Source: Selenomonas dianae (GTDB lineage: Bacteria; Bacillota; Negativicutes; Selenomonadales; Selenomonadaceae). Taken from it: a stretch of 64,000 nucleotides of DNA. The notes below the pieces were generated by a model. It was not told the DNA's origin. It saw only the letters and a program-made list of their open reading frames with translations, and did no database searches. How positions within the stretch are numbered: the first letter of the stretch is position 1; the number at the start of each line of letters is the position of its first letter. This document shows, in pieces, positions 1 through 64,000 of this stretch. The stretch is taken from positions 1,602,001 to 1,666,000 of the forward strand of contig NZ_CP128650.1 of NCBI RefSeq assembly GCF_030644225.1, written 5' to 3'. A program made the translations under genes and the position numbers.

Positions 1-1350
1 TGCGGGGAGTGGCAGACGCAGATGCTCCGCTGTCCACTTCTCCCCCTCCCCGACATCGCGGAACATCTCCTTGATGACGAGCAGATAGTAGTAGACGGAC
101 ATCATCGACATAACGAAACCGACCCCCGCGAGCCAGAGATAGCCCGCATCAATCGCCGCCGAGAAAATGTAGATTTTCCCGACGAATCCCGCTGTCGGCG
201 GGATGCCCGCCATCGTGAGCAGGGCGACCATCAGGATGCCAGCCGGCAGCAGCGAGTCCTTCGCAAGTCCGCGCACACTCGTAAAGTCCGCGCCGCCGCG
301 CTTCATCTCAAGGTAGGACACCGTGACAAACGCGCCGACATTGGCAAAGACGTAGACCATCGCATAGAAGAGTACCGCCTTGATGCCCGCCGCATTCGTC
401 GCGACCATCGCCGTCATCATGTAGCCCGCCTGTGCAATCGACGAATACGCAAGCATGCGCTTGATATTCGTCTGGCGGAATGCCATGAGATTTCCGCCGA
501 CCATCGAAACGCCTGCAAACACGGCGAGCAGATGCGCCCAGTACGCCGAGAGGAACGGGAATGCCACAAAGAGCACACGCAGCAGGATCGCAATGCCCGC
601 CGCCTTCGAGCACATCGCAAGAAGTGCCGTCACGGGTGCGGGTGCGCCTTCATATACATCCGGTGCCCAGAGATGGAACGGGATAATCGAGAGCTTGAAG
701 AAGAAGCCCGCGAGGATAAAGACCACGCCAATCAGCCCGAGCGAGAACACGAGCCCAAGCCCCTGCGCGATGTTCTGGAACACCATCGTCCCCGTCATGC
801 CGTAGACGAGGCTCATGCCGTAGAGCAGTACCGCCGTCGAACCGGATCCAAAGACGAGATACTTGATGCCCGCCTCCGCCGAGAGCGGCGAATCCGTACG
901 GATGGCGACGAGCGCGTAGAACGAAATCGTCATCAGCTCAAGCCCGACGAACGCCGTCATGAGATCGTTCGCCGAAGCGAGGACGCACATGCCGAGCAGC
1001 GCCGAGAGGAGGAGCAGATAGAACTCCCCCTTGTGCCTGAGTGTCTGCTCCACGTAGTCCGCCGCAAAGATCACGGTCGAGAGAATCCCGATGATGAAGA
1101 GAATCTTGAAGAACACGGAGTAGCCGTCGACGATGTAAAGCCCCGCATAGAACGCCGTCGCTCCACCGTCGGGCGGATACATGCCCACAGCGAGTGCGAG
1201 CACACCGAGAAGCCCTGCCACGGTCAGCCAGACCACGGGGCAGCGCGGTGCGTCCTTTTTGAGGACGAGATCGGTGATGAGCACCACCACCATCAACACA
1301 GCGATCCCGATCTCCACGGAGATCGCGGCAAAATTCATCGCTTGCACCAT
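1..1350 (-). CDS. nuoN: NADH-quinone oxidoreductase subunit N (3' end cut by window edge)
   Basis: Proton-pumping membrane subunit of complex I, of the antiporter-like family shared with NuoL and NuoM. The frame is open for 450 codons from the ATG at 1350 to the left edge without a stop. NuoN is usually about 480 residues, so roughly 30 C-terminal residues are missing. The translation is a string of hydrophobic helices with typical antiporter segments (LAYSSIAQAGYM, FHLWAPDVYEGAP). The start codon overlaps the nuoM stop as TGATG, so translation is probably coupled. It is the last visible gene of the nuo operon; whether anything follows cannot be seen. Confidence 0.93.
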   Translation of the reverse strand, partial: MVQAMNFAAISVEIGIAVLMVVVLITDLVLKKDAPRCPVVWLTVAGLLGVLALAVGMYPPDGGATAFYAGLYIVDGYSVFFKILFIIGILSTVIFAADYVEQTLRHKGEFYLLLLSALLGMCVLASANDLMTAFVGLELMTISFYALVAIRTDSPLSAEAGIKYLVFGSGSTAVLLYGMSLVYGMTGTMVFQNIAQGLGLVFSLGLIGVVFILAGFFFKLSIIPFHLWAPDVYEGAPAPVTALLAMCSKAAGIAILLRVLFVAFPFLSAYWAHLLAVFAGVSMVGGNLMAFRQTNIKRMLAYSSIAQAGYMMTAMVATNAAGIKAVLFYAMVYVFANVGAFVTVSYLEMKRGGADFTSVRGLAKDSLLPAGILMVALLTMAGIPPTAGFVGKIYIFSAAIDAGYLWLAGVGFVMSMMSVYYYLLVIKEMFRDVGEGEKWTAEHLRLPLPA

Positions 1351-2882
1351 CAGTGCCCACCTCCTATGATTGTCGGCGCATCCTGAATCAGCTCAAAGAG
1401 CGGCGCAAGCGGGGCAACCCCCGTATCCACCACATTCATGAGCAGTCCGGGGAACACGCCAAAGCCGACGAGGAACACGCCGAGTACGACGAGCGGAACA
1501 ACATCGATCTTGCGCTCATCGGGGAATTTTGCAAACCGCTCAACCCGCGGTCCGAAAAGCACGCGTGCGAGCATACGCAGCACATAGAACGCCGTGAAGA
1601 TGATGCCCGAAACGGCAATCACGGCAATCACGGGATAGACCTCGATGATGCCGACAAAGATTGTGAACTCGGGGATGAAGCCGATCAGCCCCGGCAGCCC
1701 GAGCGAACACAGACCCGCGAGCATAAAGCCGACCGTGATGTGCGGCATATGATGTGCGAGCCCCCAGAGGTCGCCGACGCTGCGCAGTTCCGTCTTCTCG
1801 TAGACGTAGCCGACCTGCGAGAAGAAGAGCGCGAGCATGACGCCGTGCGCCACCATGTAGGCGACCGCACCGCTCACACTCACGACGTTCAGAGCCGCAA
1901 AGCCGAGCAGGACGTAGCCCATATGGGAAACCGAGGAATACGCAATCATGTACTTGATGTCGCGCTGCGCGAGCGCAATGTAGGACGCATAAATGACGTT
2001 GATCATCGCGAGCACGGCGATCAGGGGAGCCCAGAACTTTGCGCCGAGCGGCAGAATGAAGAAGCCGATGCGGATGAGCGCATAGCCCCCGATCTTTTTC
2101 AGCACGCCCGCGTTAATCATCGAGATTGCCGTCGGTGCGCCCGCATAGCCGTCGGGCGACCAGATGTGAAACGGGAACATCGAGAGATGCGAGCCGAACC
2201 CGACGAGCAATAGGAAGAATGCCGTGATCTGTACCTCCCACGAGATATGCCCCGTGAGTGCGGCGGCGGCAAGTGCCTCGAAGTCAAACGTACGCATCCC
2301 CGACTCGTACGCGCTCACATACAGGAGGAGCACACCGAGCAGCATAAATGCCGAGCCAACGAGCAGAAATATGGTCATCTTCATTGCCGCGTGCTCCTTG
2401 GTGACACGCTCCGACGAGCCCCAGATGAGCACCATAAGATACGCAGGAATGACGACCATCTCGCAGAGCACGAGGAAGAAGAAGAGGTCGCGCACGAGGA
2501 ATGCCCCCGACACGCCCGCAATGACGATGAGGAGGAGCACGAAATACTCCTTCACACGCTTCTCTATATTCCACGAGCTGTAGATTGCGGCAAGCCCCAC
2601 AACACTTGAGAGAAGCAGCATGGGCAGTGAGATGCCGTCAACGCCGAGCGAATATGCAACGCCGAGATCTGTGATCCACGAGATGTACTCCGTGTACTGC
2701 ATCCCGCCGCGCGCCATATCATAGTCCGCATAGACAAAGAGCGTGAGGATGGTTGCGACCATCATCGCAAACGCCGAGAGCTGACGGATCGTATCGTGCA
2801 GCCGTCCCGGCAGCAGCGCAATGATGAGCGCCGCCACGAGCGGGGTCAGGAGGATGACCGAGAGAATCGGAAATGTCATCAT
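1350..2882 (-). CDS. nuoM: NADH-quinone oxidoreductase subunit M
   Basis: Antiporter-like proton-translocating subunit of complex I, 510 residues, about 14 predicted membrane helices. The proton-antiporter domain is recognisable from FHIWSPDGYAGAPT and YSSVSHMGYVLLG. I start it at the ATG at 2882, which overlaps the nuoL stop as ATGA and has a GGAGG ribosome site about 8 bases upstream. A longer open frame to 2939 lies inside nuoL and adds a non-conserved N-terminus. It sits between nuoL and nuoN in standard order. Confidence 0.95.
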   Translation of the reverse strand: MMTFPILSVILLTPLVAALIIALLPGRLHDTIRQLSAFAMMVATILTLFVYADYDMARGGMQYTEYISWITDLGVAYSLGVDGISLPMLLLSSVVGLAAIYSSWNIEKRVKEYFVLLLIVIAGVSGAFLVRDLFFFLVLCEMVVIPAYLMVLIWGSSERVTKEHAAMKMTIFLLVGSAFMLLGVLLLYVSAYESGMRTFDFEALAAAALTGHISWEVQITAFFLLLVGFGSHLSMFPFHIWSPDGYAGAPTAISMINAGVLKKIGGYALIRIGFFILPLGAKFWAPLIAVLAMINVIYASYIALAQRDIKYMIAYSSVSHMGYVLLGFAALNVVSVSGAVAYMVAHGVMLALFFSQVGYVYEKTELRSVGDLWGLAHHMPHITVGFMLAGLCSLGLPGLIGFIPEFTIFVGIIEVYPVIAVIAVSGIIFTAFYVLRMLARVLFGPRVERFAKFPDERKIDVVPLVVLGVFLVGFGVFPGLLMNVVDTGVAPLAPLFELIQDAPTIIGGGH

Positions 2883-4780
2883 CGGAAAGCACCTCCCCAG
2901 TAGGCGATGATCTGAACCGCCCAGTAGAGGGCATAACACAGAAGAATCAGAACGCCCGTATAGAACACGACAACGTACCGCTGTGCCTGACCGTTCGCGG
3001 ACTCCGTGAGGAGGTCGCTCGTTGCGAGCGCGTACGCCCCCAAGCCGATCATGATGTTGTCGAAGATTTTTTCATCGACCCATTTCAGGATCAGTGCCGT
3101 GCCGTAGACGAGACGCTCACGGAAGTACCCGTAAAGTTCATCGATGTAGAACTTGTGGTAAACAACACGGTACAGGAAGCCGAAGCTCCGTGCCTGCATC
3201 GCCGACCGCAGGCTGTGCCGTCCGTAGATCTGATAGGCGGCGGCAAAGGCGATGAGAGCCAGCACGGTACTCGTTCCCGCAACCGTCCAGTCAATCGCCT
3301 CATGATGCGGAACGCCTTCGTTGATCCAGACGGAGAACCCGCCAAAATACCCCCACGCGCCGCTCACAATGGTGAGCAGGATGAGCATAATCATCGGCCA
3401 GCGCATGAATGCGTCGACCTCATGCGCCTCGTGCGGACTGCGGCTCTCACCGAGAAATGCGATGATGAGCAGACGCGCCATGTAGAACGCCGTGAGGAAC
3501 GAGGTAAACGTCGCCATCACATAGAGCGGCGTACTTGCGTGCATGACCGCCGCGAGGATCTCATCCTTTGAGAAGAAGCCCGAGAACGGCGGAATCCCCG
3601 AAATGGCGAGCACGCCGACGAGCATTGCTGCGAACGTCAGCGGCATCTTCCGCCAGAGGCCGCCCATCTTCGTGATGTCTGTCTCATCGTGCAGTGCGTG
3701 CATGACAGCACCCGCACAGAGGAAGAGCATCGCCTTGAAAAAGGCGTGCGTCATGAGGTGGAACATGGACGCGGAGAACGCGCCAACGCCGACCGCGAGC
3801 ATCATATAGCCGAGCTGACTGATCGTCGAGTACGCGAGCACCGACTTGAACTTGCGCTGCGTCACGGCGATGATCGCGGCAAAGAGTGCCGTGAATGCGC
3901 CGAGCCCCGCAATAAAGTCCATGACGAAGGGAGATTCACTGAAGATAAAGAACGCGCGCGCGACGAGATAGACACCCGCCGCGACCATCGTCGCCGCATG
4001 GATGAGCGCCGATGTGGGTGTAGGCCCTTCCATCGCGTCGAGCAGCCAGACATGGAGTGGGAACTGACCGGATTTACCGATCGGCCCCATAAAGAGCAGC
4101 AGGCCGATGACGGTCAGGAAGCCCGTGCCCGCAGCAAGGACGTACGGCGGTACGAGCATACGCAGCTCGATGAAGTCCATCGTCCCAAACACCATCTGCA
4201 CGAGCAGGATGCCGACCAGCATCCCAAAGTCACCGATGCGCGTTGTGATGAACGCCTTTTTCGCCGCCTCACGCGCCGATACCTTGTGGTAGTAGAACCC
4301 GATCAGCAGGTAGGAACAGAGACCGACCCCCTCCCAGAACACGTAGAGTTGGAGGAAGTTGACCGAGACGACAAGCCCGAGCATGGATGCCGAGAACAGC
4401 GAGATGAACGCGAAGAAACGCCCCATCCCCTCGTCGTGCTCCATGTAGCTCACGGAGTAGATGTAGACCAGCAGCGAAACCAGCGTCACAATGACGAGCA
4501 TCATCGCCGCGAGCGGGTCGATGAGCACACCCATTGTCAGCTTCACATCGCCGATCTGCGCCCAGAGTGCCTTCATCACATAGGGATCGTTCATCGTGAT
4601 TTGATAGTTCACGGTGGCGAGCGCGACAAAGACGGAGAACGCAAACGCGAGCGACATCATCGTAATCGCAATCGCTGCGGAGAGATTCTTCTCCTGCCGC
4701 GTGAACGGTCCGATGATGAGAAATGCCAGCGCGGGGAAGAGCGGGATCAGATAGGCATGCGTCAGTGCAAATGTAAACAT
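2879..4780 (-). CDS. nuoL: NADH-quinone oxidoreductase subunit L
   Basis: Largest antiporter-like proton-pumping subunit of complex I, 633 residues, at the distal tip of the membrane arm. The N-terminal segment and the proton-antiporter domain are intact (HVWLLDAMEGPTPTSALIHA, YSTISQLGYMMLAVG). A C-terminal amphipathic part is expected to form the long lateral helix of the family. The start lies 14 bases after the nuoK stop and the end overlaps nuoM, consistent with one polycistronic message. Confidence 0.96.
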   Translation of the reverse strand: MFTFALTHAYLIPLFPALAFLIIGPFTRQEKNLSAAIAITMMSLAFAFSVFVALATVNYQITMNDPYVMKALWAQIGDVKLTMGVLIDPLAAMMLVIVTLVSLLVYIYSVSYMEHDEGMGRFFAFISLFSASMLGLVVSVNFLQLYVFWEGVGLCSYLLIGFYYHKVSAREAAKKAFITTRIGDFGMLVGILLVQMVFGTMDFIELRMLVPPYVLAAGTGFLTVIGLLLFMGPIGKSGQFPLHVWLLDAMEGPTPTSALIHAATMVAAGVYLVARAFFIFSESPFVMDFIAGLGAFTALFAAIIAVTQRKFKSVLAYSTISQLGYMMLAVGVGAFSASMFHLMTHAFFKAMLFLCAGAVMHALHDETDITKMGGLWRKMPLTFAAMLVGVLAISGIPPFSGFFSKDEILAAVMHASTPLYVMATFTSFLTAFYMARLLIIAFLGESRSPHEAHEVDAFMRWPMIMLILLTIVSGAWGYFGGFSVWINEGVPHHEAIDWTVAGTSTVLALIAFAAAYQIYGRHSLRSAMQARSFGFLYRVVYHKFYIDELYGYFRERLVYGTALILKWVDEKIFDNIMIGLGAYALATSDLLTESANGQAQRYVVVFYTGVLILLCYALYWAVQIIAYWGGAFR

Positions 4781-4794
4781 ATCGCTCCCCTCCC

Positions 4795-5100
4795 CTAATC
4801 TCTGAGCGTATCCAGTTCATCGACATTCGTCGTGAAGCGGATCTGATACAGACGGAACGCGAGGGCAAGCCCGACGGCAATCTCGGACGCGGCAACCGCA
4901 ATCGAGAAGAGAGCCATAAGCTGTCCCTCCATATTATGTGCATAGAAGCGGTCAAACGCAATGAGGTTGATGTTCACCGCATTCAGCATCAGCTCCACGC
5001 ACATGAGAATCGGGATGATGCCACGCCGCGTGAGCAGACCGTAAAGTCCGATGCAGAAGAGCACGGCGGCGACAAAGAGGAGATCCGGAAGTCCGATCAT
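4795..5100 (-). CDS. nuoK: NADH-quinone oxidoreductase subunit K
   Basis: Small three-helix membrane subunit, 101 residues, the usual family length. The conserved acidic residue lies in CVELMLNAVNINLIAF, part of the proton path joining the antiporter subunits to the quinone site. It overlaps nuoJ by four bases (ATGA) and is followed closely by nuoL. Confidence 0.96.
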   Translation of the reverse strand: MIGLPDLLFVAAVLFCIGLYGLLTRRGIIPILMCVELMLNAVNINLIAFDRFYAHNMEGQLMALFSIAVAASEIAVGLALAFRLYQIRFTTNVDELDTLRD

Positions 5101-5591
5101 GCCGTATCCCCTCCCCTCGCGAGCAGGAGCGCTCCGACCATCGCAACGAGCAGGAGCACCGCCACAATCTCAAACGGCAAAACGTACGTGCCGAGCATCA
5201 GTCGCGCAATCTCCTGTGCGCCCGTAGACGCGCCGAGTTCCCCGCCCGGCAGAGGTGAGAGCACAATGCCGAGACCGATAAGGAAGAAGAATCCGCCCGC
5301 GAGCAGCCCCGTCACCACGCGGCGAAAGAGCTTCTGCGAGGGATTCGACTGCGCCATTGAGTCACGGCGCGTCAGCATGATCGCCATGACGATGAGGACA
5401 GCGACCGCGCCGCTGTAGACCATCAGCTGCACCGCGCCGAGGAACTCCGCGCCGATATAGAAGTAAATCGCCGCCACACCGATAAAGGAGAGGACGAGGA
5501 AGAGTGCGCTGTGCACAACATTCGGGGACAGGACGACACCGAGTGCGCCGATGATCGTCACCGCCGCAAGGAAATAGAAGATGATGCTCAT
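5097..5591 (-). CDS. nuoJ: NADH-quinone oxidoreductase subunit J
   Basis: Membrane subunit of complex I, 164 residues with five hydrophobic helices. The family motif region AAIYFYIGAEFLGAVQLMVY is present. The start at 5591 forms an ATGA overlap with the nuoI stop. The same frame stays open further upstream to 5996, but that part lies inside nuoI and encodes a low-complexity shadow, so I excluded it. Confidence 0.95.
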   Translation of the reverse strand: MSIIFYFLAAVTIIGALGVVLSPNVVHSALFLVLSFIGVAAIYFYIGAEFLGAVQLMVYSGAVAVLIVMAIMLTRRDSMAQSNPSQKLFRRVVTGLLAGGFFFLIGLGIVLSPLPGGELGASTGAQEIARLMLGTYVLPFEIVAVLLLVAMVGALLLARGGDTA

Positions 5592-6157
5592 GCCGTCCCT
5601 CCTTTCTGCTCCGTGTCCTTCGTTTCGACGGGCTTTTCCGCCGCAGCCTTTTCCGCCTCGGCTTTCGCCTTCGCAGCCGCCTCCGCCTTTGCCTTGGCAG
5701 CGGCTTCCTTCTTCGCCTTTTCCTCCGCCGCCTCGACCTCGACCTGTGCGAGGAATTTTTCGAGATCTGCGCGATCCTGATCCGTCATCGCGTCGTGGGT
5801 CATCGTCTCCTTGCTCCACGTCGAGATCGCATAGTCCTTGTCCCAGACGAGTGTCTTGACGGGGCAGACCTCCACGCAGAGATTGCAGTAGAGGCAGCGT
5901 CCCGACTTGTGCACATAGGACTTCATGTGACGCTTCTTCTTCGCATCCTGCACGATGGTAAGATCGAGTGCCTTGTTCGGGCACGCATTCGCACACATCG
6001 AGCAGCCGATGCAGACACGCCAGTCCATCGCGAGATTCCCCCCGCGAAAATTATCCGTCATCGGAAGCTTTTCTTCGGGGTAGCAGAACGTTTCCTTCCT
6101 GCCCCAGAGATGCTTCCATGTGACGCTCATACCCGTGAGCAATCCTTTACCAAACAC
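5588..6157 (-). CDS. nuoI: NADH-quinone oxidoreductase subunit I (2x[4Fe-4S])
   Basis: Peripheral-arm subunit carrying clusters N6a/N6b that pass electrons toward NuoB. Both ferredoxin motifs are intact: cysteines 49, 52, 55, 59 and 88, 91, 94, 98. The protein is 189 residues. About the last 50 (from residue 140) form a highly charged Ala/Lys/Glu-rich tail ending in GGTA, with no counterpart in the ferredoxin core and probably a long helix or disordered extension. Stop overlaps the nuoJ start. With no NuoEFG encoded here, NuoI is a likely entry point for electrons from a soluble donor; that is inference. Confidence 0.95.
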   Translation of the reverse strand: MFGKGLLTGMSVTWKHLWGRKETFCYPEEKLPMTDNFRGGNLAMDWRVCIGCSMCANACPNKALDLTIVQDAKKKRHMKSYVHKSGRCLYCNLCVEVCPVKTLVWDKDYAISTWSKETMTHDAMTDQDRADLEKFLAQVEVEAAEEKAKKEAAAKAKAEAAAKAKAEAEKAAAEKPVETKDTEQKGGTA

Positions 6158-6169
6158 GTGAGCACCCCC

Positions 6170-7216
6170 TTAGACAATGCCGACAAGATACATCCCGACG
6201 CCCGTCAAAAAGACGTTGAGAATCGAGAGCGGCACGAGCACCTTCCATCCGAAAGTGAGGATCTGATCGACGCGCGTGCGCGGAAACGTCCAACGGAACC
6301 ACATGATGAGCAGCACCATGAGCACCGCCTTGATGCCGAACCAGACGAAGCCCGGCAGGAACTCGGGGCCGCTGTATCCGCCAAGGAAGAACGTCGTCGC
6401 GAGAATCGCCGCCGTCAGGAGATTTGCGTACTCCGCGAGGAAGAACAGAGCCCAGCGCATCCCCGTATACTCCGTAAAAGGACCCGCAATGATCTCGGAT
6501 TCGCCCTCCACGAGGTCGAACGGCGTGCGGTTCGTCTCCGCGACCGCCGCAATCAAAAAGATGATGAACGCAAGCGGCTGCATGAAGATGAACCAGCTTG
6601 TGTTCGCCTGCATTTGCACGATGTCGTCCAGACGCAGCGAGCCCGTAATCATGACGACACCGAGCAGCGAAAAGAGCAGCGGTGCCTCATAGCTGAGCAT
6701 CTGCCCGACGATACGCATACCGCCGATAAAGGAATACTTGTTATTCGACGCATATCCGCCCATGAGGAACGGCAGCACCGCCTGTCCCGAGACGGCGAAC
6801 AGGAGGAATACGCCCACGTTCACATCCGCGAGCACCGCACCCGCATCGAACGGAAAGAACGCATAGACCAGAGCCGCAGGGACGAAGAGCAGCGCGGGCG
6901 AGAGCGCCCAGACCACCTTGTCCGCCCCTTGGGGCATGATGTCCTCCTTGCTCATGAGTTTCAGCATATCCGCAATCGGTTGGAGCAGTCCGAATCGACC
7001 GCCGACGCGGTTCGGCCCGATGCGCACTTGGATGAACGCACAGATCTTGCGCTCCGCATACGTAAAGACAATCGCCGCCATTGAGATGATCCCGAGCAGG
7101 AGCGCGATGCCGACAACCGTCAGCGTAAAATCCACAACAAACGGAATCGGTACAAGACCATAGACGAACGCACGCATCTCAAGCGCGAGTTTTGCCAAGA
7201 GAGAAAGTTCCATCAT
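6170..7216 (-). CDS. nuoH: NADH-quinone oxidoreductase subunit H
   Basis: Membrane subunit forming the quinone-binding site at the junction with the peripheral arm, 348 residues, about eight helices. Characteristic stretches are present: FAYAERK-like FTYAERKICAFIQVRIGPNR near the N-terminus and ETNRTPFDLVEGESEIIAG in the middle. In this cluster it directly follows nuoD, where many bacteria have nuoEFG in between. A GGAGG-type ribosome site precedes the ATG. Confidence 0.96.
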   Translation of the reverse strand: MMELSLLAKLALEMRAFVYGLVPIPFVVDFTLTVVGIALLLGIISMAAIVFTYAERKICAFIQVRIGPNRVGGRFGLLQPIADMLKLMSKEDIMPQGADKVVWALSPALLFVPAALVYAFFPFDAGAVLADVNVGVFLLFAVSGQAVLPFLMGGYASNNKYSFIGGMRIVGQMLSYEAPLLFSLLGVVMITGSLRLDDIVQMQANTSWFIFMQPLAFIIFLIAAVAETNRTPFDLVEGESEIIAGPFTEYTGMRWALFFLAEYANLLTAAILATTFFLGGYSGPEFLPGFVWFGIKAVLMVLLIMWFRWTFPRTRVDQILTFGWKVLVPLSILNVFLTGVGMYLVGIV

Positions 7217-7228
7217 TTTCCTCCTTTC

Positions 7229-8329
7229 TCAGCAGTCCACTTCGCCCATGATGGGGTCGATGGACGAATACGCAGCGACCGCATCGCCGATGAACATACC
7301 ACGGCACATCGCATCCAGCCCCTGCATATTGACGAACGAGGGGCGGCGGATGTGGATGCGGTACGGCTTCGTCGTACCATCACTCACAATGTAGAAGCCG
7401 AGCTCGCCGCGCGTGCCCTCCGTGCGGCTGAACACCTCGCCCTTCGGCGGCTTGATGACCTTCGGTACTTTTTTCCCCATAAAGTCGCCCTCGGGCAGCC
7501 CATCAATCGCCTGGCGGATGATCTTCGCGCTCTCGGCGATCTCGTTGAGTTTCACCATGTAGCGATCCCAGTTGTCGCCGTTCTTGCCGACGGGGATGTC
7601 AAAATCAAAATCATCATAAACGCTGTATCCGTCCACCTTGCGCAGGTCAAAGGCAAGTCCCGTTGCACGCAGATTCGGCCCCGTCATATTGTAGGAAAGC
7701 GCCTGCTCCGTCGTCATGGGCGATGTCCCTACAAGGCGGCGGATAAAGATCTCGTTGCCCGTCAGCAGCTTGTTGTACTCCTCAAGAAAAACGGGAACTT
7801 CATCGAGAAACGCACGGATCAGCACCTCCGCCTCGGGCGAGAGGTCTTCCTTGACCCCGCCGATGCGGATATAGTGGAAGGTCTGCCGTGCGCCGCAGAC
7901 GAGGTTGAAGATGTCGAGAATCTTCTCGCGGTCACGGAAGCAGTAGAGCATCCCCGTCGACGCGCCGAGATCGTTCGCGAGTGTCCCGATAAAGATCAAA
8001 TGACTGTTGATGCGGTTGAGCTCCGCCATGATGACGCGAATGTACTCCGCACGCGGTGTCGTTTCAATACCCGCAAGCTCCTCCACGGCAAGCGCATAGC
8101 CGAAATTGTTGTTCATGGAGGAAACGTAGTCGAGACGGTCTGTGTAGGGAAGTCCCTGCGTGTATGTCCTGTCCTCAAGCAGTTTCTCAATGCCGCGATG
8201 GAGGTAGCCCATGATCGGCGTCGCCTTGACGATGCGCTCGCCGTCGAGTTCGAGCTGCACCTGCAGCACACCGTGCGTCGATGGATGCTGCGGCCCCATG
8301 TTGAGCGTATAGGTCTCGCTGCGAACCAT
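7229..8329 (-). CDS. nuoD: NADH-quinone oxidoreductase subunit D
   Basis: 49-kDa-type subunit that lines the quinone pocket; distant relative of the large subunit of NiFe hydrogenases without the metal ligands. 366 residues, a separate gene rather than a NuoCD fusion. Seen motifs include NMGPQHPSTHGVLQ at the N-terminus and a C-terminus IDPIMGEVDC. The ATG at 8329 overlaps the nuoC stop (TGATG). Confidence 0.96.
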   Translation of the reverse strand: MVRSETYTLNMGPQHPSTHGVLQVQLELDGERIVKATPIMGYLHRGIEKLLEDRTYTQGLPYTDRLDYVSSMNNNFGYALAVEELAGIETTPRAEYIRVIMAELNRINSHLIFIGTLANDLGASTGMLYCFRDREKILDIFNLVCGARQTFHYIRIGGVKEDLSPEAEVLIRAFLDEVPVFLEEYNKLLTGNEIFIRRLVGTSPMTTEQALSYNMTGPNLRATGLAFDLRKVDGYSVYDDFDFDIPVGKNGDNWDRYMVKLNEIAESAKIIRQAIDGLPEGDFMGKKVPKVIKPPKGEVFSRTEGTRGELGFYIVSDGTTKPYRIHIRRPSFVNMQGLDAMCRGMFIGDAVAAYSSIDPIMGEVDC

Positions 8330-8817
8330 CAGATCCCCTCCCTTCGGATGCGCGGAATGTTCGGCGGAGGCGGCGGCACAAAGTCCTTGCGCAGCGGATG
8401 CCCGACGAAATCCTCATGGTGAAACACGCGCCTGAGATCGGGGTGTCCCGTGAACGAAATCCCCATGAGATCATAGACCTCGCGCTCCTCGAACTCCACG
8501 CCGGGGAACACTGCCGTCGCCGAGGGAACAACAGGAGCATCGTGCGGCAGCGTCACCTTCACTGTCAGCCAGTGCGTACATTCAGAGGAAAAGAGATGAT
8601 AAACCATCTCAAAGCGATCCTTCCAATCGACCGCCGTCACATTCTCCATACGCGTGAGCTGCAGATTGCTGTCGTCGCGCAGGAATGTCAACAGCGCGAT
8701 GAGTTCATCCGCCCCGATATAGAGGACAGGGTGCTCCGCCTCTGCGTCATACTTCGCATTGGGAAAGGCAAGCTTGATGCCGGCGAGCGCATCGAGAGAT
8801 ACATAGTCCTTTCTCAT
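8329..8817 (-). CDS. nuoC: NADH-quinone oxidoreductase subunit C
   Basis: 30-kDa-type subunit of the peripheral arm, 162 residues. The conserved core [22 protein letters not shown] is clear, followed by GHPLRKDF. I start it at the ATG at 8817, which overlaps the nuoB stop as ATGA; an in-frame extension to 8853 would add twelve unconserved residues inside nuoB. C-terminal residues include a run of prolines (PPPPPN). Confidence 0.94.
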
Positions 8818-9353
8818 GCGTTCACCGCCTTTGCCGCTGCCTGCTCCGCCCAATAGGCACGCTCGGCACGCACGCGCTCCGGATGGAGGATCTTCTCACG
8901 CAGCTTGAGCATCCCGTCGATCAGTGCCTCGGGACGCGGCGGACAGCCGGGGATGTAGACATCCACGGGCAGCAGTTCGTCCACGCCCGGCACAACGGCA
9001 TACGAGTCCGCGAACGGCCCGCCCGCAATCGTACACGCGCCCATAGCGATCACATATTTCGGCTCGGGCATCTCCTCGTAAAGGCGCACAATCGGATCTG
9101 CCATCTTCCACGTCAGCGTACCCGCAACGATGAGCAGATCCGCCTGACGCGGACAGGGACGAAACACCTCATAGCCGAACCGCGCGAGATCGAACCGCGC
9201 CGTCGCCGTGCTCATCATCTCGATGGCACAGCAGGCAAGCCCCGAGGACAGCGGCCAGATCGAGCTCGCGTGCGCCCAGCGCAAGAGCTCGTCAAGTTTC
9301 ACCACGAAGACATTGTGACGCAGGCTTTCGGGTACGCGATCCGCTATCTCCAT
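8814..9353 (-). CDS. nuoB: NADH-quinone oxidoreductase subunit B ([4Fe-4S] N2)
   Basis: Carries cluster N2, the last electron carrier before quinone. Ligand cysteines are visible: the adjacent pair C41-C42 in [10 protein letters not shown], one in MGACTIAGG and one in [12 protein letters not shown]. Length is 179 residues from the ATG at 9353. That start overlaps the last ten bases of nuoA; the longer frame to 9464 is within nuoA and unconserved. Confidence 0.95.
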
Positions 9354-9697
9354 GAGAGATCCCCCTTTCGCCATGCGTAGGCAAGCCCGAGCGCGAGAAT
9401 ACCGACAAAGACAAACATCTCGATGAGCGCAAACAAGCCGAGCATCCGGAACTCCACCGCCCACGGATAGAGAAACACCGTCTCGATGTCAAAGACGATG
9501 AACAGCAGTGCGTAGAGGAAATACCCCGCACGATACTGCACATACGGCGAGCCGATCGGATCGACACCGCACTCGTAGGGAATGTATTTCTGCGGCGACG
9601 GCTGCTTCGGCTGCAACAGAAATGCAGGACCGAGTGCCATGACGGGGAAAAACAGCGCCACCAGCAAAAAAATTCCCAGACTTCCAAACTCTCCCAT
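9344..9697 (-). CDS. nuoA: NADH-quinone oxidoreductase subunit A
   Basis: First gene of the nuo operon. 117-residue membrane subunit with three helices and the family motif [13 protein letters not shown] followed by [21 protein letters not shown]. The ribosome site is AGGGGGA upstream of the ATG at 9697. The 337-base AT-rich gap beyond it should contain the operon promoter. Confidence 0.96.
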
Positions 9698-10034
9698 ACA
9701 CAGTCCCCCTTATTAGAAAATAAAACAAATACATAGGAAAAACAAATAATCAGAAACAATAATTGATAACGAAAAAATATATGCCAATCACAGAGTATAT
9801 TATATAAAATTTATACCCTCTGGCACGTATAATAAAATCTATGTATAATATAACCGAAAAGCACTTCTTTTACAAGAAGCGCACAAAAAAACTTTCCTTT
9901 ATATTTATTCTTTTTTGCTATTTATACCATAGTTTGAAAGAAACGTTTTTTCCTGTTATAATCATAGGCGATACAGGAGATTGCTTCGTTGACCGAAGTA
10001 ACAAGTTCTCCGTCCAGAAGGAGTTTTTTACACA
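9698..10034. other. Divergent AT-rich intergenic region between nuoA and the U32 gene
   Basis: This gap holds the rightward promoter listed separately and, by position, the leftward nuo promoter. Several TATA-rich stretches occur around 9790-9850, but I cannot choose one -10/-35 pair for nuo. An imperfect inverted repeat lies at 9861-9882 (GCACTTCTT / AAGAAGCGC, one mismatch) without a convincing T-run. An 84-codon open frame here has no ribosome site and spans the promoter, so it is not a gene. Confidence 0.6.
9934..9962 (+). promoter_or_regulatory. Sigma-A type promoter of the U32-aminotransferase-lgt operon
   Basis: TTGAAA at 9934-9939 and a consensus TATAAT at 9957-9962 are separated by 17 bases. 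The start codon of the U32 gene follows about 70 bases downstream, with AGAAGGAG at 10016-10023 as ribosome site. Confidence 0.75.
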
Positions 10035-11981
10035 ATGCTGTTACACCGAAAATCCGTCGAGCTGCTTGCCCCTGCGGGGACGTGGGAGGCTCTGACTGCG
10101 GGCATCGCAGCGGGTGCGGATGCCGTCTATCTCGGCGGCAAACATTTCAATATGCGTCTGCATGAGGGCGACTTTAACTTCGACGACGAACGACTGAAGG
10201 CGGCGGTCGAGTACGCACACACGCACAACGTCGAGCTCTACGTCACGCTCAACAACCTCATCAGCAACGAGGAGCTGCCCGCGCTGCGCGAATACCTCGC
10301 CTACCTCAACGAGATCCGCCCCGACGCGATCCTCGTACAGGATTTCGCCGTGCTTGAGCTCGTACACGAAATGGGCATCACGGTTCCCCTGCACACCTCC
10401 GTCATGATGAACACGCACAACGAGCACGCGATCGAAAAACTCAAGGAGTACGGCATCACACGCATTGTCGTCGGACGTGAGATGACACTCTCCGAACTCG
10501 CACTTTTCCGCACACGCACGGGCATCGAGGTCGAATACTTCATGCACGGCGATATGTGCATCTCCGAGAGCGGTCAGTGCATCCACTCGGGGGTGCTCTT
10601 CGGACAGAGCGGCAATCGTGGACGCTGCATGAAGATCTGCCGTTGGCCGTTCGCCCTCATCGACGAGGAGACGGGCACGGTGCTCGATGCAGACAGCCCC
10701 GGTCCCTACAAGCTCGCGCTCAAGGATATGTGTATGTACCGCTCCATCCCCGCACTCATTCAGGCAGGCGTCTACTCGTTCAAAATTGAGGGACGGATGC
10801 GTTCGCCCGAGTTCATCGCGCGGCTCGTATCCACCTACCGCAAGGCGATTGACAGCTACATCGCCGACCCGAGCGGCTACACAACGGATGAGGAGGGATG
10901 GCGCACGCTCTACGACAACCGCGTGCGCGACTACACGACGACGTTTGCTTTTGGACAGCCGACCGCCATCGACATCGGCATGACAGGCGAGCGCGAGCCG
11001 CGCTTCTTCAGTCAGGCGGTTGAGGAGGCAGGGTTTGCCGACGATGTACTGCGCGGCGAGCGCCCAATGGAAAAGGAGAATGCACCGAGCCGCCATCTGA
11101 GCATACGCGTTGGCACGGTCGATGCTGCGCGTGCGGCGGTGGATGCGGGTGCGGATACCGTCTACGTCGGCGGCGAGGCGTTCCGCCCGAACCGCCCGTG
11201 GAAACTCGGAGACTATGCGGAAATCGTGCGCTATGCGGCGGGACGTACGCGCGTCATCGTGAACACGCCGCGCACCACCATGCGCCGTGAGTGCGGCGAA
11301 CTCGAACAGTTTTTTACCGCACTGAACGATATACCCGTGGACGGCATTATGGTCGGCAACCTCGGCACGCTGAAGCTCGCCCGCACGCTCACGAAGCTGC
11401 CCGTACAAGCGGATCACTCGTTCAACATTTTCAACCACCTCGCCGTCACCTTCCTCAAGGAGAATGGTCTGACGATGGCAACCGCCTCCTACGAACTTTC
11501 ATTTCAGCAGCTGCGCGAGATCGTTGAGAACGCTGTCCTGCCCATCGAGGCAGTCATTCACGGCTCGTATGAGTCCATGATCTGCGACTACAACTTCCCC
11601 GCGATGTCGCTGCCGAACTACAGTGACCTTGCCGCGCCGGAGCTGATGGACACACACTATGCCTTCCGCGACGAGACGGGCGGCGTACACTCCATCCGCG
11701 TCGATCAGTACGAGCGCAACCATATCTACTTTGCAAAGGATCTGTGCCTCTATCCCTACCTTGAAAAGTTCAACGGACTTGGCTCGTACCGCATCGAGGC
11801 ACAGGACTACACGGCGGATGTGACCGCTGAGATTGTCCGCATCTACCGCGCCGCACTCGACCGCCTCGCAGCAGGCGGCGACGGCTTCCGAGCGGCGGAC
11901 TTCGACCGCCTCACAGAGATTTCGCCGCGTCCCTTGGGCATCGGCACCTACCGTTTCCGCCAGAGCCGCAATTCCATTTAG
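10035..11981 (+). CDS. U32 family peptidase-like protein (RlhA/TrhP-like)
   Basis: 648-residue member of the U32 (collagenase-like) family. Family members characterised in E. coli (RlhA, TrhP) act in hydroxylation of rRNA or tRNA bases rather than as proteases; which RNA this one serves cannot be told. The N-terminal barrel begins VELLAPAGTWEALTAGIAAGADAVYLGG; the signature with paired cysteines is in the region SGQCIHSG and GNRGRCMKICRWPF. A second, related half starts near residue 355 (SIRVGTVDAARAAVDAGADTVYVGG), so the protein has the double-barrel layout of longer U32 members. Strong ribosome site; first gene of a four-gene run. Confidence 0.88.
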   Translation: MLLHRKSVELLAPAGTWEALTAGIAAGADAVYLGGKHFNMRLHEGDFNFDDERLKAAVEYAHTHNVELYVTLNNLISNEELPALREYLAYLNEIRPDAILVQDFAVLELVHEMGITVPLHTSVMMNTHNEHAIEKLKEYGITRIVVGREMTLSELALFRTRTGIEVEYFMHGDMCISESGQCIHSGVLFGQSGNRGRCMKICRWPFALIDEETGTVLDADSPGPYKLALKDMCMYRSIPALIQAGVYSFKIEGRMRSPEFIARLVSTYRKAIDSYIADPSGYTTDEEGWRTLYDNRVRDYTTTFAFGQPTAIDIGMTGEREPRFFSQAVEEAGFADDVLRGERPMEKENAPSRHLSIRVGTVDAARAAVDAGADTVYVGGEAFRPNRPWKLGDYAEIVRYAAGRTRVIVNTPRTTMRRECGELEQFFTALNDIPVDGIMVGNLGTLKLARTLTKLPVQADHSFNIFNHLAVTFLKENGLTMATASYELSFQQLREIVENAVLPIEAVIHGSYESMICDYNFPAMSLPNYSDLAAPELMDTHYAFRDETGGVHSIRVDQYERNHIYFAKDLCLYPYLEKFNGLGSYRIEAQDYTADVTAEIVRIYRAALDRLAAGGDGFRAADFDRLTEISPRPLGIGTYRFRQSRNSI

Positions 11982-11998
11982 AAATAGAAAGAAGCCTC

Positions 11999-13312
11999 AT
12001 GGACACAGCTTCCCCAAACGAAAACGGATACATCGGCGCAGCCGCCATCCTGGAAAAGAAGAAGAAATACATCATGCCCTGCCTCGGGCATTTCTACAGC
12101 GAACCGCGCCAGATCGTGCGCGGCGAGATGCAGTACCTCTACGACAGCGAAGGCAGGAAGTATCTCGACTGCTTTGCAGGTGTCTCCGTCATCAACTGCG
12201 GACACTGCAATCCCGCGATCAATGCTGCCGTCACGGAGCAGCTGAATACGCTCCAGCACGTCTGCAACATCTACCTCACAGAGAACTTCGTCAACCTCGC
12301 CGAGCAGCTTGCACGCATTACGCCCGGAAACCTCCAAAAGAGCTTTTTCTGCTCCACGGGTACGGAGGCGAACGAGGGTGCGGCACTCCTCGCACAGATT
12401 GCAACAGGCCGCAGCGAATTCATCGCCCTGCGCGGCGGACTGCACGGGCGCACAAAACTCACAATGAGCCTCACGGGCATCTCCATGTGGCGCACCGATC
12501 CGAATCCCGTCGGCGGCATCCACTTTGTCAAAAATCCTTACTGCTACCGCTGCCCGCACAAGCACACCCCCGAAGAATGCGGCATTGACTGCACCTACGA
12601 ACTGGAGGAAACAATCAAGAGTGCGACCACGGGCCGCCCCGCCGCCTTCATTGCCGAGAGCATTCAGGGCAATGCTGGCATCATCGTCCCGCCGAAGAAC
12701 TACTTCAAGCGCGTCAAGGAGATCCTCGATCACTACGGTGCACTCTTCATCGCGGACGAAGTACAGACAGGATTTGCACGCACGGGCAAGATGTTTGCCA
12801 TCGAGCATTTCGGCGTTACGCCCGACATTATGACCATGGCGAAGGCGCTCGGCAACGGTGCGCCCATCAGCGCATTCATCGCCACGCCGGAGGTCGCAGA
12901 TACCTACACGAAGCCCGGTGCATCGACCCTCGGCGGCAACCCCGTCTCCTCAACGGCGGGGCTTCAGGTCATCCGCTATATCGAGGAGCACGATCTCATC
13001 AGGAACGCCGAACGGCGTGGAGCGCAGCTGCGCGCAGGACTGAGGGAAATCCAGAAGCGCCACCCCATCATCGGCGATGTGCGGGGACTCGGGCTCATGG
13101 TCGGCGCAGAGTTCGTCCATGCGGACAAAGCCCCGGCTGCCGCCGAACTGGATCTCGTGCTCGAAGAACTCAAGGACAGGGGCTTTATCGTCGGCAAGAA
13201 CGGCATCGGTCGCAACGTCATGGCATTTCAACCGCCGCTCATCATCACCGAGGACAACATCAATGAAGTGCTGAACGCGCTTGAGATGATACTCTCAGAG
13301 AAAGGACTCTAG
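11999..13312 (+). CDS. Class III PLP-dependent aminotransferase
   Basis: 437 residues, fold type I, class III (ornithine/GABA/alanine-glyoxylate aminotransferase group). Visible features are FFCSTGTEANEGAALLA for cofactor phosphate binding, IADEVQTGFARTGKMFA with the conserved Asp, and the Schiff-base lysine in MTMAKALGNG. A short cysteine-containing insert (YCYRCPHKHTPEECGIDC) lies mid-protein. The substrate cannot be fixed from sequence; alanine-glyoxylate or 4-aminobutyrate-type activity is equally possible. It starts 17 bases after the U32 gene, within the same operon. Confidence 0.85.
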   Translation: MDTASPNENGYIGAAAILEKKKKYIMPCLGHFYSEPRQIVRGEMQYLYDSEGRKYLDCFAGVSVINCGHCNPAINAAVTEQLNTLQHVCNIYLTENFVNLAEQLARITPGNLQKSFFCSTGTEANEGAALLAQIATGRSEFIALRGGLHGRTKLTMSLTGISMWRTDPNPVGGIHFVKNPYCYRCPHKHTPEECGIDCTYELEETIKSATTGRPAAFIAESIQGNAGIIVPPKNYFKRVKEILDHYGALFIADEVQTGFARTGKMFAIEHFGVTPDIMTMAKALGNGAPISAFIATPEVADTYTKPGASTLGGNPVSSTAGLQVIRYIEEHDLIRNAERRGAQLRAGLREIQKRHPIIGDVRGLGLMVGAEFVHADKAPAAAELDLVLEELKDRGFIVGKNGIGRNVMAFQPPLIITEDNINEVLNALEMILSEKGL

Positions 13313-13319
13313 GTGCATT

Positions 13320-13871
13320 ATGGCAAAACGATTCTACGATCTCACTGTCGCGGGCTGCAAGCGCAGGCTCTCCATCCTCAATCTCAACGAGCATCTGGCA
13401 ATCGCCGGCTTCATCATGCTCGGCGATGTCGAACTCTGCGAAAGCTGTGCGCGGGAACTTGCGAAAAAGATTCCCGCTGACACGGAGATCATCATGACTG
13501 CCGAGACGAAGGGCATCCCCCTCGCAGCCGAGCTCTCCCGTCAGCTCGGAATGCCCTACTACATCACGGCGCGTAAGTCCGTCAAGGCATATATGGAAGA
13601 TCCGATCTGGGTCGAGGACGAATCAATCACAACGATGGGCAAGCAGCGTCTCTATATCATGAACACCGATATTGCGCGCATCGCAGAACGCAAGGTTCTC
13701 CTGCTCGACGATGTCATCAGCACGGGCGGCTCCATGACCGCACTCGGAAACCTCGCCAATAAGGCGGGCGCACACGTCATCGGGCAGGCGGCGGTACTCG
13801 CCGAGGGCGATGCGGCAAAGCGGACGGACATCATCTTCCTTGAGGAACTTCCGCTTTTTGAAGCGGAATAG
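13320..13871 (+). CDS. Phosphoribosyltransferase family protein
   Basis: 183 residues, type I phosphoribosyltransferase. The PRPP-binding loop is clear in VLLLDDVISTGGSMTAL, and an earlier acidic/Lys region (TAETKGIPLAAELSR) resembles adenine or xanthine phosphoribosyltransferases. It differs from standard Apt in its N-terminus, so I give no symbol. It starts 7 bases after the aminotransferase stop, which indicates cotranscription and probably a salvage or regulatory role. Confidence 0.82.
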   Translation: MAKRFYDLTVAGCKRRLSILNLNEHLAIAGFIMLGDVELCESCARELAKKIPADTEIIMTAETKGIPLAAELSRQLGMPYYITARKSVKAYMEDPIWVEDESITTMGKQRLYIMNTDIARIAERKVLLLDDVISTGGSMTALGNLANKAGAHVIGQAAVLAEGDAAKRTDIIFLEELPLFEAE

Positions 13872-13885
13872 ATCGGCGGCATCTC

Positions 13886-14713
13886 TTGCATCAATATCTC
13901 TTCTACATCGGCGATTTCCCCATCCGCTCCTACGGGGTCGTCATCTCCCTCTCGATCCTACTCGCGTCGGGGGTCGGCTACTTCCTCGCAAAGGCGGACG
14001 GGCGCGGCTACGAGAAGCACGTTCCCGATCTCGGCATCTACTGCGGCATTGCGGGACTTCTCGGTGCACGGCTCTGGGACGTATTTTTCTTTGATTGGGA
14101 CTACTACCAGCACCACCTGACCGAGATCCTGAACGTCTGGCAGGGCGGTATGGCGATCCAGGGCGGCGTCTTTCTCGGTGTGCTCGCCGGCATCCTATAC
14201 AGTCGGAAACACAGGCTCGACACTGTTCACTTCATGGATGTTGCCGCGCCCGCCATCGTGCTCGGACAGGCGCTCGGCAGATGTGCGAATCTCCTCAACG
14301 GGGATGCATTCGGCGCACCGACGGGCAGCAATTTCGGCATCCTCTACCCCGACACCACCCTTGCACACCACACCTACGGTGCGCAGCCGCTCTGGCCGGC
14401 GGAAGTCTGGGAGGGGCAACTCGACATCGTCATCTTCGCCCTGCTGCTCATCTTTCGCGCACGCGGGCACGCACGCGGACAGTGCTTCGCCCTCTACGTC
14501 ATGCTCTACAGCCTCGTGCGCTTCGCGCTCGAATACTTGCGGGGCGACTATACGGAGAAGTACCTCGGACTCTTTACCAGTGCCCAGATGACCAGTCTCG
14601 GCTTCGGACTCGTTGCCCTCACCATCTTCCTCTGGCTCGGACTGCGTGAGAATACCACTGTTCCTGCTGAAACGGAGCAGATAAACGAACGTAGAAAACG
14701 ACGAAAAAAATGA
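13886..14713 (+). CDS. lgt: Prolipoprotein diacylglyceryl transferase
   Basis: Inner-membrane enzyme that transfers diacylglycerol from phosphatidylglycerol to the lipobox cysteine of prolipoproteins. 275 residues, seven hydrophobic segments, signature GRCANLLNGDAFGAPT plus GGMAIQGGVFLG and an internal Arg/Glu-rich helix FALEYLRGDY. The only sensible start is a TTG at 13886; there is no early ATG, and the ribosome site is weak, suggesting dependence on translation of the upstream gene 14 bases away. The tail is very basic (NERRKRRKK). Confidence 0.92.
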   Translation: MHQYLFYIGDFPIRSYGVVISLSILLASGVGYFLAKADGRGYEKHVPDLGIYCGIAGLLGARLWDVFFFDWDYYQHHLTEILNVWQGGMAIQGGVFLGVLAGILYSRKHRLDTVHFMDVAAPAIVLGQALGRCANLLNGDAFGAPTGSNFGILYPDTTLAHHTYGAQPLWPAEVWEGQLDIVIFALLLIFRARGHARGQCFALYVMLYSLVRFALEYLRGDYTEKYLGLFTSAQMTSLGFGLVALTIFLWLGLRENTTVPAETEQINERRKRRKK

Positions 14714-14770
14714 TGTTCTGTACAAAAAGCTGCCTATCAAATGGCAGTTTTTTTATACAGAACACATCAT
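14710..14770. terminator. Bidirectional terminator between lgt and a binding-protein gene
   Basis: A long inverted repeat: ATGATGTTCTGTA pairs with TACAGAACACATCAT, and inside it CTGCC pairs with GGCAG flanked by A- and T-runs. It overlaps the stop codons of both convergent genes, so it can end transcripts from either side. Confidence 0.85.
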
Positions 14771-15771
14771 TCATCCGGATACAGTCCCCGCCGAATCGCG
14801 CGGATACCATCGAGCAGCTTAAAGGCGGGCGTATAGACATACTCCACAGGAACAAAGTGAATGCGATTGTTTTGCACGGCACGCAGTGAGTTAAAGCGCA
14901 CTGCCCGAAAAAAATTCTCTGCAAACTGTTTCCCGTATGCATCGTTATACGCAACAAAAATGACATCCGGATCACAGGAGATCAGTTCTTCCTCGCCGAT
15001 GTACTTACTCGTGAGCGGAATGCGTCCACCGAGGCGGCGCACCATATCGCCGACCACCCAGCCCGCGTCATAGTTGAGGATATCCCCCTCCCCCACCTCG
15101 ACGATCAGAACCGTCTGCTGTTCTCTTCCGCGCATCGTCTCCTCATCCATGCGCAACTCCGCGCGAATATCCCGCAGCAGGGCATCCGTCTGCTCTTTTT
15201 GGTCGAAGATCCGCCCCATATCGTCAATGAATTTGCATTCGTCCTCAACCGTCGCATCTTTTAGAACGTGGTTCGCCGTTGCAATCACATAGGTATTCAC
15301 ACCGCGTTCCTGCCACCACGCTGTATTCCCATACCAGCGCGGCGTAAACGAAGCCTTCCATGCGAGGATGAAATCCGGCTGCAGAGCGACTGCCTGCTCC
15401 CGTCCGATGGAGTTTTGAATCACGGGCTCTACCTTGGCAAACTCCTCCGGGTATTCTCGCTGCAGACGCGCGTAGGAAACGCCCGCGGTGCTCAGTGCCG
15501 CGCCGACGATACGCTCCCCCTGTCCGAGGATCAGCAGAGTTTCCAGTGCATTCACCTCGTCTACGATGATGCGCTGCGGCGCACGCTGAAACGTCGTCTG
15601 CAAGGGAGCACCGTCCGCATCATAGGTATCAACCACAACGGGATAGTGTGGTGAAACAGTATTTGGAAACTCCTCTCGGAGCGAAACAACCTGTATTTTG
15701 TCATTTACAGGAAGAAAAGGGAACAACACGAACGACAAGAATAATAGGAGAAAGCATACGATCTTCTTCAT
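14767..15771 (-). CDS. ABC-type corrinoid/metal-chelate periplasmic binding protein
   Basis: 334 residues, type III periplasmic-binding fold (BtuF/FepB/FhuD group), the component that delivers a corrinoid or ferric chelate from an outer-membrane receptor to an inner-membrane ABC transporter. Conserved parts include APQRIIVDEVNALETLLILG near the N-terminus and a second lobe with CDPDVIFVAYND. There is a hydrophobic N-terminus but no lipobox cysteine after it, so it is either a soluble periplasmic protein or held by an uncleaved anchor. No permease or ATPase lies nearby. It is clearly paralogous to the gene at 20593 (shared YPEEFAKV, WW and VEYVYTP / VEYMYMP segments). Confidence 0.82.
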   Translation of the reverse strand: MKKIVCFLLLFLSFVLFPFLPVNDKIQVVSLREEFPNTVSPHYPVVVDTYDADGAPLQTTFQRAPQRIIVDEVNALETLLILGQGERIVGAALSTAGVSYARLQREYPEEFAKVEPVIQNSIGREQAVALQPDFILAWKASFTPRWYGNTAWWQERGVNTYVIATANHVLKDATVEDECKFIDDMGRIFDQKEQTDALLRDIRAELRMDEETMRGREQQTVLIVEVGEGDILNYDAGWVVGDMVRRLGGRIPLTSKYIGEEELISCDPDVIFVAYNDAYGKQFAENFFRAVRFNSLRAVQNNRIHFVPVEYVYTPAFKLLDGIRAIRRGLYPDE

Positions 15772-15785
15772 AAAATCAGCGCCTC

Positions 15786-15820
15786 AAAAATGGCAAGCAG
15801 CCAAAAAGGTTGTCTTGCCA
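15786..15820 (-). terminator. Terminator-like hairpin ahead of the binding-protein gene
   Basis: On the minus strand TGGCAAG and CTTGCCA (15791-15820) form a stem followed by TTTTT. It lies between the TonB receptor end at 16005 and the binding-protein start at 15771, so it would stop or attenuate read-through into the latter. Confidence 0.6.
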
Positions 15821-15832
15821 TTCTTATAGTTA

Positions 15833-15995
15833 GGGAAGCACTGATAAATTCGGCACGACCATCTTGACGCATCTTTTTCGCCCGCTTTTCGTTAGCAAAT
15901 CCTCCACATAGCCCTCGCTATGCGTCCGGTTTGCTGCCTCAATCGGACAAAAAATCTACGCCAATCCGGCATACCTCATTTTATCAGCGCTTCCC
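15833..15995 (+). repeat. TA-flanked palindromic repeat, copy 1
   Basis: 163 bp bounded by terminal inverted repeats GGGAAGCACTGATAAA / TTTATCAGCGCTTCCC and flanked on both sides by TA. The interior is itself an imperfect palindrome with AGCAAA / TTTGCT arms and a CATAG / CTATG tip. Related to copies at 21974, 24974 and 36120. Short, non-coding, with TA flanks: the profile of a miniature inverted-repeat element of the Tc1/IS630 type. That class assignment is inference; no transposase is present in the window. Confidence 0.85.
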
Positions 15996-16004
15996 TAGAA
16001 TAAA

Positions 16005-18326
16005 TCAGAACGTATACTTCGCGCCGACCATGAACGATCGCCCAAGTTCGGGGTAGGCGGCAGGTCCGTAGTAATCCGATCCAACCGTCTCATACGCTGC
16101 ATTCGTCAGATTTTCGATCGATGCATAGATCGTCATGTCCTTATGCAGTTTGTAATTGATGTTAAAATCCATAATCAGTTTGCGCGTCGAAGTGAATACC
16201 ATCGTATTCATCCCCGTATACCACGTACCGGACAGAGATGCATTGAGCCGCCTGTTGTCATAGGAAATATCAAACTTGTAGACATTCGCAGGACGCAGAT
16301 CATTGATAACCGAGTTGACATTGCCATCTGCCAAACTAAGGTCAGGGTCAAAGGTCATGCCATCCTTTGCCGAGTACCGATCATACGCATGGAAGTAATC
16401 CGCACCGACCGTCAGATGCTTATCAAATCGGTGCTGCAACGTTAAATTGAAGGACTTCTTCAGCTCATTGGCATTGACGGCACGATAGAACGACTGCGTT
16501 GGGTCACTCGGATCGAGCACGTTATAGCCGACGACCGCATTGCTCATCCACGTATAGTCATAGTGGACGGAGGCGGATGTCTTCTTCGAGAAGTCATGGC
16601 GCAGCCCCATCGTCCAGACATCCCCACGCTCATCTTTCAGATTGGCAAGTAGCTCGTTCCCATAGGGGTCTTCATACGATGAAGTATAGTCATTCGGACG
16701 CAAGGGACGATGCACGCGCGTATAGCCGAGATAGGCACTCGTCCCCTTCTCAAAGGCATACTGCATATGGAGCGACGGCGTGAACACGCCGCGTGTTTGA
16801 CCGAGGTTCTCATTCCCTCCCTCGCCATCGTTCTCAGAGGCATCCGTATAGCGCGCATAGCGGAGAGATGGAGTAATCTCGAATTTATCCGAAACAAAAA
16901 TCTTGTCCTGCAGATAACCGTTAATGGATGAACGTTCCATGCGCGACACAATACCCCTATAAAGCCTATGATTCTCAAACTTCGACCGGTCATACGTCCA
17001 TGTTGTCAGCAAGTTGTGTCTGCCGTATGCCTTGCCAAGCTGGAGCTGCATACCGTAGTTCTCCATACGGAAAAACCAATGCTTTTCACTGCGTCCGACA
17101 TAGTGCTGACGCACCCACGCATCCCATGCAGGTGTATTCGGCGAAATGTGCGGGTCACGCGCATCTCCCGCACCGAACGCTCCCCAGTAGCGCTCATGCT
17201 GATTGTAAATGCGGACAAAGCTCTCCATGCCGTTATCGCGATGGAACACATACGTCACATCATTGTTGTTCTTGTTATATGCATTGTATGCACCTGTCGC
17301 CGCCCATGTGTAGCGCAGATTGCGGAAACCCGGATTGTCCGTTTCACCTCGTTTTTTATACGTCTTCCAATCCGTAATGATACGATTCCAGTCCGTCGGG
17401 TTGAAGTATCTGTGCTCCGGTGCGGTCATCGGATAGTCGTCATCGCCCTGCATATGGTTATGAGAGAAATAAAGTGCATGATTCTTGTCAAAGTCATAGT
17501 CGACGCGAATATTGGCAGCCTGATCCTTATAGCCCGTATTCAGCCAGCGATAGGTATTCCCGCTCAGACCGTCCTTGTATTTCGCATCCCCACTCATCTC
17601 ACGGCTGAGTGAAACGAAATATTTGAGACGATTCGCATCGAGAGCTCCGGAATAGGTAAACTTATAATTATGACGATTCCACGAACCCGTCGATATATCG
17701 AGCGTTCCCTGCGGCTGCCCTTCGCCCTTGCGTGTGATGATATTGATAACGCCGCCCGTCGCATCCGAACCGTAGATGGATGCGCCCGGGCCCTTGATGA
17801 CCTCGATCTGTTCGACACCGTTCATATTGATGATCTGGTTGATGTCGAGCATCGCTTTCGTGCCGTCTTCCGTCCATGGTTGCAGTACATTGGCCGCCGA
17901 GTTGTCCACGCGGCGTCCGTCCACAAGCACAACGACACGATCATCGCCGTTGATGCTCAGAATGCTGTGCGTGTCTTCGATTCCCATCTCGCCGCCGCGG
18001 TAGCCGGGCTTACGCACGAGTACACCGGGGACTGTTTTCAGCGCATCACTGAGTTGGTTAAAATGACGCTTCTCAAGCGTCTCCCGATCAATGACATTCA
18101 CGTCGCCGCCCGTGCGGTAGTAGGACTGTTCCGTGATAACATTGCCAAACGGATCTTTGAGTTCACCTGCGACCTCGATATCCTTCGTTTCATATGAAAT
18201 TGACGAATCGGTCTCCTCGATGGATTCACGCGCAGAAATCTCCTGTGCGTGAACATTCACCCCCCCGTACAGGACAGATGACAAGAGAACGCCAAGCGCC
18301 GCACCCTCACGAATCTTCTTGCTCAT
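16005..18326 (-). CDS. TonB-dependent outer-membrane receptor (BtuB/FepA-like layout)
   Basis: 773 residues from the ATG at 18326 (AAAGGAG about 9 bases before it; a longer TTG start to 18347 is less likely). Signal peptide ending VHA, then a plug domain (GGDVNVIDRETLEKRHFNQLSDALKTVPGVLV region, GGVINIITRKGEG) and a 22-strand-type barrel with many aromatic-rich strands, ending in a C-terminal Phe after FMVGAKYTF. A likely TonB box precedes the plug. It imports a large ligand using TonB energy. It follows the riboswitch-led genes at 20593 and 18442 with a 115-base gap, so it may belong to the same cobalamin-responsive unit, but ferric siderophore is an alternative ligand. Confidence 0.88.
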   Translation of the reverse strand: MSKKIREGAALGVLLSSVLYGGVNVHAQEISARESIEETDSSISYETKDIEVAGELKDPFGNVITEQSYYRTGGDVNVIDRETLEKRHFNQLSDALKTVPGVLVRKPGYRGGEMGIEDTHSILSINGDDRVVVLVDGRRVDNSAANVLQPWTEDGTKAMLDINQIINMNGVEQIEVIKGPGASIYGSDATGGVINIITRKGEGQPQGTLDISTGSWNRHNYKFTYSGALDANRLKYFVSLSREMSGDAKYKDGLSGNTYRWLNTGYKDQAANIRVDYDFDKNHALYFSHNHMQGDDDYPMTAPEHRYFNPTDWNRIITDWKTYKKRGETDNPGFRNLRYTWAATGAYNAYNKNNNDVTYVFHRDNGMESFVRIYNQHERYWGAFGAGDARDPHISPNTPAWDAWVRQHYVGRSEKHWFFRMENYGMQLQLGKAYGRHNLLTTWTYDRSKFENHRLYRGIVSRMERSSINGYLQDKIFVSDKFEITPSLRYARYTDASENDGEGGNENLGQTRGVFTPSLHMQYAFEKGTSAYLGYTRVHRPLRPNDYTSSYEDPYGNELLANLKDERGDVWTMGLRHDFSKKTSASVHYDYTWMSNAVVGYNVLDPSDPTQSFYRAVNANELKKSFNLTLQHRFDKHLTVGADYFHAYDRYSAKDGMTFDPDLSLADGNVNSVINDLRPANVYKFDISYDNRRLNASLSGTWYTGMNTMVFTSTRKLIMDFNINYKLHKDMTIYASIENLTNAAYETVGSDYYGPAAYPELGRSFMVGAKYTF

Positions 18327-18441
18327 TTGCTGACTCTCCTTTGACAAAACACCAATGAATACATCGACACATCATCGAAACAATGTCCAAGTACAGGGAC
18401 ACTCCCGTACGCGTATTCTGTTTCTGATATGACAGTACTTC

Positions 18442-20556
18442 TTAGAAATCATACGCCAGAGACAGTACCAGACTGCGCGGACCATGCATCGAGACCGATT
18501 CCGCAACGGCATCCTGAACAACCCAATACTCTCTGTTCAGTACATTAAATACGTTGAGCCCCACGCGCAGCGCATCTCCATTCGCAAATGTATGTTTGTA
18601 CTGCGCCCCAAGATCCAGTCGCCACCATCCCGGTACATGCTTGCTGGCAAGCGGATTCATAGGTGCCTTGCTATTCGCCACCATACGTCCCGTCAGTGAC
18701 CATTCCGCATTCATCTGATATTCGGTGGAGAGTGTGAAATTCCATTTTGGAATTCCCGCAATCGTCCTACCGTCATTTTTTCCACCCTTTTGCTTGGCGT
18801 TCAGGTACATTATCCCGCCAAGGAGATTGAGTTTTGGCGTTACGTGTCCGAATACCGTCACTTGTCCCCCTTGATTTTTTTGTCGGCCGTTATAGCCATA
18901 CCGATTATTCGCATCCACATGGAGATTTTCCTGCTCCACGGAAAAAATGCTGAAGCTCCCGCCCAGACGCTTGGCATCCCATTTCACGCCAAGCTCGTAT
19001 TGCTCGGTGGTCTGTGGCGGCAGATATTCTCCCCTGTTGGCATATCGTCTGCCCACCTTTCTTCCCCTGCCGAGACTTTCCATGTAGTTGGCATACACCT
19101 TCACATGGGGGTTCAGCGCATACATCAGTCCGAAATTTGGACTATACTTGGAGCTGTCATTTTTTCCCTGTGAAACAACCTGATGACGAAGGCCGAGCAA
19201 AAAAGACCATTTGTCATCATCGGTGACGATGCGATCGACAAAACTGATTCCCTTCATGACCTTATCGTCGTCATCATCATGATACCCCCAATTCGGTGCC
19301 TTGGGCGGGATCATCTTATCAAACGAGGATTTGTCGTAAATATTCCCCTTGTAAGGAGGAAGCAGATCATCATAGTAATCCGTATCATACTCAATCCATT
19401 CCTCGCCCTCCAACCGATCCGCGCTCAGCACAATATCGTGATGCATCTGACCGGTATCGGCTTTCAGACGAACACCCCCGGCATACCCGCGAAAGGTTCT
19501 GTTCTCCCGAATCATCTCCACATAGGTTATAAAATTCCCCTTCTCATCGGTCAGCCTTGGATAGTACGCCATGATCACGGGATCCCACTCATCGGTATGA
19601 TACCCGCACTTAAAAAACAGTTCTGCCGAGGGATTGAGCTGCTGCGCCAGAGAAAACGTCACAATATCGTTGGCATGGCTGTATTCTCCCCACGAAGGCT
19701 GAAAGTTTGCATCCCCCTGCGGCGGTTTTGGCAGAGAATGACCACCCAGTCGGATTCCTGTCTGACATCCTTTGTGGCGCACCTCCCGATGTCCGACCAA
19801 AAGCTGCGCAGAAGTTTTCTCTCCCCGATAATCGACATTGACAAAAGCATTGTTTTCCTTATATTTTTCATTTCGGAATCGCGTTGCTCCATCCTCGATG
19901 CCGATATTGGCCCGAACGCCCCACTCCTTGTCCTTCCCGAAGCGTGTCCCGAGATCCAGTTCATGAGCAAAATGGCTCTTCCCGGAAAAGGTTTCCCGGA
20001 AGACGATCTTCGTCTCATCTTCCGCAACTTTCGGAACGAGATTCACGGTGCCGGCCGCACTGGCAGAGTAACTACCGATCCCGTTCACCAACGTATTTGG
20101 CCCTGAGATGATCTCCACCCTGTCCACGAAATTGGTTGGAATCGACGAAGGGGAGAGCATCCCCGGCACGCCATTGATGTAATAGTCCTGCGAACGCAGA
20201 CGATAGCCGCGAATATGCACATCATTATAGGTATTGTCGCCGTCAGAGGTCACCGTGGGATCCAACGTAAGCACCTCAAGGAGCGTATTTCCGGAGGAGC
20301 GATTCATGTCAATGGACTTTTGCGAAAGGCTCATCACATTAAACGGTACATCCATAAAGTCTGCCTTGCCAATAATGCCCAAATTGTTCTTGCGTACAAT
20401 TTGCCCGCCATGGAAAATTTCGTCCTTATAATTGCCATACACAAAAACATCCGGCAGAGAATACGAATCCTTATTCTCAGCGGCTGCGCCATATACGACC
20501 GGCAGATGGACGGACCCTGCAAGCAGAATACTGAGGAGAACGGCTCTTTTTTTCAT
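18442..20556 (-). CDS. TonB-dependent outer-membrane receptor (siderophore-receptor-like)
   Basis: 704 residues from MKKRAV at 20556, chosen for GGAAAGGA eight bases upstream; signal peptide cleaved near VYGAAAE. The plug shows MDVPFNVMSLSQKSIDM and VDRVEIISGPNTLVNGIGS, the pattern of FhuE/FcuA-type siderophore receptors, then a barrel ending LSLAYDF. It begins 36 bases after the binding protein at 20593 and shares its cobalamin riboswitch, which points to a corrinoid ligand despite the siderophore-like plug. Base composition here looks lower in G+C than the surrounding housekeeping genes, compatible with lateral acquisition. Confidence 0.87.
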   Translation of the reverse strand: MKKRAVLLSILLAGSVHLPVVYGAAAENKDSYSLPDVFVYGNYKDEIFHGGQIVRKNNLGIIGKADFMDVPFNVMSLSQKSIDMNRSSGNTLLEVLTLDPTVTSDGDNTYNDVHIRGYRLRSQDYYINGVPGMLSPSSIPTNFVDRVEIISGPNTLVNGIGSYSASAAGTVNLVPKVAEDETKIVFRETFSGKSHFAHELDLGTRFGKDKEWGVRANIGIEDGATRFRNEKYKENNAFVNVDYRGEKTSAQLLVGHREVRHKGCQTGIRLGGHSLPKPPQGDANFQPSWGEYSHANDIVTFSLAQQLNPSAELFFKCGYHTDEWDPVIMAYYPRLTDEKGNFITYVEMIRENRTFRGYAGGVRLKADTGQMHHDIVLSADRLEGEEWIEYDTDYYDDLLPPYKGNIYDKSSFDKMIPPKAPNWGYHDDDDDKVMKGISFVDRIVTDDDKWSFLLGLRHQVVSQGKNDSSKYSPNFGLMYALNPHVKVYANYMESLGRGRKVGRRYANRGEYLPPQTTEQYELGVKWDAKRLGGSFSIFSVEQENLHVDANNRYGYNGRQKNQGGQVTVFGHVTPKLNLLGGIMYLNAKQKGGKNDGRTIAGIPKWNFTLSTEYQMNAEWSLTGRMVANSKAPMNPLASKHVPGWWRLDLGAQYKHTFANGDALRVGLNVFNVLNREYWVVQDAVAESVSMHGPRSLVLSLAYDF

Positions 20557-20592
20557 GAGAATCATCCTTTCCAACATTCATGGAGATACATA

Positions 20593-21666
20593 TTATTCTA
20601 GGTTCGATATGACCTTTGAACCGCCCCCCTTGGTTTCCATATCGCATTCAATGTCCGGATACAGACCTTTTGCAAACAGGCAAAGCCCCTTTGCTGTGCG
20701 CAGCCCGGGCATATACATATACTCCACAGGAATTGGGTAGACGCGGTTTTCCCGCACGGCTTTGAGCGAACGGTATTCCGGATGATGCATCAACTGATCT
20801 GCAAAAGAAGCCGTATGCTCATCAAAATATTCCACAAAGATAACATCCGGATCTAAGACCAATAAAGTCTCCGCGTCGCGAAACTGCACATCTGTCGCCA
20901 TACGAGCACCGAGTGTGTGCAGAAAATCACCGACAAGCCAACGCGCATTATAGTTGATCACATATTTTGATGGTGAGCCTTCCAGAACGATGACACGATC
21001 CTGCCTTTTCCCCGCTGTTTGTTCCCGTATCTGCCCAATCTGAGCGGAGATGTCTGCTGCAATCGCCTCAGCTCTCTCCGGACAGCCAAACACGATACCA
21101 ACATCACGTATGTAGCGGAGTTCTTTTTCGATGGTCTGTTTCTCTCCGGTATTTGATGTCACAGGAATATAGGTAGCTACACCACGTTTGTGCCACCATT
21201 CTGTCGATCGGAGTCTCCGCTCAGAAAATGCGGATTGCCGTGCGAAAATCAGATCCGGTTCCGCGGCCAGAATCATTTCCAAACTTACTCTCTCCGGAGC
21301 AATTTCCTGTATTTTGGCAAATTCCTCCGGATACCGCTCCTGTAAATCAGTCGTATGCGGAGGCTCCATACAGGCTAATACGATGCGATCTGCCAATCCC
21401 AACGCCAAGAGGATTTCAATGTTGTTCCAATCCATCACCACAATCCGCTGCGGTTCACGCGTGATGACCAACATCTCCTGCTGTCCTCGTGAGTTATAGG
21501 TCTGCACACTGCGCACCGTCGTCTGTCTCTCCGGCAGAACATCATGAATCGGTAAAGATGTTGTTGTAAATTCACGTAAAATAAAGATCGTGCAAAATAT
21601 CACAGCGAAAAGAAAAAACAATATCCCAAGATCCGATATGTGCTTGTATCTGCGACATCGACACAT
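20593..21666 (-). CDS. Cobalamin-regulated periplasmic binding protein (BtuF-like)
   Basis: 357 residues, type III binding-protein fold with an N-terminal membrane helix (LGILFFLFAVIFCTIFIL) and no lipobox, so probably inner-membrane-anchored and facing the periplasm. Core motifs: EPQRIVVMDWNNIEILLALGLADRIV and LDPDVIFVEYFDEH. First gene behind the cobalamin riboswitch, hence the BtuF-like call; ligand specificity is not proven. The start is odd: the ribosome site AGAAGGAG is best spaced for an ATG at 21674 that reads Met-Ile-stop, and that stop (TGATG) overlaps this gene's ATG. Confidence 0.82.
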   Translation of the reverse strand: MCRCRRYKHISDLGILFFLFAVIFCTIFILREFTTTSLPIHDVLPERQTTVRSVQTYNSRGQQEMLVITREPQRIVVMDWNNIEILLALGLADRIVLACMEPPHTTDLQERYPEEFAKIQEIAPERVSLEMILAAEPDLIFARQSAFSERRLRSTEWWHKRGVATYIPVTSNTGEKQTIEKELRYIRDVGIVFGCPERAEAIAADISAQIGQIREQTAGKRQDRVIVLEGSPSKYVINYNARWLVGDFLHTLGARMATDVQFRDAETLLVLDPDVIFVEYFDEHTASFADQLMHHPEYRSLKAVRENRVYPIPVEYMYMPGLRTAKGLCLFAKGLYPDIECDMETKGGGSKVISNLE

Positions 21667-21751
21667 CAGATCATACGCCTCTCCTTCTGCCTGATCCCCA
21701 TTACCTTTTTCTCGTTATGCTTTCGAGCAAAAGATGCACACACCATGTAAC

Positions 21752-21784
21752 AAAAAAAGCCTTCTTGCTCTCCGGCAAAAAGGC
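21752..21784 (-). terminator. Intrinsic terminator of the cobalamin riboswitch
   Basis: Minus-strand stem GCCTTTTTGC / GCAAGAAGGC with a six-base loop, then seven T. It lies between the aptamer and the start of the binding protein at 21666, so it is the expected off-switch of the riboswitch. Confidence 0.85.
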
Positions 21785-21843
21785 ACACGAAACACACAAA
21801 GATAATCGCGCCTTCCTGTCTCTCGCAGGGACGATACAGCGTT

Positions 21844-22158
21844 CCAATCGGGCAGTTCTTCTGGCTCTGCTTCCTCGTCTTCCCCGCCTTCCCGGTTTCC
21901 CAGTGACATATTGAGGTCGACTCTGCATTACAGCTGCGGGACAGCGCAGGTCTTGCACCTGCTTCTCTATTCAGGAAACACGGATAAATTCAGCACCGCC
22001 GTCTTAGCACATCTTTTCCGCCCTGCCATCGTCAACAAATCCTCCACATAGCCCTACTATGCGTCCGGTTTGTTTCCTTGGCAGGACAAAAAATCTGTAC
22101 CAATACGACGGACTTCATTTTATCAGTGATTCCTTGAGCGCAATGCGCACCCGATTGG
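21844..22158 (-). promoter_or_regulatory. Cobalamin riboswitch, aptamer split by a palindromic repeat
   Basis: Conserved B12-box elements occur on the minus strand in order: GGTGCAAGACCTGCG, CTGTCCCGCAGCTGTAA, GTCACTGGGAAACCGGGAAGG and AGCCAGAAGAACTGCC. The P1 stem is perfect: CCAATCGGG (22150-22158) pairs with CCCGATTGG (21844-21852). Between the P2 hairpin (GGGTGCGCATTGCGC) and the AATAGAGAA strand sits a complete palindromic repeat of about 162 bp (21974-22134). Without it the aptamer would have its normal spacing. Because the inserted RNA can fold on itself, the two halves may still meet. Controls the binding protein at 20593 and the TonB receptors behind it through the terminator at 21752. 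Confidence 0.88.
21974..22134 (+). repeat. Palindromic repeat, copy 2 (inside the cobalamin aptamer)
   Basis: Same family as copies 1 and 4 and in the same orientation. Terminal repeats are more diverged (GGAAACACGGATAAA / TTTTATCAGTGATTCC) and the TA flanks have decayed to CA and a TTGA context, so this may be an older insertion. Inner arms AACAAA / TTTGTT pair, as do CATAG / CTATG at the tip. Confidence 0.82.
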
Positions 22159-22199
22159 CAAAATATTGAATTATATTTTTATTTCAAAAAGATAAGCCT

Positions 22200-22228
22200 A
22201 GATTATCATACTGTTAATACACTGTCAA
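22200..22228 (-). promoter_or_regulatory. Promoter of the cobalamin riboswitch transcript
   Basis: Minus-strand TTGACA (22223-22228), a 17-base spacer and TAATCT (22200-22205). Transcription would start about 35 bases before the P1 strand of the aptamer. Confidence 0.65.
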
Positions 22229-22335
22229 GTTGAATTGTGATGCAACAATACAATCAAAAACCTCATTTATTCTACTTTCTCGATTGCCGATATGTCGTCA
22301 TTTTTCTTTTGCATAATTTTTTAACGAAAATTTAT

Positions 22336-22364
22336 TTTACAATAAAAAAAGCAGATGTTATAAT
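22336..22364 (+). promoter_or_regulatory. Promoter of the autotransporter gene
   Basis: TTTACA (22336-22341), 17 bases, then consensus TATAAT (22359-22364); the start codon is 66 bases beyond, preceded by AAGGAGGA. The region between the two divergent promoters (22229-22335) is AT-rich and otherwise featureless. Confidence 0.75.
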
Positions 22365-22429
22365 AGCCGACGATTATGTTGCTTGGATGAAATGCGGTGT
22401 TTCGTCCCGATGATGAAGGAGGAATAATT

Positions 22430-24673
22430 ATGGCGTATTGGAAGATGCTCGGCAGGAGAAACAAAAAGAACATGGTTCTTGCCTCTATGCTGGCGGTAAG
22501 TGTCCTATCGAGTGCGACGGTATGCGCGGCGAAAACGATTGAGAAACATACGAACGGCAAAGCCTACGGCCGTACGATGCACGACGACCAAAAAGAAGTA
22601 TGGAATGAGGATGTCACGGTCAACGTCTCCGGCAATGGGGGCGGCCAGTGGTACAACAATGTGACGGGGCTGTACCTCTTGGAGGGCGCAGATCTCACGA
22701 TCAACGGCGACTTGAAAATGGTGGTGAAAAACAAAAATCCGGCCACGCGGGGCAAATCATCGTCCACCTCGGACATCGCACATTACTATATGAGCGGCAT
22801 CTATGCGGGTTACGGCGGGTACTCGTACGGTGAGCAGCACGGGGATACAAAATGCACAATCAACGGCAACGTGGATATGGACATTGTAGGCGTGGCGCTC
22901 CAAGCCAATAAGGACGGATACATCACCGTGCGCGGCGGCAAGATCGTCACGCACGCACTCACCACATCCGATACCTATGCGATGCTTGCCGAGGAGGGCT
23001 CGGTGTTCATGAATACCGGTGCCGATGGGAAGACTCCGGGGACAGCAGACGTGGATGTCTATGGCAACCTCGGGGTGCTGCACAAAAACTATGGCATCGA
23101 CCCCAATCCGGACGCACACGGCTCTTTCGTCTCCATTGGTCTGACCACGGCAAAGTCGAAGCTGACCGGCGGTGTGCTCAACGAGTTCGCTGAAAACGGA
23201 CAGAACAAACATCACGCCGGTGTCGATATGTACCTGAAGAACGGTGCCGTCTGGAACAATCAGTGGATCGGCGCGGAACGCGTGGCGGCTCCCAACCGGG
23301 CGGACAAAAACACCTATCTCTACACAGGAAGCAAGGTGAGGAACCTTGTCGGCGGGGCGTCGGAGGCGGAGCGCGGACACATCCACCAAAAAGACACGCG
23401 CCCCATTACCGTAGATAACTACAGCGGTCATGAGGCGGTGCATTATGGTCGTGCGGCGGACGGCAGTCTCGTCGGAGGGAATTTCGTCGTCAACCATGCC
23501 GCCGCAGGTTCGCAGGTGACGCTCTCCGCACAGAATCCGACCATCGGCAAGAGCCTGAACGAGGAGGAATACAAGGCGGAAGTGGAGAAAAGCTTGCAGG
23601 CACTCGCAGGCAAGCTCTCTTATACGGGCTATGTCAACGGAGAGCGGAACCTGAGAGGAATCGCGGCAGTGGAGGGCGGTCTGGTCGCCCCGGCGGCAAA
23701 GATGCAGCTCGATTATCAAGCCGCCGACGGGCAGGCAAAGCTGTCGTCACCGATCTTCGAAAAGGAGACACCGCTGGTACGCGGTGCAAAGAGCGCGATG
23801 CTGGCTTCTTCCGTCTTTTGGGCGGGAAACAATAACGACCTGCGCCGCCGCATGGGCGATCTGCGTCTGGGAAGCGAAGAAAACGGCATCTGGGTGAAAT
23901 ATCTGGGCGGCAAGACGGGGGTTGAGGACGAGCATCTCAATCTCAGGCAGAACTACCATATTACACAGCTCGGATACGATCGAAAGGTGAAGGACTGGAC
24001 GACCGGCATTGCACTGGAGTACGGAACATCCAGTGCATCCTACGGCAACGGCTCAGGGAAGGGACGACTGAGCGGCATCGCACTCTACGGGAGTATGCAG
24101 AAAGACGACGGGCAGTACCTCGACATCATCGGGAAAGGCACGCATCTGAACAATGAATACAGTGCCTACACCGACAGCGGCTACCGCATGGATGGCGACT
24201 ACGGAACGCACGGGTTCTCCCTGAGCATGGAATATGGGAAAAAACTTCCTGAAAAGAACGGATTCTACGTCGAGCCGAGTGTAGAACTGACCTATGGTCA
24301 TTTGGAAGGGGCGGACTACGATGCGCCGACCAATGTTGCAGGAAAGAAAATACGCGTTCAACAGGATGCATTTAACAGCACGGTCGGCAGGATTGGCATT
24401 GGGGTTGGCACTGACACGCCAAGAAGCAACCTATTTATGAAAATAGCACTGGCGCACGAGTTCAGCGGCACAATGACGAGTAAATTCACTGCGCCGAGCG
24501 AGCCGACAAGCAGCACAGAGATCGACCTGAAGGACACTTGGGTGGATCTCGAACTTGGCGGAAGTCATAAACTCAACGACAGCTCGTATATCTATGGGAC
24601 ATACACGAAGAATTTTGGTGCAACACTGGATAACAAGTGGCGCGCCGATGTAGGCGTTCGTTTCCTTTTCTAG
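22430..24673 (+). CDS. Autotransporter (type Va secretion) with C-terminal beta-barrel
   Basis: 747 residues starting at MAYWKM after AAGGAGGA. A long basic then hydrophobic signal sequence is cut around VCAAKT. The passenger (about residues 35-470) is Gly/Asn-rich with short repeating segments typical of a beta-helix, e.g. LTINGDLKMVV, KCTINGNVDMDIV, ADVDVYGNLGVL. From about residue 480 (GIWVKYLGGKTGVED) to the end is an autotransporter barrel domain finishing in VGVRFLF with the terminal Phe needed for outer-membrane insertion. No protease triad is evident in the passenger, so a surface adhesin or structural role is the better guess. Single-gene unit with its own promoter and terminator. 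Confidence 0.88.
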   Translation: MAYWKMLGRRNKKNMVLASMLAVSVLSSATVCAAKTIEKHTNGKAYGRTMHDDQKEVWNEDVTVNVSGNGGGQWYNNVTGLYLLEGADLTINGDLKMVVKNKNPATRGKSSSTSDIAHYYMSGIYAGYGGYSYGEQHGDTKCTINGNVDMDIVGVALQANKDGYITVRGGKIVTHALTTSDTYAMLAEEGSVFMNTGADGKTPGTADVDVYGNLGVLHKNYGIDPNPDAHGSFVSIGLTTAKSKLTGGVLNEFAENGQNKHHAGVDMYLKNGAVWNNQWIGAERVAAPNRADKNTYLYTGSKVRNLVGGASEAERGHIHQKDTRPITVDNYSGHEAVHYGRAADGSLVGGNFVVNHAAAGSQVTLSAQNPTIGKSLNEEEYKAEVEKSLQALAGKLSYTGYVNGERNLRGIAAVEGGLVAPAAKMQLDYQAADGQAKLSSPIFEKETPLVRGAKSAMLASSVFWAGNNNDLRRRMGDLRLGSEENGIWVKYLGGKTGVEDEHLNLRQNYHITQLGYDRKVKDWTTGIALEYGTSSASYGNGSGKGRLSGIALYGSMQKDDGQYLDIIGKGTHLNNEYSAYTDSGYRMDGDYGTHGFSLSMEYGKKLPEKNGFYVEPSVELTYGHLEGADYDAPTNVAGKKIRVQQDAFNSTVGRIGIGVGTDTPRSNLFMKIALAHEFSGTMTSKFTAPSEPTSSTEIDLKDTWVDLELGGSHKLNDSSYIYGTYTKNFGATLDNKWRADVGVRFLF

Positions 24674-24694
24674 GGAATCACAGAGAAATGGACA

Positions 24695-24730
24695 AAAACG
24701 CAGAGGATAGGAAACCCCTCTGCGTTTTTT
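24695..24730 (+). terminator. Terminator of the autotransporter gene
   Basis: AACGCAGAGG pairs with CCTCTGCGTT, followed by a T-run at 24725-24730. Confidence 0.85.
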
Positions 24731-24797
24731 GACTCTCATCGACAAAAACACCGCAAATAAGAATTGTGCCCCTGTTTCATTCTCTAAAAAAATTTTC

Positions 24798-24826
24798 TTG
24801 ACATATGCCCCCATCCTTGCTATAAT
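24798..24826 (+). promoter_or_regulatory. Promoter of tRNA-Val(GAC)
   Basis: Full consensus: TTGACA (24798-24803), 17 bases, TATAAT (24821-24826), 33 bases before the mature tRNA start. Confidence 0.85.
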
Positions 24827-24858
24827 CCATCTTGTCGTTTGGACATGAGCGACAAAAT

Positions 24859-24935
24859 GGGGTTATAGCTCAGTTGGTTAGAGTGTCTCGTTGACATCGA
24901 GGAGGTCACAAGTTCGAATCTTGTTAACCCCACCA
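24859..24935 (+). tRNA. tRNA-Val (anticodon GAC)
   Basis: 77 bases including encoded CCA. Acceptor GGGGTTA / TAACCCC, D arm GCTC...GAGT, anticodon stem TCTCG / CGAGG with loop TTGACAT, T arm ACAAG TTCGAAT CTTGT. The anticodon GAC reads valine codons GUC and GUU. Confidence 0.95.
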
Positions 24936-24946
24936 TTTGATTTTCC

Positions 24947-24970
24947 ATCCGCAGCGATGCGGATTTTTTC
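24947..24970 (+). terminator. Terminator after tRNA-Val(GAC)
   Basis: ATCCGCA / TGCGGAT stem with GCGA loop and a T-run. It should end the first tRNA transcript before the repeat and the second tRNA. Confidence 0.8.
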
Positions 24971-24973
24971 TTA

Positions 24974-25135
24974 GGAATCACTGATAAAATGAAGTCCGTC
25001 AGATTGGCGTAGATTTTTCGTCTGAACAAGGCGGAAAACCGGACGCAGAGTGCTGCTCTGTGGAGGATTTTCCGCCGAAGTGTAGGCAAAAAAGATGCGT
25101 CAAGGTGATGGTGCTGAATTTATCAGTGCTTCCTT
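24974..25135 (-). repeat. Palindromic repeat, copy 3 (reverse orientation, between tRNA genes)
   Basis: Flanked by TA on both sides (24972-24973, 25136-25137). Ends GGAATCACTGATAAA / TTTATCAGTGCTTCC. Inverted relative to copies 1, 2 and 4. The central arms differ from the other copies but still pair: GGCGGAAAA / TTTTCCGCC and CAGAG / CTCTG. Its right TA ends one base before the mature tRNA-Val(CAC). Confidence 0.85.
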
Positions 25136-25138
25136 TAG

Positions 25139-25214
25139 GCTCACTTAGCTCAGTTGGTAGAGCATCTCCGTCACATGGAGGGGGTCGGGGGTTCGAATCC
25201 CTCAGTGAGCACCA
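25139..25214 (+). tRNA. tRNA-Val (anticodon CAC)
   Basis: 76 bases including CCA. Acceptor GCTCACT / AGTGAGC, D arm GCTC...GAGC, anticodon stem TCTCC / GGAGG with loop GTCACAT, T arm GGGGG TTCGAAT CCCTC. Anticodon CAC reads GUG. Base 32 of the loop is G, where a pyrimidine is usual. No obvious promoter lies between the preceding terminator and this gene except inside the palindromic repeat. Confidence 0.93.
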
Positions 25215-25268
25215 TTGTATATGACAGCCGTCCCGTGTGGGCGGTTTTTTTGTATATGCAGGAGTATC

Positions 25269-25967
25269 ATGATGTCAAAGGAAAAGGAAAATGCCGCACA
25301 CATTCTCGCACAGACGAGTCTCGCGCAGGGAATGAATGCAGAGGAGGTTGCCGAACTCCTCGCCTCAAGCGATGTTACGCTGCGCACATACCCGAAGGGA
25401 GCACTCATCTTCCACGACGGGGAGATGCCCCACTCGCTCTATATCCTGCTTGAGGGCGAGGTACACATTCTCAAGGACACCTATTCGGGACGACAGATCT
25501 TCATCTCGGAGATCGATCGGCCGGGCGATATGTTCGGTGAGGTCTACGAGGTTCTGAAACGCCCCTATGATATGTATGTGCGTGCAATAACAAAGGTGAA
25601 GTTGCTCGAAGTATCGAGCCATCTCTTCACCCTCGATGTAGGCGAAGCACCGCGCCGCTCTGCACTGATCGTCCAGCGCAACCTCATGAAGATCTTTGCG
25701 GGCAAGGCGTATGCGATGCATACAAAGCTGAAAATTCTCGCGAGCGGCACGCTGCGCGAGAAAATTGTCCGCTATCTGTTCCCGTACATCGACAAAGATG
25801 GGCGTGTAACGCTCACGGTCAGCCGCGAGTTTATTGCTGCCTACCTCGCCGTCAGCCGTCCCTCCCTCTCGCGCGAGCTGAGCACGATGCAGCGCGAGGG
25901 CATCATCGAGGCGACGGGGCGCAGCATACGAGTTGTCGATATGGAGAAGTTTGAGGAGTATTTATAG
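25269..25967 (+). CDS. Crp/Fnr family transcriptional regulator
   Basis: 232 residues. N-terminal cyclic-nucleotide-binding-type barrel (YPKGALIFHDGEMPHSLYILLEGEVHI... GDMFGEV) and C-terminal winged helix with recognition-helix segment AAYLAVSRPSLSRELSTM. No cysteine pattern for an iron-sulphur cluster, so it senses something other than oxygen through FeS; ligand unknown. GGAG at 25261 suits the ATG at 25269 or the adjacent one at 25272. The stop codon TAG coincides with the TA target and first base of a palindromic-repeat remnant. Neighbours give no clear target. Confidence 0.85.
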   Translation: MMSKEKENAAHILAQTSLAQGMNAEEVAELLASSDVTLRTYPKGALIFHDGEMPHSLYILLEGEVHILKDTYSGRQIFISEIDRPGDMFGEVYEVLKRPYDMYVRAITKVKLLEVSSHLFTLDVGEAPRRSALIVQRNLMKIFAGKAYAMHTKLKILASGTLREKIVRYLFPYIDKDGRVTLTVSREFIAAYLAVSRPSLSRELSTMQREGIIEATGRSIRVVDMEKFEEYL

Positions 25968-25983
25968 GAATCGCTGATAAAAT
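25967..25983 (+). repeat. Remnant of the palindromic repeat (left end only)
   Basis: GGAATCGCTGATAAAAT preceded by TA matches the terminal repeat of the full copies, but the remaining element is missing; an unrelated terminator hairpin follows directly. Confidence 0.6.
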
Positions 25984-26018
25984 TAGGGACGCTGCAAAAT
26001 GCAGCGTCCCTAATTTTA
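25981..26018. terminator. Bidirectional terminator between the Crp-family gene and bioB
   Basis: Perfect 15-bp stem AATTAGGGACGCTGC / GCAGCGTCCCTAATT with an AAAAT loop, with AT-rich flanks on both sides. Confidence 0.85.
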
Positions 26019-26043
26019 TATGTAAATATTGAAGGAATCAATG

Positions 26044-27054
26044 TCAGTGTGCGCCACACGCCCCCGATGACACGCGGCAGTCCTCGCTGCGGTTTGTAAA
26101 GCCCATCTCTCGAATGAGTTCCATATCCTCGGCGATGGTCGTACCCGATGTCGTGAGCATATTGCCCGTGATGGATGCGGACGCACCCGCACGGAACGCC
26201 GTCGCCCCGTTCTCGGGCAGGAGTTTGCGCCCCGCGCCGAGGCGGATGTTTGCGGTCGGATTGATGAAGCGGAAGATTGCGACCGTACGCAGGATGTCCT
26301 CGCCCGAGATCGGCGGGAGATGTTCGAGCGGTGTTCCCGGGATCGCCATGAGTGAGTTGAGCGGGATGGACTCGATACCGAGTTCCTGCAGGGCGAACGC
26401 CATATCAAAGCGATCCTCCCACGTCTCCCCCATGCCGATGATACCACCCGAGCAGACACACAGCCCCTCCGCCTGTGCCGCCTTAATCGTGCGAATGCGG
26501 TCGGCATAACTGTGCGTCGTGCAGATCTCGGGGAAATAACGCTCCGATGTCTCGATGTTGTGATGATAGCTCGTCACCCCCGCCTCACGCAGACGGCGGA
26601 ACTGACTGCGCGTGAGCAGCCCATGCGAGGCACAGAGGTCAATGGAGAGCGTGCGGCGCATCTCCTTGTAGGCATCCAGAGCCTGTTCAAACTCCGCACC
26701 CGAGAGCGCACCACCCGAGGTGACGATGGAGAAACGGTTTGCACCCGCGTCCTGATTTGCCTTTGCGTGCGCAATCAAATCCGCCTGCGCCATAAAGTTA
26801 TAGGTATCGACACCTGTCTTGTGCCGCCCTGCCTGTGCACAGTATTTACAGTCCTCCCCACAGCGTCCGCTGCGCCCGTTGACAATGGTGCACAGGTCGA
26901 TGTGATTGCCGCAGAAATGTTTTTGGAGACGATATGCCCCCTCGCCGAGTTCCTCGACCGGCGTATCCATAAAAACGGAGCGGTCGTCCGTACGGCTGAC
27001 ACGATAGCCGGCAATGATCTTCTTCGTCAGTTCATTTACACGATTTTCGCGCAT
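26044..27054 (-). CDS. bioB: Biotin synthase
   Basis: Radical-SAM enzyme that inserts sulphur into dethiobiotin. 336 residues, standard length. The SAM-cluster ligands are C65, C69 and C72 in CGEDCKYCAQ. Other family segments: YHHNIETSERYFPEI, GGIIGMGET and the C-terminal barrel piece ANIRLGAGRK. No other biotin genes are adjacent, so it stands alone with its own promoter (27097-27125). The ribosome site AAGGCAGG lies in the right arm of an inverted repeat that abuts the ATG. Confidence 0.95.
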   Translation of the reverse strand: MRENRVNELTKKIIAGYRVSRTDDRSVFMDTPVEELGEGAYRLQKHFCGNHIDLCTIVNGRSGRCGEDCKYCAQAGRHKTGVDTYNFMAQADLIAHAKANQDAGANRFSIVTSGGALSGAEFEQALDAYKEMRRTLSIDLCASHGLLTRSQFRRLREAGVTSYHHNIETSERYFPEICTTHSYADRIRTIKAAQAEGLCVCSGGIIGMGETWEDRFDMAFALQELGIESIPLNSLMAIPGTPLEHLPPISGEDILRTVAIFRFINPTANIRLGAGRKLLPENGATAFRAGASASITGNMLTTSGTTIAEDMELIREMGFTNRSEDCRVSSGACGAH

Positions 27055-27055
27055 A

Positions 27056-27113
27056 AAAAAATACCTGCCTTGTCATAGATTATGTTTATGTTCTCTATTA
27101 TAAGGCAGGTTTT
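27056..27113 (-). terminator. Inverted repeat overlapping the bioB promoter and ribosome site
   Basis: Minus strand: ACCTGCCTT (27101-27109) pairs with AAGGCAGGT (27063-27071), followed by a T-run that runs into the bioB ATG. Read from the upstream methyltransferase gene it is an intrinsic terminator; read from the bioB promoter only its right arm is transcribed, and that arm contains the ribosome site. Confidence 0.65.
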
Positions 27114-27125
27114 TTATTCCGTCAA
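27097..27125 (-). promoter_or_regulatory. bioB promoter
   Basis: Minus-strand TTGACG (27120-27125), 17-base spacer, TATAAT (27097-27102). The left arm of the overlapping inverted repeat occupies the spacer and touches the -10. Confidence 0.75.
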
Positions 27126-27151
27126 CTAAATATTTAACCGTAGTTTACTCT

Positions 27152-27982
27152 TTATATGTCTGCAAGCACTCCTGTGAGCAGCGACCGCACGCGTTCCTTA
27201 TGCACACACGTTTCTGTGATAAAATCTGACAGATAATCATAAAAGATCCCCTCACGCACACAGAGTCTGTGCAGCTCTGCGACTGCTTCCTGCGCCGCAG
27301 TATCGTATTCGACGCGGTGCAGGAGACGCGCCATCGTGCGCCGCTTTTCCTGCGAAAAGAATCGCTTGAGGTTCGCGGCTGCCGCCGTACTGCGAGATGC
27401 CTGTATGAGCCATGTCCGTGTAATGAGGTCATCACTGAAGTTTGCAAAGCCCGCCTCCGCCCATGCTTCCCCCGCCGACGGGTCATCGTCACGCTCCCCT
27501 GCAAAGAAGTGGATTTCCTTGTAGAGCGTATCATTGAGGAGCCGCACGATCTCGGGCTTGGCATACAGGTGACGGTCGCCGCGCACGCGGAACTCGCCGT
27601 CACGCAACCCCGCAAGTATACGGTGATAACGAACATTCGTATAGCAGGTGTAGAGCGTCCCCGTCTCCTTAAGCGCACGGTTCAGAGCCATAAGCGTATC
27701 GTACGGTTCATAGGCACACTCAATCGCAAACGCCGAGATAATGTGGTCAAACATCTCCTCTGCGAACGGCAGCGGGTCGCGCCGCCAATCGAGGACGTGT
27801 GCGTGCACGCCAAGTGTGGTAACGTGTGCATCCTCCGCAATCTCAACATATGGCGTAACGGCGTGCATCTCCGCATTCGGGTACATCTCCCTCAGATGCG
27901 CAAGATATTCCGAGCCGTCAACAACGAGAATGCACAGACGCTCCGCACTCGGCGCGAGGAGTTCAAGCAGCTCCGTCCTCAC
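27152..27982 (-). CDS. Class I SAM-dependent methyltransferase
   Basis: 276 residues from the GTG at 27982, which overlaps the stop of the glycosyltransferase as GTGA; an upstream GTG at 28009 is possible but would overlap more. Rossmann-type methyltransferase: LCILVVDGSEYLAHLREMYP (motif I region), HVLDWRRDPLPFAEEMFDHIISAFAIE (motifs II-IV), then LKETGTLYTCYTN. The C-terminal 100 residues are Arg-rich and unassigned. Tight coupling to the OGT-type glycosyltransferase suggests that both act on the same protein or glycan; the target is unknown. Confidence 0.75.
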   Translation of the reverse strand: MRTELLELLAPSAERLCILVVDGSEYLAHLREMYPNAEMHAVTPYVEIAEDAHVTTLGVHAHVLDWRRDPLPFAEEMFDHIISAFAIECAYEPYDTLMALNRALKETGTLYTCYTNVRYHRILAGLRDGEFRVRGDRHLYAKPEIVRLLNDTLYKEIHFFAGERDDDPSAGEAWAEAGFANFSDDLITRTWLIQASRSTAAAANLKRFFSQEKRRTMARLLHRVEYDTAAQEAVAELHRLCVREGIFYDYLSDFITETCVHKERVRSLLTGVLADI

Positions 27983-29436
27983 CGTGCAAAATCCCCGTGC
28001 TCTGCCCACAGGCGTTCCATCTCACCCGAAAACGCGGCAAGGTAGGATGCTCCATCCATCAATGCGGACTTCTCCACCTCGGCACGCAGTGCTGCACGGT
28101 TCGCGCGGACGGCAGCAATATCCTCCACCATCCGAACAGCAAGCTGCTCATACCCACGTACATCCTCCGCAATCCACGTTGCTTTCCCCGCTGCCGTGAG
28201 CATCGCCGCCCCGAGCCGCGACGCATGGTGCGTCTCCCCGCGCAGTGTGACGACAGGCACGCCCATGTAGAGCGCGGTTGCGGTCGATGCGCCGCCCGTA
28301 TAGGGAAAGGTATCGAGCGCAATGTCGATGTCCCCGTAGTCCCCAAGGTAGTCCCGTTTTCCTGTCCGCACAAAAATGCGCTTCGCGGGCAGTTTCAGCC
28401 CCTCGATCATCTCAATGATCGTCGTCACGCGCAGAGGGCTGTCTACGGCGGCATCCTGCAAAATGAGCTGTGCCTGCGGCAGTTTTTTCAGAATCCGCCC
28501 CCAGACCTTGAGGCACTCCTCGTTGATCTTCATAAAGTTCTGGAACACGCCGAAGGTCACGGGCGCATCCGCGGGACGCTCCGCCACCGCACGCGCACAC
28601 ATCGCCTCATCCGGTGTGAAATGAAACGCGTGCGGCAGACGCAGCAGCTCCTCGCTGTAAAACTCCTCCGATCCCACAGGGGAGAGTACCTCATCTGTCA
28701 AAAAGCCATCGACAAAGGGTACGCCCGTCGTCGCGAACCAACCGATACCCGAAATCTGCACGGGCGCAGGACGGTGCGCAAGCACCATGAGGGTCATGCC
28801 GCCATCCGTGTGTCCGCCGATGTCAACGAGCACGTCGATCTCGTCCGCACGGATCCACTCCGCCTGCTCCGCGATGGAGAGATTTGCAATCACATGGTAG
28901 TTCACCATGCCGCGCAAGCGCTCGGTAAAGGCATCCACACGGTCACTGAGGGAGTACACATAGACATCGTACTGCTCCGTCAGCCCACGCAGAAGCTCCT
29001 CGTAGAAGAGCGCAGAGGACGAGCTGAGAAAATGCGGCGCGAGAAAGCCGATCCGAAGCCGCTCATGGCGTACATCTGCACGCGGCGGCAGCGGCTCCTC
29101 ATGGCGGTAGAGCGTCGCATACATATCGAACTGCGCCTTGAGTTCCTTTGGCGTGAGGTTCGGGACGGCGTGACAGAGGTAGAGATAGTTGGAAAAATGC
29201 TGCCGTTGACTGCGGAGAAATTTATCCTCCGTCGCCGCCTCGAAATACGCCGCAATCGCGCCCTCCGTATCGGCGAGTGCACCGCAGCACGCGCCCATCA
29301 TCTCGGAGAAACGCCACTGCTCATCCGCAGGAATCTCCTCGTGTGCACGCAGATAGAGGATCGCCTCGATCGCCTCGTAGATATACCCCTGATGAATGTC
29401 CTCGCGAAGGGCGGTGTAGTCGTCCATCCAACTCAT
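27979..29436 (-). CDS. SPINDLY/O-GlcNAc-transferase-type (GT41-like) glycosyltransferase
   Basis: 485 residues. The N-terminal about 100 residues are helical and TPR-like but short; the catalytic part resembles the OGT/SPINDLY GT-B fold: RLRIGFLAPHFLSSSSALF, ISGIGWFATTGVPFVDGFLTD, TFGVFQNFMKINEECLKVWGRIL and the donor-site segment DTFPYTGGASTATALYMGVP. In bacteria such soluble enzymes glycosylate proteins such as flagellin or adhesins in the cytoplasm; acceptor here unknown. Its ATG overlaps the metallophosphoesterase stop (ATGA), and its stop overlaps the methyltransferase start. Confidence 0.85.
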   Translation of the reverse strand: MSWMDDYTALREDIHQGYIYEAIEAILYLRAHEEIPADEQWRFSEMMGACCGALADTEGAIAAYFEAATEDKFLRSQRQHFSNYLYLCHAVPNLTPKELKAQFDMYATLYRHEEPLPPRADVRHERLRIGFLAPHFLSSSSALFYEELLRGLTEQYDVYVYSLSDRVDAFTERLRGMVNYHVIANLSIAEQAEWIRADEIDVLVDIGGHTDGGMTLMVLAHRPAPVQISGIGWFATTGVPFVDGFLTDEVLSPVGSEEFYSEELLRLPHAFHFTPDEAMCARAVAERPADAPVTFGVFQNFMKINEECLKVWGRILKKLPQAQLILQDAAVDSPLRVTTIIEMIEGLKLPAKRIFVRTGKRDYLGDYGDIDIALDTFPYTGGASTATALYMGVPVVTLRGETHHASRLGAAMLTAAGKATWIAEDVRGYEQLAVRMVEDIAAVRANRAALRAEVEKSALMDGASYLAAFSGEMERLWAEHGDFAR

Positions 29437-30587
29437 TGTACTGTTCTCTCCAATCTAAAATATGCAATCTCGGGCGGACAGCCGATCCGCAGCGGAAACC
29501 AGCTGCCGTTTCCCGTATGCACGTAGCCGTAACTGTCCCCGATGCGCACCATGCCACGTGTGTACTTGAACACGGGAAAGAGCGGCAGACCAAGGATGCC
29601 GAACTGACTGCCGTGCGTGTGTCCCGTGAGCGTCAGCGGAACGCCGCCGTGCGCCGCCGCATCATCAATAAACTCGGGATGATGCGCGAGCAGAACGGTA
29701 ACAGCGTCACGCGAAACATCCGCCATCGCCGCTGTAAAATACGCCTCTTTTTGCGTGTAAAATCCGTCGCCGCGTGCAAATGGATAGTCCACACCCGCGA
29801 TGTAGAGTGCGCCACGCCCTGCGACACGCGCCGCAGAGTTCAGTACGACGTGCACCGCCCCCTCTCCTGCCATGCGGTCAACAATCGGGCGGCCATCGTG
29901 ATAGTATTCATGGTTGCCGATACAGTACCAGATCCCATCGCGAAAATCTCCCGCGTGCGCAGCAAGCACCTTGGCAGCACGCTCGTTCAGCCGTTCATCA
30001 TCGAACACATCGCCCGTCACGGCGAGCAGATCTGCGCCGCCCGCCGCAGCCTCCGTGAGGAGAGCGTCGAAGACCTCCACAGAGAAGAACATCCCCAGAT
30101 GCACGTCGCTGATCTGCGCGATCACCATGCCGTCCGCCTCGGGCGGCAGGTTCGGCACAGGGATGGTATAGTCACGGCGCACCGTATGTTTTCGCTCGAT
30201 AAACGCTCCATAGCTGCTGAGAAGAACGCCTGCCGCAGGATAGAGCGCCGCATTTTTCAGCACGCGCCGACGCCCCTCATCGTAGGGCGCATTTTCCAAC
30301 GTTCGCAGGAAAAACCGCACCGAAACGACAACCGCCACAAGAGCAAGTACAATCATCTGCGCGACCAGCAGCAGAATGATCGGCAGCGTCACGAGCCCCG
30401 CCCAGCCGTCCGTCCGATGCGTACTGAACAGGAAGAACAGCCCGCCGACACTGCCGAGCTCAAAGAACACAAGGGCGATTCGCGCCGCACGAAGCCTCCG
30501 CCCCTCTGCCAAATAGCGCAGGAAATAGACGCTGAGTGCGAGCAGTGCGAGAACGATGAGCAGGAAAATCACCAAGAAGCCCGGCAA
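29433..30587 (-). CDS. Membrane-anchored metallophosphoesterase (YkuE/YaeI-like)
   Basis: 384 residues. Four N-terminal hydrophobic segments (to about residue 115) precede a calcineurin-like phosphoesterase domain: IAQISDVHLGMFF, AVTGDVFDDERL, YCIGNHEYY, LLAHHPEF and TLTGHTHGSQFG supply the metal ligands. Homologues such as LpxH-like/YaeI enzymes hydrolyse phosphodiester or lipid pyrophosphate bonds; substrate here is not deducible. The start appears to be TTG at 30587 behind GGGGCGG; no in-frame ATG exists nearby and a stop (TGA) lies just upstream. Confidence 0.85.
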   Translation of the reverse strand: MPGFLVIFLLIVLALLALSVYFLRYLAEGRRLRAARIALVFFELGSVGGLFFLFSTHRTDGWAGLVTLPIILLLVAQMIVLALVAVVVSVRFFLRTLENAPYDEGRRRVLKNAALYPAAGVLLSSYGAFIERKHTVRRDYTIPVPNLPPEADGMVIAQISDVHLGMFFSVEVFDALLTEAAAGGADLLAVTGDVFDDERLNERAAKVLAAHAGDFRDGIWYCIGNHEYYHDGRPIVDRMAGEGAVHVVLNSAARVAGRGALYIAGVDYPFARGDGFYTQKEAYFTAAMADVSRDAVTVLLAHHPEFIDDAAAHGGVPLTLTGHTHGSQFGILGLPLFPVFKYTRGMVRIGDSYGYVHTGNGSWFPLRIGCPPEIAYFRLERTVQ

Positions 30588-30605
30588 ATGTACCGCCCCA
30601 TTTCA

Positions 30606-31523
30606 TCAAAGACCCGTAATCATCGACACGAGCGGAATCGTCGCCACCGAGATGACGGTGGAGAGTGCGATGATCTCCGTCATCAGAGGATAGGCGACCT
30701 TGTTGTAGAGCAGCGCCACCATCGCCACCATACCGCCCGTCGGCGCAGCGACAATGACGAGACTGCACCCGAGGACATAGGGATTCGTAACGAAGAATTT
30801 CATCGCAAAGAGAATGGGAATTGGCAGGACAACCGCCTTGAGGAAAGTATAGACGAGCAGTTTGCGATCGGTCAGCATATGGCGCATATGGATGTCCTTG
30901 AGCGACGCGCCAATCATCATCATCGCAAGCGGCGCAGTCATCGCACCAAGCATGGAGAATGCCTGCATGAGCAGCGGATGCGTCGGAATCTCGCCAAAGT
31001 AGATCACGCACGCGATCAGCGAAGCGATGATGCCCGGGTTCAGCAGCAGACGGAACATCTCGCGCCCACGCCGCTTATGAATACTAATCGAGGAAACACC
31101 GTAGATGAAAAAGAGCAGATTGACGGGAATGAAGAACAGCGTCATATAGACGACCGCCTGATCGCCATACACGCCCTGCACGAGCGGTAGCCCCATAAAA
31201 AGAGAGTTGTTGAACCAAAACGAGAGATTGACCGCTCCGCGCAGCCGCCCGCGATAGCGCAGGAGAATCGGGAGCAGGAAACCGACAGCACACATCATCA
31301 CGAGGAGAATGGCATAGTCCATATAGGTCTCAATGACCTGCGCCATGTTCATGTGCTCCTCCGCGTGCATCGCCGAGGAGATGATGAGGCAGGGACACGC
31401 GATGTTGACAATCAGCGAGGAAAACTGCTCCTGATTGTTCGGAATGATGATCTTGTAGCGGCGTGCGAGTGCTCCCGCAAAGATCATCAAAAAGAATACG
31501 ATCATCTGGCCTAAAATCAGCAT
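30606..31523 (-). CDS. AEC (auxin efflux carrier) family transporter
   Basis: 305 residues, ten hydrophobic helices in two five-helix halves, typical of the AEC family of malate, malonate or amino-acid carriers in bacteria. Recognisable segments: VNIACPCLIISSAM in the first half and MMIGASLKDI / VAAPTGGMVAMVALLY in the second, with polar residues in broken helices. The metallophosphoesterase gene starts 19 bases after its stop, so they are probably cotranscribed. Substrate unknown. Confidence 0.85.
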   Translation of the reverse strand: MLILGQMIVFFLMIFAGALARRYKIIIPNNQEQFSSLIVNIACPCLIISSAMHAEEHMNMAQVIETYMDYAILLVMMCAVGFLLPILLRYRGRLRGAVNLSFWFNNSLFMGLPLVQGVYGDQAVVYMTLFFIPVNLLFFIYGVSSISIHKRRGREMFRLLLNPGIIASLIACVIYFGEIPTHPLLMQAFSMLGAMTAPLAMMMIGASLKDIHMRHMLTDRKLLVYTFLKAVVLPIPILFAMKFFVTNPYVLGCSLVIVAAPTGGMVAMVALLYNKVAYPLMTEIIALSTVISVATIPLVSMITGL

Positions 31524-31751
31524 TGCATTACCTTCTTTATTTCAGTTCGTAAAATCAGTTGTGTTTCTTTCATGCAAGCCCCTCGCGAACACTTAGTTAC
31601 GCAAGTGATCGCGTGCTCATTCGCCTAAATACCGGCGCACTTCTTAAACGCGCTTCGCTTGAACGAAAGAAGTACGCCGGGGGCGAGTCGCCCGCTTTAC
31701 TCACTTGCTCCACTAGGGTTCGCTTTGGGGCTTTGCATTGCATTCGAGCCA
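31524..31751. other. Intergenic region with inverted repeat between uvrA and the AEC gene
   Basis: 228 bases. CCGGCGCACTTCTT (31632-31645) and AAGAAGTACGCCGG (31667-31680) pair at 13 of 14 positions around a 21-base loop; GGGCGAGTCGCCC follows at 31680-31695. No T-run on either strand, so not a clear terminator. The short open frames that cross it lack ribosome sites. Confidence 0.5.
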
Positions 31752-34580
31752 TCAATGTTTCTCCACAAGCAGCGGCTTCAGGAACTGCCCCGTATAGGAC
31801 GCTGCAACCTCTACGATCTGCTCCGGCGTCCCCTTCGCGACGATGATTCCCCCACGCACGCCGCCCTCGGGACCGAGGTCGATCACATAGTCCGCAGCCT
31901 TGATCACATCGAGATTGTGCTCAATGACGACGACCGTATCGCCGCCGTCCACGAGCCGCTGGAGAATGACGAGCAGCTTGTGGATGTCCGCCGCGTGCAG
32001 TCCCGTCGTCGGCTCGTCGAGGATGTAGAGCGTCTTGCCCGTGCTGCGCTTCGACAGCTCCGTCGCGAGCTTCACGCGCTGTGCCTCGCCGCCCGAAAGC
32101 GTCGTCGCGGGCTGTCCGAGACGGATGTAGCCGAGCCCCACGTCGCGGATGATCTCAAGCTTGCGTGCGATGCGCGGCACGTTCTGAAAGAAGTCCACCG
32201 CCTCGTCGATCGTCATGTCGAGCACCTCAGCGATGGTCTTGCCCTTATAGTGCACCTCAAGTGTCTCGCGGTTGTAGCGTGCGCCCTTGCAGACCTCGCA
32301 CGGAACATAGACATCGGGGAGAAACTGCATCTCGATCTTGAGAATGCCATCGCCACGGCACGCCTCACAGCGTCCGCCCTTCACGTTGAAGCTGAACCGC
32401 CCCGCCTTGTACCCGCGCATCCGCGACTCGGACACCTGACTAAAGAGATCGCGGATCGCATCAAACACACCCGTATACGTTGCAGGATTCGAGCGTGGCG
32501 TGCGCCCGATGGGCTGTTGGTCGATGTTGATGACCTTGTCGATGTGCTCAAGCCCCTTGATCTTCCTGTGCTTGCCGGGCTTTCCCTTCGCACGGTAGAG
32601 ACGCGAGGCGACCCCGCGATAAAGGATCTCGTTGACAAGCGTGGATTTGCCGGAGCCGGATACTCCCGTAACGAGCGTCAGCGTTCCAAGCGGGAACTTC
32701 ACATTGATATTCTTCAGATTGTTCTCCGCCGCGCCCACAATCTCAAGGAAATTACCATTCCCCCGCCGCCGCGTTTCGGGCACGGGGATGAACTTTTTCC
32801 GCGCGAGGTACTGCCCCGTGATGGAGGCGGGGTTCGCCATGATCTCCTCCGCCGTTCCCTCCGCGACCACCTCGCCGCCATGCTCGCCCGCACCGGGGCC
32901 GATGTCGATGATGTGGTCGGCGGCGTGCATCGTATCCTCGTCGTGCTCCACAACAATCAGCGTATTGCCGAGGTCGCGCAGATGGCGCAGCGTCGCAAGC
33001 AGACGGTTGTTGTCACGCTGATGCAGTCCGATGCTCGGCTCGTCGAGGATGTAGAGCACCCCCATCAGCCCCGAGCCGATCTGCGTTGCGAGGCGGATGC
33101 GCTGCGCCTCACCGCCCGAGAGCGTCCCTGCCGCACGCGAGAGCGTCAGATAGTCCAGCCCCACATCGAGCAGGAAGTTCAGACGCGCATGGATTTCCTT
33201 TAGGATCTCCACAGCTATCTTCGCCTCGCGCGGGGAAAAATCCTTCTCCGCCTCTGCGAGAAAGGCATCCGCCTCGCGGATCGTCAGTGCCGTGAGGTCG
33301 GCGATGCTCTTGCCGCCAATCGTGACGGCAAGCGTCTCGGGCTTCAACCGTGCGCCGTGGCATGCCGTACACGGGGTCTCCGTCATATAGTCCTCGTAGC
33401 TCTCGCGCATCTCCTCCGAGTCCGTCTCGCGGTAGCGGCGTGCAAGCGTGGGCAGAACGCCCTCGTACGGAACGTTGTATTCCTTCTCCTCGCCGAACAT
33501 ATTCGTGTACTGAAAGGAGATCTCCTCATCCGAACCGTAGAGCAGCAGCTTTTGCATCTTCTTGTCCATGCGGTTCCACTGCGTGTGCTCGTCATAGTCA
33601 TGCGCGCGCAGCAGTGCCGTAATCGCACGCATCCCGTACGAGTTCGGATTTTTGGACAGGGGGGCAAAAACACCGTCCGCTACGCTGAGTGTCGGGTCGG
33701 GTACGACAAGTTCCTCATCGAACTCCTTGTGACTGCCGAGTCCCGTACAGACGGGACACGCGCCGAACGGGCTGTTAAACGAAAACATACGCGGCGCAAT
33801 CTCGGGGAGAGAGATGCCGCAGTCCACACAGGCGAAATTCTCGCTGAACATGAGGAGCTCCCCGTCCACCACCTGCACGTAGACCACACCGCCGCCCGCA
33901 CGCAGAGCCGTTTCCAGAGAGTCTGTCAGACGGCTCTCCATGCCCGCACGCACAACAAGGCGATCCACCACAATCTCGATCGTATGCTTTTTCTGCTTTT
34001 CAAGGGTGATTTCCTCGCCGAGGTCGCGCAGTTCGCCATCGATGCGCACGCGCACATAGCCGTCGCGGCGGATCTGGTCGAGGATCTTGCGGTGCTCGCC
34101 CTTTTTCCCGCGCACGAGCTGCGCCATGATGAGCAGCTTCGTCCCCTCGGGCTGCGTCATGATGGCATCCACCATCTGATCGACGCTCTGCTGCGCAATG
34201 GGCTTGCCGCAGCTCGGGCAGTGCGGCCGCCCCGCACGCGCGTAGAGCAGACGCAGATAGTCATAGACCTCCGTCACCGTGCCCACCGTCGAGCGCGGGT
34301 TGTGGCTCGTCGTCTTTTGGTCAATCGAGATCGCAGGCGACAGCCCCTCGATATTGTCCACGTCAGGCTTGTCCATCTGTCCGAGGAACTGCCGCGCATA
34401 CGCAGACAGCGACTCCACATAGCGGCGCTGCCCCTCGGCGTAGATCGTGTCAAACGCGAGCGAGGATTTCCCCGAGCCCGAGAGCCCCGTCACGACAACG
34501 AGCTTGTCGCGCGGGATCTCCACGTTGATATTCTTTAGATTATGGGCGCGTGCGCCCTCGATTTTGATACTTTCGTTCAT
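31752..34580 (-). CDS. uvrA: Excinuclease ABC subunit A
   Basis: Damage-recognition ATPase of nucleotide excision repair, 942 residues from MNESIK (GGAGGGAAAT before the ATG at 34580). Two ABC ATPase modules with [14 protein letters not shown] and [15 protein letters not shown] Walker A motifs, two LSGGEAQR signatures, and zinc-finger cysteine pairs (CPSCGKP, CVDCG...[12 protein letters not shown]...CEVCKG). It is separated from uvrB on the same strand by thiC transcribed the other way. Confidence 0.97.
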
Positions 34581-34625
34581 ATTTCCCTCCATTTATTTGG
34601 ATCAAGTGACTGAAGTTTTTCAATC

Positions 34626-34654
34626 TTGTTTTTCATGCGCAGCGATGATATAAT
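34626..34654 (+). promoter_or_regulatory. Promoter of the TPP riboswitch-thiC transcript
   Basis: TTGTTT (34626-34631), 17 bases, TATAAT (34649-34654), about 20 bases before the aptamer. Confidence 0.75.
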
Positions 34655-34673
34655 AACAGAAAATTACATATTT

Positions 34674-34753
34674 CCACTAGGGGAGCGTTATTGCTGAGAG
34701 ATCTTCGGATCGACCCTTGGAACCTGTTGGGTAATGCCTGCGTAGGGAAGTGG
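34674..34753 (+). promoter_or_regulatory. TPP (THI-box) riboswitch aptamer
   Basis: P1 is CCACT / AGTGG; conserved cores are AGGGGAGCG, GCTGAGAGAT, ACCCTTGGAACCTG and GTAATGCCTGCGTAGGGAA. It senses thiamine pyrophosphate and represses thiC through the terminator downstream. Confidence 0.95.
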
Positions 34754-34768
34754 CTTTGTTTGTTGTTG

Positions 34769-34795
34769 CCGTTCGGTCTATGCCGGACGGTTTTT
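34769..34795 (+). terminator. Riboswitch terminator upstream of thiC
   Basis: CCGTTCGG / CCGGACGG with one G-T pair, followed by TTTTT; 20 bases before the thiC ATG. Confidence 0.85.
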
Positions 34796-34815
34796 GTATT
34801 TTAGGAGGCAGTTTT

Positions 34816-36120
34816 ATGGCAACGCAGATGCAGCGTGCACGCGCGGGGGAAATTACGGAGGAGATGCGTATTGTCGCAGAGGAGGAACGGGTGACGCCGG
34901 AGTTCGTACGCGAGAGCGTGGCAGCAGGACGGATTGTGATTCCCGCGAACACGGAACACAAGGGGCTCCGTCCGCGCGGGGTTGGCGCAGGGCTGCGCGT
35001 CAAAGTGAACGCGAACATCGGTACATCGAACGTATTCCCCGCAGTTGAGCCGGAACTTGCGAAACTGGACGAAGCCGTCCGCTGCGGTGCTGACGCTGTG
35101 ATGGATCTCTCGACGGGGGATCATATCGACGTATCACGCCAGCGGATCATCGCCCACTCCCCTGTCATGGTTGGGACAGTTCCACTCTACGAAGCGACCG
35201 TGGTTGCGATCCGAAACCACGGCGCAGTGATTGAAATGACGGATACGGATCTCTTTCATGTAATCGAGCAGCAGGCGCGGGATGGAGCAGACTTCCTAAC
35301 ACTGCACTGCGGCGTAACGCGCTCTGCCATCGAGCATATGAAGCACGAGGGACGCGTCATGGATATTGTGAGCCGCGGCGGGTCGTTCATTGCGGGCTGG
35401 ATGCTCCACCACGATAAGGAAAACCCGTTGTATGAGCGTTACGACGACATCCTCGACATCTGCGAGAAATACGATGTGACGATCAGCCTTGGCGACGGAA
35501 TGCGCCCCGGCTGTCTCGCAGATGCAACAGATCGCTGCCAAATCACGGAACTGCTCACACTCGGAGCGCTTGTGGATCGCGCATGGGCGCGCGGCGTTCA
35601 GGTGATGGTAGAGGGTCCGGGTCACGTGCCGTTCGATCAGATCGCATCAAACATGAAGCTCGAAAAGGAACTCTGCCACAACGCGCCATTCTATGTTCTC
35701 GGCCCTCTCGTGACGGACATCGCACCGGGATACGATCACATTACCTCGGCGATCGGCGGGACACTTGCCGCCGTAAATGGGGCAGATTTTATCTGCTATG
35801 TGACGCCTGCGGAACATCTGGGACTGCCGACCATCGAGGACGTGCATACGGGCGTTATCACGGCACGGATAGCGGCACATTCAGCTGATCTCGTGCGCGG
35901 CGTACCGGGCGCGTGGGAGTGGGATCTCGCAATGGCGAAGGCACGCAAGGCTCTGGATTGGGAGAAGCAGATGACGCTTGCAATCGACCCCGACCTTGCC
36001 CGCAGAAAACGCGGAGCGCGCAACGAGGAGGGTGCGGAGGCGTGCTCCATGTGCGGGAATTACTGTTCGGTGAAGCTCCTCGGACAGTATTTGGGAAAGC
36101 CCGGAAACGGATCTTGTTAA
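34816..36120 (+). CDS. thiC: Phosphomethylpyrimidine synthase
   Basis: Radical-SAM enzyme converting aminoimidazole ribotide to the hydroxymethylpyrimidine phosphate of thiamine. 434 residues, the short (Bacillus/anaerobe-like) form. The cluster-binding cysteines are in the C-terminal CSMCGNYCSVK. The start at MATQMQ follows TTAGGAGG; the frame is open earlier but that part is riboswitch. The stop codon TAA uses the TA target plus the first base of a palindromic repeat. It is the only thiamine gene in the window. Confidence 0.96.
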   Translation: MATQMQRARAGEITEEMRIVAEEERVTPEFVRESVAAGRIVIPANTEHKGLRPRGVGAGLRVKVNANIGTSNVFPAVEPELAKLDEAVRCGADAVMDLSTGDHIDVSRQRIIAHSPVMVGTVPLYEATVVAIRNHGAVIEMTDTDLFHVIEQQARDGADFLTLHCGVTRSAIEHMKHEGRVMDIVSRGGSFIAGWMLHHDKENPLYERYDDILDICEKYDVTISLGDGMRPGCLADATDRCQITELLTLGALVDRAWARGVQVMVEGPGHVPFDQIASNMKLEKELCHNAPFYVLGPLVTDIAPGYDHITSAIGGTLAAVNGADFICYVTPAEHLGLPTIEDVHTGVITARIAAHSADLVRGVPGAWEWDLAMAKARKALDWEKQMTLAIDPDLARRKRGARNEEGAEACSMCGNYCSVKLLGQYLGKPGNGSC

Positions 36121-36283
36121 GGAAGCACTGATAAATTCAGCGCCGCCATCTTGACGCATCTTTTTTGCCCGCACTGTGTCGACAAATCCTCCACATAGCT
36201 TTTGCTATGCGTCCGGTTTGTCTCCTTGTTCGGACGAAAAAATCTACGCCAATCTGGCAGACTTCATTTTATCAGCGATTCCT
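36120..36283 (+). repeat. Palindromic repeat, copy 4
   Basis: 164 bp, TA on both sides (36118-36119, 36284-36285), ends AGGAAGCACTGATAAA / TTTATCAGCGATTCCT. Inner arms GACAAA / TTTGTC and tip CATAG / CTATG. It lies between convergent thiC and uvrB; its first base completes the thiC stop codon. The remaining gap to uvrB (36286-36351) shows nothing else. Confidence 0.87.
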
Positions 36284-36351
36284 TAGAACACTTCTCCCCC
36301 AAAGAGTACCGCGTAAGTTGTTTTGTCAGATCATAGTGCTTTCCCTCACGC

Positions 36352-38394
36352 TTATTTTTTCTTCTTCGGCAGTTCGCCTTCCAGTTCCACAATCATGTCG
36401 CGGAGTTCTGCGGCACGCTCGAATTCAAGCGCACGCGATGCCTGCTGCATTTCGCGCAGGAGGCTCTTGACGAGGTTCTCGCGCTCCTTCTTGCCGAGCT
36501 TCTTCTTCGCCTTGCCGTCCTTTTTGCCATACAGTGCTCTGTCCTCGGCGGCGACGAGTGTCATCTCGATGAGCGGGACGATGGGCTTTTCGATGGTCTT
36601 GGGCGTGATGCCGTGCGCCGTGTTATACTCGCTCTGGATCGTGCGGCGGCGTTCCGTCTCGTCCATGGCACGCTGCATCGAGCCCGTGATGACATCGCCG
36701 TACATGATGACGTGCCCGCCCGCATTGCGTGCGGCGCGTCCGATGGTCTGGATGAGCGCAGTATCCGAGCGCAGAAAGCCCTCTTTGTCCGCATCGAGAA
36801 TGGCGATGAGCGACACCTCGGGCATGTCCAGTCCCTCGCGCAGGAGGTTGATGCCGACGAGTACATCGAACGCGCCCGCGCGCAGGTCATGAATGATCTC
36901 CGCGCGCTCGATGGTCGCGATGTCCGAGTGGAGGTAGCGCACCTTGACCCCCGCCTCGCGGAGGTATTCGGTGAGATTCTCCGCCATGCGCTTCGTGAGG
37001 GTCGTAACGAGAACGCGTTCATTGCGTTCAATGCGCAGACGGATCTCTGAAAGCAAATCGTCAATCTGTCCGTCGAGCGGGCGCACCTCGACCACAGGAT
37101 CGAGCAGTCCCGTCGGACGGATGATCTGCTGTGCGACCTGCTGCGCCTGCTGCATCTCGTATTTGCCCGGTGTCGCAGACACGTATACGATCTGGTTGAC
37201 ACGCGCGGCAAACTCCTCAAACGTGAGCGGTCGGTTATCGAACGCGGACGGTAGGCGGAAGCCGTTGTCAACGAGCGAGACCTTTCGGCTGCGGTCGCCG
37301 CCGTACATAGCGTGAATCTGCGGCAGGGTCACATGGGACTCGTCAATCATGATGAGGAAATCCTCGGGGAAGTAGTCGAGGAGGGTATACGGCGTGTCCC
37401 CTGCGTTCCGGTGCGTCAGGTGACGCGAGTAGTTCTCGATGCCGGAGCAGTAACCCATCTCCGCCATCATCTCAAGATCGTAGTTCGTGCGCTGCTCAAG
37501 GCGCTGCGCTTCGAGAAGTTTGCCCGCACCCTTCAGCTCATCCAGACGCTCCACAAGCTCCGTGCGGATGTCCGCCATGGCGATTTTCATATCCTCATCG
37601 TCCGTGACATAGTGGGACGCGGGAAAGACCATGGAATGTAAACGCTCACCATATACCTCGCCCGAGGTCACATCAAACTCGATGATGCGTTCGACCTCGT
37701 CGCCGAACATCTCGATGCGCACGCCGCGGTTGTTGTAACCTGCGGGAAAAATCTCGACCACATCGCCGCGCACGCGGAAGCGACCGCGCTCGAATGCGAT
37801 GTCGTTACGCTCGTAACGGATGGAAACGAGTTTTTGCAGAATCGCCTCGCGCGGGATCGTCTGTCCCTTGTGTACGGAGAGTACCATCTCGTGATAGCTC
37901 TCGGGCGAGCCGAGACCGTAGATGCACGACACGCTCGCAACGATGATGACATCGCGCCGCTCGAACAACGAACAGGTCGCGGAGTGGCGCAGCTCGTCAA
38001 TCTCGTCGTTGATGGATGCGTCCTTCTCGATGTAGGTGTCCGTCTGCGCGATATACGCCTCCGGCTGATAGTAATCGTAGTAGCTGACGAAGTAGCCGAC
38101 ATAGTTGTCGGGAAAGAACGACTTGAACTCGCTTGCGAGCTGCGCCGCAAGGGTCTTGTTGTGCGCAATGACGAGCGTCGGGCGCTGCACGCGCTCGATG
38201 ACCTTTGCCATCGTATAGGTCTTGCCCGTTCCTGTCGCACCGAGCAGTACCTGCGCCGCCATCCCGTTCTCGATGCCGCCCGCAAGGTCCGCAATCGCCT
38301 GCGGCTGATCGCCCATCGGCTCGAACGGCGCAACGACCTTGAACGGGATCTCCTTTTCGAAGATCGTCGTATTGAGTTTCGGAACCATCGCCAT
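36352..38394 (-). CDS. uvrB: Excinuclease ABC subunit B
   Basis: DNA helicase-like subunit of nucleotide excision repair, 680 residues. Walker [13 protein letters not shown], the beta-hairpin region [11 protein letters not shown], helicase motif VYVSATPG, motif [11 protein letters not shown], and a C-terminal UVR domain ([16 protein letters not shown]) that binds UvrC. GGGAGGG lies before the ATG at 38394. Ends KKKK. Confidence 0.97.
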
Positions 38395-38473
38395 CCTGCG
38401 CCCTCCCTGTCACTGCTGAAAAGTCATTCTGTCATTATAACGCATTCAACGTGTGATGGAAATAGCCGCACAC

Positions 38474-38501
38474 AAAAAAGCACCCCGCAGGGTGCTTTTT
38501 T
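38474..38501 (-). terminator. Terminator of the HD-GYP gene
   Basis: GCACCC / GGGTGC with A6 and T6 flanks; minus-strand T-run follows the stop at 38510. The symmetrical flanks would also work in the other direction. Confidence 0.85.
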
Positions 38502-38509
38502 CGTTCTGA

Positions 38510-39667
38510 TTAAAGTTTGCTGACCTCTGCCGCCGTCATGATCTCCACGACGGTGATTTCCTTCACTGTATTGAGGTCAATGAATCCGCCGTCTACAAGC
38601 TGAACGACAGGCATCGCCGTAACGCGTGACTGGTCGATGTAGACGATGCGCCCCGCCGAACCGTCCGAGAGGCGCAGCCAGCAGCCGTTGAGTGCGGCGT
38701 TGAGCTTACGCATAAAAAGCACAGCGTACTCGGAATCGAGTTTTCCGTCCAACACATCGGCATAGAGGATCTTGAACACCTCGAACGGCGAACGCTTCTC
38801 CGCATAGGTACGGCTGGATGCCATTGCATCGTAGCTGTCGAGTACAGCGAGCACCTTGCCGTAGGTCGAAATCTGATCCCCGTCAAGTCCGGAGGGATAC
38901 CCCGATCCGTCGCAGCGTTCGTGATGCTGGATAATGCCGTTCATGAGATCTGTACGCCCGGAGAGATCGCTGCACTCCAGTACCTTAAAACTGTCAACGA
39001 CATGGTTCTTGAGGATGTCGAACTCCTCTTCTGTGAGGCGTCCTTTTTTCTCAAGCAGTTCTTTATCGATAAACTGCTTGCCGATGTCAAGGAAAAGTCC
39101 CGCAAGCACGAGGTTCTGGCGGTCGATGCCGCTTAGCCCCATCCACTTTGCCATAAGACCGCTGAGGATGGCGAGATGGACGCAGTGATGAAGGTTGTAG
39201 TCCCCCTCCTGGTTCATCGTGTAGATCATGGAAACCGCCGTCGCCCCCTCCTTGTAGAGTTCGCGCAGCCGTCCGCTCGCCATGACCGGCTGCAGGATGT
39301 CCATGTTGAGCTTACCGGTAATTGCAGCCTGCTGAAAGAGCTTTTCCATCTCGGTGTAAACGTAGTGATAGTTCTCTTCGTATTTGCTGTCGAGTTTCAC
39401 TGTGCGCTCAGGAGCAGGGGCAACTTTGCCGACAAAGGACTTCGGCACCGCATCCGCCTTTGCCGTCTTCTCCCGCTGTACGGCTGCGATAATGCTGTCC
39501 TCGTCGACGTAGACAGACGCAATCCCCTTCTTCTTGAGGAGCTTGATCGTCTCACGATCCAGAACCGTCCCCCCCTCAACAAGCACATCCTCCGTGTCGC
39601 CATCGTAGACCGTGCGACCGATGAGCATTTCCGGCAGCAAACTGCGCACAGCAAACGCTTTTAGCAT
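38510..39667 (-). CDS. HD-GYP domain protein with altered metal site
   Basis: 385 residues. N-terminal segment (1-90) resembles the DUF3391-like domain of some HD-GYP proteins; residues about 140-310 are an HD-GYP domain, a family of cyclic-di-GMP phosphodiesterases. GYP part is canonical (HHERCDGSGYP, 248-258) and an upstream HHCVH is kept, but the HD pair reads L193-D194 (LFLDIGK instead of the usual HDIGK). Losing that histidine removes a metal ligand, so it may bind rather than cleave cyclic-di-GMP, or use fewer metals. A small C-terminal beta domain follows. No membrane helix. Confidence 0.85.
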   Translation of the reverse strand: MLKAFAVRSLLPEMLIGRTVYDGDTEDVLVEGGTVLDRETIKLLKKKGIASVYVDEDSIIAAVQREKTAKADAVPKSFVGKVAPAPERTVKLDSKYEENYHYVYTEMEKLFQQAAITGKLNMDILQPVMASGRLRELYKEGATAVSMIYTMNQEGDYNLHHCVHLAILSGLMAKWMGLSGIDRQNLVLAGLFLDIGKQFIDKELLEKKGRLTEEEFDILKNHVVDSFKVLECSDLSGRTDLMNGIIQHHERCDGSGYPSGLDGDQISTYGKVLAVLDSYDAMASSRTYAEKRSPFEVFKILYADVLDGKLDSEYAVLFMRKLNAALNGCWLRLSDGSAGRIVYIDQSRVTAMPVVQLVDGGFIDLNTVKEITVVEIMTAAEVSKL

Positions 39668-39709
39668 AATGTGTCCTCTCCCTTTTCTTCCTTGACCCGC
39701 GTATCCCTG

Positions 39710-42184
39710 TTATCCTTTGATGACAATATTGACCAGCTTGCCGGGGACGCAGACAACCTTTACAATCTGCTTTCCCTCTGTGAGTTCCTTCGCGCGCGGC
39801 AGTTCAGTTACAATCCGCTCCATCGCCTCCCTGTCCAAATCTGCGGCAATCCTCACGCGGTCGCGCACCTTCCCGTTGATCTGCAAGACCACCTCGATCT
39901 CGTTCTGTACGAGAGCCGACGGATCGTATGCAGGCCATTTCTGCGCGTGAACGCTGCCCGTAAAGACCCGTGCCCAGAGTTCCTCCGTGATGTGCGGCGC
40001 GAACGGCGCAAGCAGACGCAGAAGTGCGCTCGCCGTCTCACGCGCAAGTGCAGCACTGAGCTCCTTATCCTGAAATGCGTAAAACGCATTGACCAACTCC
40101 ATGATGGCGGAAATCGCCGTGTTGAACATAAAGCGGTCGCGCACATCCTCCGTGACTTTTTTCACGGTCAGATGCAGGATGCGGCGCAGTTCGGTCTCCT
40201 CGGGCGTAAGTGCCGACGGGTCACAGACCACAGGCGCCGACTTGATCGTATCCTCGAATTGGAGCAGAATGCGCCAGACACGATTCAGGAAGCGGAATGC
40301 GCCCTCAACCCCCTGATCGCTCCAGTCGAGGTCACGCTCCACGGGCGCGGCAAAGAGGATGAAAAGACGCGCCGTATCCGCGCCGTATTTTTCAATGATC
40401 TCCTCGGGCGAAACAACGTTGCCGAGCGACTTCGACATCTTTGCGCCGTCCTTGATGACCATGCCCTGCGTGAGGAGGTTCGTAAACGGCTCGTCAAAGT
40501 CCAGCATCCCCGCATCGCGCAGCACCTTCGTAAAGAAACGCGCATAGAGGAGATGCAGGATCGCGTGCTCAATACCGCCGATGTACTGATCGACGGGCGC
40601 CCAATAGTTCGCCTTGTCCCGATCAAAGGGACGCTCCGTGTTGTGCGGATCGGCGTAACGGTAGTAGTACCACGAAGAGCAGATGAACGTGTCCATCGTA
40701 TCCGTCTCACGCGTCGCCGGACCGCCGCATTTCGGACAGGTGCAGTGGAGGAAGTGCTCGCTTGAGGACAGCGGCGATACCGTCCCCTGCTCGAACGACA
40801 CATCCTCGGGCAGACGCACGGGAAGTTCTTCCTCAGGGACAAGTACCTCACCGCATTTTTCACAGTTGATAATTGGAATCGGCGCACCCCAGTACCGCTG
40901 GCGCGAGATGAGCCAGTCACGCAGACGGTAGTTGACACAGCGTTTACCGAAGCCCTGCGCCTCCGCCTCGTCGATGATCGCGCCCATCGCCGCGTGCATC
41001 TCCATTCCCGTGAACTTGCCGGAGTTGATCAGGAAGCCTTCTTTCTCAACGTATGCTTCCGTCATATCCGCAAGCCGCAGCTCACCCTCGGGCGGGCGGA
41101 TCGTGAGGATCTTGCGGATGCCGTACTTCGTCGCAAACATCCAATCGCGCTGATCCTCGGACGGAACCGCCATGACTGCGCCCGTGCCGTACTCGAAGAG
41201 GACGTAGTTCGTAATCCAGATTTCGACCTGCTCGCCGTTGAATGGATTCGTGCAGTAAAGCCCGGTAAAAATGCCTTCCTTCTCCGACTCGCTCGATGCA
41301 CGCTCGATGTCGGACTGCTTCTTCACACGCGTGCAGAACGCACGAATCTCGTCCGCCTTGTCGCTGATCGCACAGATCTTCTCCACAAGGGGATGCTCGG
41401 GCGCGAGTGCGAGGAAGGTAATGCCGAACACGGTGTCCGGACGCGTCGTGTAGACGGGGATCTCTGTCCGGAGTGCGGGCGCGGGCAGTCGGAACTCCAG
41501 ACCCTCGCTCCGCCCGATCCAATTCTCCTGCATCGTCTTGACGCGCTCGGGCCACCCCGGCAGTTTTGCAAGATCGGCAAGGAGTTCGTCGGCGTAGTCC
41601 GTGATCTTGAAGAACCATTGCGCGAGGTTCTTTTTGTGCACCTCGGATTTGCAGCGCCAACACTTGCCGTCCTCGACCTGCTCGTTCGCAAGCACCGTTC
41701 CACAGGTGTCGCACCAGTTGACGGACGCCGCCTTTTTATACGCAAGCCCCTTTTTGTAGAACAACTCGAACAGCCACTGTGTCCAGCGGTAGTAGTCCTC
41801 ACGGCAGGTGATGACCTCACGCGACCAGTCGTACGCAAGCCCGAGCGCCTTCTGCTGCCGCTCCATATTCTCGATGTTCGAGTACGTCCACTGCGCGGGA
41901 TGCACCTTGTTCTTGATCGCCGCATTCTCTGCGGGCATACCAAAGGAATCAAACCCCATCGGGTGCAGGACATTGTAGCCCTCCATCGTCCGAAAACGCG
42001 CGACCACATCGCCGATCGAGTAATTGCGGACATGCCCCATATGGAGTTTTCCGGACGGATAGGGAAACATCTCAAGCACATAATACTTCGGTTTCGTGTC
42101 CTCCATCTCCGTATGGCAGCTGTGCTCTGTCTCCCAGAACTTCTGCCATTTCGCTTCGATCTCCTGCGGGCAATATCTCTCCAC
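39710..42184 (-). CDS. leuS: Leucyl-tRNA synthetase
   Basis: Class I synthetase, 824 residues. HIGH-type motif HMGH at residues 48-51 in [20 protein letters not shown] in [10 protein letters not shown]; zinc-type cysteines in [21 protein letters not shown] and CEKCG...CPKCGG; the editing domain lies in between. Usual bacterial length. No T-box leader is visible upstream; a TTGACG-18-TATAAT promoter is. Confidence 0.97.
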
Positions 42185-42210
42185 GATACTCCTGCTCCTC
42201 CCGATAAATA

Positions 42211-42239
42211 AGGAATCGCTGAATTTATCAGTGCTTCCA
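42211..42239. repeat. Palindromic-repeat remnant: two ends joined
   Basis: AGGAATCGCTGA runs directly into ATTTATCAGTGCTTCCA with TA on both sides. These are the two terminal repeats of the family with the whole interior missing. It sits in the leuS leader, 27 bases before the start codon. Confidence 0.75.
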
Positions 42240-42268
42240 TAATTCCAACATATCTATATTATCAATAT

Positions 42269-42298
42269 ATTATACATGAAGCGGAATGAATGCGTCAA
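42269..42298 (-). promoter_or_regulatory. leuS promoter
   Basis: Minus-strand TTGACG (42293-42298), 18 bases, TATAAT (42269-42274). The repeat remnant lies inside the transcribed leader. Confidence 0.7.
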
Positions 42299-42371
42299 TC
42301 ACTATTCATCGTTCACAGAACATAGGGCAAAGATGCCCTGCCGCACCAACAAGAACGTGCCGGGACGGAAA

Positions 42372-42402
42372 CAGCGGTGTGTCCCCCCGTTGCACACCGC
42401 TG
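42372..42402 (-). terminator. Probable terminator of the FIST-transducer gene
   Basis: CAGCGGTGTG / CACACCGCTG perfect 10-bp stem just after the stop at 42420; only a short GTTTCC follows, so strength is uncertain. A second small stem (AGGGCA / TGCCCT) lies at 42329-42344. Confidence 0.5.
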
Positions 42403-42419
42403 CATATTCCGAAAAGCCA

Positions 42420-44522
42420 TCACCGAATCGAACGCAGCACTTCGTCCAGCTCATCGAAACGGCTGCTCAGACGTATACTGAGTTCACTCACGCGATCGAT
42501 GGAGGCACGTGAGTCACGGATGGCGCGCAGTCCGTCGTCCAGACCACGCTGCATCTGTGCGATGCGACCGTCAAAGCCGTGCTCGAAACTCTCGACCTGA
42601 TCCTCAAACGCCTGACTCGTTGCAAGCATCTTGTCAATCTCCTGCACATCGCGCAGCAGCGCACTGATCGCCTCGTCGGATGCCTCAAGGCGCTCGCGCG
42701 TATTCTCCGAGAGTTTGCGCACCTCACCCGCAACAACAGCAAAGCCGCGCCCCTGTTCTCCCGCACGCGCCGCTTCGATGGCGGCATTGAGCGCGAGGAG
42801 ATTGATCTGCGCCGAGATCTCCGTAATCATATTCATGACCTGCTCGATTTTCTTCGTACTCTCTGTGAGGCGTTCGAGTTTCGGTGTGATCTCCACATTG
42901 CGCTCAAGGAGCTGCTTGGTCATGTCGCCCTGCCCGGTGAGCCCGCTACTCAAATTGCCCACAAGAGAGGAAACGCTCTCGGCACTTTCCCCGACACGCG
43001 CCATCGCCTTGGACATGCCCGCCATATGGCTGCGGTATTCAGCGAATTCCTGCATGATGCCGTCTTTGAGTTTGCCAATGATCTCAAGCCGGCTGATCTC
43101 ATGTTCGAGAAAGGATTTCTGGCAAAGCGCATAGACAGAGGGAAAGCGGTTCATATATCCGTCATAGAACGAGCCGCCGGTGGTCTGATAAAAGAAAATC
43201 GCCGTCAGCGTTTCGTTGATGTGCATTCCCGCGATCTCACCGAGTGCGGAATACCCCGCGACGGGGATCCCCTCAAAGAGATCCGCCCCCGCAAGGTCCC
43301 CCGCAAACTTCAGACGGCGCAGGAGGCAGTCGTTCAGCACGACGCCGATGGGCGCAGGCTTGCCCTTGGCAAACCCCGCATAGTCCGCCTTCAGGATCTC
43401 GCGGAACTTCGCACGCCGCATGAGAGAGACTTCCTCACCGGCGGAAATGTCACAGAAAAAGTGCATCCGCTTCGTCGCAGGGTCAATCGTCTGCAGGGAG
43501 CGAATGTAAAACTGATTGCCAACATGCGTCGCAAAGGTAAACTCGTCGAGAGCCTCCATCAGCGCAGGAATATCCGCAGCGTGCATCTTCTTCATCAACA
43601 CATCCGCGAACAGCACCGGCCGGCCGTCGCTGTCGGCGACGGTATCCACCGTGCGAAACGTCGTATCCGATCCGATGACCGTCCACTTATCCCCCGTCTC
43701 CTCCGCCGCCTGTGTCTTGAACACCGAGTAGCGGTAGTCCGCTGCGAGTTTCACCACGAGGATAACCGCATGGTTTTCGAGCACATCTTTCCCGTTGTAA
43801 ATATAGGTGTGCGAGAAATCAAGCGCACCGCCCGCACTGCCGCCGACGTAAGGACAGGGCAGACTCTCGGCATCGTACATCGCCTTCAACACGAACGACT
43901 CACACGCACTCACGCCGTCCACATAGACAAAGGCAAAGGTATCGTCAAACCGTACGGGAAACGGTATCTTCTCCGCACGGATGTCCGCCGTGAGCTTCGC
44001 CACGCGCTCGGTGGGTGTCATGGTCACCGCCCCGCGCTTCATATCCTCGTTGTGCAGCGGGAGCGTCATCATGTGCGTTCCCGCGATCATGCGCTTGCTG
44101 AACACCTGCAGGAGCACCTTCGCACGTCCATCCCCCGCCTCCATATAGTAGGAGCGTGTGCCGGGCGTATGCGTCAGCTCGCCGCAGGTCGTCATCATCA
44201 GAATCTTGACATCGGGCGGCGAGGCAGACTGTACGGCGCGTGCCACATCGTCCATACGGAGATCCGCAGAAACAAACCCGAGGACGATGGCGGGACCGCC
44301 CGGTACGTCATAGACCTCCCGCAGTCGCTCCGCCGTCAGTTCACTGCGCGAGAGATAGGCACATTTCATATCGCTGCCGCCCACACTGCCAAGTCCCGCA
44401 AACGGCGCACGTGCCTTCCCTCCCTCCTCGCGTGCGGCGGGCTCTGCTGCGAGAGGTTTCGCCTTGATCCGATCCGCGAGCGACACTTCCTCCCTCTTTT
44501 TATTTCCAAATAACCCAAACAT
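42420..44522 (-). CDS. Soluble FIST-domain methyl-accepting chemotaxis transducer
   Basis: 700 residues with no membrane helix. After about 50 residues a FIST N and C sensory pair covers roughly 50-450 ([51 protein letters not shown]), followed by a cytoplasmic signalling coiled coil whose hairpin tip reads [35 protein letters not shown] domains are thought to bind small ligands such as amino acids. It would signal to CheA/CheW from the cytosol; no che genes are in the window. The tip helices are shorter than in many receptors and lack a CheR tether. Confidence 0.88.
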
Positions 44523-44566
44523 ATTGTCCCCCCTATCGAAAAAGTTAATTCAATTATAACATATAT

Positions 44567-45916
44567 CTATTTATACCGCAAGAACCTGTAAAGAATCATG
44601 GGAACAATCAGCAGGGGAACACCGAGATAGAGAGCGGAGCGCAGCTCCGGGACAAAAAACATGAATGCGAGGCAGCATACCTGCGCCCAAATGCCAAAGA
44701 GCGTCACATAGGGAAAGAAGGGCATACGATAGCGCAGCAGGGACACCTGTCCCTCCGCTTCGAGTTTACGCCGCCGCCGGTACTGACTCCAACAGATCGA
44801 GATCCACGCCACCGCCCCCGAGAATCCGGAGAGCGCAAGCAAATACGTGTAGAGTGCCGCATCCGGATTCACCGCATAGATGCCGATGACCCCCCAGCAG
44901 AACAGGATGGATGCATAAATCGCGCGCGACGGTACGCCCTGACTGCTGAGCCCCGCAAGCACGCGCGGAGCCATGCCCATCGTCGCAAGTGCGTGAACTG
45001 CGCGCGCCGCACCGTAAAGCCCCGAGTTCGAGCAGGAAATCGCCGCTGTGAGGACGACGAGCGAGAACACCGCCGCCAGCTCCGTAAATCCATGCTCTGC
45101 GAGCGCCGCCGCAAAGACACTCTCCGAGAGCGAGGCGTGATCCCACGGAAAAATGGAAATCAGCAGCGTAATGGGAACGATGTAGAGGGCGATGATGCGC
45201 CATGTAATGTTGCGCACCGCTGTCGGAATGCTGCGTGCAGGATCGGCGGTCTCCCCCGCCGCAAGCCCGATGATCTCCGTCCCTTGAAAATTCACGAGAA
45301 TGATCACCATCGTGAGTGCGATACTCGCGCAGCCGTGCGGCGCAAAACCGCCGCTGCCGAGCAGGATGCGTGTCCCGATATACCCCTCCCCTCCGACGAG
45401 CCCAAGACAGATGAGCAGAGCGACCACACTGAACGCGACGAGCGCAGACACCTTGATGAGCGAGAGCCAAAACTCGCTCTCACCGAATTTATCGACACGA
45501 AACAGATTGATCATGGTGACGACGAGCCCGAAGAACACCGCCCACCAGATCGTCCCGACCTCCGGGAAAAAGCCGTTCATGATGATGCCGGCGGCAATCA
45601 TCTCCGAGGGCACATAGGACACCCACGTCACCCAATACGACCAGCCGACGCCGCACGCCCACGTCGGCGATATATTTTCGCGCGCATAGACAACAAAAGA
45701 TCCCGAAAGCGGTTTTTCCACCGCCAGCTCTGCAAGACAAAGCATGACCGAGAGAACAATCAGTCCGCCGAGGAGGTAGGAGATCATCGCAGCAGGCCCC
45801 GCATGTTCGAGCACATAGCCCGTTCCGAGGAAATATCCGCTCCCGATGACACCGCCGAGAGAGATAAACTGAAGATGCCTGTTCTTCAGCTTCCGTTTCA
45901 TTGTTGTTTCGCCCAT
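44567..45916 (-). CDS. APC-family amino acid permease
   Basis: 449 residues from ATG at 45916, twelve hydrophobic helices. The amino acid permease signature is at the N-terminus (LQFISLGGVIGSGYFLGTG) with VNFQGTEIIGLAAGE in the middle, close to the GabP/LysP/AroP group. The frame extends to 45976 but those residues are not hydrophobic or conserved. Substrate not determinable. A weak AGAAG precedes the start. Confidence 0.87.
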   Translation of the reverse strand: MGETTMKRKLKNRHLQFISLGGVIGSGYFLGTGYVLEHAGPAAMISYLLGGLIVLSVMLCLAELAVEKPLSGSFVVYARENISPTWACGVGWSYWVTWVSYVPSEMIAAGIIMNGFFPEVGTIWWAVFFGLVVTMINLFRVDKFGESEFWLSLIKVSALVAFSVVALLICLGLVGGEGYIGTRILLGSGGFAPHGCASIALTMVIILVNFQGTEIIGLAAGETADPARSIPTAVRNITWRIIALYIVPITLLISIFPWDHASLSESVFAAALAEHGFTELAAVFSLVVLTAAISCSNSGLYGAARAVHALATMGMAPRVLAGLSSQGVPSRAIYASILFCWGVIGIYAVNPDAALYTYLLALSGFSGAVAWISICWSQYRRRRKLEAEGQVSLLRYRMPFFPYVTLFGIWAQVCCLAFMFFVPELRSALYLGVPLLIVPMILYRFLRYK

Positions 45917-46008
45917 GGGCTTCTTAACACAACCTTTCTTCCAAAATCCCCACGCGAAAATATGCGCTCCCATCATACTACAGGAAGGCGTGAATTACTA
46001 TGATTTAT

Positions 46009-46037
46009 TTGACAAAGCCGTAAATTTTTATTATCAT
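46009..46037 (+). promoter_or_regulatory. Promoter of the DUF3298 gene
   Basis: TTGACA (46009-46014), 17 bases, TATCAT (46032-46037), then AAGGAGGAG and an ATG at 46069. Confidence 0.7.
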
Positions 46038-46068
46038 CGTAGAAGCTGTATAAAGGAGGAGTTTGATT

Positions 46069-46691
46069 ATGAAATTCAGAGCCTTGCTGCTCGCTCTCGC
46101 CCTCGTCATTACTGTTTCCGGGACAGCGGGCGCAACCGTCACCGAACATCGGGAGTCGACGACGAACCTCTCCATCGCCTACCCCGTCCTTGCGTTGGAA
46201 GACACTGCCGCTGCAGATCTCATCAATGCCGACATCGCGTCGCTCGCCGCAAATATGCGCACGGCCTACGAGAACGGCGCCTTTTACCGCGGGGAGCTTG
46301 GCTATCGGGTACACCTGGACGACGACAACTTCCTCTCCGTAACGTTCACGGATCTGCGCTACGAGCTGCGCGCAAATCAGCCCGTCCGTCATGACTACGG
46401 CTGCGTCTACTACAAAAAAACAGGACAACGCATTCCGCTCTCGTTCTTTGTTCACCTCACCCCGTCCGACCTCGACGGTGAGGCGGTCAGTGGGCATCTC
46501 TACAATGAGCAGGGGCGCAACACGCCGATTCAGCCCGAAAAATCCGTCCGCGAAATTCCGACGAACTACTTCCTCGGCGGCAGCGGCTATGTATGCCCCA
46601 TCTTTCAGGCGGGCGAGCTGACGGCGAGCACAGGGCCGACCTACATCCTGCTCGATGCGTCCATCATCGACTACTTTAACCGCAAAAACAA

Positions 46692-46695
<4 letters not shown>
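46069..46695 (+). CDS. Secreted DUF3298 (RsiV-like) domain protein
   Basis: 208 residues with a cleavable signal peptide (LLLALALVITVSGTAGA, cut after the A-G-A region). The remainder matches the DUF3298/DUF4163 pattern seen in RsiV anti-sigma factors: NLSIAYPVL, DDDNFLSVTFTDLRYE, YYKKTGQRIPLSFFV. There is no transmembrane anchor or anti-sigma segment, so it is a free periplasmic protein and not RsiV itself; function unknown. Translationally coupled to the YigZ gene (ATGA). Confidence 0.78.
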
Positions 46696-47348
<653 letters not shown>

Positions 47349-47375
47349 AAAAAGCGCCTCAATGAGGCGCTTTTT
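47349..47375. terminator. Bidirectional terminator between the YigZ gene and fnr
   Basis: AAAAAGCGCCTC / GAGGCGCTTTTT with a three-base loop, between convergent genes. Confidence 0.9.
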
Positions 47376-48140
47376 CTATTCGATATTACAGATTTCCCTG
47401 CCGCAGTTCTCACAGTGAATCTCTGCCTTCAGATACTCCATATCCTTGATGAGTATGAGATGTCCGCGCATCTCGATCACATTCTGTTTCTTGAGATCGG
47501 CAAGCATACGGTTGAGGCTTTCACGCGCCGATGCCGAGTAGTTCGCAAGCTCCTGATTCGTCAGCGGAACGGAGATCAGAATCCCCTCATCCGTCTCCAT
47601 CCCGTAGCTGTTCGCGAGACGGATCAGCGTCGAGCAGAGCGCCCCCTTCTTCCCGTAGAGAACCAAGTCGCGAAATTTCAGATGCTGCTTTCGCATATGC
47701 ATTCCGATCAGCTTGAGCAGGGCAATCGAGAGATGCGGGTGTTTTTCCAGGTATGCCTGTAGTACGGGAAACTCAATGGCATAGACCTCAGCGGCGCTGC
47801 GTGCAACCGCACTGAAGATATAGATCGGCTTCTCCTCATAGATCGGCAGCTCGCCGATGATACTGCCCTTTGTCGCGAGACGCAGGGCAAGCACGCGCCC
47901 CGATGCACCATACTTCACAATGAAGATATGCCCCGACCGCACGATGTAGAAATAATGTGCCGGCCTGCCCTCACGAAAGAGATATGCGCCGTCATGCAAG
48001 GAAATCACCTTGCCCGGAATCGACTCCACCTCTCGAATGAGCGTCTCCTGATCCACGAACCTCTCCTCCATTCCTGTCCATAGAGAATGTTCATTGTATT
48101 TTTTAATATTATCGAAAAAACTATTAAAATCCTGTGACAT
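47376..48140 (-). CDS. fnr: Bacillus-type FNR oxygen-sensing regulator
   Basis: 254 residues. Cyclic-nucleotide-like barrel plus HTH (TNQELANYSASARESLNRMLADL). The C-terminus carries C243, C246 and C251 (C-X2-C-X4-C, ...CENCGREICNIE), the [4Fe-4S] ligand pattern of Bacillus subtilis FNR, and the RDLVLYGKKGAL segment keeps the Asp that is the fourth ligand there. No N-terminal cluster cysteines as in E. coli FNR. It would activate anaerobic genes when the cluster is intact. The ATG at 48140 lies inside an FNR box; a Met 23 residues in is an alternative start. Divergent to narK. Confidence 0.9.
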   Translation of the reverse strand: MSQDFNSFFDNIKKYNEHSLWTGMEERFVDQETLIREVESIPGKVISLHDGAYLFREGRPAHYFYIVRSGHIFIVKYGASGRVLALRLATKGSIIGELPIYEEKPIYIFSAVARSAAEVYAIEFPVLQAYLEKHPHLSIALLKLIGMHMRKQHLKFRDLVLYGKKGALCSTLIRLANSYGMETDEGILISVPLTNQELANYSASARESLNRMLADLKKQNVIEMRGHLILIKDMEYLKAEIHCENCGREICNIE

Positions 48141-48148
48141 CGGTCACA
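48133..48148. promoter_or_regulatory. FNR/CRP-type operator in the fnr-narK interval
   Basis: TGTGACATCGGTCACA matches TGTGA-N6-TCACA exactly. Its centre (48140.5) is about 41.5 bases before the start expected from the narK -10 at 48170-48175, the classic class II activator position. It also covers the annotated fnr start codon. Confidence 0.8.
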
Positions 48149-48169
48149 TCCAAGCGAAAAATTTTTCAC

Positions 48170-48175
48170 TATAAT
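48170..48175 (+). promoter_or_regulatory. narK -10 box
   Basis: Consensus TATAAT; the -35 position (48147-48152, CATCCA) is poor, as expected for an activator-dependent promoter with the FNR box beside it. Confidence 0.65.
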
Positions 48176-48257
48176 TTTTTTGTATCAACGTTATAGGAAA
48201 CTCTGATAAGGCACAATCCCCTCGGAGCTTCACGAAATCATCATGGGAGAGATGCAA

Positions 48258-49601
48258 ATGGAAAGCAAGGACATCCTCGCTGTACTCGGCGAGAACCCGT
48301 CACGGCGTGATATTCTCACGCATTGGGATCCGGAGAATGAGACGTTCTGGAAAAAATACGGCGAGCGCATCGCCAAACAGAACCTCTACACCTCGACATG
48401 GGCGCTGACCCTCGCCTTTGTCGCATGGACGATGTGGGCGACCATCGCGGCACAGCTCAATCAGATCGGCTTTCACTTCACGGATAACGAGATCTTCACG
48501 CTCGCGGCACTGCCGGGACTCGTCGGTGCAACGGGGCGTCTCGTCTACACCTACCTCCCCGCCATGGTCGGCGGACGCAACTGGACGTTCATCTCGACCG
48601 CACTCCTTCTCATCCCGCTCATCGGGCTCGGCAACGCTCTCACGGACACGACCACAACCTATGACACCTTTGTCCTGCTCGTCGCGGGCATCGGCATCGC
48701 GGGCGCAAACTTCTCCTCGTCGATGGCAAACATCGGCTTCTTTTTCCCGAAGTCGCAGAAGGGGCTTGCCCTCGGCATCAACGCCGGCATCGGCAACCTT
48801 GGCGTATCACTCATCTATCTGACCGCCCCCATGCTCCTCGGTGCGAGTTTCGGCGGCCTCTTCGGCGATCCGCTCCTGAGTGCGGCAGGCAAGGAGGTCT
48901 ACATCCAGAACGTCTGCTATTTCTGGGCGATCCCCACGGCGCTCACCCTCGTGCTCATCTGGATGTTCATGGACAACCTGCCCATCCCGAAGCAGAGCCC
49001 GCGCAGCATGATGTCGATCTTCGGCAACAAGCACACATGGCTCATCACCGTCATCTATACCTGCGGCTTCGGCTCGTTCATCGGCTACTCCGCAGCGCTC
49101 GCACTCCTCGTGAACCGCGAGTTCCCCGAGGTCTCGTTTGCCTATGCTGCGTTCCTCGGCCCCTTCATCGGCGCGGGCGTACGCCCCATCGGCGGTTGGG
49201 TCTCGGACAAGGTCAACAGCGGCTCGAAGGTCACGTTCTACTCGCTGCTCCTCATGCTCGTCGCGTGCATCGTCACCGTCATGGGCATTCAGGCGCACAA
49301 TTTCGCACTGTTTTTCGGTGCGTTCCTCGTACTCTTCTTCTCGACCGGCTTCATCAACGCCGCATCCTTCCGCATGATCCCCTTCGTCTTTGACAACCCC
49401 GTGCACGCCTCGCTCGTCACAGGTTTCACGGCGGCGATTGCGGCATATGGCGCGTTCCTCATCCCAAAGATTTTCGGCTGGTCATACGGCACACAGGGCA
49501 GTGTCATCCCCGCGTTCTACATTCTCATCGCGTTCACCGTCATTACCATCATCATCACCTATGTCTTTTACGCACGCAAGGGCTCCGGCATCAAGTGCTG
49601 A
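48258..49601 (+). CDS. narK: NarK-type nitrate/nitrite transporter
   Basis: 447 residues, major facilitator with twelve helices. Nitrate signature segments are present: SSSMANIGFFFPKSQKGLALGIN-type stretch followed by AGIGNLGVSL, and in the second half FSTGFINAASFRMIPF. The start is the third of three close ATGs (48258), the only one correctly spaced from GGGAGAG at 48245-48251. Carries nitrate in or nitrite out during anaerobic respiration; no nitrate reductase genes are in the window. FNR control is predicted from the operator upstream. Confidence 0.88.
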   Translation: MESKDILAVLGENPSRRDILTHWDPENETFWKKYGERIAKQNLYTSTWALTLAFVAWTMWATIAAQLNQIGFHFTDNEIFTLAALPGLVGATGRLVYTYLPAMVGGRNWTFISTALLLIPLIGLGNALTDTTTTYDTFVLLVAGIGIAGANFSSSMANIGFFFPKSQKGLALGINAGIGNLGVSLIYLTAPMLLGASFGGLFGDPLLSAAGKEVYIQNVCYFWAIPTALTLVLIWMFMDNLPIPKQSPRSMMSIFGNKHTWLITVIYTCGFGSFIGYSAALALLVNREFPEVSFAYAAFLGPFIGAGVRPIGGWVSDKVNSGSKVTFYSLLLMLVACIVTVMGIQAHNFALFFGAFLVLFFSTGFINAASFRMIPFVFDNPVHASLVTGFTAAIAAYGAFLIPKIFGWSYGTQGSVIPAFYILIAFTVITIIITYVFYARKGSGIKC

Positions 49602-49618
49602 GCGCTGCGTGAGCAAAG

Positions 49619-49647
49619 AAGCTGCCCTCGACAGGGCGGCTTTTTTA
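49619..49647 (+). terminator. narK terminator
   Basis: AAGCTGCCC / GGGCGGCTT stem with six-base loop and T6. Confidence 0.85.
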
Positions 49648-49681
49648 TTGGGAAAATTGATGTGCCGCCCACATCCTCCAT

Positions 49682-49710
49682 TTCACGCACACATCGGACT
49701 GTGGTATAAT
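49682..49710 (+). promoter_or_regulatory. Promoter of the first ThrE-type gene
   Basis: TTCACG (49682-49687), 17 bases, TATAAT (49705-49710); AGGGGGA ribosome site precedes ATG 49744. Confidence 0.6.
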
Positions 49711-49743
49711 GGGCGGAGCATTGGGAAATAATTAGGGGGAATC

Positions 49744-51069
49744 ATGGAAATCGAAACCATCAAAAATGCCGCGCAGGACAGCAACAAGATGCTGAACCAC
49801 AAAATGAAAATCCTGCTCGACATCGGACAGACACTCATGGAGAACGGTGCGGACTGCGCACGCATCGTACGTGATATGCGCCGCGCGGCGGTACATCTGC
49901 GCATTCCGGCGCATCAAATCCAGTCGCACGTCACCTATACAACACTCATGCTCTGCGTCAGCGACGGCGAACGATCCTTTACCCAGTTCCGCAAATGTCT
50001 GAAGCACGGGGTCAACCTTGCCGTCCTCGCCGCCGTCAGCAAACTCACCTGGCGCATCCTGCGCGGCAATACGCCGCTGCATCCGATTGAGCGTGCCATC
50101 GACCGCATCCGCGAACGCGCACTCTGTTATCCGGACTGGGGGATCGCGCTCGGAGCCGCTGTCGGCTCCGGCGGCTCGTGCAAGCTCTTCGGCGGCAGCT
50201 GGCTTGAAGCACTGGTCGCCACCATCGCCGCACTCATGGGATTTATCGCACACCGCACAAGTACAAGATATGCGTTTAATCCGTACGCCTGCGCCATGAT
50301 TACGGGTTTTGTCGCGACGATCTTCGCGTGGATCATCCCCGCCGCCCTCGGTCTGCCGACCATGTGGTACGCACTCGTCGCCTGTACGATCTTTCTGATG
50401 CCCGGATTCCCGTCCATCAACGCCGCAAGCGATATGCTGAACCGCTTCACGACCTCCGGGATGACGCGTGCGATGGACACCATGCTCATCATCGGCGGCA
50501 TGACCTTCGGCATCGCCTTCGCCATCCTCGTTGCGGGCGTACACAACATCTCCGACGTGCATATACAGCCGACCGACACCTACCTCAATCAAGCGATTGC
50601 AGCGGCACTCGCAGCGGGCGGCTTCTCCATCATGTTCAACACACCGAAGAAGCTGCTCGCCATCGTCGCCGTCGAGGGCATTGTCACCATGCTCATCCGC
50701 AACGTCCTCATGCTTGAGTTCGGACTGCCGCAGTCCATCGGCTCCTTCGCAGCAGCCGCCGTCGTCGGCATCGCCGCGCTCAAGATCATCCACATTGTCC
50801 ACACGCCGAACACCCTGCTCATCATTCCGCCCGTCATCCCGCTGATCCCCTGCGTTCTCCTCTACCGTCTCCTCTTCGCCGTCCTGCACATCCAGACCAT
50901 CTCCGTCGAGGAGCTGCTTGAGGCTCTGCGCTTCGGCGTGAACGGTGTCACGATCATCCTCGCCGTCGTCGTCGGCGTCTCCATCCCGAACATCTTCATC
51001 CAGAAACGCATGGAGGCACAACAGCAGCGCGAAATCGACGCCATCATCGCAACACGGGGGGACGTATAG
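49744..51069 (+). CDS. ThrE-family threonine/serine exporter-like protein (copy 1)
   Basis: 441 residues. N-terminal half has the ThrE (DUF1212) region with a cytoplasmic start (MKILLDIGQTLMENGADCARIVRDMRRAA) then five helices; C-terminal half is the ThrE_2 (DUF3815) set of helices (FNTPKKLLAIVAVEGIVTMLIRN; HTPNTLLIIPPVIPLIPCVLLYRLLF). The full-length fused form is like Corynebacterium ThrE. Export of threonine/serine is the family role, not shown for this protein. A near-duplicate follows at 51197. Confidence 0.85.
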   Translation: MEIETIKNAAQDSNKMLNHKMKILLDIGQTLMENGADCARIVRDMRRAAVHLRIPAHQIQSHVTYTTLMLCVSDGERSFTQFRKCLKHGVNLAVLAAVSKLTWRILRGNTPLHPIERAIDRIRERALCYPDWGIALGAAVGSGGSCKLFGGSWLEALVATIAALMGFIAHRTSTRYAFNPYACAMITGFVATIFAWIIPAALGLPTMWYALVACTIFLMPGFPSINAASDMLNRFTTSGMTRAMDTMLIIGGMTFGIAFAILVAGVHNISDVHIQPTDTYLNQAIAAALAAGGFSIMFNTPKKLLAIVAVEGIVTMLIRNVLMLEFGLPQSIGSFAAAAVVGIAALKIIHIVHTPNTLLIIPPVIPLIPCVLLYRLLFAVLHIQTISVEELLEALRFGVNGVTIILAVVVGVSIPNIFIQKRMEAQQQREIDAIIATRGDV

Positions 51070-51196
51070 TCCTCACGCAATTTCACCCGTACGGCATCTT
51101 TTCAGCAGACGTTTCTCTCCATTTCTTTGCGTTTGTATTTATGTTATAATAACGCAGACTTATAGTTTAGTGGAGAGAAAGGCGGTCTGTATACAC

Positions 51197-52525
51197 ATGA
51201 CTCGGGCACAATTCAAGAGCGCATCGGAGGATGACAACCGAACGCTCAACCACAAAATGAAAATCCTGCTCGACATCGGGCAGTCTCTGATGGAGAGCGG
51301 TGCAGACTGCGCACGCATCATACGGGACATGAGGCGTGCCGCAGCCCATCTGCGCATTCCCTCCGACCAGATCCAATCCCATGTCACCTATACCACGCTC
51401 ATGCTGAACGTCACGGACGGCGAACGATCCCTTACCCAGTTCCGAAAGTGTATGAAGCACGGTGTCAATCTCGCTGTAATCGCAGCCATCAGCAAACTGA
51501 CATGGCGTATCCTGCGCGGAAATACCCCCATAAACGCGATCGAAAACGCCGTTACCCGTGTCCGACAGCGCCCACGCAGCTATCCGGTATGGGCGGCGGC
51601 TCTTGGTGCTGCGATTGCCTCGGGGGCTTCGTGCTCACTGTTCGGCGGCAGTCTGCCGGAGTCGTCGGTCGCAACCGCTGCAGCCCTGATCGGGTTCATC
51701 GCCCACCGTCTCAGCATCCGAAATGAATTCAATCCCTACGCCTGCTCCATGATTGCCGCGTTTGCCGCCACCATCGTCGCATGGCTCATTCCGTTCGTTC
51801 TCGCTCTGCCGACCATGTGGTACGCGCTTGTTTCCTGTACCATTTTCCTCATCCCCGGATTCCCGATCATCAACGCTGCAAGCGATGTCATCAACCGCTT
51901 TATCTCCTCCGGCATGACGCGTGCGATAGACACCATGCTCATCGTCGGAGGCATGACCTTCGGCATCGCCTTCGCTATCCTGTCCACCGGCATCGCGAAC
52001 ATCTCCGATGTCCACATCCTCCCGACAGATGCCTACATCAGTCAGGCATTTGCCGCAGCACTTGCGGCAGGCGGCTTTTCCATCATCTTCAACACACCGA
52101 AAAAACTGCTCGCCATTGTCGCATTCGAAGGAATTGTGACCATGCTGATCCGCAACATCCTCATGAATGAAATCGGTTTATCGCAGGCGGTCGGCTCTTT
52201 CGTCGCTGCGGCTGTGGTCGGTATTTCCGCACTCAAAGTCATTCATATCGTCCATACACCAAACACACTGCTCATCATCCCGCCCATCATTCCGCTCGTT
52301 CCCGGCGTCCTGCTCTATCGGCTGCTCTTCGCCGTTCTCTACATCCAGACCATCTCCGCAGAAGAATTTTTGGAGGCACTCCGCTTCGGCATCAGCGGCA
52401 TTACCATCATCCTCGCCATTGTCGTCGGTGTCTCCATCCCGAACATCTTCATCCAGAAACGCATGGAGGAACAACAGCAACGCGAAATCGACGCCATCAT
52501 CGCGCGACGTGCAGCGGAGGAGTAA
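51197..52525 (+). CDS. ThrE-family threonine/serine exporter-like protein (copy 2)
   Basis: 442 residues from MTRAQF at 51197 (AAAGGCGG upstream, 11 bases away); the frame is open much further upstream but that part is non-coding shadow. Same two-domain architecture and long stretches identical to copy 1, e.g. LNHKMKILLDIGQ and VVGVSIPNIFIQKRME, so this is a tandem duplication. Differences cluster around residues 120-150 between helices. A possible promoter (TTTCTT-17-TATAAT, 51122-51150) lies in the 127-base gap, so the copies may be separately transcribed. Confidence 0.85.
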   Translation: MTRAQFKSASEDDNRTLNHKMKILLDIGQSLMESGADCARIIRDMRRAAAHLRIPSDQIQSHVTYTTLMLNVTDGERSLTQFRKCMKHGVNLAVIAAISKLTWRILRGNTPINAIENAVTRVRQRPRSYPVWAAALGAAIASGASCSLFGGSLPESSVATAAALIGFIAHRLSIRNEFNPYACSMIAAFAATIVAWLIPFVLALPTMWYALVSCTIFLIPGFPIINAASDVINRFISSGMTRAIDTMLIVGGMTFGIAFAILSTGIANISDVHILPTDAYISQAFAAALAAGGFSIIFNTPKKLLAIVAFEGIVTMLIRNILMNEIGLSQAVGSFVAAAVVGISALKVIHIVHTPNTLLIIPPIIPLVPGVLLYRLLFAVLYIQTISAEEFLEALRFGISGITIILAIVVGVSIPNIFIQKRMEEQQQREIDAIIARRAAEE

Positions 52526-52538
52526 CGCATACAAAAAG

Positions 52539-52575
52539 AAAAATCATCTGTCGATTTTCGTACAGATGATTTTTT
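52539..52575 (+). terminator. Terminator of the second ThrE-type gene
   Basis: AAAAATCATCTGT / ACAGATGATTTTTT with a ten-base loop. Confidence 0.88.
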
Positions 52576-52644
52576 CTGCCTCATCATCGCGAAACGGCAT
52601 AGGGCATACTGATAGAATCATAATTTTTATAAATTTAAAGAATG

Positions 52645-52692
52645 CCCGTAAGTGCTTGTTCTATCTGGACTTACGGGGACGAACAAGCACTT
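52645..52692. other. Two interleaved perfect inverted repeats
   Basis: CCCGTAAGT (52645-52653) pairs with ACTTACGGG (52669-52677); AAGTGCTTGTTC (52650-52661) pairs with GAACAAGCACTT (52681-52692). The arms interleave and share four bases, so they form either an H-type pseudoknot (7 + 10 bp) or two exclusive hairpins. They lie between a terminator and the ald promoter; nothing else is evident in 52576-52719. Confidence 0.65.
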
Positions 52693-52719
52693 TGGCTTAA
52701 AAAAAATCACTTTTATTAC

Positions 52720-52749
52720 TTGACAAAAGTATCTGAATTATAATAAAAT
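52720..52749 (+). promoter_or_regulatory. ald promoter
   Basis: TTGACA (52720-52725), 18 bases, TAAAAT (52744-52749). A TATAAT overlaps at 52739 but its spacing (13) is too short. AGGAGG precedes the ATG at 52836. Confidence 0.65.
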
Positions 52750-52835
52750 CTCGAATAGGGTATACCTTTAGAAATTCCCCTAGCCGTTTCAAACCTTCTG
52801 TATTTTTTATCTATCTGTAGTAGGAGGAAAAAAAC

Positions 52836-53959
52836 ATGATTGTTGGCGTTTCGAAGGAAATCAAGAACAATGAGTTCCGCGTCGGTATGACCCCGTCGGG
52901 TGTCGAGGCGATGCGCCGTGCCGGTCACACGGTGCTCATCGAGAAAAGTGCCGGCGTTGGCAGCGGTTTCACGGATGCCGATTACGAAGCTGTTGGCGCT
53001 GAGATCGTCTCGGACAAAAAGGCTCTCTTTGATCGCTCTGAAATGATTGTTAAGGTAAAAGAGCCGCTTGCCGAAGAGTATGATCTCTTCCATGAGGGTC
53101 AGATCCTCTTCACCTACCTCCATCTCGCAGCCGAGCCCGAACTGACCGAGGCTCTCCTCAAGAAGAAGGTTGTCGGCATTGCCTACGAGACGGTTATCGC
53201 AAAGGGCGGCCGCGGACATACGACCTGCTCGCTCCGATGAGCGAAATCGCAGGTCGTATGTCCGTCCAGATCGGCGCACAGTTCCTTGAGAGCCGCTATG
53301 GCGGCAGCGGCGTTCTGCTCGGCGGCATCGCAGGTGTCGCAGCAGGTCAGGTCGTCATCATCGGCGGCGGCAACGTCGGCACGAACGCAGCAAAGATCGC
53401 GGTTGGTCTCGGCGCACGCGTCACGATCATCGACCTCTCGATCGAGCGTCTGCGTTACCTCGATGAGATCTTCGCCGGTCGTGTCGTCACGGAGTACTCC
53501 TCAAGCTACAACATCGCAAAATGGGTCAAAGAAGCAGACCTGCTCATCGGCTCGGTTCTCGTTCCGGGCGGTCGTACGCCGACCCTCGTCACCGAGGATA
53601 TGATCAAGACGATGAAGAAGGGCTCCGTTGTCGTCGACGTTGCAATCGACCAGGGCGGCTCGATCCAGACCTGCGACCACTGCACGACGCACGAGAATCC
53701 GACGTTCGAGAAGCACGGCGTTGTCCACTACTCCGTCGCGAACATCCCGGGCGCTGTTTCCCGCACCTCCACGCTCGGCATCACGAATGCGACCATCGAG
53801 TATGCACTCGCTCTGGCGAACAAGGGCTACAAGGCTGCACTCCGCGATGTGCCCGGCTTCAAGTATGGTCTCAACACCATTGACGGACACCTCACGAACG
53901 AGCCTGTTTCGAAGGCACTGAACATTCCGTTCAAGCCCATCGACGAGTTCCTTGCGTAA
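52836..53959 (+). pseudogene. ald: Alanine dehydrogenase, reading frame broken near 53207
   Basis: NAD-dependent L-alanine to pyruvate enzyme. Codons from 52836 encode the N-terminal half (MIVGVSKEIKNNEFRVGMTPSGVEAMRRAGHTV to VVGIAYETVIAKGG), then the frame ends at TGA 53238-53240 after 134 residues. The rest (LLAPMSEIAGRMSVQIGAQF, the NAD fold VVIIGGGNVGTNAAKIA, to the stop at 53959) continues in the -1 frame without interruption. Together the halves give about the usual 370 residues, and both are well conserved. A 1-base deletion, a 2-base insertion, a sequencing error or a programmed -1 frameshift would all explain it. A free-standing downstream start (ATG 53237) would lack the N-terminal substrate domain. 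Confidence 0.85.
53201..53264 (+). other. Frameshift-like signal in ald: slippery heptamer plus 15-bp hairpin
   Basis: A AAG GGC (53201-53207) is in the zero-frame register required for -1 slippage. After five bases, CGGACATACGACCTG (53213-53227) pairs perfectly with CAGGTCGTATGTCCG (53250-53264); TCGCT / AGCGA adds an inner stem. The -1 frame is open from 53207 into the conserved LLAPMSE. The same perfect palindrome could instead be the product of template-switch mutation. Confidence 0.7.
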
Positions 53960-53978
53960 TTCTTTTTTCTGACTGCTG

Positions 53979-54033
53979 AGGGGCTGTTTCACTCCCATAT
54001 GCTTCCATATGCGTTGTGAAACAGCCCCTTTCT
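53979..54033 (+). terminator. ald terminator
   Basis: AGGGGCTGTTTCA (53979-53991) pairs with TGAAACAGCCCCT (54017-54029), nested CATATG / CATATG inside, ending in TTTC. Confidence 0.75.
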
Positions 54034-54071
54034 TAGATGAAAACTGAAAGGATTTGCTTGGAGGTTTTTGT

Positions 54072-55451
54072 ATGTTCTTTAAGAAAAAAACACTGGAGGA
54101 CTTCAGTGCGCAGCGCGAGAACAGCGGAATGAAACGCACGCTGAGCACCGTTGACCTTACCTTCCTTGGCATCGGCGGCATCATCGGCTCGGGCGTGTTT
54201 GTTCTGACCGGAATCGGCGCCGCACGCTACGCAGGCCCCGGTATTGTATTATCCTTCGTTGCCGCAGGTCTTCTCTGTATGCTCGTTGGTCTCGCCTATG
54301 CCGAGCTGGCATCGCTCATCCCTGCTGCGGGCAGTGCGTACGCCTATACATTCGCCTCCCTCGGCGAGGGCATGGCGTTCCTGTGCGGCTGGTCGCTGAT
54401 CATCGGCTACATCGTTACCGCGAGCGCGGTCGCCGTCGGCTTCTCCGCCTACTTCTCAGGGATGATGGCATCCCTCGGAATGGAGATCCCGAAGGCACTC
54501 CTCACAACGGCGCCGGAGGGCGGCATCATCAACCTCCCCGCTGTCGTCATTGCACTTCTGATCGGTCTGCTCCTCGCACATGGCACGAAGGAGAGTTCGC
54601 GTCTCAACACGATCCTCATCTCACTCACGATCTGTGCGATTATCGCCTTCCTCGTCGTCACCACCCCGCACATGGATCTCTCGAAGAACATGGAGCCGTT
54701 CCTGCCCTTCGGCACTGCCGGCATCATGACGGGCGCAGCGGTGGTGTTCTTCTCCTTCATGGGATTCGATACGGTCGCGACCTCCGCCGAGGAGTGCAAG
54801 ACGCCGGAGAAGAGCCTCCCGATCGGCATTATCGCATCGGTCTTTGTCTGCCTCTGCATCTATGCGGTTGTGGCGTTCGTCCTCACAGGCACGATCAACT
54901 ATGCAGATCTCGACCGTGCAGATCCGGTTGCCTACTGTCTCCGTACGATCGGCTACACGGGGCTCGCAAACCTTGTCACGGTCGGTATCCTCTTCGGCAT
55001 GATTACGACGCTGATCGTCTACATCTTCGGTCAGGCGCGTGTCTTCTTCGCAATGTCGCGTGACGGCTTCCTCCCGAAAACGATGGCGAACATCCATCCG
55101 AAATATGGTACGCCGTACTTTATCACATTGGTTGGTTCGGCAATCATCGCCTTCATTGCCGGCTGCGTCCCGATGCTCTACATCGTCGAGCTCGCGAATA
55201 CGGGTGTTCTTGCAGCGTTCTTCATCGTCTTTGTCGGTCTGATTTCGCTTCGCCGCAATGCCCCCGATCTGCCGCGTACGTTCCACTTCCCGATGCTCTA
55301 CGTGCTCGCGCCGATTGGCATGGCAGTCTGCCTCTACCTCATCTGGGCGCTCTCGCTCGTAACGAACATCACGTTCATTGTACTGATGATCGTGGGACTT
55401 CTTTTCTACAACAGCTATGCGCCTTCGCACAGATGTTGGGAAAGAAAATAG
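54072..55451 (+). CDS. APC-family amino acid permease (CAT/YfnA-like)
   Basis: 459 residues, twelve or more helices. Starts at MFFKKKT after TTGGAGG. Cationic-amino-acid-transporter-type features: STVDLTFLGIGGIIGSGVFVLTG at the N-terminus and FFSFMGFDTVATSAEECKTPEKSLPIG in the middle. The position after ald and before alanine racemase makes alanine or serine a reasonable substrate guess, unproven. C-terminal tail HRCWERK is short and polar. Confidence 0.87.
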   Translation: MFFKKKTLEDFSAQRENSGMKRTLSTVDLTFLGIGGIIGSGVFVLTGIGAARYAGPGIVLSFVAAGLLCMLVGLAYAELASLIPAAGSAYAYTFASLGEGMAFLCGWSLIIGYIVTASAVAVGFSAYFSGMMASLGMEIPKALLTTAPEGGIINLPAVVIALLIGLLLAHGTKESSRLNTILISLTICAIIAFLVVTTPHMDLSKNMEPFLPFGTAGIMTGAAVVFFSFMGFDTVATSAEECKTPEKSLPIGIIASVFVCLCIYAVVAFVLTGTINYADLDRADPVAYCLRTIGYTGLANLVTVGILFGMITTLIVYIFGQARVFFAMSRDGFLPKTMANIHPKYGTPYFITLVGSAIIAFIAGCVPMLYIVELANTGVLAAFFIVFVGLISLRRNAPDLPRTFHFPMLYVLAPIGMAVCLYLIWALSLVTNITFIVLMIVGLLFYNSYAPSHRCWERK

Positions 55452-55474
55452 CACATGATCTAATTGGCTCCATG

Positions 55475-55503
55475 CAGCCCGTCCGACGGACGGGCTGTTT
55501 TCT
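55475..55503 (+). terminator. Terminator after the permease
   Basis: CAGCCCGTCC / GGACGGGCTG with a three-base loop and TTTTC. Confidence 0.85.
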
Positions 55504-55611
55504 ATTGCAAATCATAGATTTTCTTGGCAAAGAAGATTGTTGCATAAATGGTTTACATACGCTAAAATGGGAACGCTGAAGAAATTAGAACGATGCGAAA
55601 GGAAGTGCCCG

Positions 55612-56718
55612 ATGCCCAGTCGTGCGGCGTGGGTCGAGATTGACCTCGGGGCAATTGCCCACAATTATAAAGAGATTCGCAGACATATGCGAAAGGATGC
55701 AAGGCTCTGTGCTGTGGTAAAGGCGGATGCCTATGGACACGGTGCGATCGCCGTCGCGCGCAAGGCAATTGCAGCGGGGGCGGAGTATCTGGCGGTCGCG
55801 ACCATCTCCGAGGCGATGAAGCTGCGTGAGGCAGGCTTTACCACGCCGCTGCTCATCTTGGGGCTCACAAAGCCGGACAGCTCGTTCGACATCGTGGATG
55901 CCAATCTCACGCAGACGATCTGCCGTCTCGATCTCGTGCAGACACTCTCGGCTGAGGCTGTCACACAGGGGAAAAAAGTCAAGGTGCATCTCGCCGTTGA
56001 CACAGGTCTCGGGCGTATTGGAGTACGCCCGGAGGATGCTGTACATTTTGCCCGCCTCGTCAGTGCCATGCCCGGGATTGAACTGGAGGGTATTTTCTCC
56101 CATTTTGCACTTGCCGACATCACGGACAAGTCCTATACCATGGAACAGATTCGTCGTTTTCAGGAAGCGTGTGCGTCCATCGAGGCGGCGGGTATTCACA
56201 TTCCGATTCGCCACATCGCAGAGTCTGCGGCAATCCTCGATCTGCCCGATGTACATTTCGACATGGTGCGTGCGGGTATTCTGCAATACGGACTGTGGCC
56301 CTCCGACGAGGTGACGCGCCCGCTTGATCTGCGCCCTGCGATGCGTTTCTGCGCACGCATTGTCTACATCAAGACCATCCCGCCCGGCACGTCCATCGGA
56401 TACGGACGGAATTTTATCGCACAACGCACGAGCCGCATCGCAACGATCTCCGTCGGCTATGCGGACGGCTACCTCCGCGCGTATGCGGGCGGCTGTGTGG
56501 AGGTACGCGGCAAACGTGCGCCGATTGCGGGGCGCATCTGCATGGATCAGTGCATGATCGACATCACGGACATCCCCGAGGCAAGGCTCGGCGATGTGGT
56601 GACGCTCTTTGGCTCGAAAACACTCACGGCGGATGATCTCGCACGGCGGGCAGACACGATCAGCTATGAGGTGCTCTGCCTCGTATCAAAGCACGTTTCA
56701 CGCATCTATGTGAAGTGA
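55612..56718 (+). CDS. alr: Alanine racemase
   Basis: PLP enzyme interconverting L- and D-alanine for peptidoglycan. 368 residues from MPSRAAW, with AAAGGAAG seven bases upstream; an open extension to 55537 is unconserved. Catalytic Lys37 is in VVKADAYGHG; the tyrosine of the second subunit site is in ISVGYADGY; MDQCMIDITD is conserved. Same strand as ald and the permease, but separated by a terminator. Confidence 0.96.
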   Translation: MPSRAAWVEIDLGAIAHNYKEIRRHMRKDARLCAVVKADAYGHGAIAVARKAIAAGAEYLAVATISEAMKLREAGFTTPLLILGLTKPDSSFDIVDANLTQTICRLDLVQTLSAEAVTQGKKVKVHLAVDTGLGRIGVRPEDAVHFARLVSAMPGIELEGIFSHFALADITDKSYTMEQIRRFQEACASIEAAGIHIPIRHIAESAAILDLPDVHFDMVRAGILQYGLWPSDEVTRPLDLRPAMRFCARIVYIKTIPPGTSIGYGRNFIAQRTSRIATISVGYADGYLRAYAGGCVEVRGKRAPIAGRICMDQCMIDITDIPEARLGDVVTLFGSKTLTADDLARRADTISYEVLCLVSKHVSRIYVK

Positions 56719-56748
56719 TTTCCACAAAACAAATCTCTGTGCCGTGTT

Positions 56749-56789
56749 AAAAAGGGACGTATTTCCAATGAGGAAATACGTCCCTTTTT
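56749..56789. terminator. Bidirectional terminator between alr and asd
   Basis: AAAAAGGGACGTATTTCC / GGAAATACGTCCCTTTTT, perfect 18-bp stem including the A/T flanks, five-base loop; the genes converge. Confidence 0.92.
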
Positions 56790-56795
56790 ATGTCG

Positions 56796-57827
56796 TCAAA
56801 CAAGCCCGTTTTCAATCATATACTCGGCGATTTGGAGTGCGTTGAGTGCCGCACCTTTGCGAATCTGGTCGCCGCAGATCCAGAAGTTCAGTGCATTGTC
56901 CGCCGACTCGTCGCGGCGCAGACGGCCGACCTCGACATCGGTCTTGCCCGAGGTGAAAAGCGGCATCGGGTACTCCTGCTCCGACGGGTTGTCGCGCAGG
57001 ACGACGCCCGGGAACGTCGCGAGTGCCTTGCGTGCCGCATCGAGCGAAACCGCGCTCTCAAACTCGACGTTGACGGACTCCGCATGGCTGCGGTAAACGG
57101 GCACGCGCACGGTGGTCGCCGTGATGCGCAGGCTCTCGTCCTCCATGATTTTCTTCGTTTCGTCGATCATCTTCATCTCCTCCTTGGTGTAGAGGTTGTC
57201 CATGAAAACGTCGATCTGCGGGATGAGGTTAAACGCGATCTGATAGTGCTTCGGCAGCTTTCCGACAGGCAGGATGTTCGCAGTCGGTTCTTTCCCCGTC
57301 GAGAGTGCTGCGACCTGTTGCTCCAACTCTGCCATGCCCTCCTTCCCCGCACCGGAAACCGCTTGATAGGTCGATACGACGATGCGGCGAATCTGCGCGA
57401 GATCGTAGAGGGGCTTGAGCCCCATCACCATGATGATGGTGGAGCAGTTTGGGTTTGCAATGATGCCCTTGTGTTTCTTGATCGCCTCGGGATTGACCTC
57501 GGGCACAACGAGCGGCACCTCGGGATCCATGCGGAACGCGCTCGAATTGTCGATGACAATCGCACCCGCCTTGACTGCGTGGGGCGCGAACTCCTTGCTT
57601 GCCGCACCGCCTGCAAAGAGCGCAATGTCGATGCCCTCAAAGGAATCTGCCGTCGTCTCCTGTACGGTGTACTCCTTGCCCATGAATGCGATCTTCTTGC
57701 CCGCCGAACGGCTGGACGCGAGCAGACGCAGCTCCGCAAACGGGAATTTGCGCTCCTCGATGAGATTCAGAAACTCCTGACCGACGGCACCCGTCGCGCC
57801 GAGGATGGCGACACGATATTTCTTCAT
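56796..57827 (-). CDS. asd: Aspartate-semialdehyde dehydrogenase
   Basis: Reduces aspartyl phosphate to the semialdehyde, the branch point to lysine/diaminopimelate, threonine and methionine. 343 residues. NADP loop ILGATGAVGQEF, catalytic Cys128 in NPNCST, and the substrate motif around VSTYQAVSGAGKEG. Lies 21 bases behind dapB as a probable two-gene operon. Confidence 0.96.
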   Translation of the reverse strand: MKKYRVAILGATGAVGQEFLNLIEERKFPFAELRLLASSRSAGKKIAFMGKEYTVQETTADSFEGIDIALFAGGAASKEFAPHAVKAGAIVIDNSSAFRMDPEVPLVVPEVNPEAIKKHKGIIANPNCSTIIMVMGLKPLYDLAQIRRIVVSTYQAVSGAGKEGMAELEQQVAALSTGKEPTANILPVGKLPKHYQIAFNLIPQIDVFMDNLYTKEEMKMIDETKKIMEDESLRITATTVRVPVYRSHAESVNVEFESAVSLDAARKALATFPGVVLRDNPSEQEYPMPLFTSGKTDVEVGRLRRDESADNALNFWICGDQIRKGAALNALQIAEYMIENGLV

Positions 57828-57848
57828 GATGTACTCCCTTACTATCCC

Positions 57849-58637
57849 TTACAACAGCTTGTCCAGTCCGACCGTGAGCGACGTGAGCCCGCGCACCTTC
57901 TTCGCCGCGAGCACGACCCCCGGCATAAAGGACGCGCGGTTCAGCGAATCGTGGCGGATCGTGAGCGTCTGTCCGAGGCCTCCGAAGATGACTTCCTGAT
58001 GCGCGACATAGCCCGGCAGACGGACGCTGTGGATGCGCATTCCCTCGTACTCTGCGCCGCGTGCCCCCGCGATCTTTTCCTCCTCATCGGGATGTCCCTG
58101 TGCGTGTGCCTCGCGCACCTCGGCAATCATCGCCGCTGTCTGCACCGCTGTTCCCGACGGTGCGTCCAACTTGTTGTCGTGGTGCAGCTCGATGATCTCG
58201 ACCTCGGGCATATACTTTGCCGCCATGCGGCTCATCAGCATCATCAGCACCGCACCAATGGCAAAGTTCGGCGCGATGAATGCGGGCGTATCGTTCTCGT
58301 CCGCCGCCGCCTTGATCGCCGCCTTCTGCTCCTCGGTCAGCCCCGTTGTCCCGACCACAGGCGAAACCTTGTGCGCGAGTGCCGTGAGCACGTTTCCATA
58401 GACCACGTCGGGGCGCGTAAAGTCGATCATCACATCGGGGTGCAGACGATTGAGAGCCGCCGCGAGATCCGTCTCCACGAGGATGCCATTTTTCGCCATG
58501 CCCGCGAGCTCACCCGCATCCGCGCCGCCTGTGATGTCAACTGCACCGACGAGTTCCAGTTCCGCATCGTCGATCACAGCCTTCAACACCGTGCGTCCCA
58601 TACGACCTGCGGCACCATTTACCAAAACCTTTGTCAA
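57849..58637 (-). CDS. dapB: 4-hydroxy-tetrahydrodipicolinate reductase
   Basis: NAD(P)H enzyme of diaminopimelate/lysine synthesis, 262 residues. Nucleotide loop VLVNGAAGRMGRTV and the substrate motif ELHHDNKLDAPSGTA are intact. No dapA adjacent; asd follows, supplying its pathway. Confidence 0.96.
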   Translation of the reverse strand: MTKVLVNGAAGRMGRTVLKAVIDDAELELVGAVDITGGADAGELAGMAKNGILVETDLAAALNRLHPDVMIDFTRPDVVYGNVLTALAHKVSPVVGTTGLTEEQKAAIKAAADENDTPAFIAPNFAIGAVLMMLMSRMAAKYMPEVEIIELHHDNKLDAPSGTAVQTAAMIAEVREAHAQGHPDEEEKIAGARGAEYEGMRIHSVRLPGYVAHQEVIFGGLGQTLTIRHDSLNRASFMPGVVLAAKKVRGLTSLTVGLDKLL

Positions 58638-58719
58638 GGAAATCTCCTCCCAAATACAGTATGACTTATTCTAGCCCAGAGAATCCTCGTATGTCAAGGA
58701 ATACAAGCGTATTCCCCCC

Positions 58720-60789
58720 TCAGACCTCCCGCATGTGTTCAAACTGCTCGCGGTACTGACGCATGAGTGTCGGCAGGACAAAGGAGAGCGCAGCGGGATC
58801 GTCAAGCGTTGCAAGAGCGGCACGGCGGGCGAGCAGCAGAAGATCCATGTCGGCGAGCACATCCGCGATCTTGAGATCGCCGAGCCCGTGCTGCATCGCG
58901 CCGAAGAACTGCCCGGGACCTCTGAGGCGCAGATCCTCCTCGGCGAGGCGAAAGCCGTCGCTCGTCTGCTCGATGATCTTCAAGCGTTCCTGCGATGCCG
59001 CACTGCGACCTGCGATGAGGATGCAATAGGAGGCATATGCACCGCGCCCGATGCGTCCGCGCAGCTGATGCAGCTGGGCGAGCCCGAACCGTTCCGCGTG
59101 CTCGACAACGAGGATGCTCGCATTCGGCACGTTCACGCCGACCTCAATGACCGTGGTGGAAACGAGCAGCTTGATGTGGTTTGCATAAAATCCCTCCATC
59201 ACAGCTTCCTTCTCCGCAGATTTCAAGCGTCCGTGGAGCAGCCCACAGGGAATCCCGTGAAAAATACCGTGGGACAGTTCCTCATAGACCTTCTCCACCG
59301 AGGGCAGACTGCTCTCCTCACTTGCCTCGATCAGCGGACAGACGACATACGCCTGCCGCCCCGCCTCAATCTCCTTACGAACGAATGCATAAATTTTTTC
59401 ACGCGCCCGCTCATCGCGCAGAAAGGTACGAATGGGCTGCCGTCCCGGCGGCAGATGCTCAATGCGCGAGACATCGAGATCGCCGTAGACCGTGAGCGTC
59501 ATTGTGCGTGGGATCGGGGTCGCCGTCATGACAAGCACATCGGGCGTCACCGTGCTCTTTTTCTCCAGTGCCGAACGCTGTGCCACGCCGAAGCGGTGCT
59601 GCTCATCCGTCACCACCAACCCCAACGAAGCAAACGTTACACCCTCCTGTATCAGCGCGTGCGTCCCGACCGCGATGTCGATCTCATGCGCAGCGAGAGC
59701 CGCCGCAGCTGCCGTACGCTCCTTCTTTGTGAGCCGCCCCGAGAGGAAGCCCACGCACACACCGAACGGCGCAAGGAGTTCACGCAGCGTGTCATAATGC
59801 TGATGTGCAAGAATCTCCGTCGGGGCCATCAGCGCCCCCTGCTGTCCGTTTTCCACCGTCTTGACGAGGGCAAGCAGGGCGATCACCGTCTTGCCCGAAC
59901 CAACATCCCCCTGTACGAGGCGGCGCATCGGCAGCGGCGACTCCATATCGCGTGTGATCTCCGCCCACACCTTTTCCTGATCGTCGGTCAGTGCAAAGGG
60001 GAGCGCCGCAAGCACCCGTGCGACCAGTTCCCCATTCGCCGCATGAGCGATTCCCTCCTGCTCCTCCGACGTGCGCTTCTTGAGCGCGAGCAGCCCGCAT
60101 TGGATGAGATACAGTTCCTCAAATGCAAGCCGACGCCGCGCTGCACGCAGATCCTCCTCGTGCTTTGGAAAATGAATCCGCCGAAAGGCAGATTTCCGCC
60201 CAATGAGATGGTATTCCTCCCGAATGCGCTGCGGCAGAGTCTCCGCGAGTTCATCCCCCGCCTGTGTGAGCGTGTAGTCCATCATCTGACGCAGCTGCTT
60301 CTGCGTCAGCCCCTCAGTCGCCGCATAGACGGGCAGGATGCCGAGATGTTCGTCCGCCGTTTCCTGCGCACCGAGCATTTCAAACGATGTAATGTTCGTA
60401 AAGGCAAGCTGCCCGCCGCCATTATAGGCATAGTCCGCCTTTCCCGAGAGGAGAATGCGCTGCCCCTCACGCAGCTTCCCCTTCAAAAAACGCTGATTGA
60501 ACCAGACCGCCTGTACATATCCCGTACCGTCGCCGACGAGTGCCGTCAGCACGGTGAACCCGCGCCGCCGCGTCTGCTTCTCGGTCACCGTCTGAATCAC
60601 GCCAAGAACCGTCGCGCGTTCCCCTGCCCGCAGCTGCGCAATCGGGGTCATACGGCTCTGATCCTCGTACGCACGCGGGTAGTATGTCAGGAAATCGTAG
60701 ACCGTCTGAACGCCAAGACGCACAAATGCCGACGCCTTTTTCACACCGACGCCGCGTACCTTGCTGATACCGTCCGATAGGTGCATCAT
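58720..60789 (-). CDS. recG: ATP-dependent DNA helicase RecG
   Basis: Branch-migration helicase that regresses stalled forks. 689 residues: N-terminal wedge/OB domain (RAGERATVLGVIQTV), Walker A in VQGDVGSGKTVIAL, DEQH box in VVTDEQHRFG, motif VI HQLRGRIGRG. Ends 82 bases before dapB. AAGGGG precedes the paired ATGs at 60789/60786. Confidence 0.96.
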   Translation of the reverse strand: MMHLSDGISKVRGVGVKKASAFVRLGVQTVYDFLTYYPRAYEDQSRMTPIAQLRAGERATVLGVIQTVTEKQTRRRGFTVLTALVGDGTGYVQAVWFNQRFLKGKLREGQRILLSGKADYAYNGGGQLAFTNITSFEMLGAQETADEHLGILPVYAATEGLTQKQLRQMMDYTLTQAGDELAETLPQRIREEYHLIGRKSAFRRIHFPKHEEDLRAARRRLAFEELYLIQCGLLALKKRTSEEQEGIAHAANGELVARVLAALPFALTDDQEKVWAEITRDMESPLPMRRLVQGDVGSGKTVIALLALVKTVENGQQGALMAPTEILAHQHYDTLRELLAPFGVCVGFLSGRLTKKERTAAAAALAAHEIDIAVGTHALIQEGVTFASLGLVVTDEQHRFGVAQRSALEKKSTVTPDVLVMTATPIPRTMTLTVYGDLDVSRIEHLPPGRQPIRTFLRDERAREKIYAFVRKEIEAGRQAYVVCPLIEASEESSLPSVEKVYEELSHGIFHGIPCGLLHGRLKSAEKEAVMEGFYANHIKLLVSTTVIEVGVNVPNASILVVEHAERFGLAQLHQLRGRIGRGAYASYCILIAGRSAASQERLKIIEQTSDGFRLAEEDLRLRGPGQFFGAMQHGLGDLKIADVLADMDLLLLARRAALATLDDPAALSFVLPTLMRQYREQFEHMREV

Positions 60790-60800
60790 TGCCCCTTCCC

Positions 60801-60834
60801 TAAAAAAGAAGCTGCCGCAAATGCGGCAGCTTCC
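60801..60834 (-). terminator. pckA terminator
   Basis: GAAGCTGCCGC / GCGGCAGCTTC with a four-base loop; T6 follows on the minus strand. It ends pckA 12 bases before the recG start. Confidence 0.88.
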
Positions 60835-60852
60835 TCCATGTACAGATACGGT

Positions 60853-62472
60853 TTAGATCTGCGGACCCGCAGGAACGAGCGCCTTGCCCTCCTCGTTGCC
60901 CTCATACTTCTTGAAGTTCTTGATGAAACGCTCGGCGAGGTCGCGTGCTTTCTCATCCCACTCCGTACGGCTCGCGTACGTGTCACGCGGATCGAGGATC
61001 TTCGGATCGACGCCCGGCAGCTCCGTCGGAACCTCGAAGTCGAAATACGGGATCTTCTTCGTCGGTGCGCTGTCGATCGAACCGTCCTGAATCGCGTGGA
61101 TGATGCCGCGCGTATCCTGGATCGAGATACGCTTGCCCGTACCGTTCCACCCCGTATTCACGAGATAGGCACGCGAGCCGTGCTCCTCCATCTTGCGTAC
61201 GAGCTCCTCTGCATACTTCGTCGGGTGCAGTTCGAGGAACGCCTGTCCGAAGCACGCCGAGAACGTCGGTGTCGGTTCGGTGATGCCGCGCTCCGTACCC
61301 GCGAGCTTCGACGTGAATCCAGAGAGGAAGTAGTACTTCGTCTGCTCCGGTGTGAGGATGGAGACCGGCGGCAGAACGCCGAACGCATCCGCCGAGAGGA
61401 AGATCACGTGCTTTGCGTGCGGACCTGCGGACTTGTCGCCGGCATGACCGAGCACGATGTTCTCAATGTGGTTGATCGGGTACGAAACGCGTGTATTCTC
61501 CGTCACACTCTTGTCGGCAAAGTCAACATGGCCTGCAAGGTCAACCGTGACATTCTCCAGCAGCGCATTGCGGCGGATCGCGTGATAGATATCCGGCTCC
61601 GCCTCCGCATCGAGGTTGATGACCTTCGCGTAGCAGCCGCCCTCATAGTTGAACACACCTTCATCGTCCCAGCCATGCTCGTCGTCACCGATCAAAAGAC
61701 GCGCACTGTCGGTCGAGAGTGTAGTCTTGCCCGTACCGGAGAGGCCGAAGAACAGCGTCGTGTTCTGCCCCTCTTTGTCCGTATTTGCCGAGCAGTGCAT
61801 GGAGGCGATTCCCTTGAGAGGAAGGTAGTAGTTCATCATCGAGAAGATGCCCTTTTTCATCTCGCCGCCATACCACGTATTGATAATGACCTGCTCACGG
61901 CTTGTGAGGTTGAACATGACCGCCGTCTCTGAGTTGAGCCCCAGATCGCCGAAGTGCATGACGCGTGCCTTTGCCGCATTGTAGACCACGAAGTCGGGCT
62001 TAAAGACCTTCAGCTCCTGCTCTGTCGGACGGATAAACATATTTGTGACAAAATGCGCCTGCCACGGCACTTCCGTAATAAAGCGCACTGCCATACGCGT
62101 ATTCGCATTCGCACCGCAGAACGCGTCCACGACAAAGAGGCGCTTGTTGCAGAGCTCGCGAATGGCAATCTCACGCACCGAATTCCATGCCTTCTGCGTT
62201 GCACGGTGATTGTCGTTCTTGTACTCGTCCGATGTCCACCACACCGTATCATGCGAGGTCTCATCATCGACGATGTACTTATCCTTCGGGGAGCGTCCCG
62301 TATAGATGCCGGTCATAACATTGACGGCATCCCCCATCTCCGTCACCTGTCCGCGCTCGTATCCCTCAAGATCGGGGCGCAGCTCCTCGCGGAACAGCTG
62401 ATCGTAGCTTGGATTGTGAACAATCTCCTTCGTCCCCGTAATGCCGTACTGTGTCAGATCAATCGTTGCCAT
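60853..62472 (-). CDS. pckA: Phosphoenolpyruvate carboxykinase (ATP)
   Basis: Interconverts oxaloacetate and PEP with ATP/ADP. 539 residues, usual length for the ATP form. Kinase-1a loop [33 protein letters not shown], and the substrate loop TGRSPKDKY. In succinate/propionate-producing Negativicutes it commonly runs in the carboxylating direction; direction here is not shown. Own leader and terminator. Confidence 0.97.
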
Positions 62473-62512
62473 GATATAACCTCTTTCTCCAAAAAAATGG
62501 GAGCAATTGATG

Positions 62513-62533
62513 CGAGGCGGAAATCCCGCCTCG
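62513..62533 (-). other. Hairpin in the pckA leader
   Basis: CGAGGCGG / CCGCCTCG with a five-base loop, 40 bases before the pckA ATG; no T-run, so not an obvious terminator. The remaining 62534-62625 is AT-rich and holds an unplaced pckA promoter. Confidence 0.4.
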
Positions 62534-62625
62534 GTATCATCATTAACATACTTTAGTGAAGCTTCTTCGTATCGTCCGAAAATCCTTCTTTATTGTGAAA
62601 AATTTTTATTGTTTGCTTGTTTTTC

Positions 62626-64000
62626 TTATGTACGGGCAAATGCGAGAACCGCTGCACGCATCCCGCCCTTTTCACAAATCCCCTTATGACGCACGGGCGC
62701 TTTTTCCAGTGCTTCAAGGCGCGGAGGGATCTTCATCCCGCTCTTCTCCTTCAGGAATATCATTTGGGTGAATTCATCCACGCCCGCCATATCCTCACCG
62801 AGTGCACGGAGCACACTCGCGCCGAACTTGTACGGGCTTGCCGTTGAGAGCACAACCATCGGGCGCACGTCCCCCGTTTCGCGGCGATAGTCCTCCGCCG
62901 CACGATAGGCGACCGCCGTGTGTGTATCGAGCGTGTACCCCGTCCGTTCATAGACCGCGCGAATCTCTTCCTCCGTCTCCGCATCGTCCGCACACGCTGC
63001 CCAGAAGTTTTCACGGAGCACAGGCAGGAGGCGGCTCGCGTCATATTTTCCAACCTCTGCGAGTTCCTGCATCCACGCAGCGACCTGTGCCGTATCCTCC
63101 GTCAGATGACAGAGCAGACGCTCAAGATTGCTCGATACGAGAATGTCCATGGACGGCGACATCGTCTGATAGAAGTCGCGCTTGCGGTCATAGATGCCCG
63201 TTTGCAGGAAGTCCGTGAGCACATTGTTCGCATTCGACGCGCAGACGAGTTTGCCGACGGGCAGCCCCATGCGCTTTGCATAGTAGCCCGCGAGGATGTT
63301 GCCAAAGTTCCCCGTCGGCACGGTGAAGTTCACCGCATCCCCCGCCGCAATGCTGCGCTCCGCGAGAAGGTCTGCGTACGCGCTGAAGTAATAAACGATC
63401 TGCGGGACAAGCCGCCCCCAGTTGATCGAGTTTGCCGATGAGAGCTTCGTATGGAGCGCGGCGAGCTCCTTTGCCATCGCCGCATCGCCGAAGATCTCCT
63501 TTACCCCGCGCTGCGCATCGTCAAAGTTTCCGCGCACCGCCACGACGGAGACATTCGCGCCCTCCTGCGTCACCATCTGGAGCCGCTGCACGGGGCTGAC
63601 GCCGCCGTCGGGGTAGAACACCATGATACGGATGCCCCCGGCATCGGCAAATCCCTCAAGGGCAGCCTTCCCTGTATCGCCCGAGGTCGCAACGAGGATG
63701 AGAATCGTGTCCCGCTCCCCCTCCTTTCCGCGCGCCGTACTCATCAGCTGCGGCAGAAGCTGCAGCGCCATATCCTTGAACGCACTCGTCGGCCCGTGCC
63801 ACAGTTCGAGCACCGCAAGCTCTCCGACCGCACGGACAGGCGCACGCCGCACATCATCAAATGTATGTCCGTACGCACGTGCGACACATCCCTTTAACTC
63901 TGCCTCCGTATAGTCCGTCAGAAAAGGGCGAAGGATGCGCACCGCACGCTCCTCGTAGGAAAGCGGGACGAGCGCCTCAATCGCCGCAAGCGACATCGGC
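62626..64000 (-). CDS. thrC: Threonine synthase (5' end cut by window edge)
   Basis: PLP enzyme converting phosphohomoserine to threonine. The frame runs off the right edge; an ATG at 63996 begins 456 residues but is internal, because the family normally has about 40 more N-terminal residues before MSLAAIEALVPLSY. PLP lysine in ELWHGPTSAFKDMALQ; phosphate-binding region FTVPTGNFGNILAGYYA. The bacterial long (E. coli/yeast-like) type rather than the Bacillus short type. Confidence 0.93.
   Translation of the reverse strand, partial: PMSLAAIEALVPLSYEERAVRILRPFLTDYTEAELKGCVARAYGHTFDDVRRAPVRAVGELAVLELWHGPTSAFKDMALQLLPQLMSTARGKEGERDTILILVATSGDTGKAALEGFADAGGIRIMVFYPDGGVSPVQRLQMVTQEGANVSVVAVRGNFDDAQRGVKEIFGDAAMAKELAALHTKLSSANSINWGRLVPQIVYYFSAYADLLAERSIAAGDAVNFTVPTGNFGNILAGYYAKRMGLPVGKLVCASNANNVLTDFLQTGIYDRKRDFYQTMSPSMDILVSSNLERLLCHLTEDTAQVAAWMQELAEVGKYDASRLLPVLRENFWAACADDAETEEEIRAVYERTGYTLDTHTAVAYRAAEDYRRETGDVRPMVVLSTASPYKFGASVLRALGEDMAGVDEFTQMIFLKEKSGMKIPPRLEALEKAPVRHKGICEKGGMRAAVLAFART

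Follow-up and report, generated by a model that had tools for sequence, protein, structure and literature searches.

A MITE-like inverted repeat splits a cobalamin riboswitch of Selenomonas dianae at the joint between P2 and the core

Peripheral helices often differ between relatives of one riboswitch class, and to our knowledge their origin is rarely visible. Correia, RUP and BOX elements are short, multi-copy, hairpin-forming sequences with terminal inverted repeats, some of which prefer TA for their insertion. Bacterial MITEs such as these have been reviewed (PMC10969869). The closest precedent that we found for the locus described here is the trp operon of Streptococcus pneumoniae, where, in the available portion of the report, a BOX element is placed between two T-box riboswitches (PMC3049150). 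In both cases a transcribed mobile repeat is present in a riboswitch leader, with regulation apparently kept in the pneumococcus and probably kept here; however, the pneumococcal BOX, as described in that portion, lies between two complete T-boxes and outside any aptamer. The locus studied here shares with the Rfam cobalamin riboswitch (RF00174) the core, the B12 box, P1, P2, P4, the terminator and the downstream uptake genes, but differs from it in that an entire mobile hairpin separates P2 from the core, a continuous aptamer being the usual form of the class and not an exclusion rule. Its element is short, multi-copy and hairpin-forming with terminal inverted repeats, like Correia, RUP and BOX, from which its family differs by a strand-specific pairing bias. 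Riboswitch and element are each of a known kind, and a mobile element inside an aptamer is without precedent found: no MITE inside a riboswitch aptamer appeared in the literature searched, by titles and abstract openings among the matches listed.

The window analysed is a stretch of 64,000 nucleotides of the Selenomonas dianae genome (G000:C1:1602001-1666000). A cobalamin riboswitch on its minus strand forms the leader of a binding-protein gene, which is followed by two TonB-receptor genes (Table 1). The original prediction was that a self-complementary repeat interrupts a cobalamin aptamer, that a perfect 9-bp P1 forms across this repeat and that the cut is situated between P2 and the core, and all three parts of it were borne out. 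RF00174 matched positions 22018-21834 (minus strand) with 89.2 bits, against a gathering threshold of 31.5. The 5' strand of P1 (22158-22150, CCAATCGGG) pairs perfectly with 21852-21844, and a U.G pair (22149/21853) extends the helix to 10 bp. The length of the repeat, 162 bp, was also as predicted, but it spans 21973-22134 and not 21974-22134. In the RF00174 alignment, terminal bases of the repeat supply the 5' part of P1 and P2, and many of the positions do not pair, while the true 5' part of the aptamer is at 22169-22135. This calls for caution in annotation, as the standard Rfam model took the letters of the repeat as false P1/P2.

Table 1. Features of the riboswitch leader and its operon (positions in the window).
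Feature	Positions	Strand	Basis
Promoter-like TTGACA - 17 nt - TAATCT	22200..22228	-	By eye, weak; absent from promoter-scan sites
P1, 5' strand (10 bp with U.G)	22149..22158	-	Sequence; both-side changes in 2/10 pairs among 15 relatives
P2 hairpin GCGC-ATT-GCGC	22138..22148	-	Sequence; both-side changes in 1/4 pairs among relatives
Left flanking dinucleotide CA (presumed target-site copy)	22135..22136	-	Empty-site comparison
162-bp MITE-like inverted-repeat element, orientation with more stable RNA	21973..22134	-	Repeat search, folding, copy alignment
Right flanking dinucleotide GA (presumed altered target-site copy)	21971..21972	-	Empty-site comparison
Aptamer core: conserved AATAGAGAA, P4, P5, P6, B12 box	21854..21970	-	RF00174 alignment and alignment of 15 relatives
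P1, 3' strand	21844..21853	-	Sequence and alignment of 15 relatives
Candidate P13 hairpin CCTG-CGAGAGA-CAGG (possible L5/L13 partner)	21815..21829	-	By eye; same letters in G004 and G005
Intrinsic terminator, then T7	21759..21784	-	Terminator prediction
Periplasmic binding protein gene (BtuF-like)	20593..21666	-	Pfam PF01497, E 1.6e-25
TonB-dependent receptor gene	18442..20577	-	Pfam PF00593 and PF07715
TonB-dependent receptor gene	16005..18347	-	Pfam PF07715 and PF00593

Uninterrupted versions of the locus, whose existence in related genomes had been anticipated, were present in S. infelix ATCC 43532 (G004) and in G005, where the genes are 87 and 88% identical, respectively, to those of S. 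dianae. The joint between P2 and the core reads GCGCTCAATAGAG in G004 and GCGCTTCATAGAG in G005, and RF00174 scored these empty leaders at 113.0 and 102.0 bits. In the window it reads GCGCTCA, then the repeat, then GAATAGAG. Both sides of the insert match the empty orthologues up to the joint, with no aptamer base missing, and unrelated flanking sequence, which would have spoken against the prediction, did not appear. Once 164 bases are removed, the window leader differs from that of G005 at 7 aligned columns and from that of G004 at 15. An assembly error, or the chance juxtaposition of an unrelated riboswitch-like sequence, is extremely improbable, given that the genome was assembled as a single 2.39-Mb contig with a completeness of 99.87% and that the flanks of the insert recreate the G004 joint exactly. 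The element would have been inserted at the P2-core joint with two bases apparently duplicated and none deleted. In the crystallised relative 4GXY, judged by eye on the sequence given in the available part of the report, the same joint follows P2 (PMC4436661).

We built a custom covariance model from 15 intact relatives, in all of which the joint between P2 and the core is short (one has one extra base). Four of its own members scored 210-216 bits with this model and the window allele 163 bits, the latter being matched as two pieces with no single match through the insert. The missing 5' piece was matched on its own, from 22169 on, with 13 bits, compared with 8.5 bits for the next-best chance match. 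Across the 15 relatives, 98.2% of the named structure is paired and 20 cells show changes on both sides; none of 500 shuffles reached either value. The covariation score of the whole structure was 0.203 versus 0.132 in shuffled alignments (0/500), and five pairs had both sides changed versus 2.9 (14/500). The number of further pair types in these relatives (18 versus 18.3 in shuffled alignments, 418/500) gave no support.

The repeat belongs to a large family. A pattern describing the element ends (RGGAANCRCTGATAAA) matched 63 times on each strand of the S. dianae genome and 1480 times in the 14 genomes of the genus, 13 of which had at least one match; the reversed pattern, used as control, gave none. 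A DNA similarity search detected the element in all 14 genomes, with few matches in G002 (1) and G013 (2), and in one of 17 genomes outside the genus (E 5.7e-4). Three other copies are present in the window, at 15834-15994, 24973-25133 and 36121-36283. The terminal inverted repeats are imperfect and 16 bp long, and 162 bp is too short for a transposase. We checked the repeat content of all four longer stretches with element ends; in one of these (L255), no ORF was recognised by eye as a transposase. The copies that passed the length filter, 63 in all (37 of 40 stretches, the four in the window and 22 other loci), were aligned. The same dinucleotide directly flanks 36 of these 63 copies on both sides, and it is TA in 19; the window copy has CA and GA. 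Short, dispersed in many copies, bounded by terminal inverted repeats and devoid of a transposase gene, the element is a non-autonomous, MITE-like, TA-preferring inverted repeat.

The family consensus folds as a long hairpin of 62 pairs. The two strands of the window copy are not equivalent, with -80.2 kcal/mol for the sense strand, which is the one transcribed here, versus -45.9 kcal/mol for the other. The sense-strand value, obtained on 161 of the 162 bases, corresponds to z = -10.7 relative to 200 dinucleotide shuffles, and the same strand folds better in 63 of 63 copies. At the 55 consensus Watson-Crick pairs, G.U variants exceed A.C variants by 126 to 25 cells (cells being copies and not events), and rare variants are nearly balanced (16 versus 13). 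An excess of G.U that fades among rare variants suggests, from these alignments, that pairing on a single strand was maintained in source copies, with dead copies drifting. With the strand bias of 63/63 and the predominance of G.U among common variants, the family seems to be maintained as a single-stranded hairpin.

The expression signals on either side of the aptamer were compared with those of the empty alleles. The candidate P13 hairpin and the terminator are conserved between the window allele and G004/G005, and the terminator, at 21784-21759, is intact as predicted. Loop pairing between L5 and L13, by eye only, amounts to 4/5. A normal promoter had also been announced upstream. A promoter-like sequence can be seen there by eye (TTGACA at 22228-22223, minus strand), but its strength is only fair and it was absent from the promoter scan, which returned other sites matching 9/12 on the 5' side of the insert, those at 22217-22189 and 22187-22160 being nearby. 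Neither a promoter nor a terminator was predicted within the element on the transcribed strand.

We then considered the fold of the interrupted leader. In the minimum free energy structure of the natural transcript, the insert forms one hairpin beside P2, with probabilities of 0.99 for P1, 0.57 for P2 and 1.00 for P4. This agrees with the original prediction of an extra helix next to an aptamer that still assembles. P1 reached 0.994 with the natural insert and a mean of 0.967 with 200 shuffled inserts; P1 thus forms with shuffled inserts too, and a requirement for self-complementarity does not follow from the calculation. For P2, the probability of 0.57 with the natural insert compares with a mean of 0.39 for shuffled inserts and 0.07 for the joined control, from which no clear answer emerges. 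These folds agree with an assembled aptamer but do not prove it. Anatomy and predicted folding both point to an assembled aptamer with the insert as a separate hairpin at its side. The element RNA would fold on itself into a long hairpin that emerges where P1, P2 and the core meet, so that this junction would have four helices in place of three. The switch probably retains B12 binding and termination of the uptake operon, as P1, the core with its B12 box, P13 and the terminator are all unaltered. As the insert is located upstream of the core, the interval between synthesis of the core and of the terminator should likewise stay unchanged. In an atomic force microscopy study of an adenosylcobalamin riboswitch, binding was reported to be abolished once the L5/L13 contact was lost (PMC9911696). 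P13 and the core are untouched by the window insert.

The element is not confined to this riboswitch. RF00174 found 114 cobalamin aptamers in the 14 genomes of the genus, and an element or a piece of it was present within about 500 bases of 16 of them. A full element is inside the aptamer in three of the 114, at two different sites: the P2-core joint of the window riboswitch, and loop L4 of two aptamers orthologous to each other (G007:C5:28071 and G003:C16:30304; the G003 riboswitch is upstream of a receptor gene, a TonB receptor by eye). The L4 of the orthologues in G008 and G012, located beside the same divergent gene, is empty (GGTATAAGCC), while that of G005 has only the two element arms joined in a hairpin of about 37 bases, which was missed by the full-element search. 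Each of the three filled alleles has TG/CG in place of the presumed TA/TA flanks, giving one extra G-C pair on the stem. The presence of the same family in L4 of an aptamer of other genomes is better evidence for tolerance than the window case, and the peripheral joints of these riboswitches seem to be permissive for a mobile hairpin. In G011 (C1:206399-206629, minus strand), a short L4 hairpin has 13 exact bases of an element end, more than its orthologues have; this may be chance or an old remnant. We also considered whether short L4 hairpins in general are element tips, but the case is weak, as most share 5-8 bases, little above shuffles.

Between G003 and G007 the L4 elements are 93.3% identical over 163 bp without gap, compared with 94.0 and 92.9% for the two parts of the aptamer, 76% for the upstream region, 78% for the leader and 74% for the gene. 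As a control, one of nine G003 element loci (the L4 locus) matched over more than 250 bp among 21 of 42 G007 element matches. G007 and G008 have aptamers that are 98.3% identical, whereas the end of the adjacent gene is 77.5% identical and the whole neighbour gene 78.8%, a pattern that indicates, by sequence comparison, a recent transfer of the regulatory leader between species. As this cassette moved between species, the L4 rates cannot be read as plain descent. The riboswitch cassettes L076 (1391-2140) and L140, from G007:C5 and G008:C37, are 96.5-98.3% identical and differ in the presence of the element. Another S. dianae cobalamin riboswitch (L012, G000:C1:28181-28532) has a copy between P1 and P13, beginning directly after the aptamer match. 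TA flanks this copy on either side, one extra base intervening on the right; in the orthologues of G004 and G008 the site is empty, with a single TA and one base of difference on the left.

Preferential insertion into riboswitches was considered and rejected. The 1480 ends correspond to roughly 740 elements, and the 114 aptamers cover 22,776 bases of about 33.8 Mb. The number of elements expected in aptamers is therefore about 0.5 if insertion is uniform and about 4 if it is intergenic only (12% assumed). Two sites fit this range, so that we claim tolerance and not targeting. Other riboswitch classes were also searched in the 14 genomes: none of the 17 TPP matches (one below cut-off, longest 127 bases) nor of the 41 molybdenum matches (longest 174 bases) is long enough for the element to fit within the match. 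Around the other S. dianae copies, 40 stretches of 563 bases had no Rfam match. In the window, a TPP riboswitch is present at 34669-34765 (plus strand), the closest element copy found being that at 36121-36283. In three genomes, molybdenum riboswitches are preceded, at a distance of at most 80 bases, by element copies (L078, 1755-1916 and 1991-2160; G008:C125:25641-26047; G006:C1:256040-256373).

Taken as a whole, we consider it probable that the element landed in the joint, folds as a separate hairpin and left a working switch; anatomy, empty sites, the repeat family and the second example in L4 are observed, and we infer the fold, the timing and the switching. That switching is retained despite the insert is a fairly probable outcome. 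Alternatively, the switch could be dead, the insert preventing closure of the aptamer or its hairpin being cut, for instance by RNase III, with the operon fixed on or attenuated. We regard this as possible but doubtful. In its favour, the element is a long hairpin, and decay is not yet expected, private changes being nearly absent from insert and aptamer; however, the core, the expression platform and the terminator bear no visible damage, and the same family is found, whole or trimmed, in L4 of another aptamer in three genomes. Without the insert, a single private state distinguishes the window aptamer among 15 aligned sequences; it is the first base, outside the helices. The insert has none among the 63 aligned copies. 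The insertion may therefore be too young for selection to show. It seems recent by this comparison, and conservation is so far silent on function; dating by private changes in the 63 copies and 15 aptamers was uninformative.

A quite different explanation is that the element adds function, its long hairpin altering folding rate, stability or dose response and being kept for it, which we judge improbable. In its favour, the L4 element is as conserved between G003 and G007 as the aptamer itself, all 11 differences are transitions, and the five that fall in consensus pairs break none of them. The remaining six, however, are at positions unpaired in the two-sequence consensus, several being mismatches in one genome, two orthologues do without the element, and the rates are confounded by cassette transfer. 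The element also has one orientation at all three sites between P1 and P13 (the window riboswitch, L4 and G000:28181), but three sites are too few for an orientation test, and a copy located after P13 (G006:1038516) is reversed.

We tentatively propose that peripheral riboswitch helices can originate from mobile hairpins: a MITE lands in a permissive joint or loop, the aptamer works, and an internal deletion leaves a stem extension. On this reading, the L4 alleles would show the process in steps, from empty (G008 and G012) through full (G003 and G007) to arms only (G005), and the window insertion would be the earliest stage. A mobile element has been observed in aptamers at two sites, intact and, in L4 of G005, trimmed, and the natural filled and empty alleles (S. 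dianae versus S. infelix, G007 versus G008) make the tolerance of a large ligand-binding RNA for a mobile hairpin, or its gain from one, testable.
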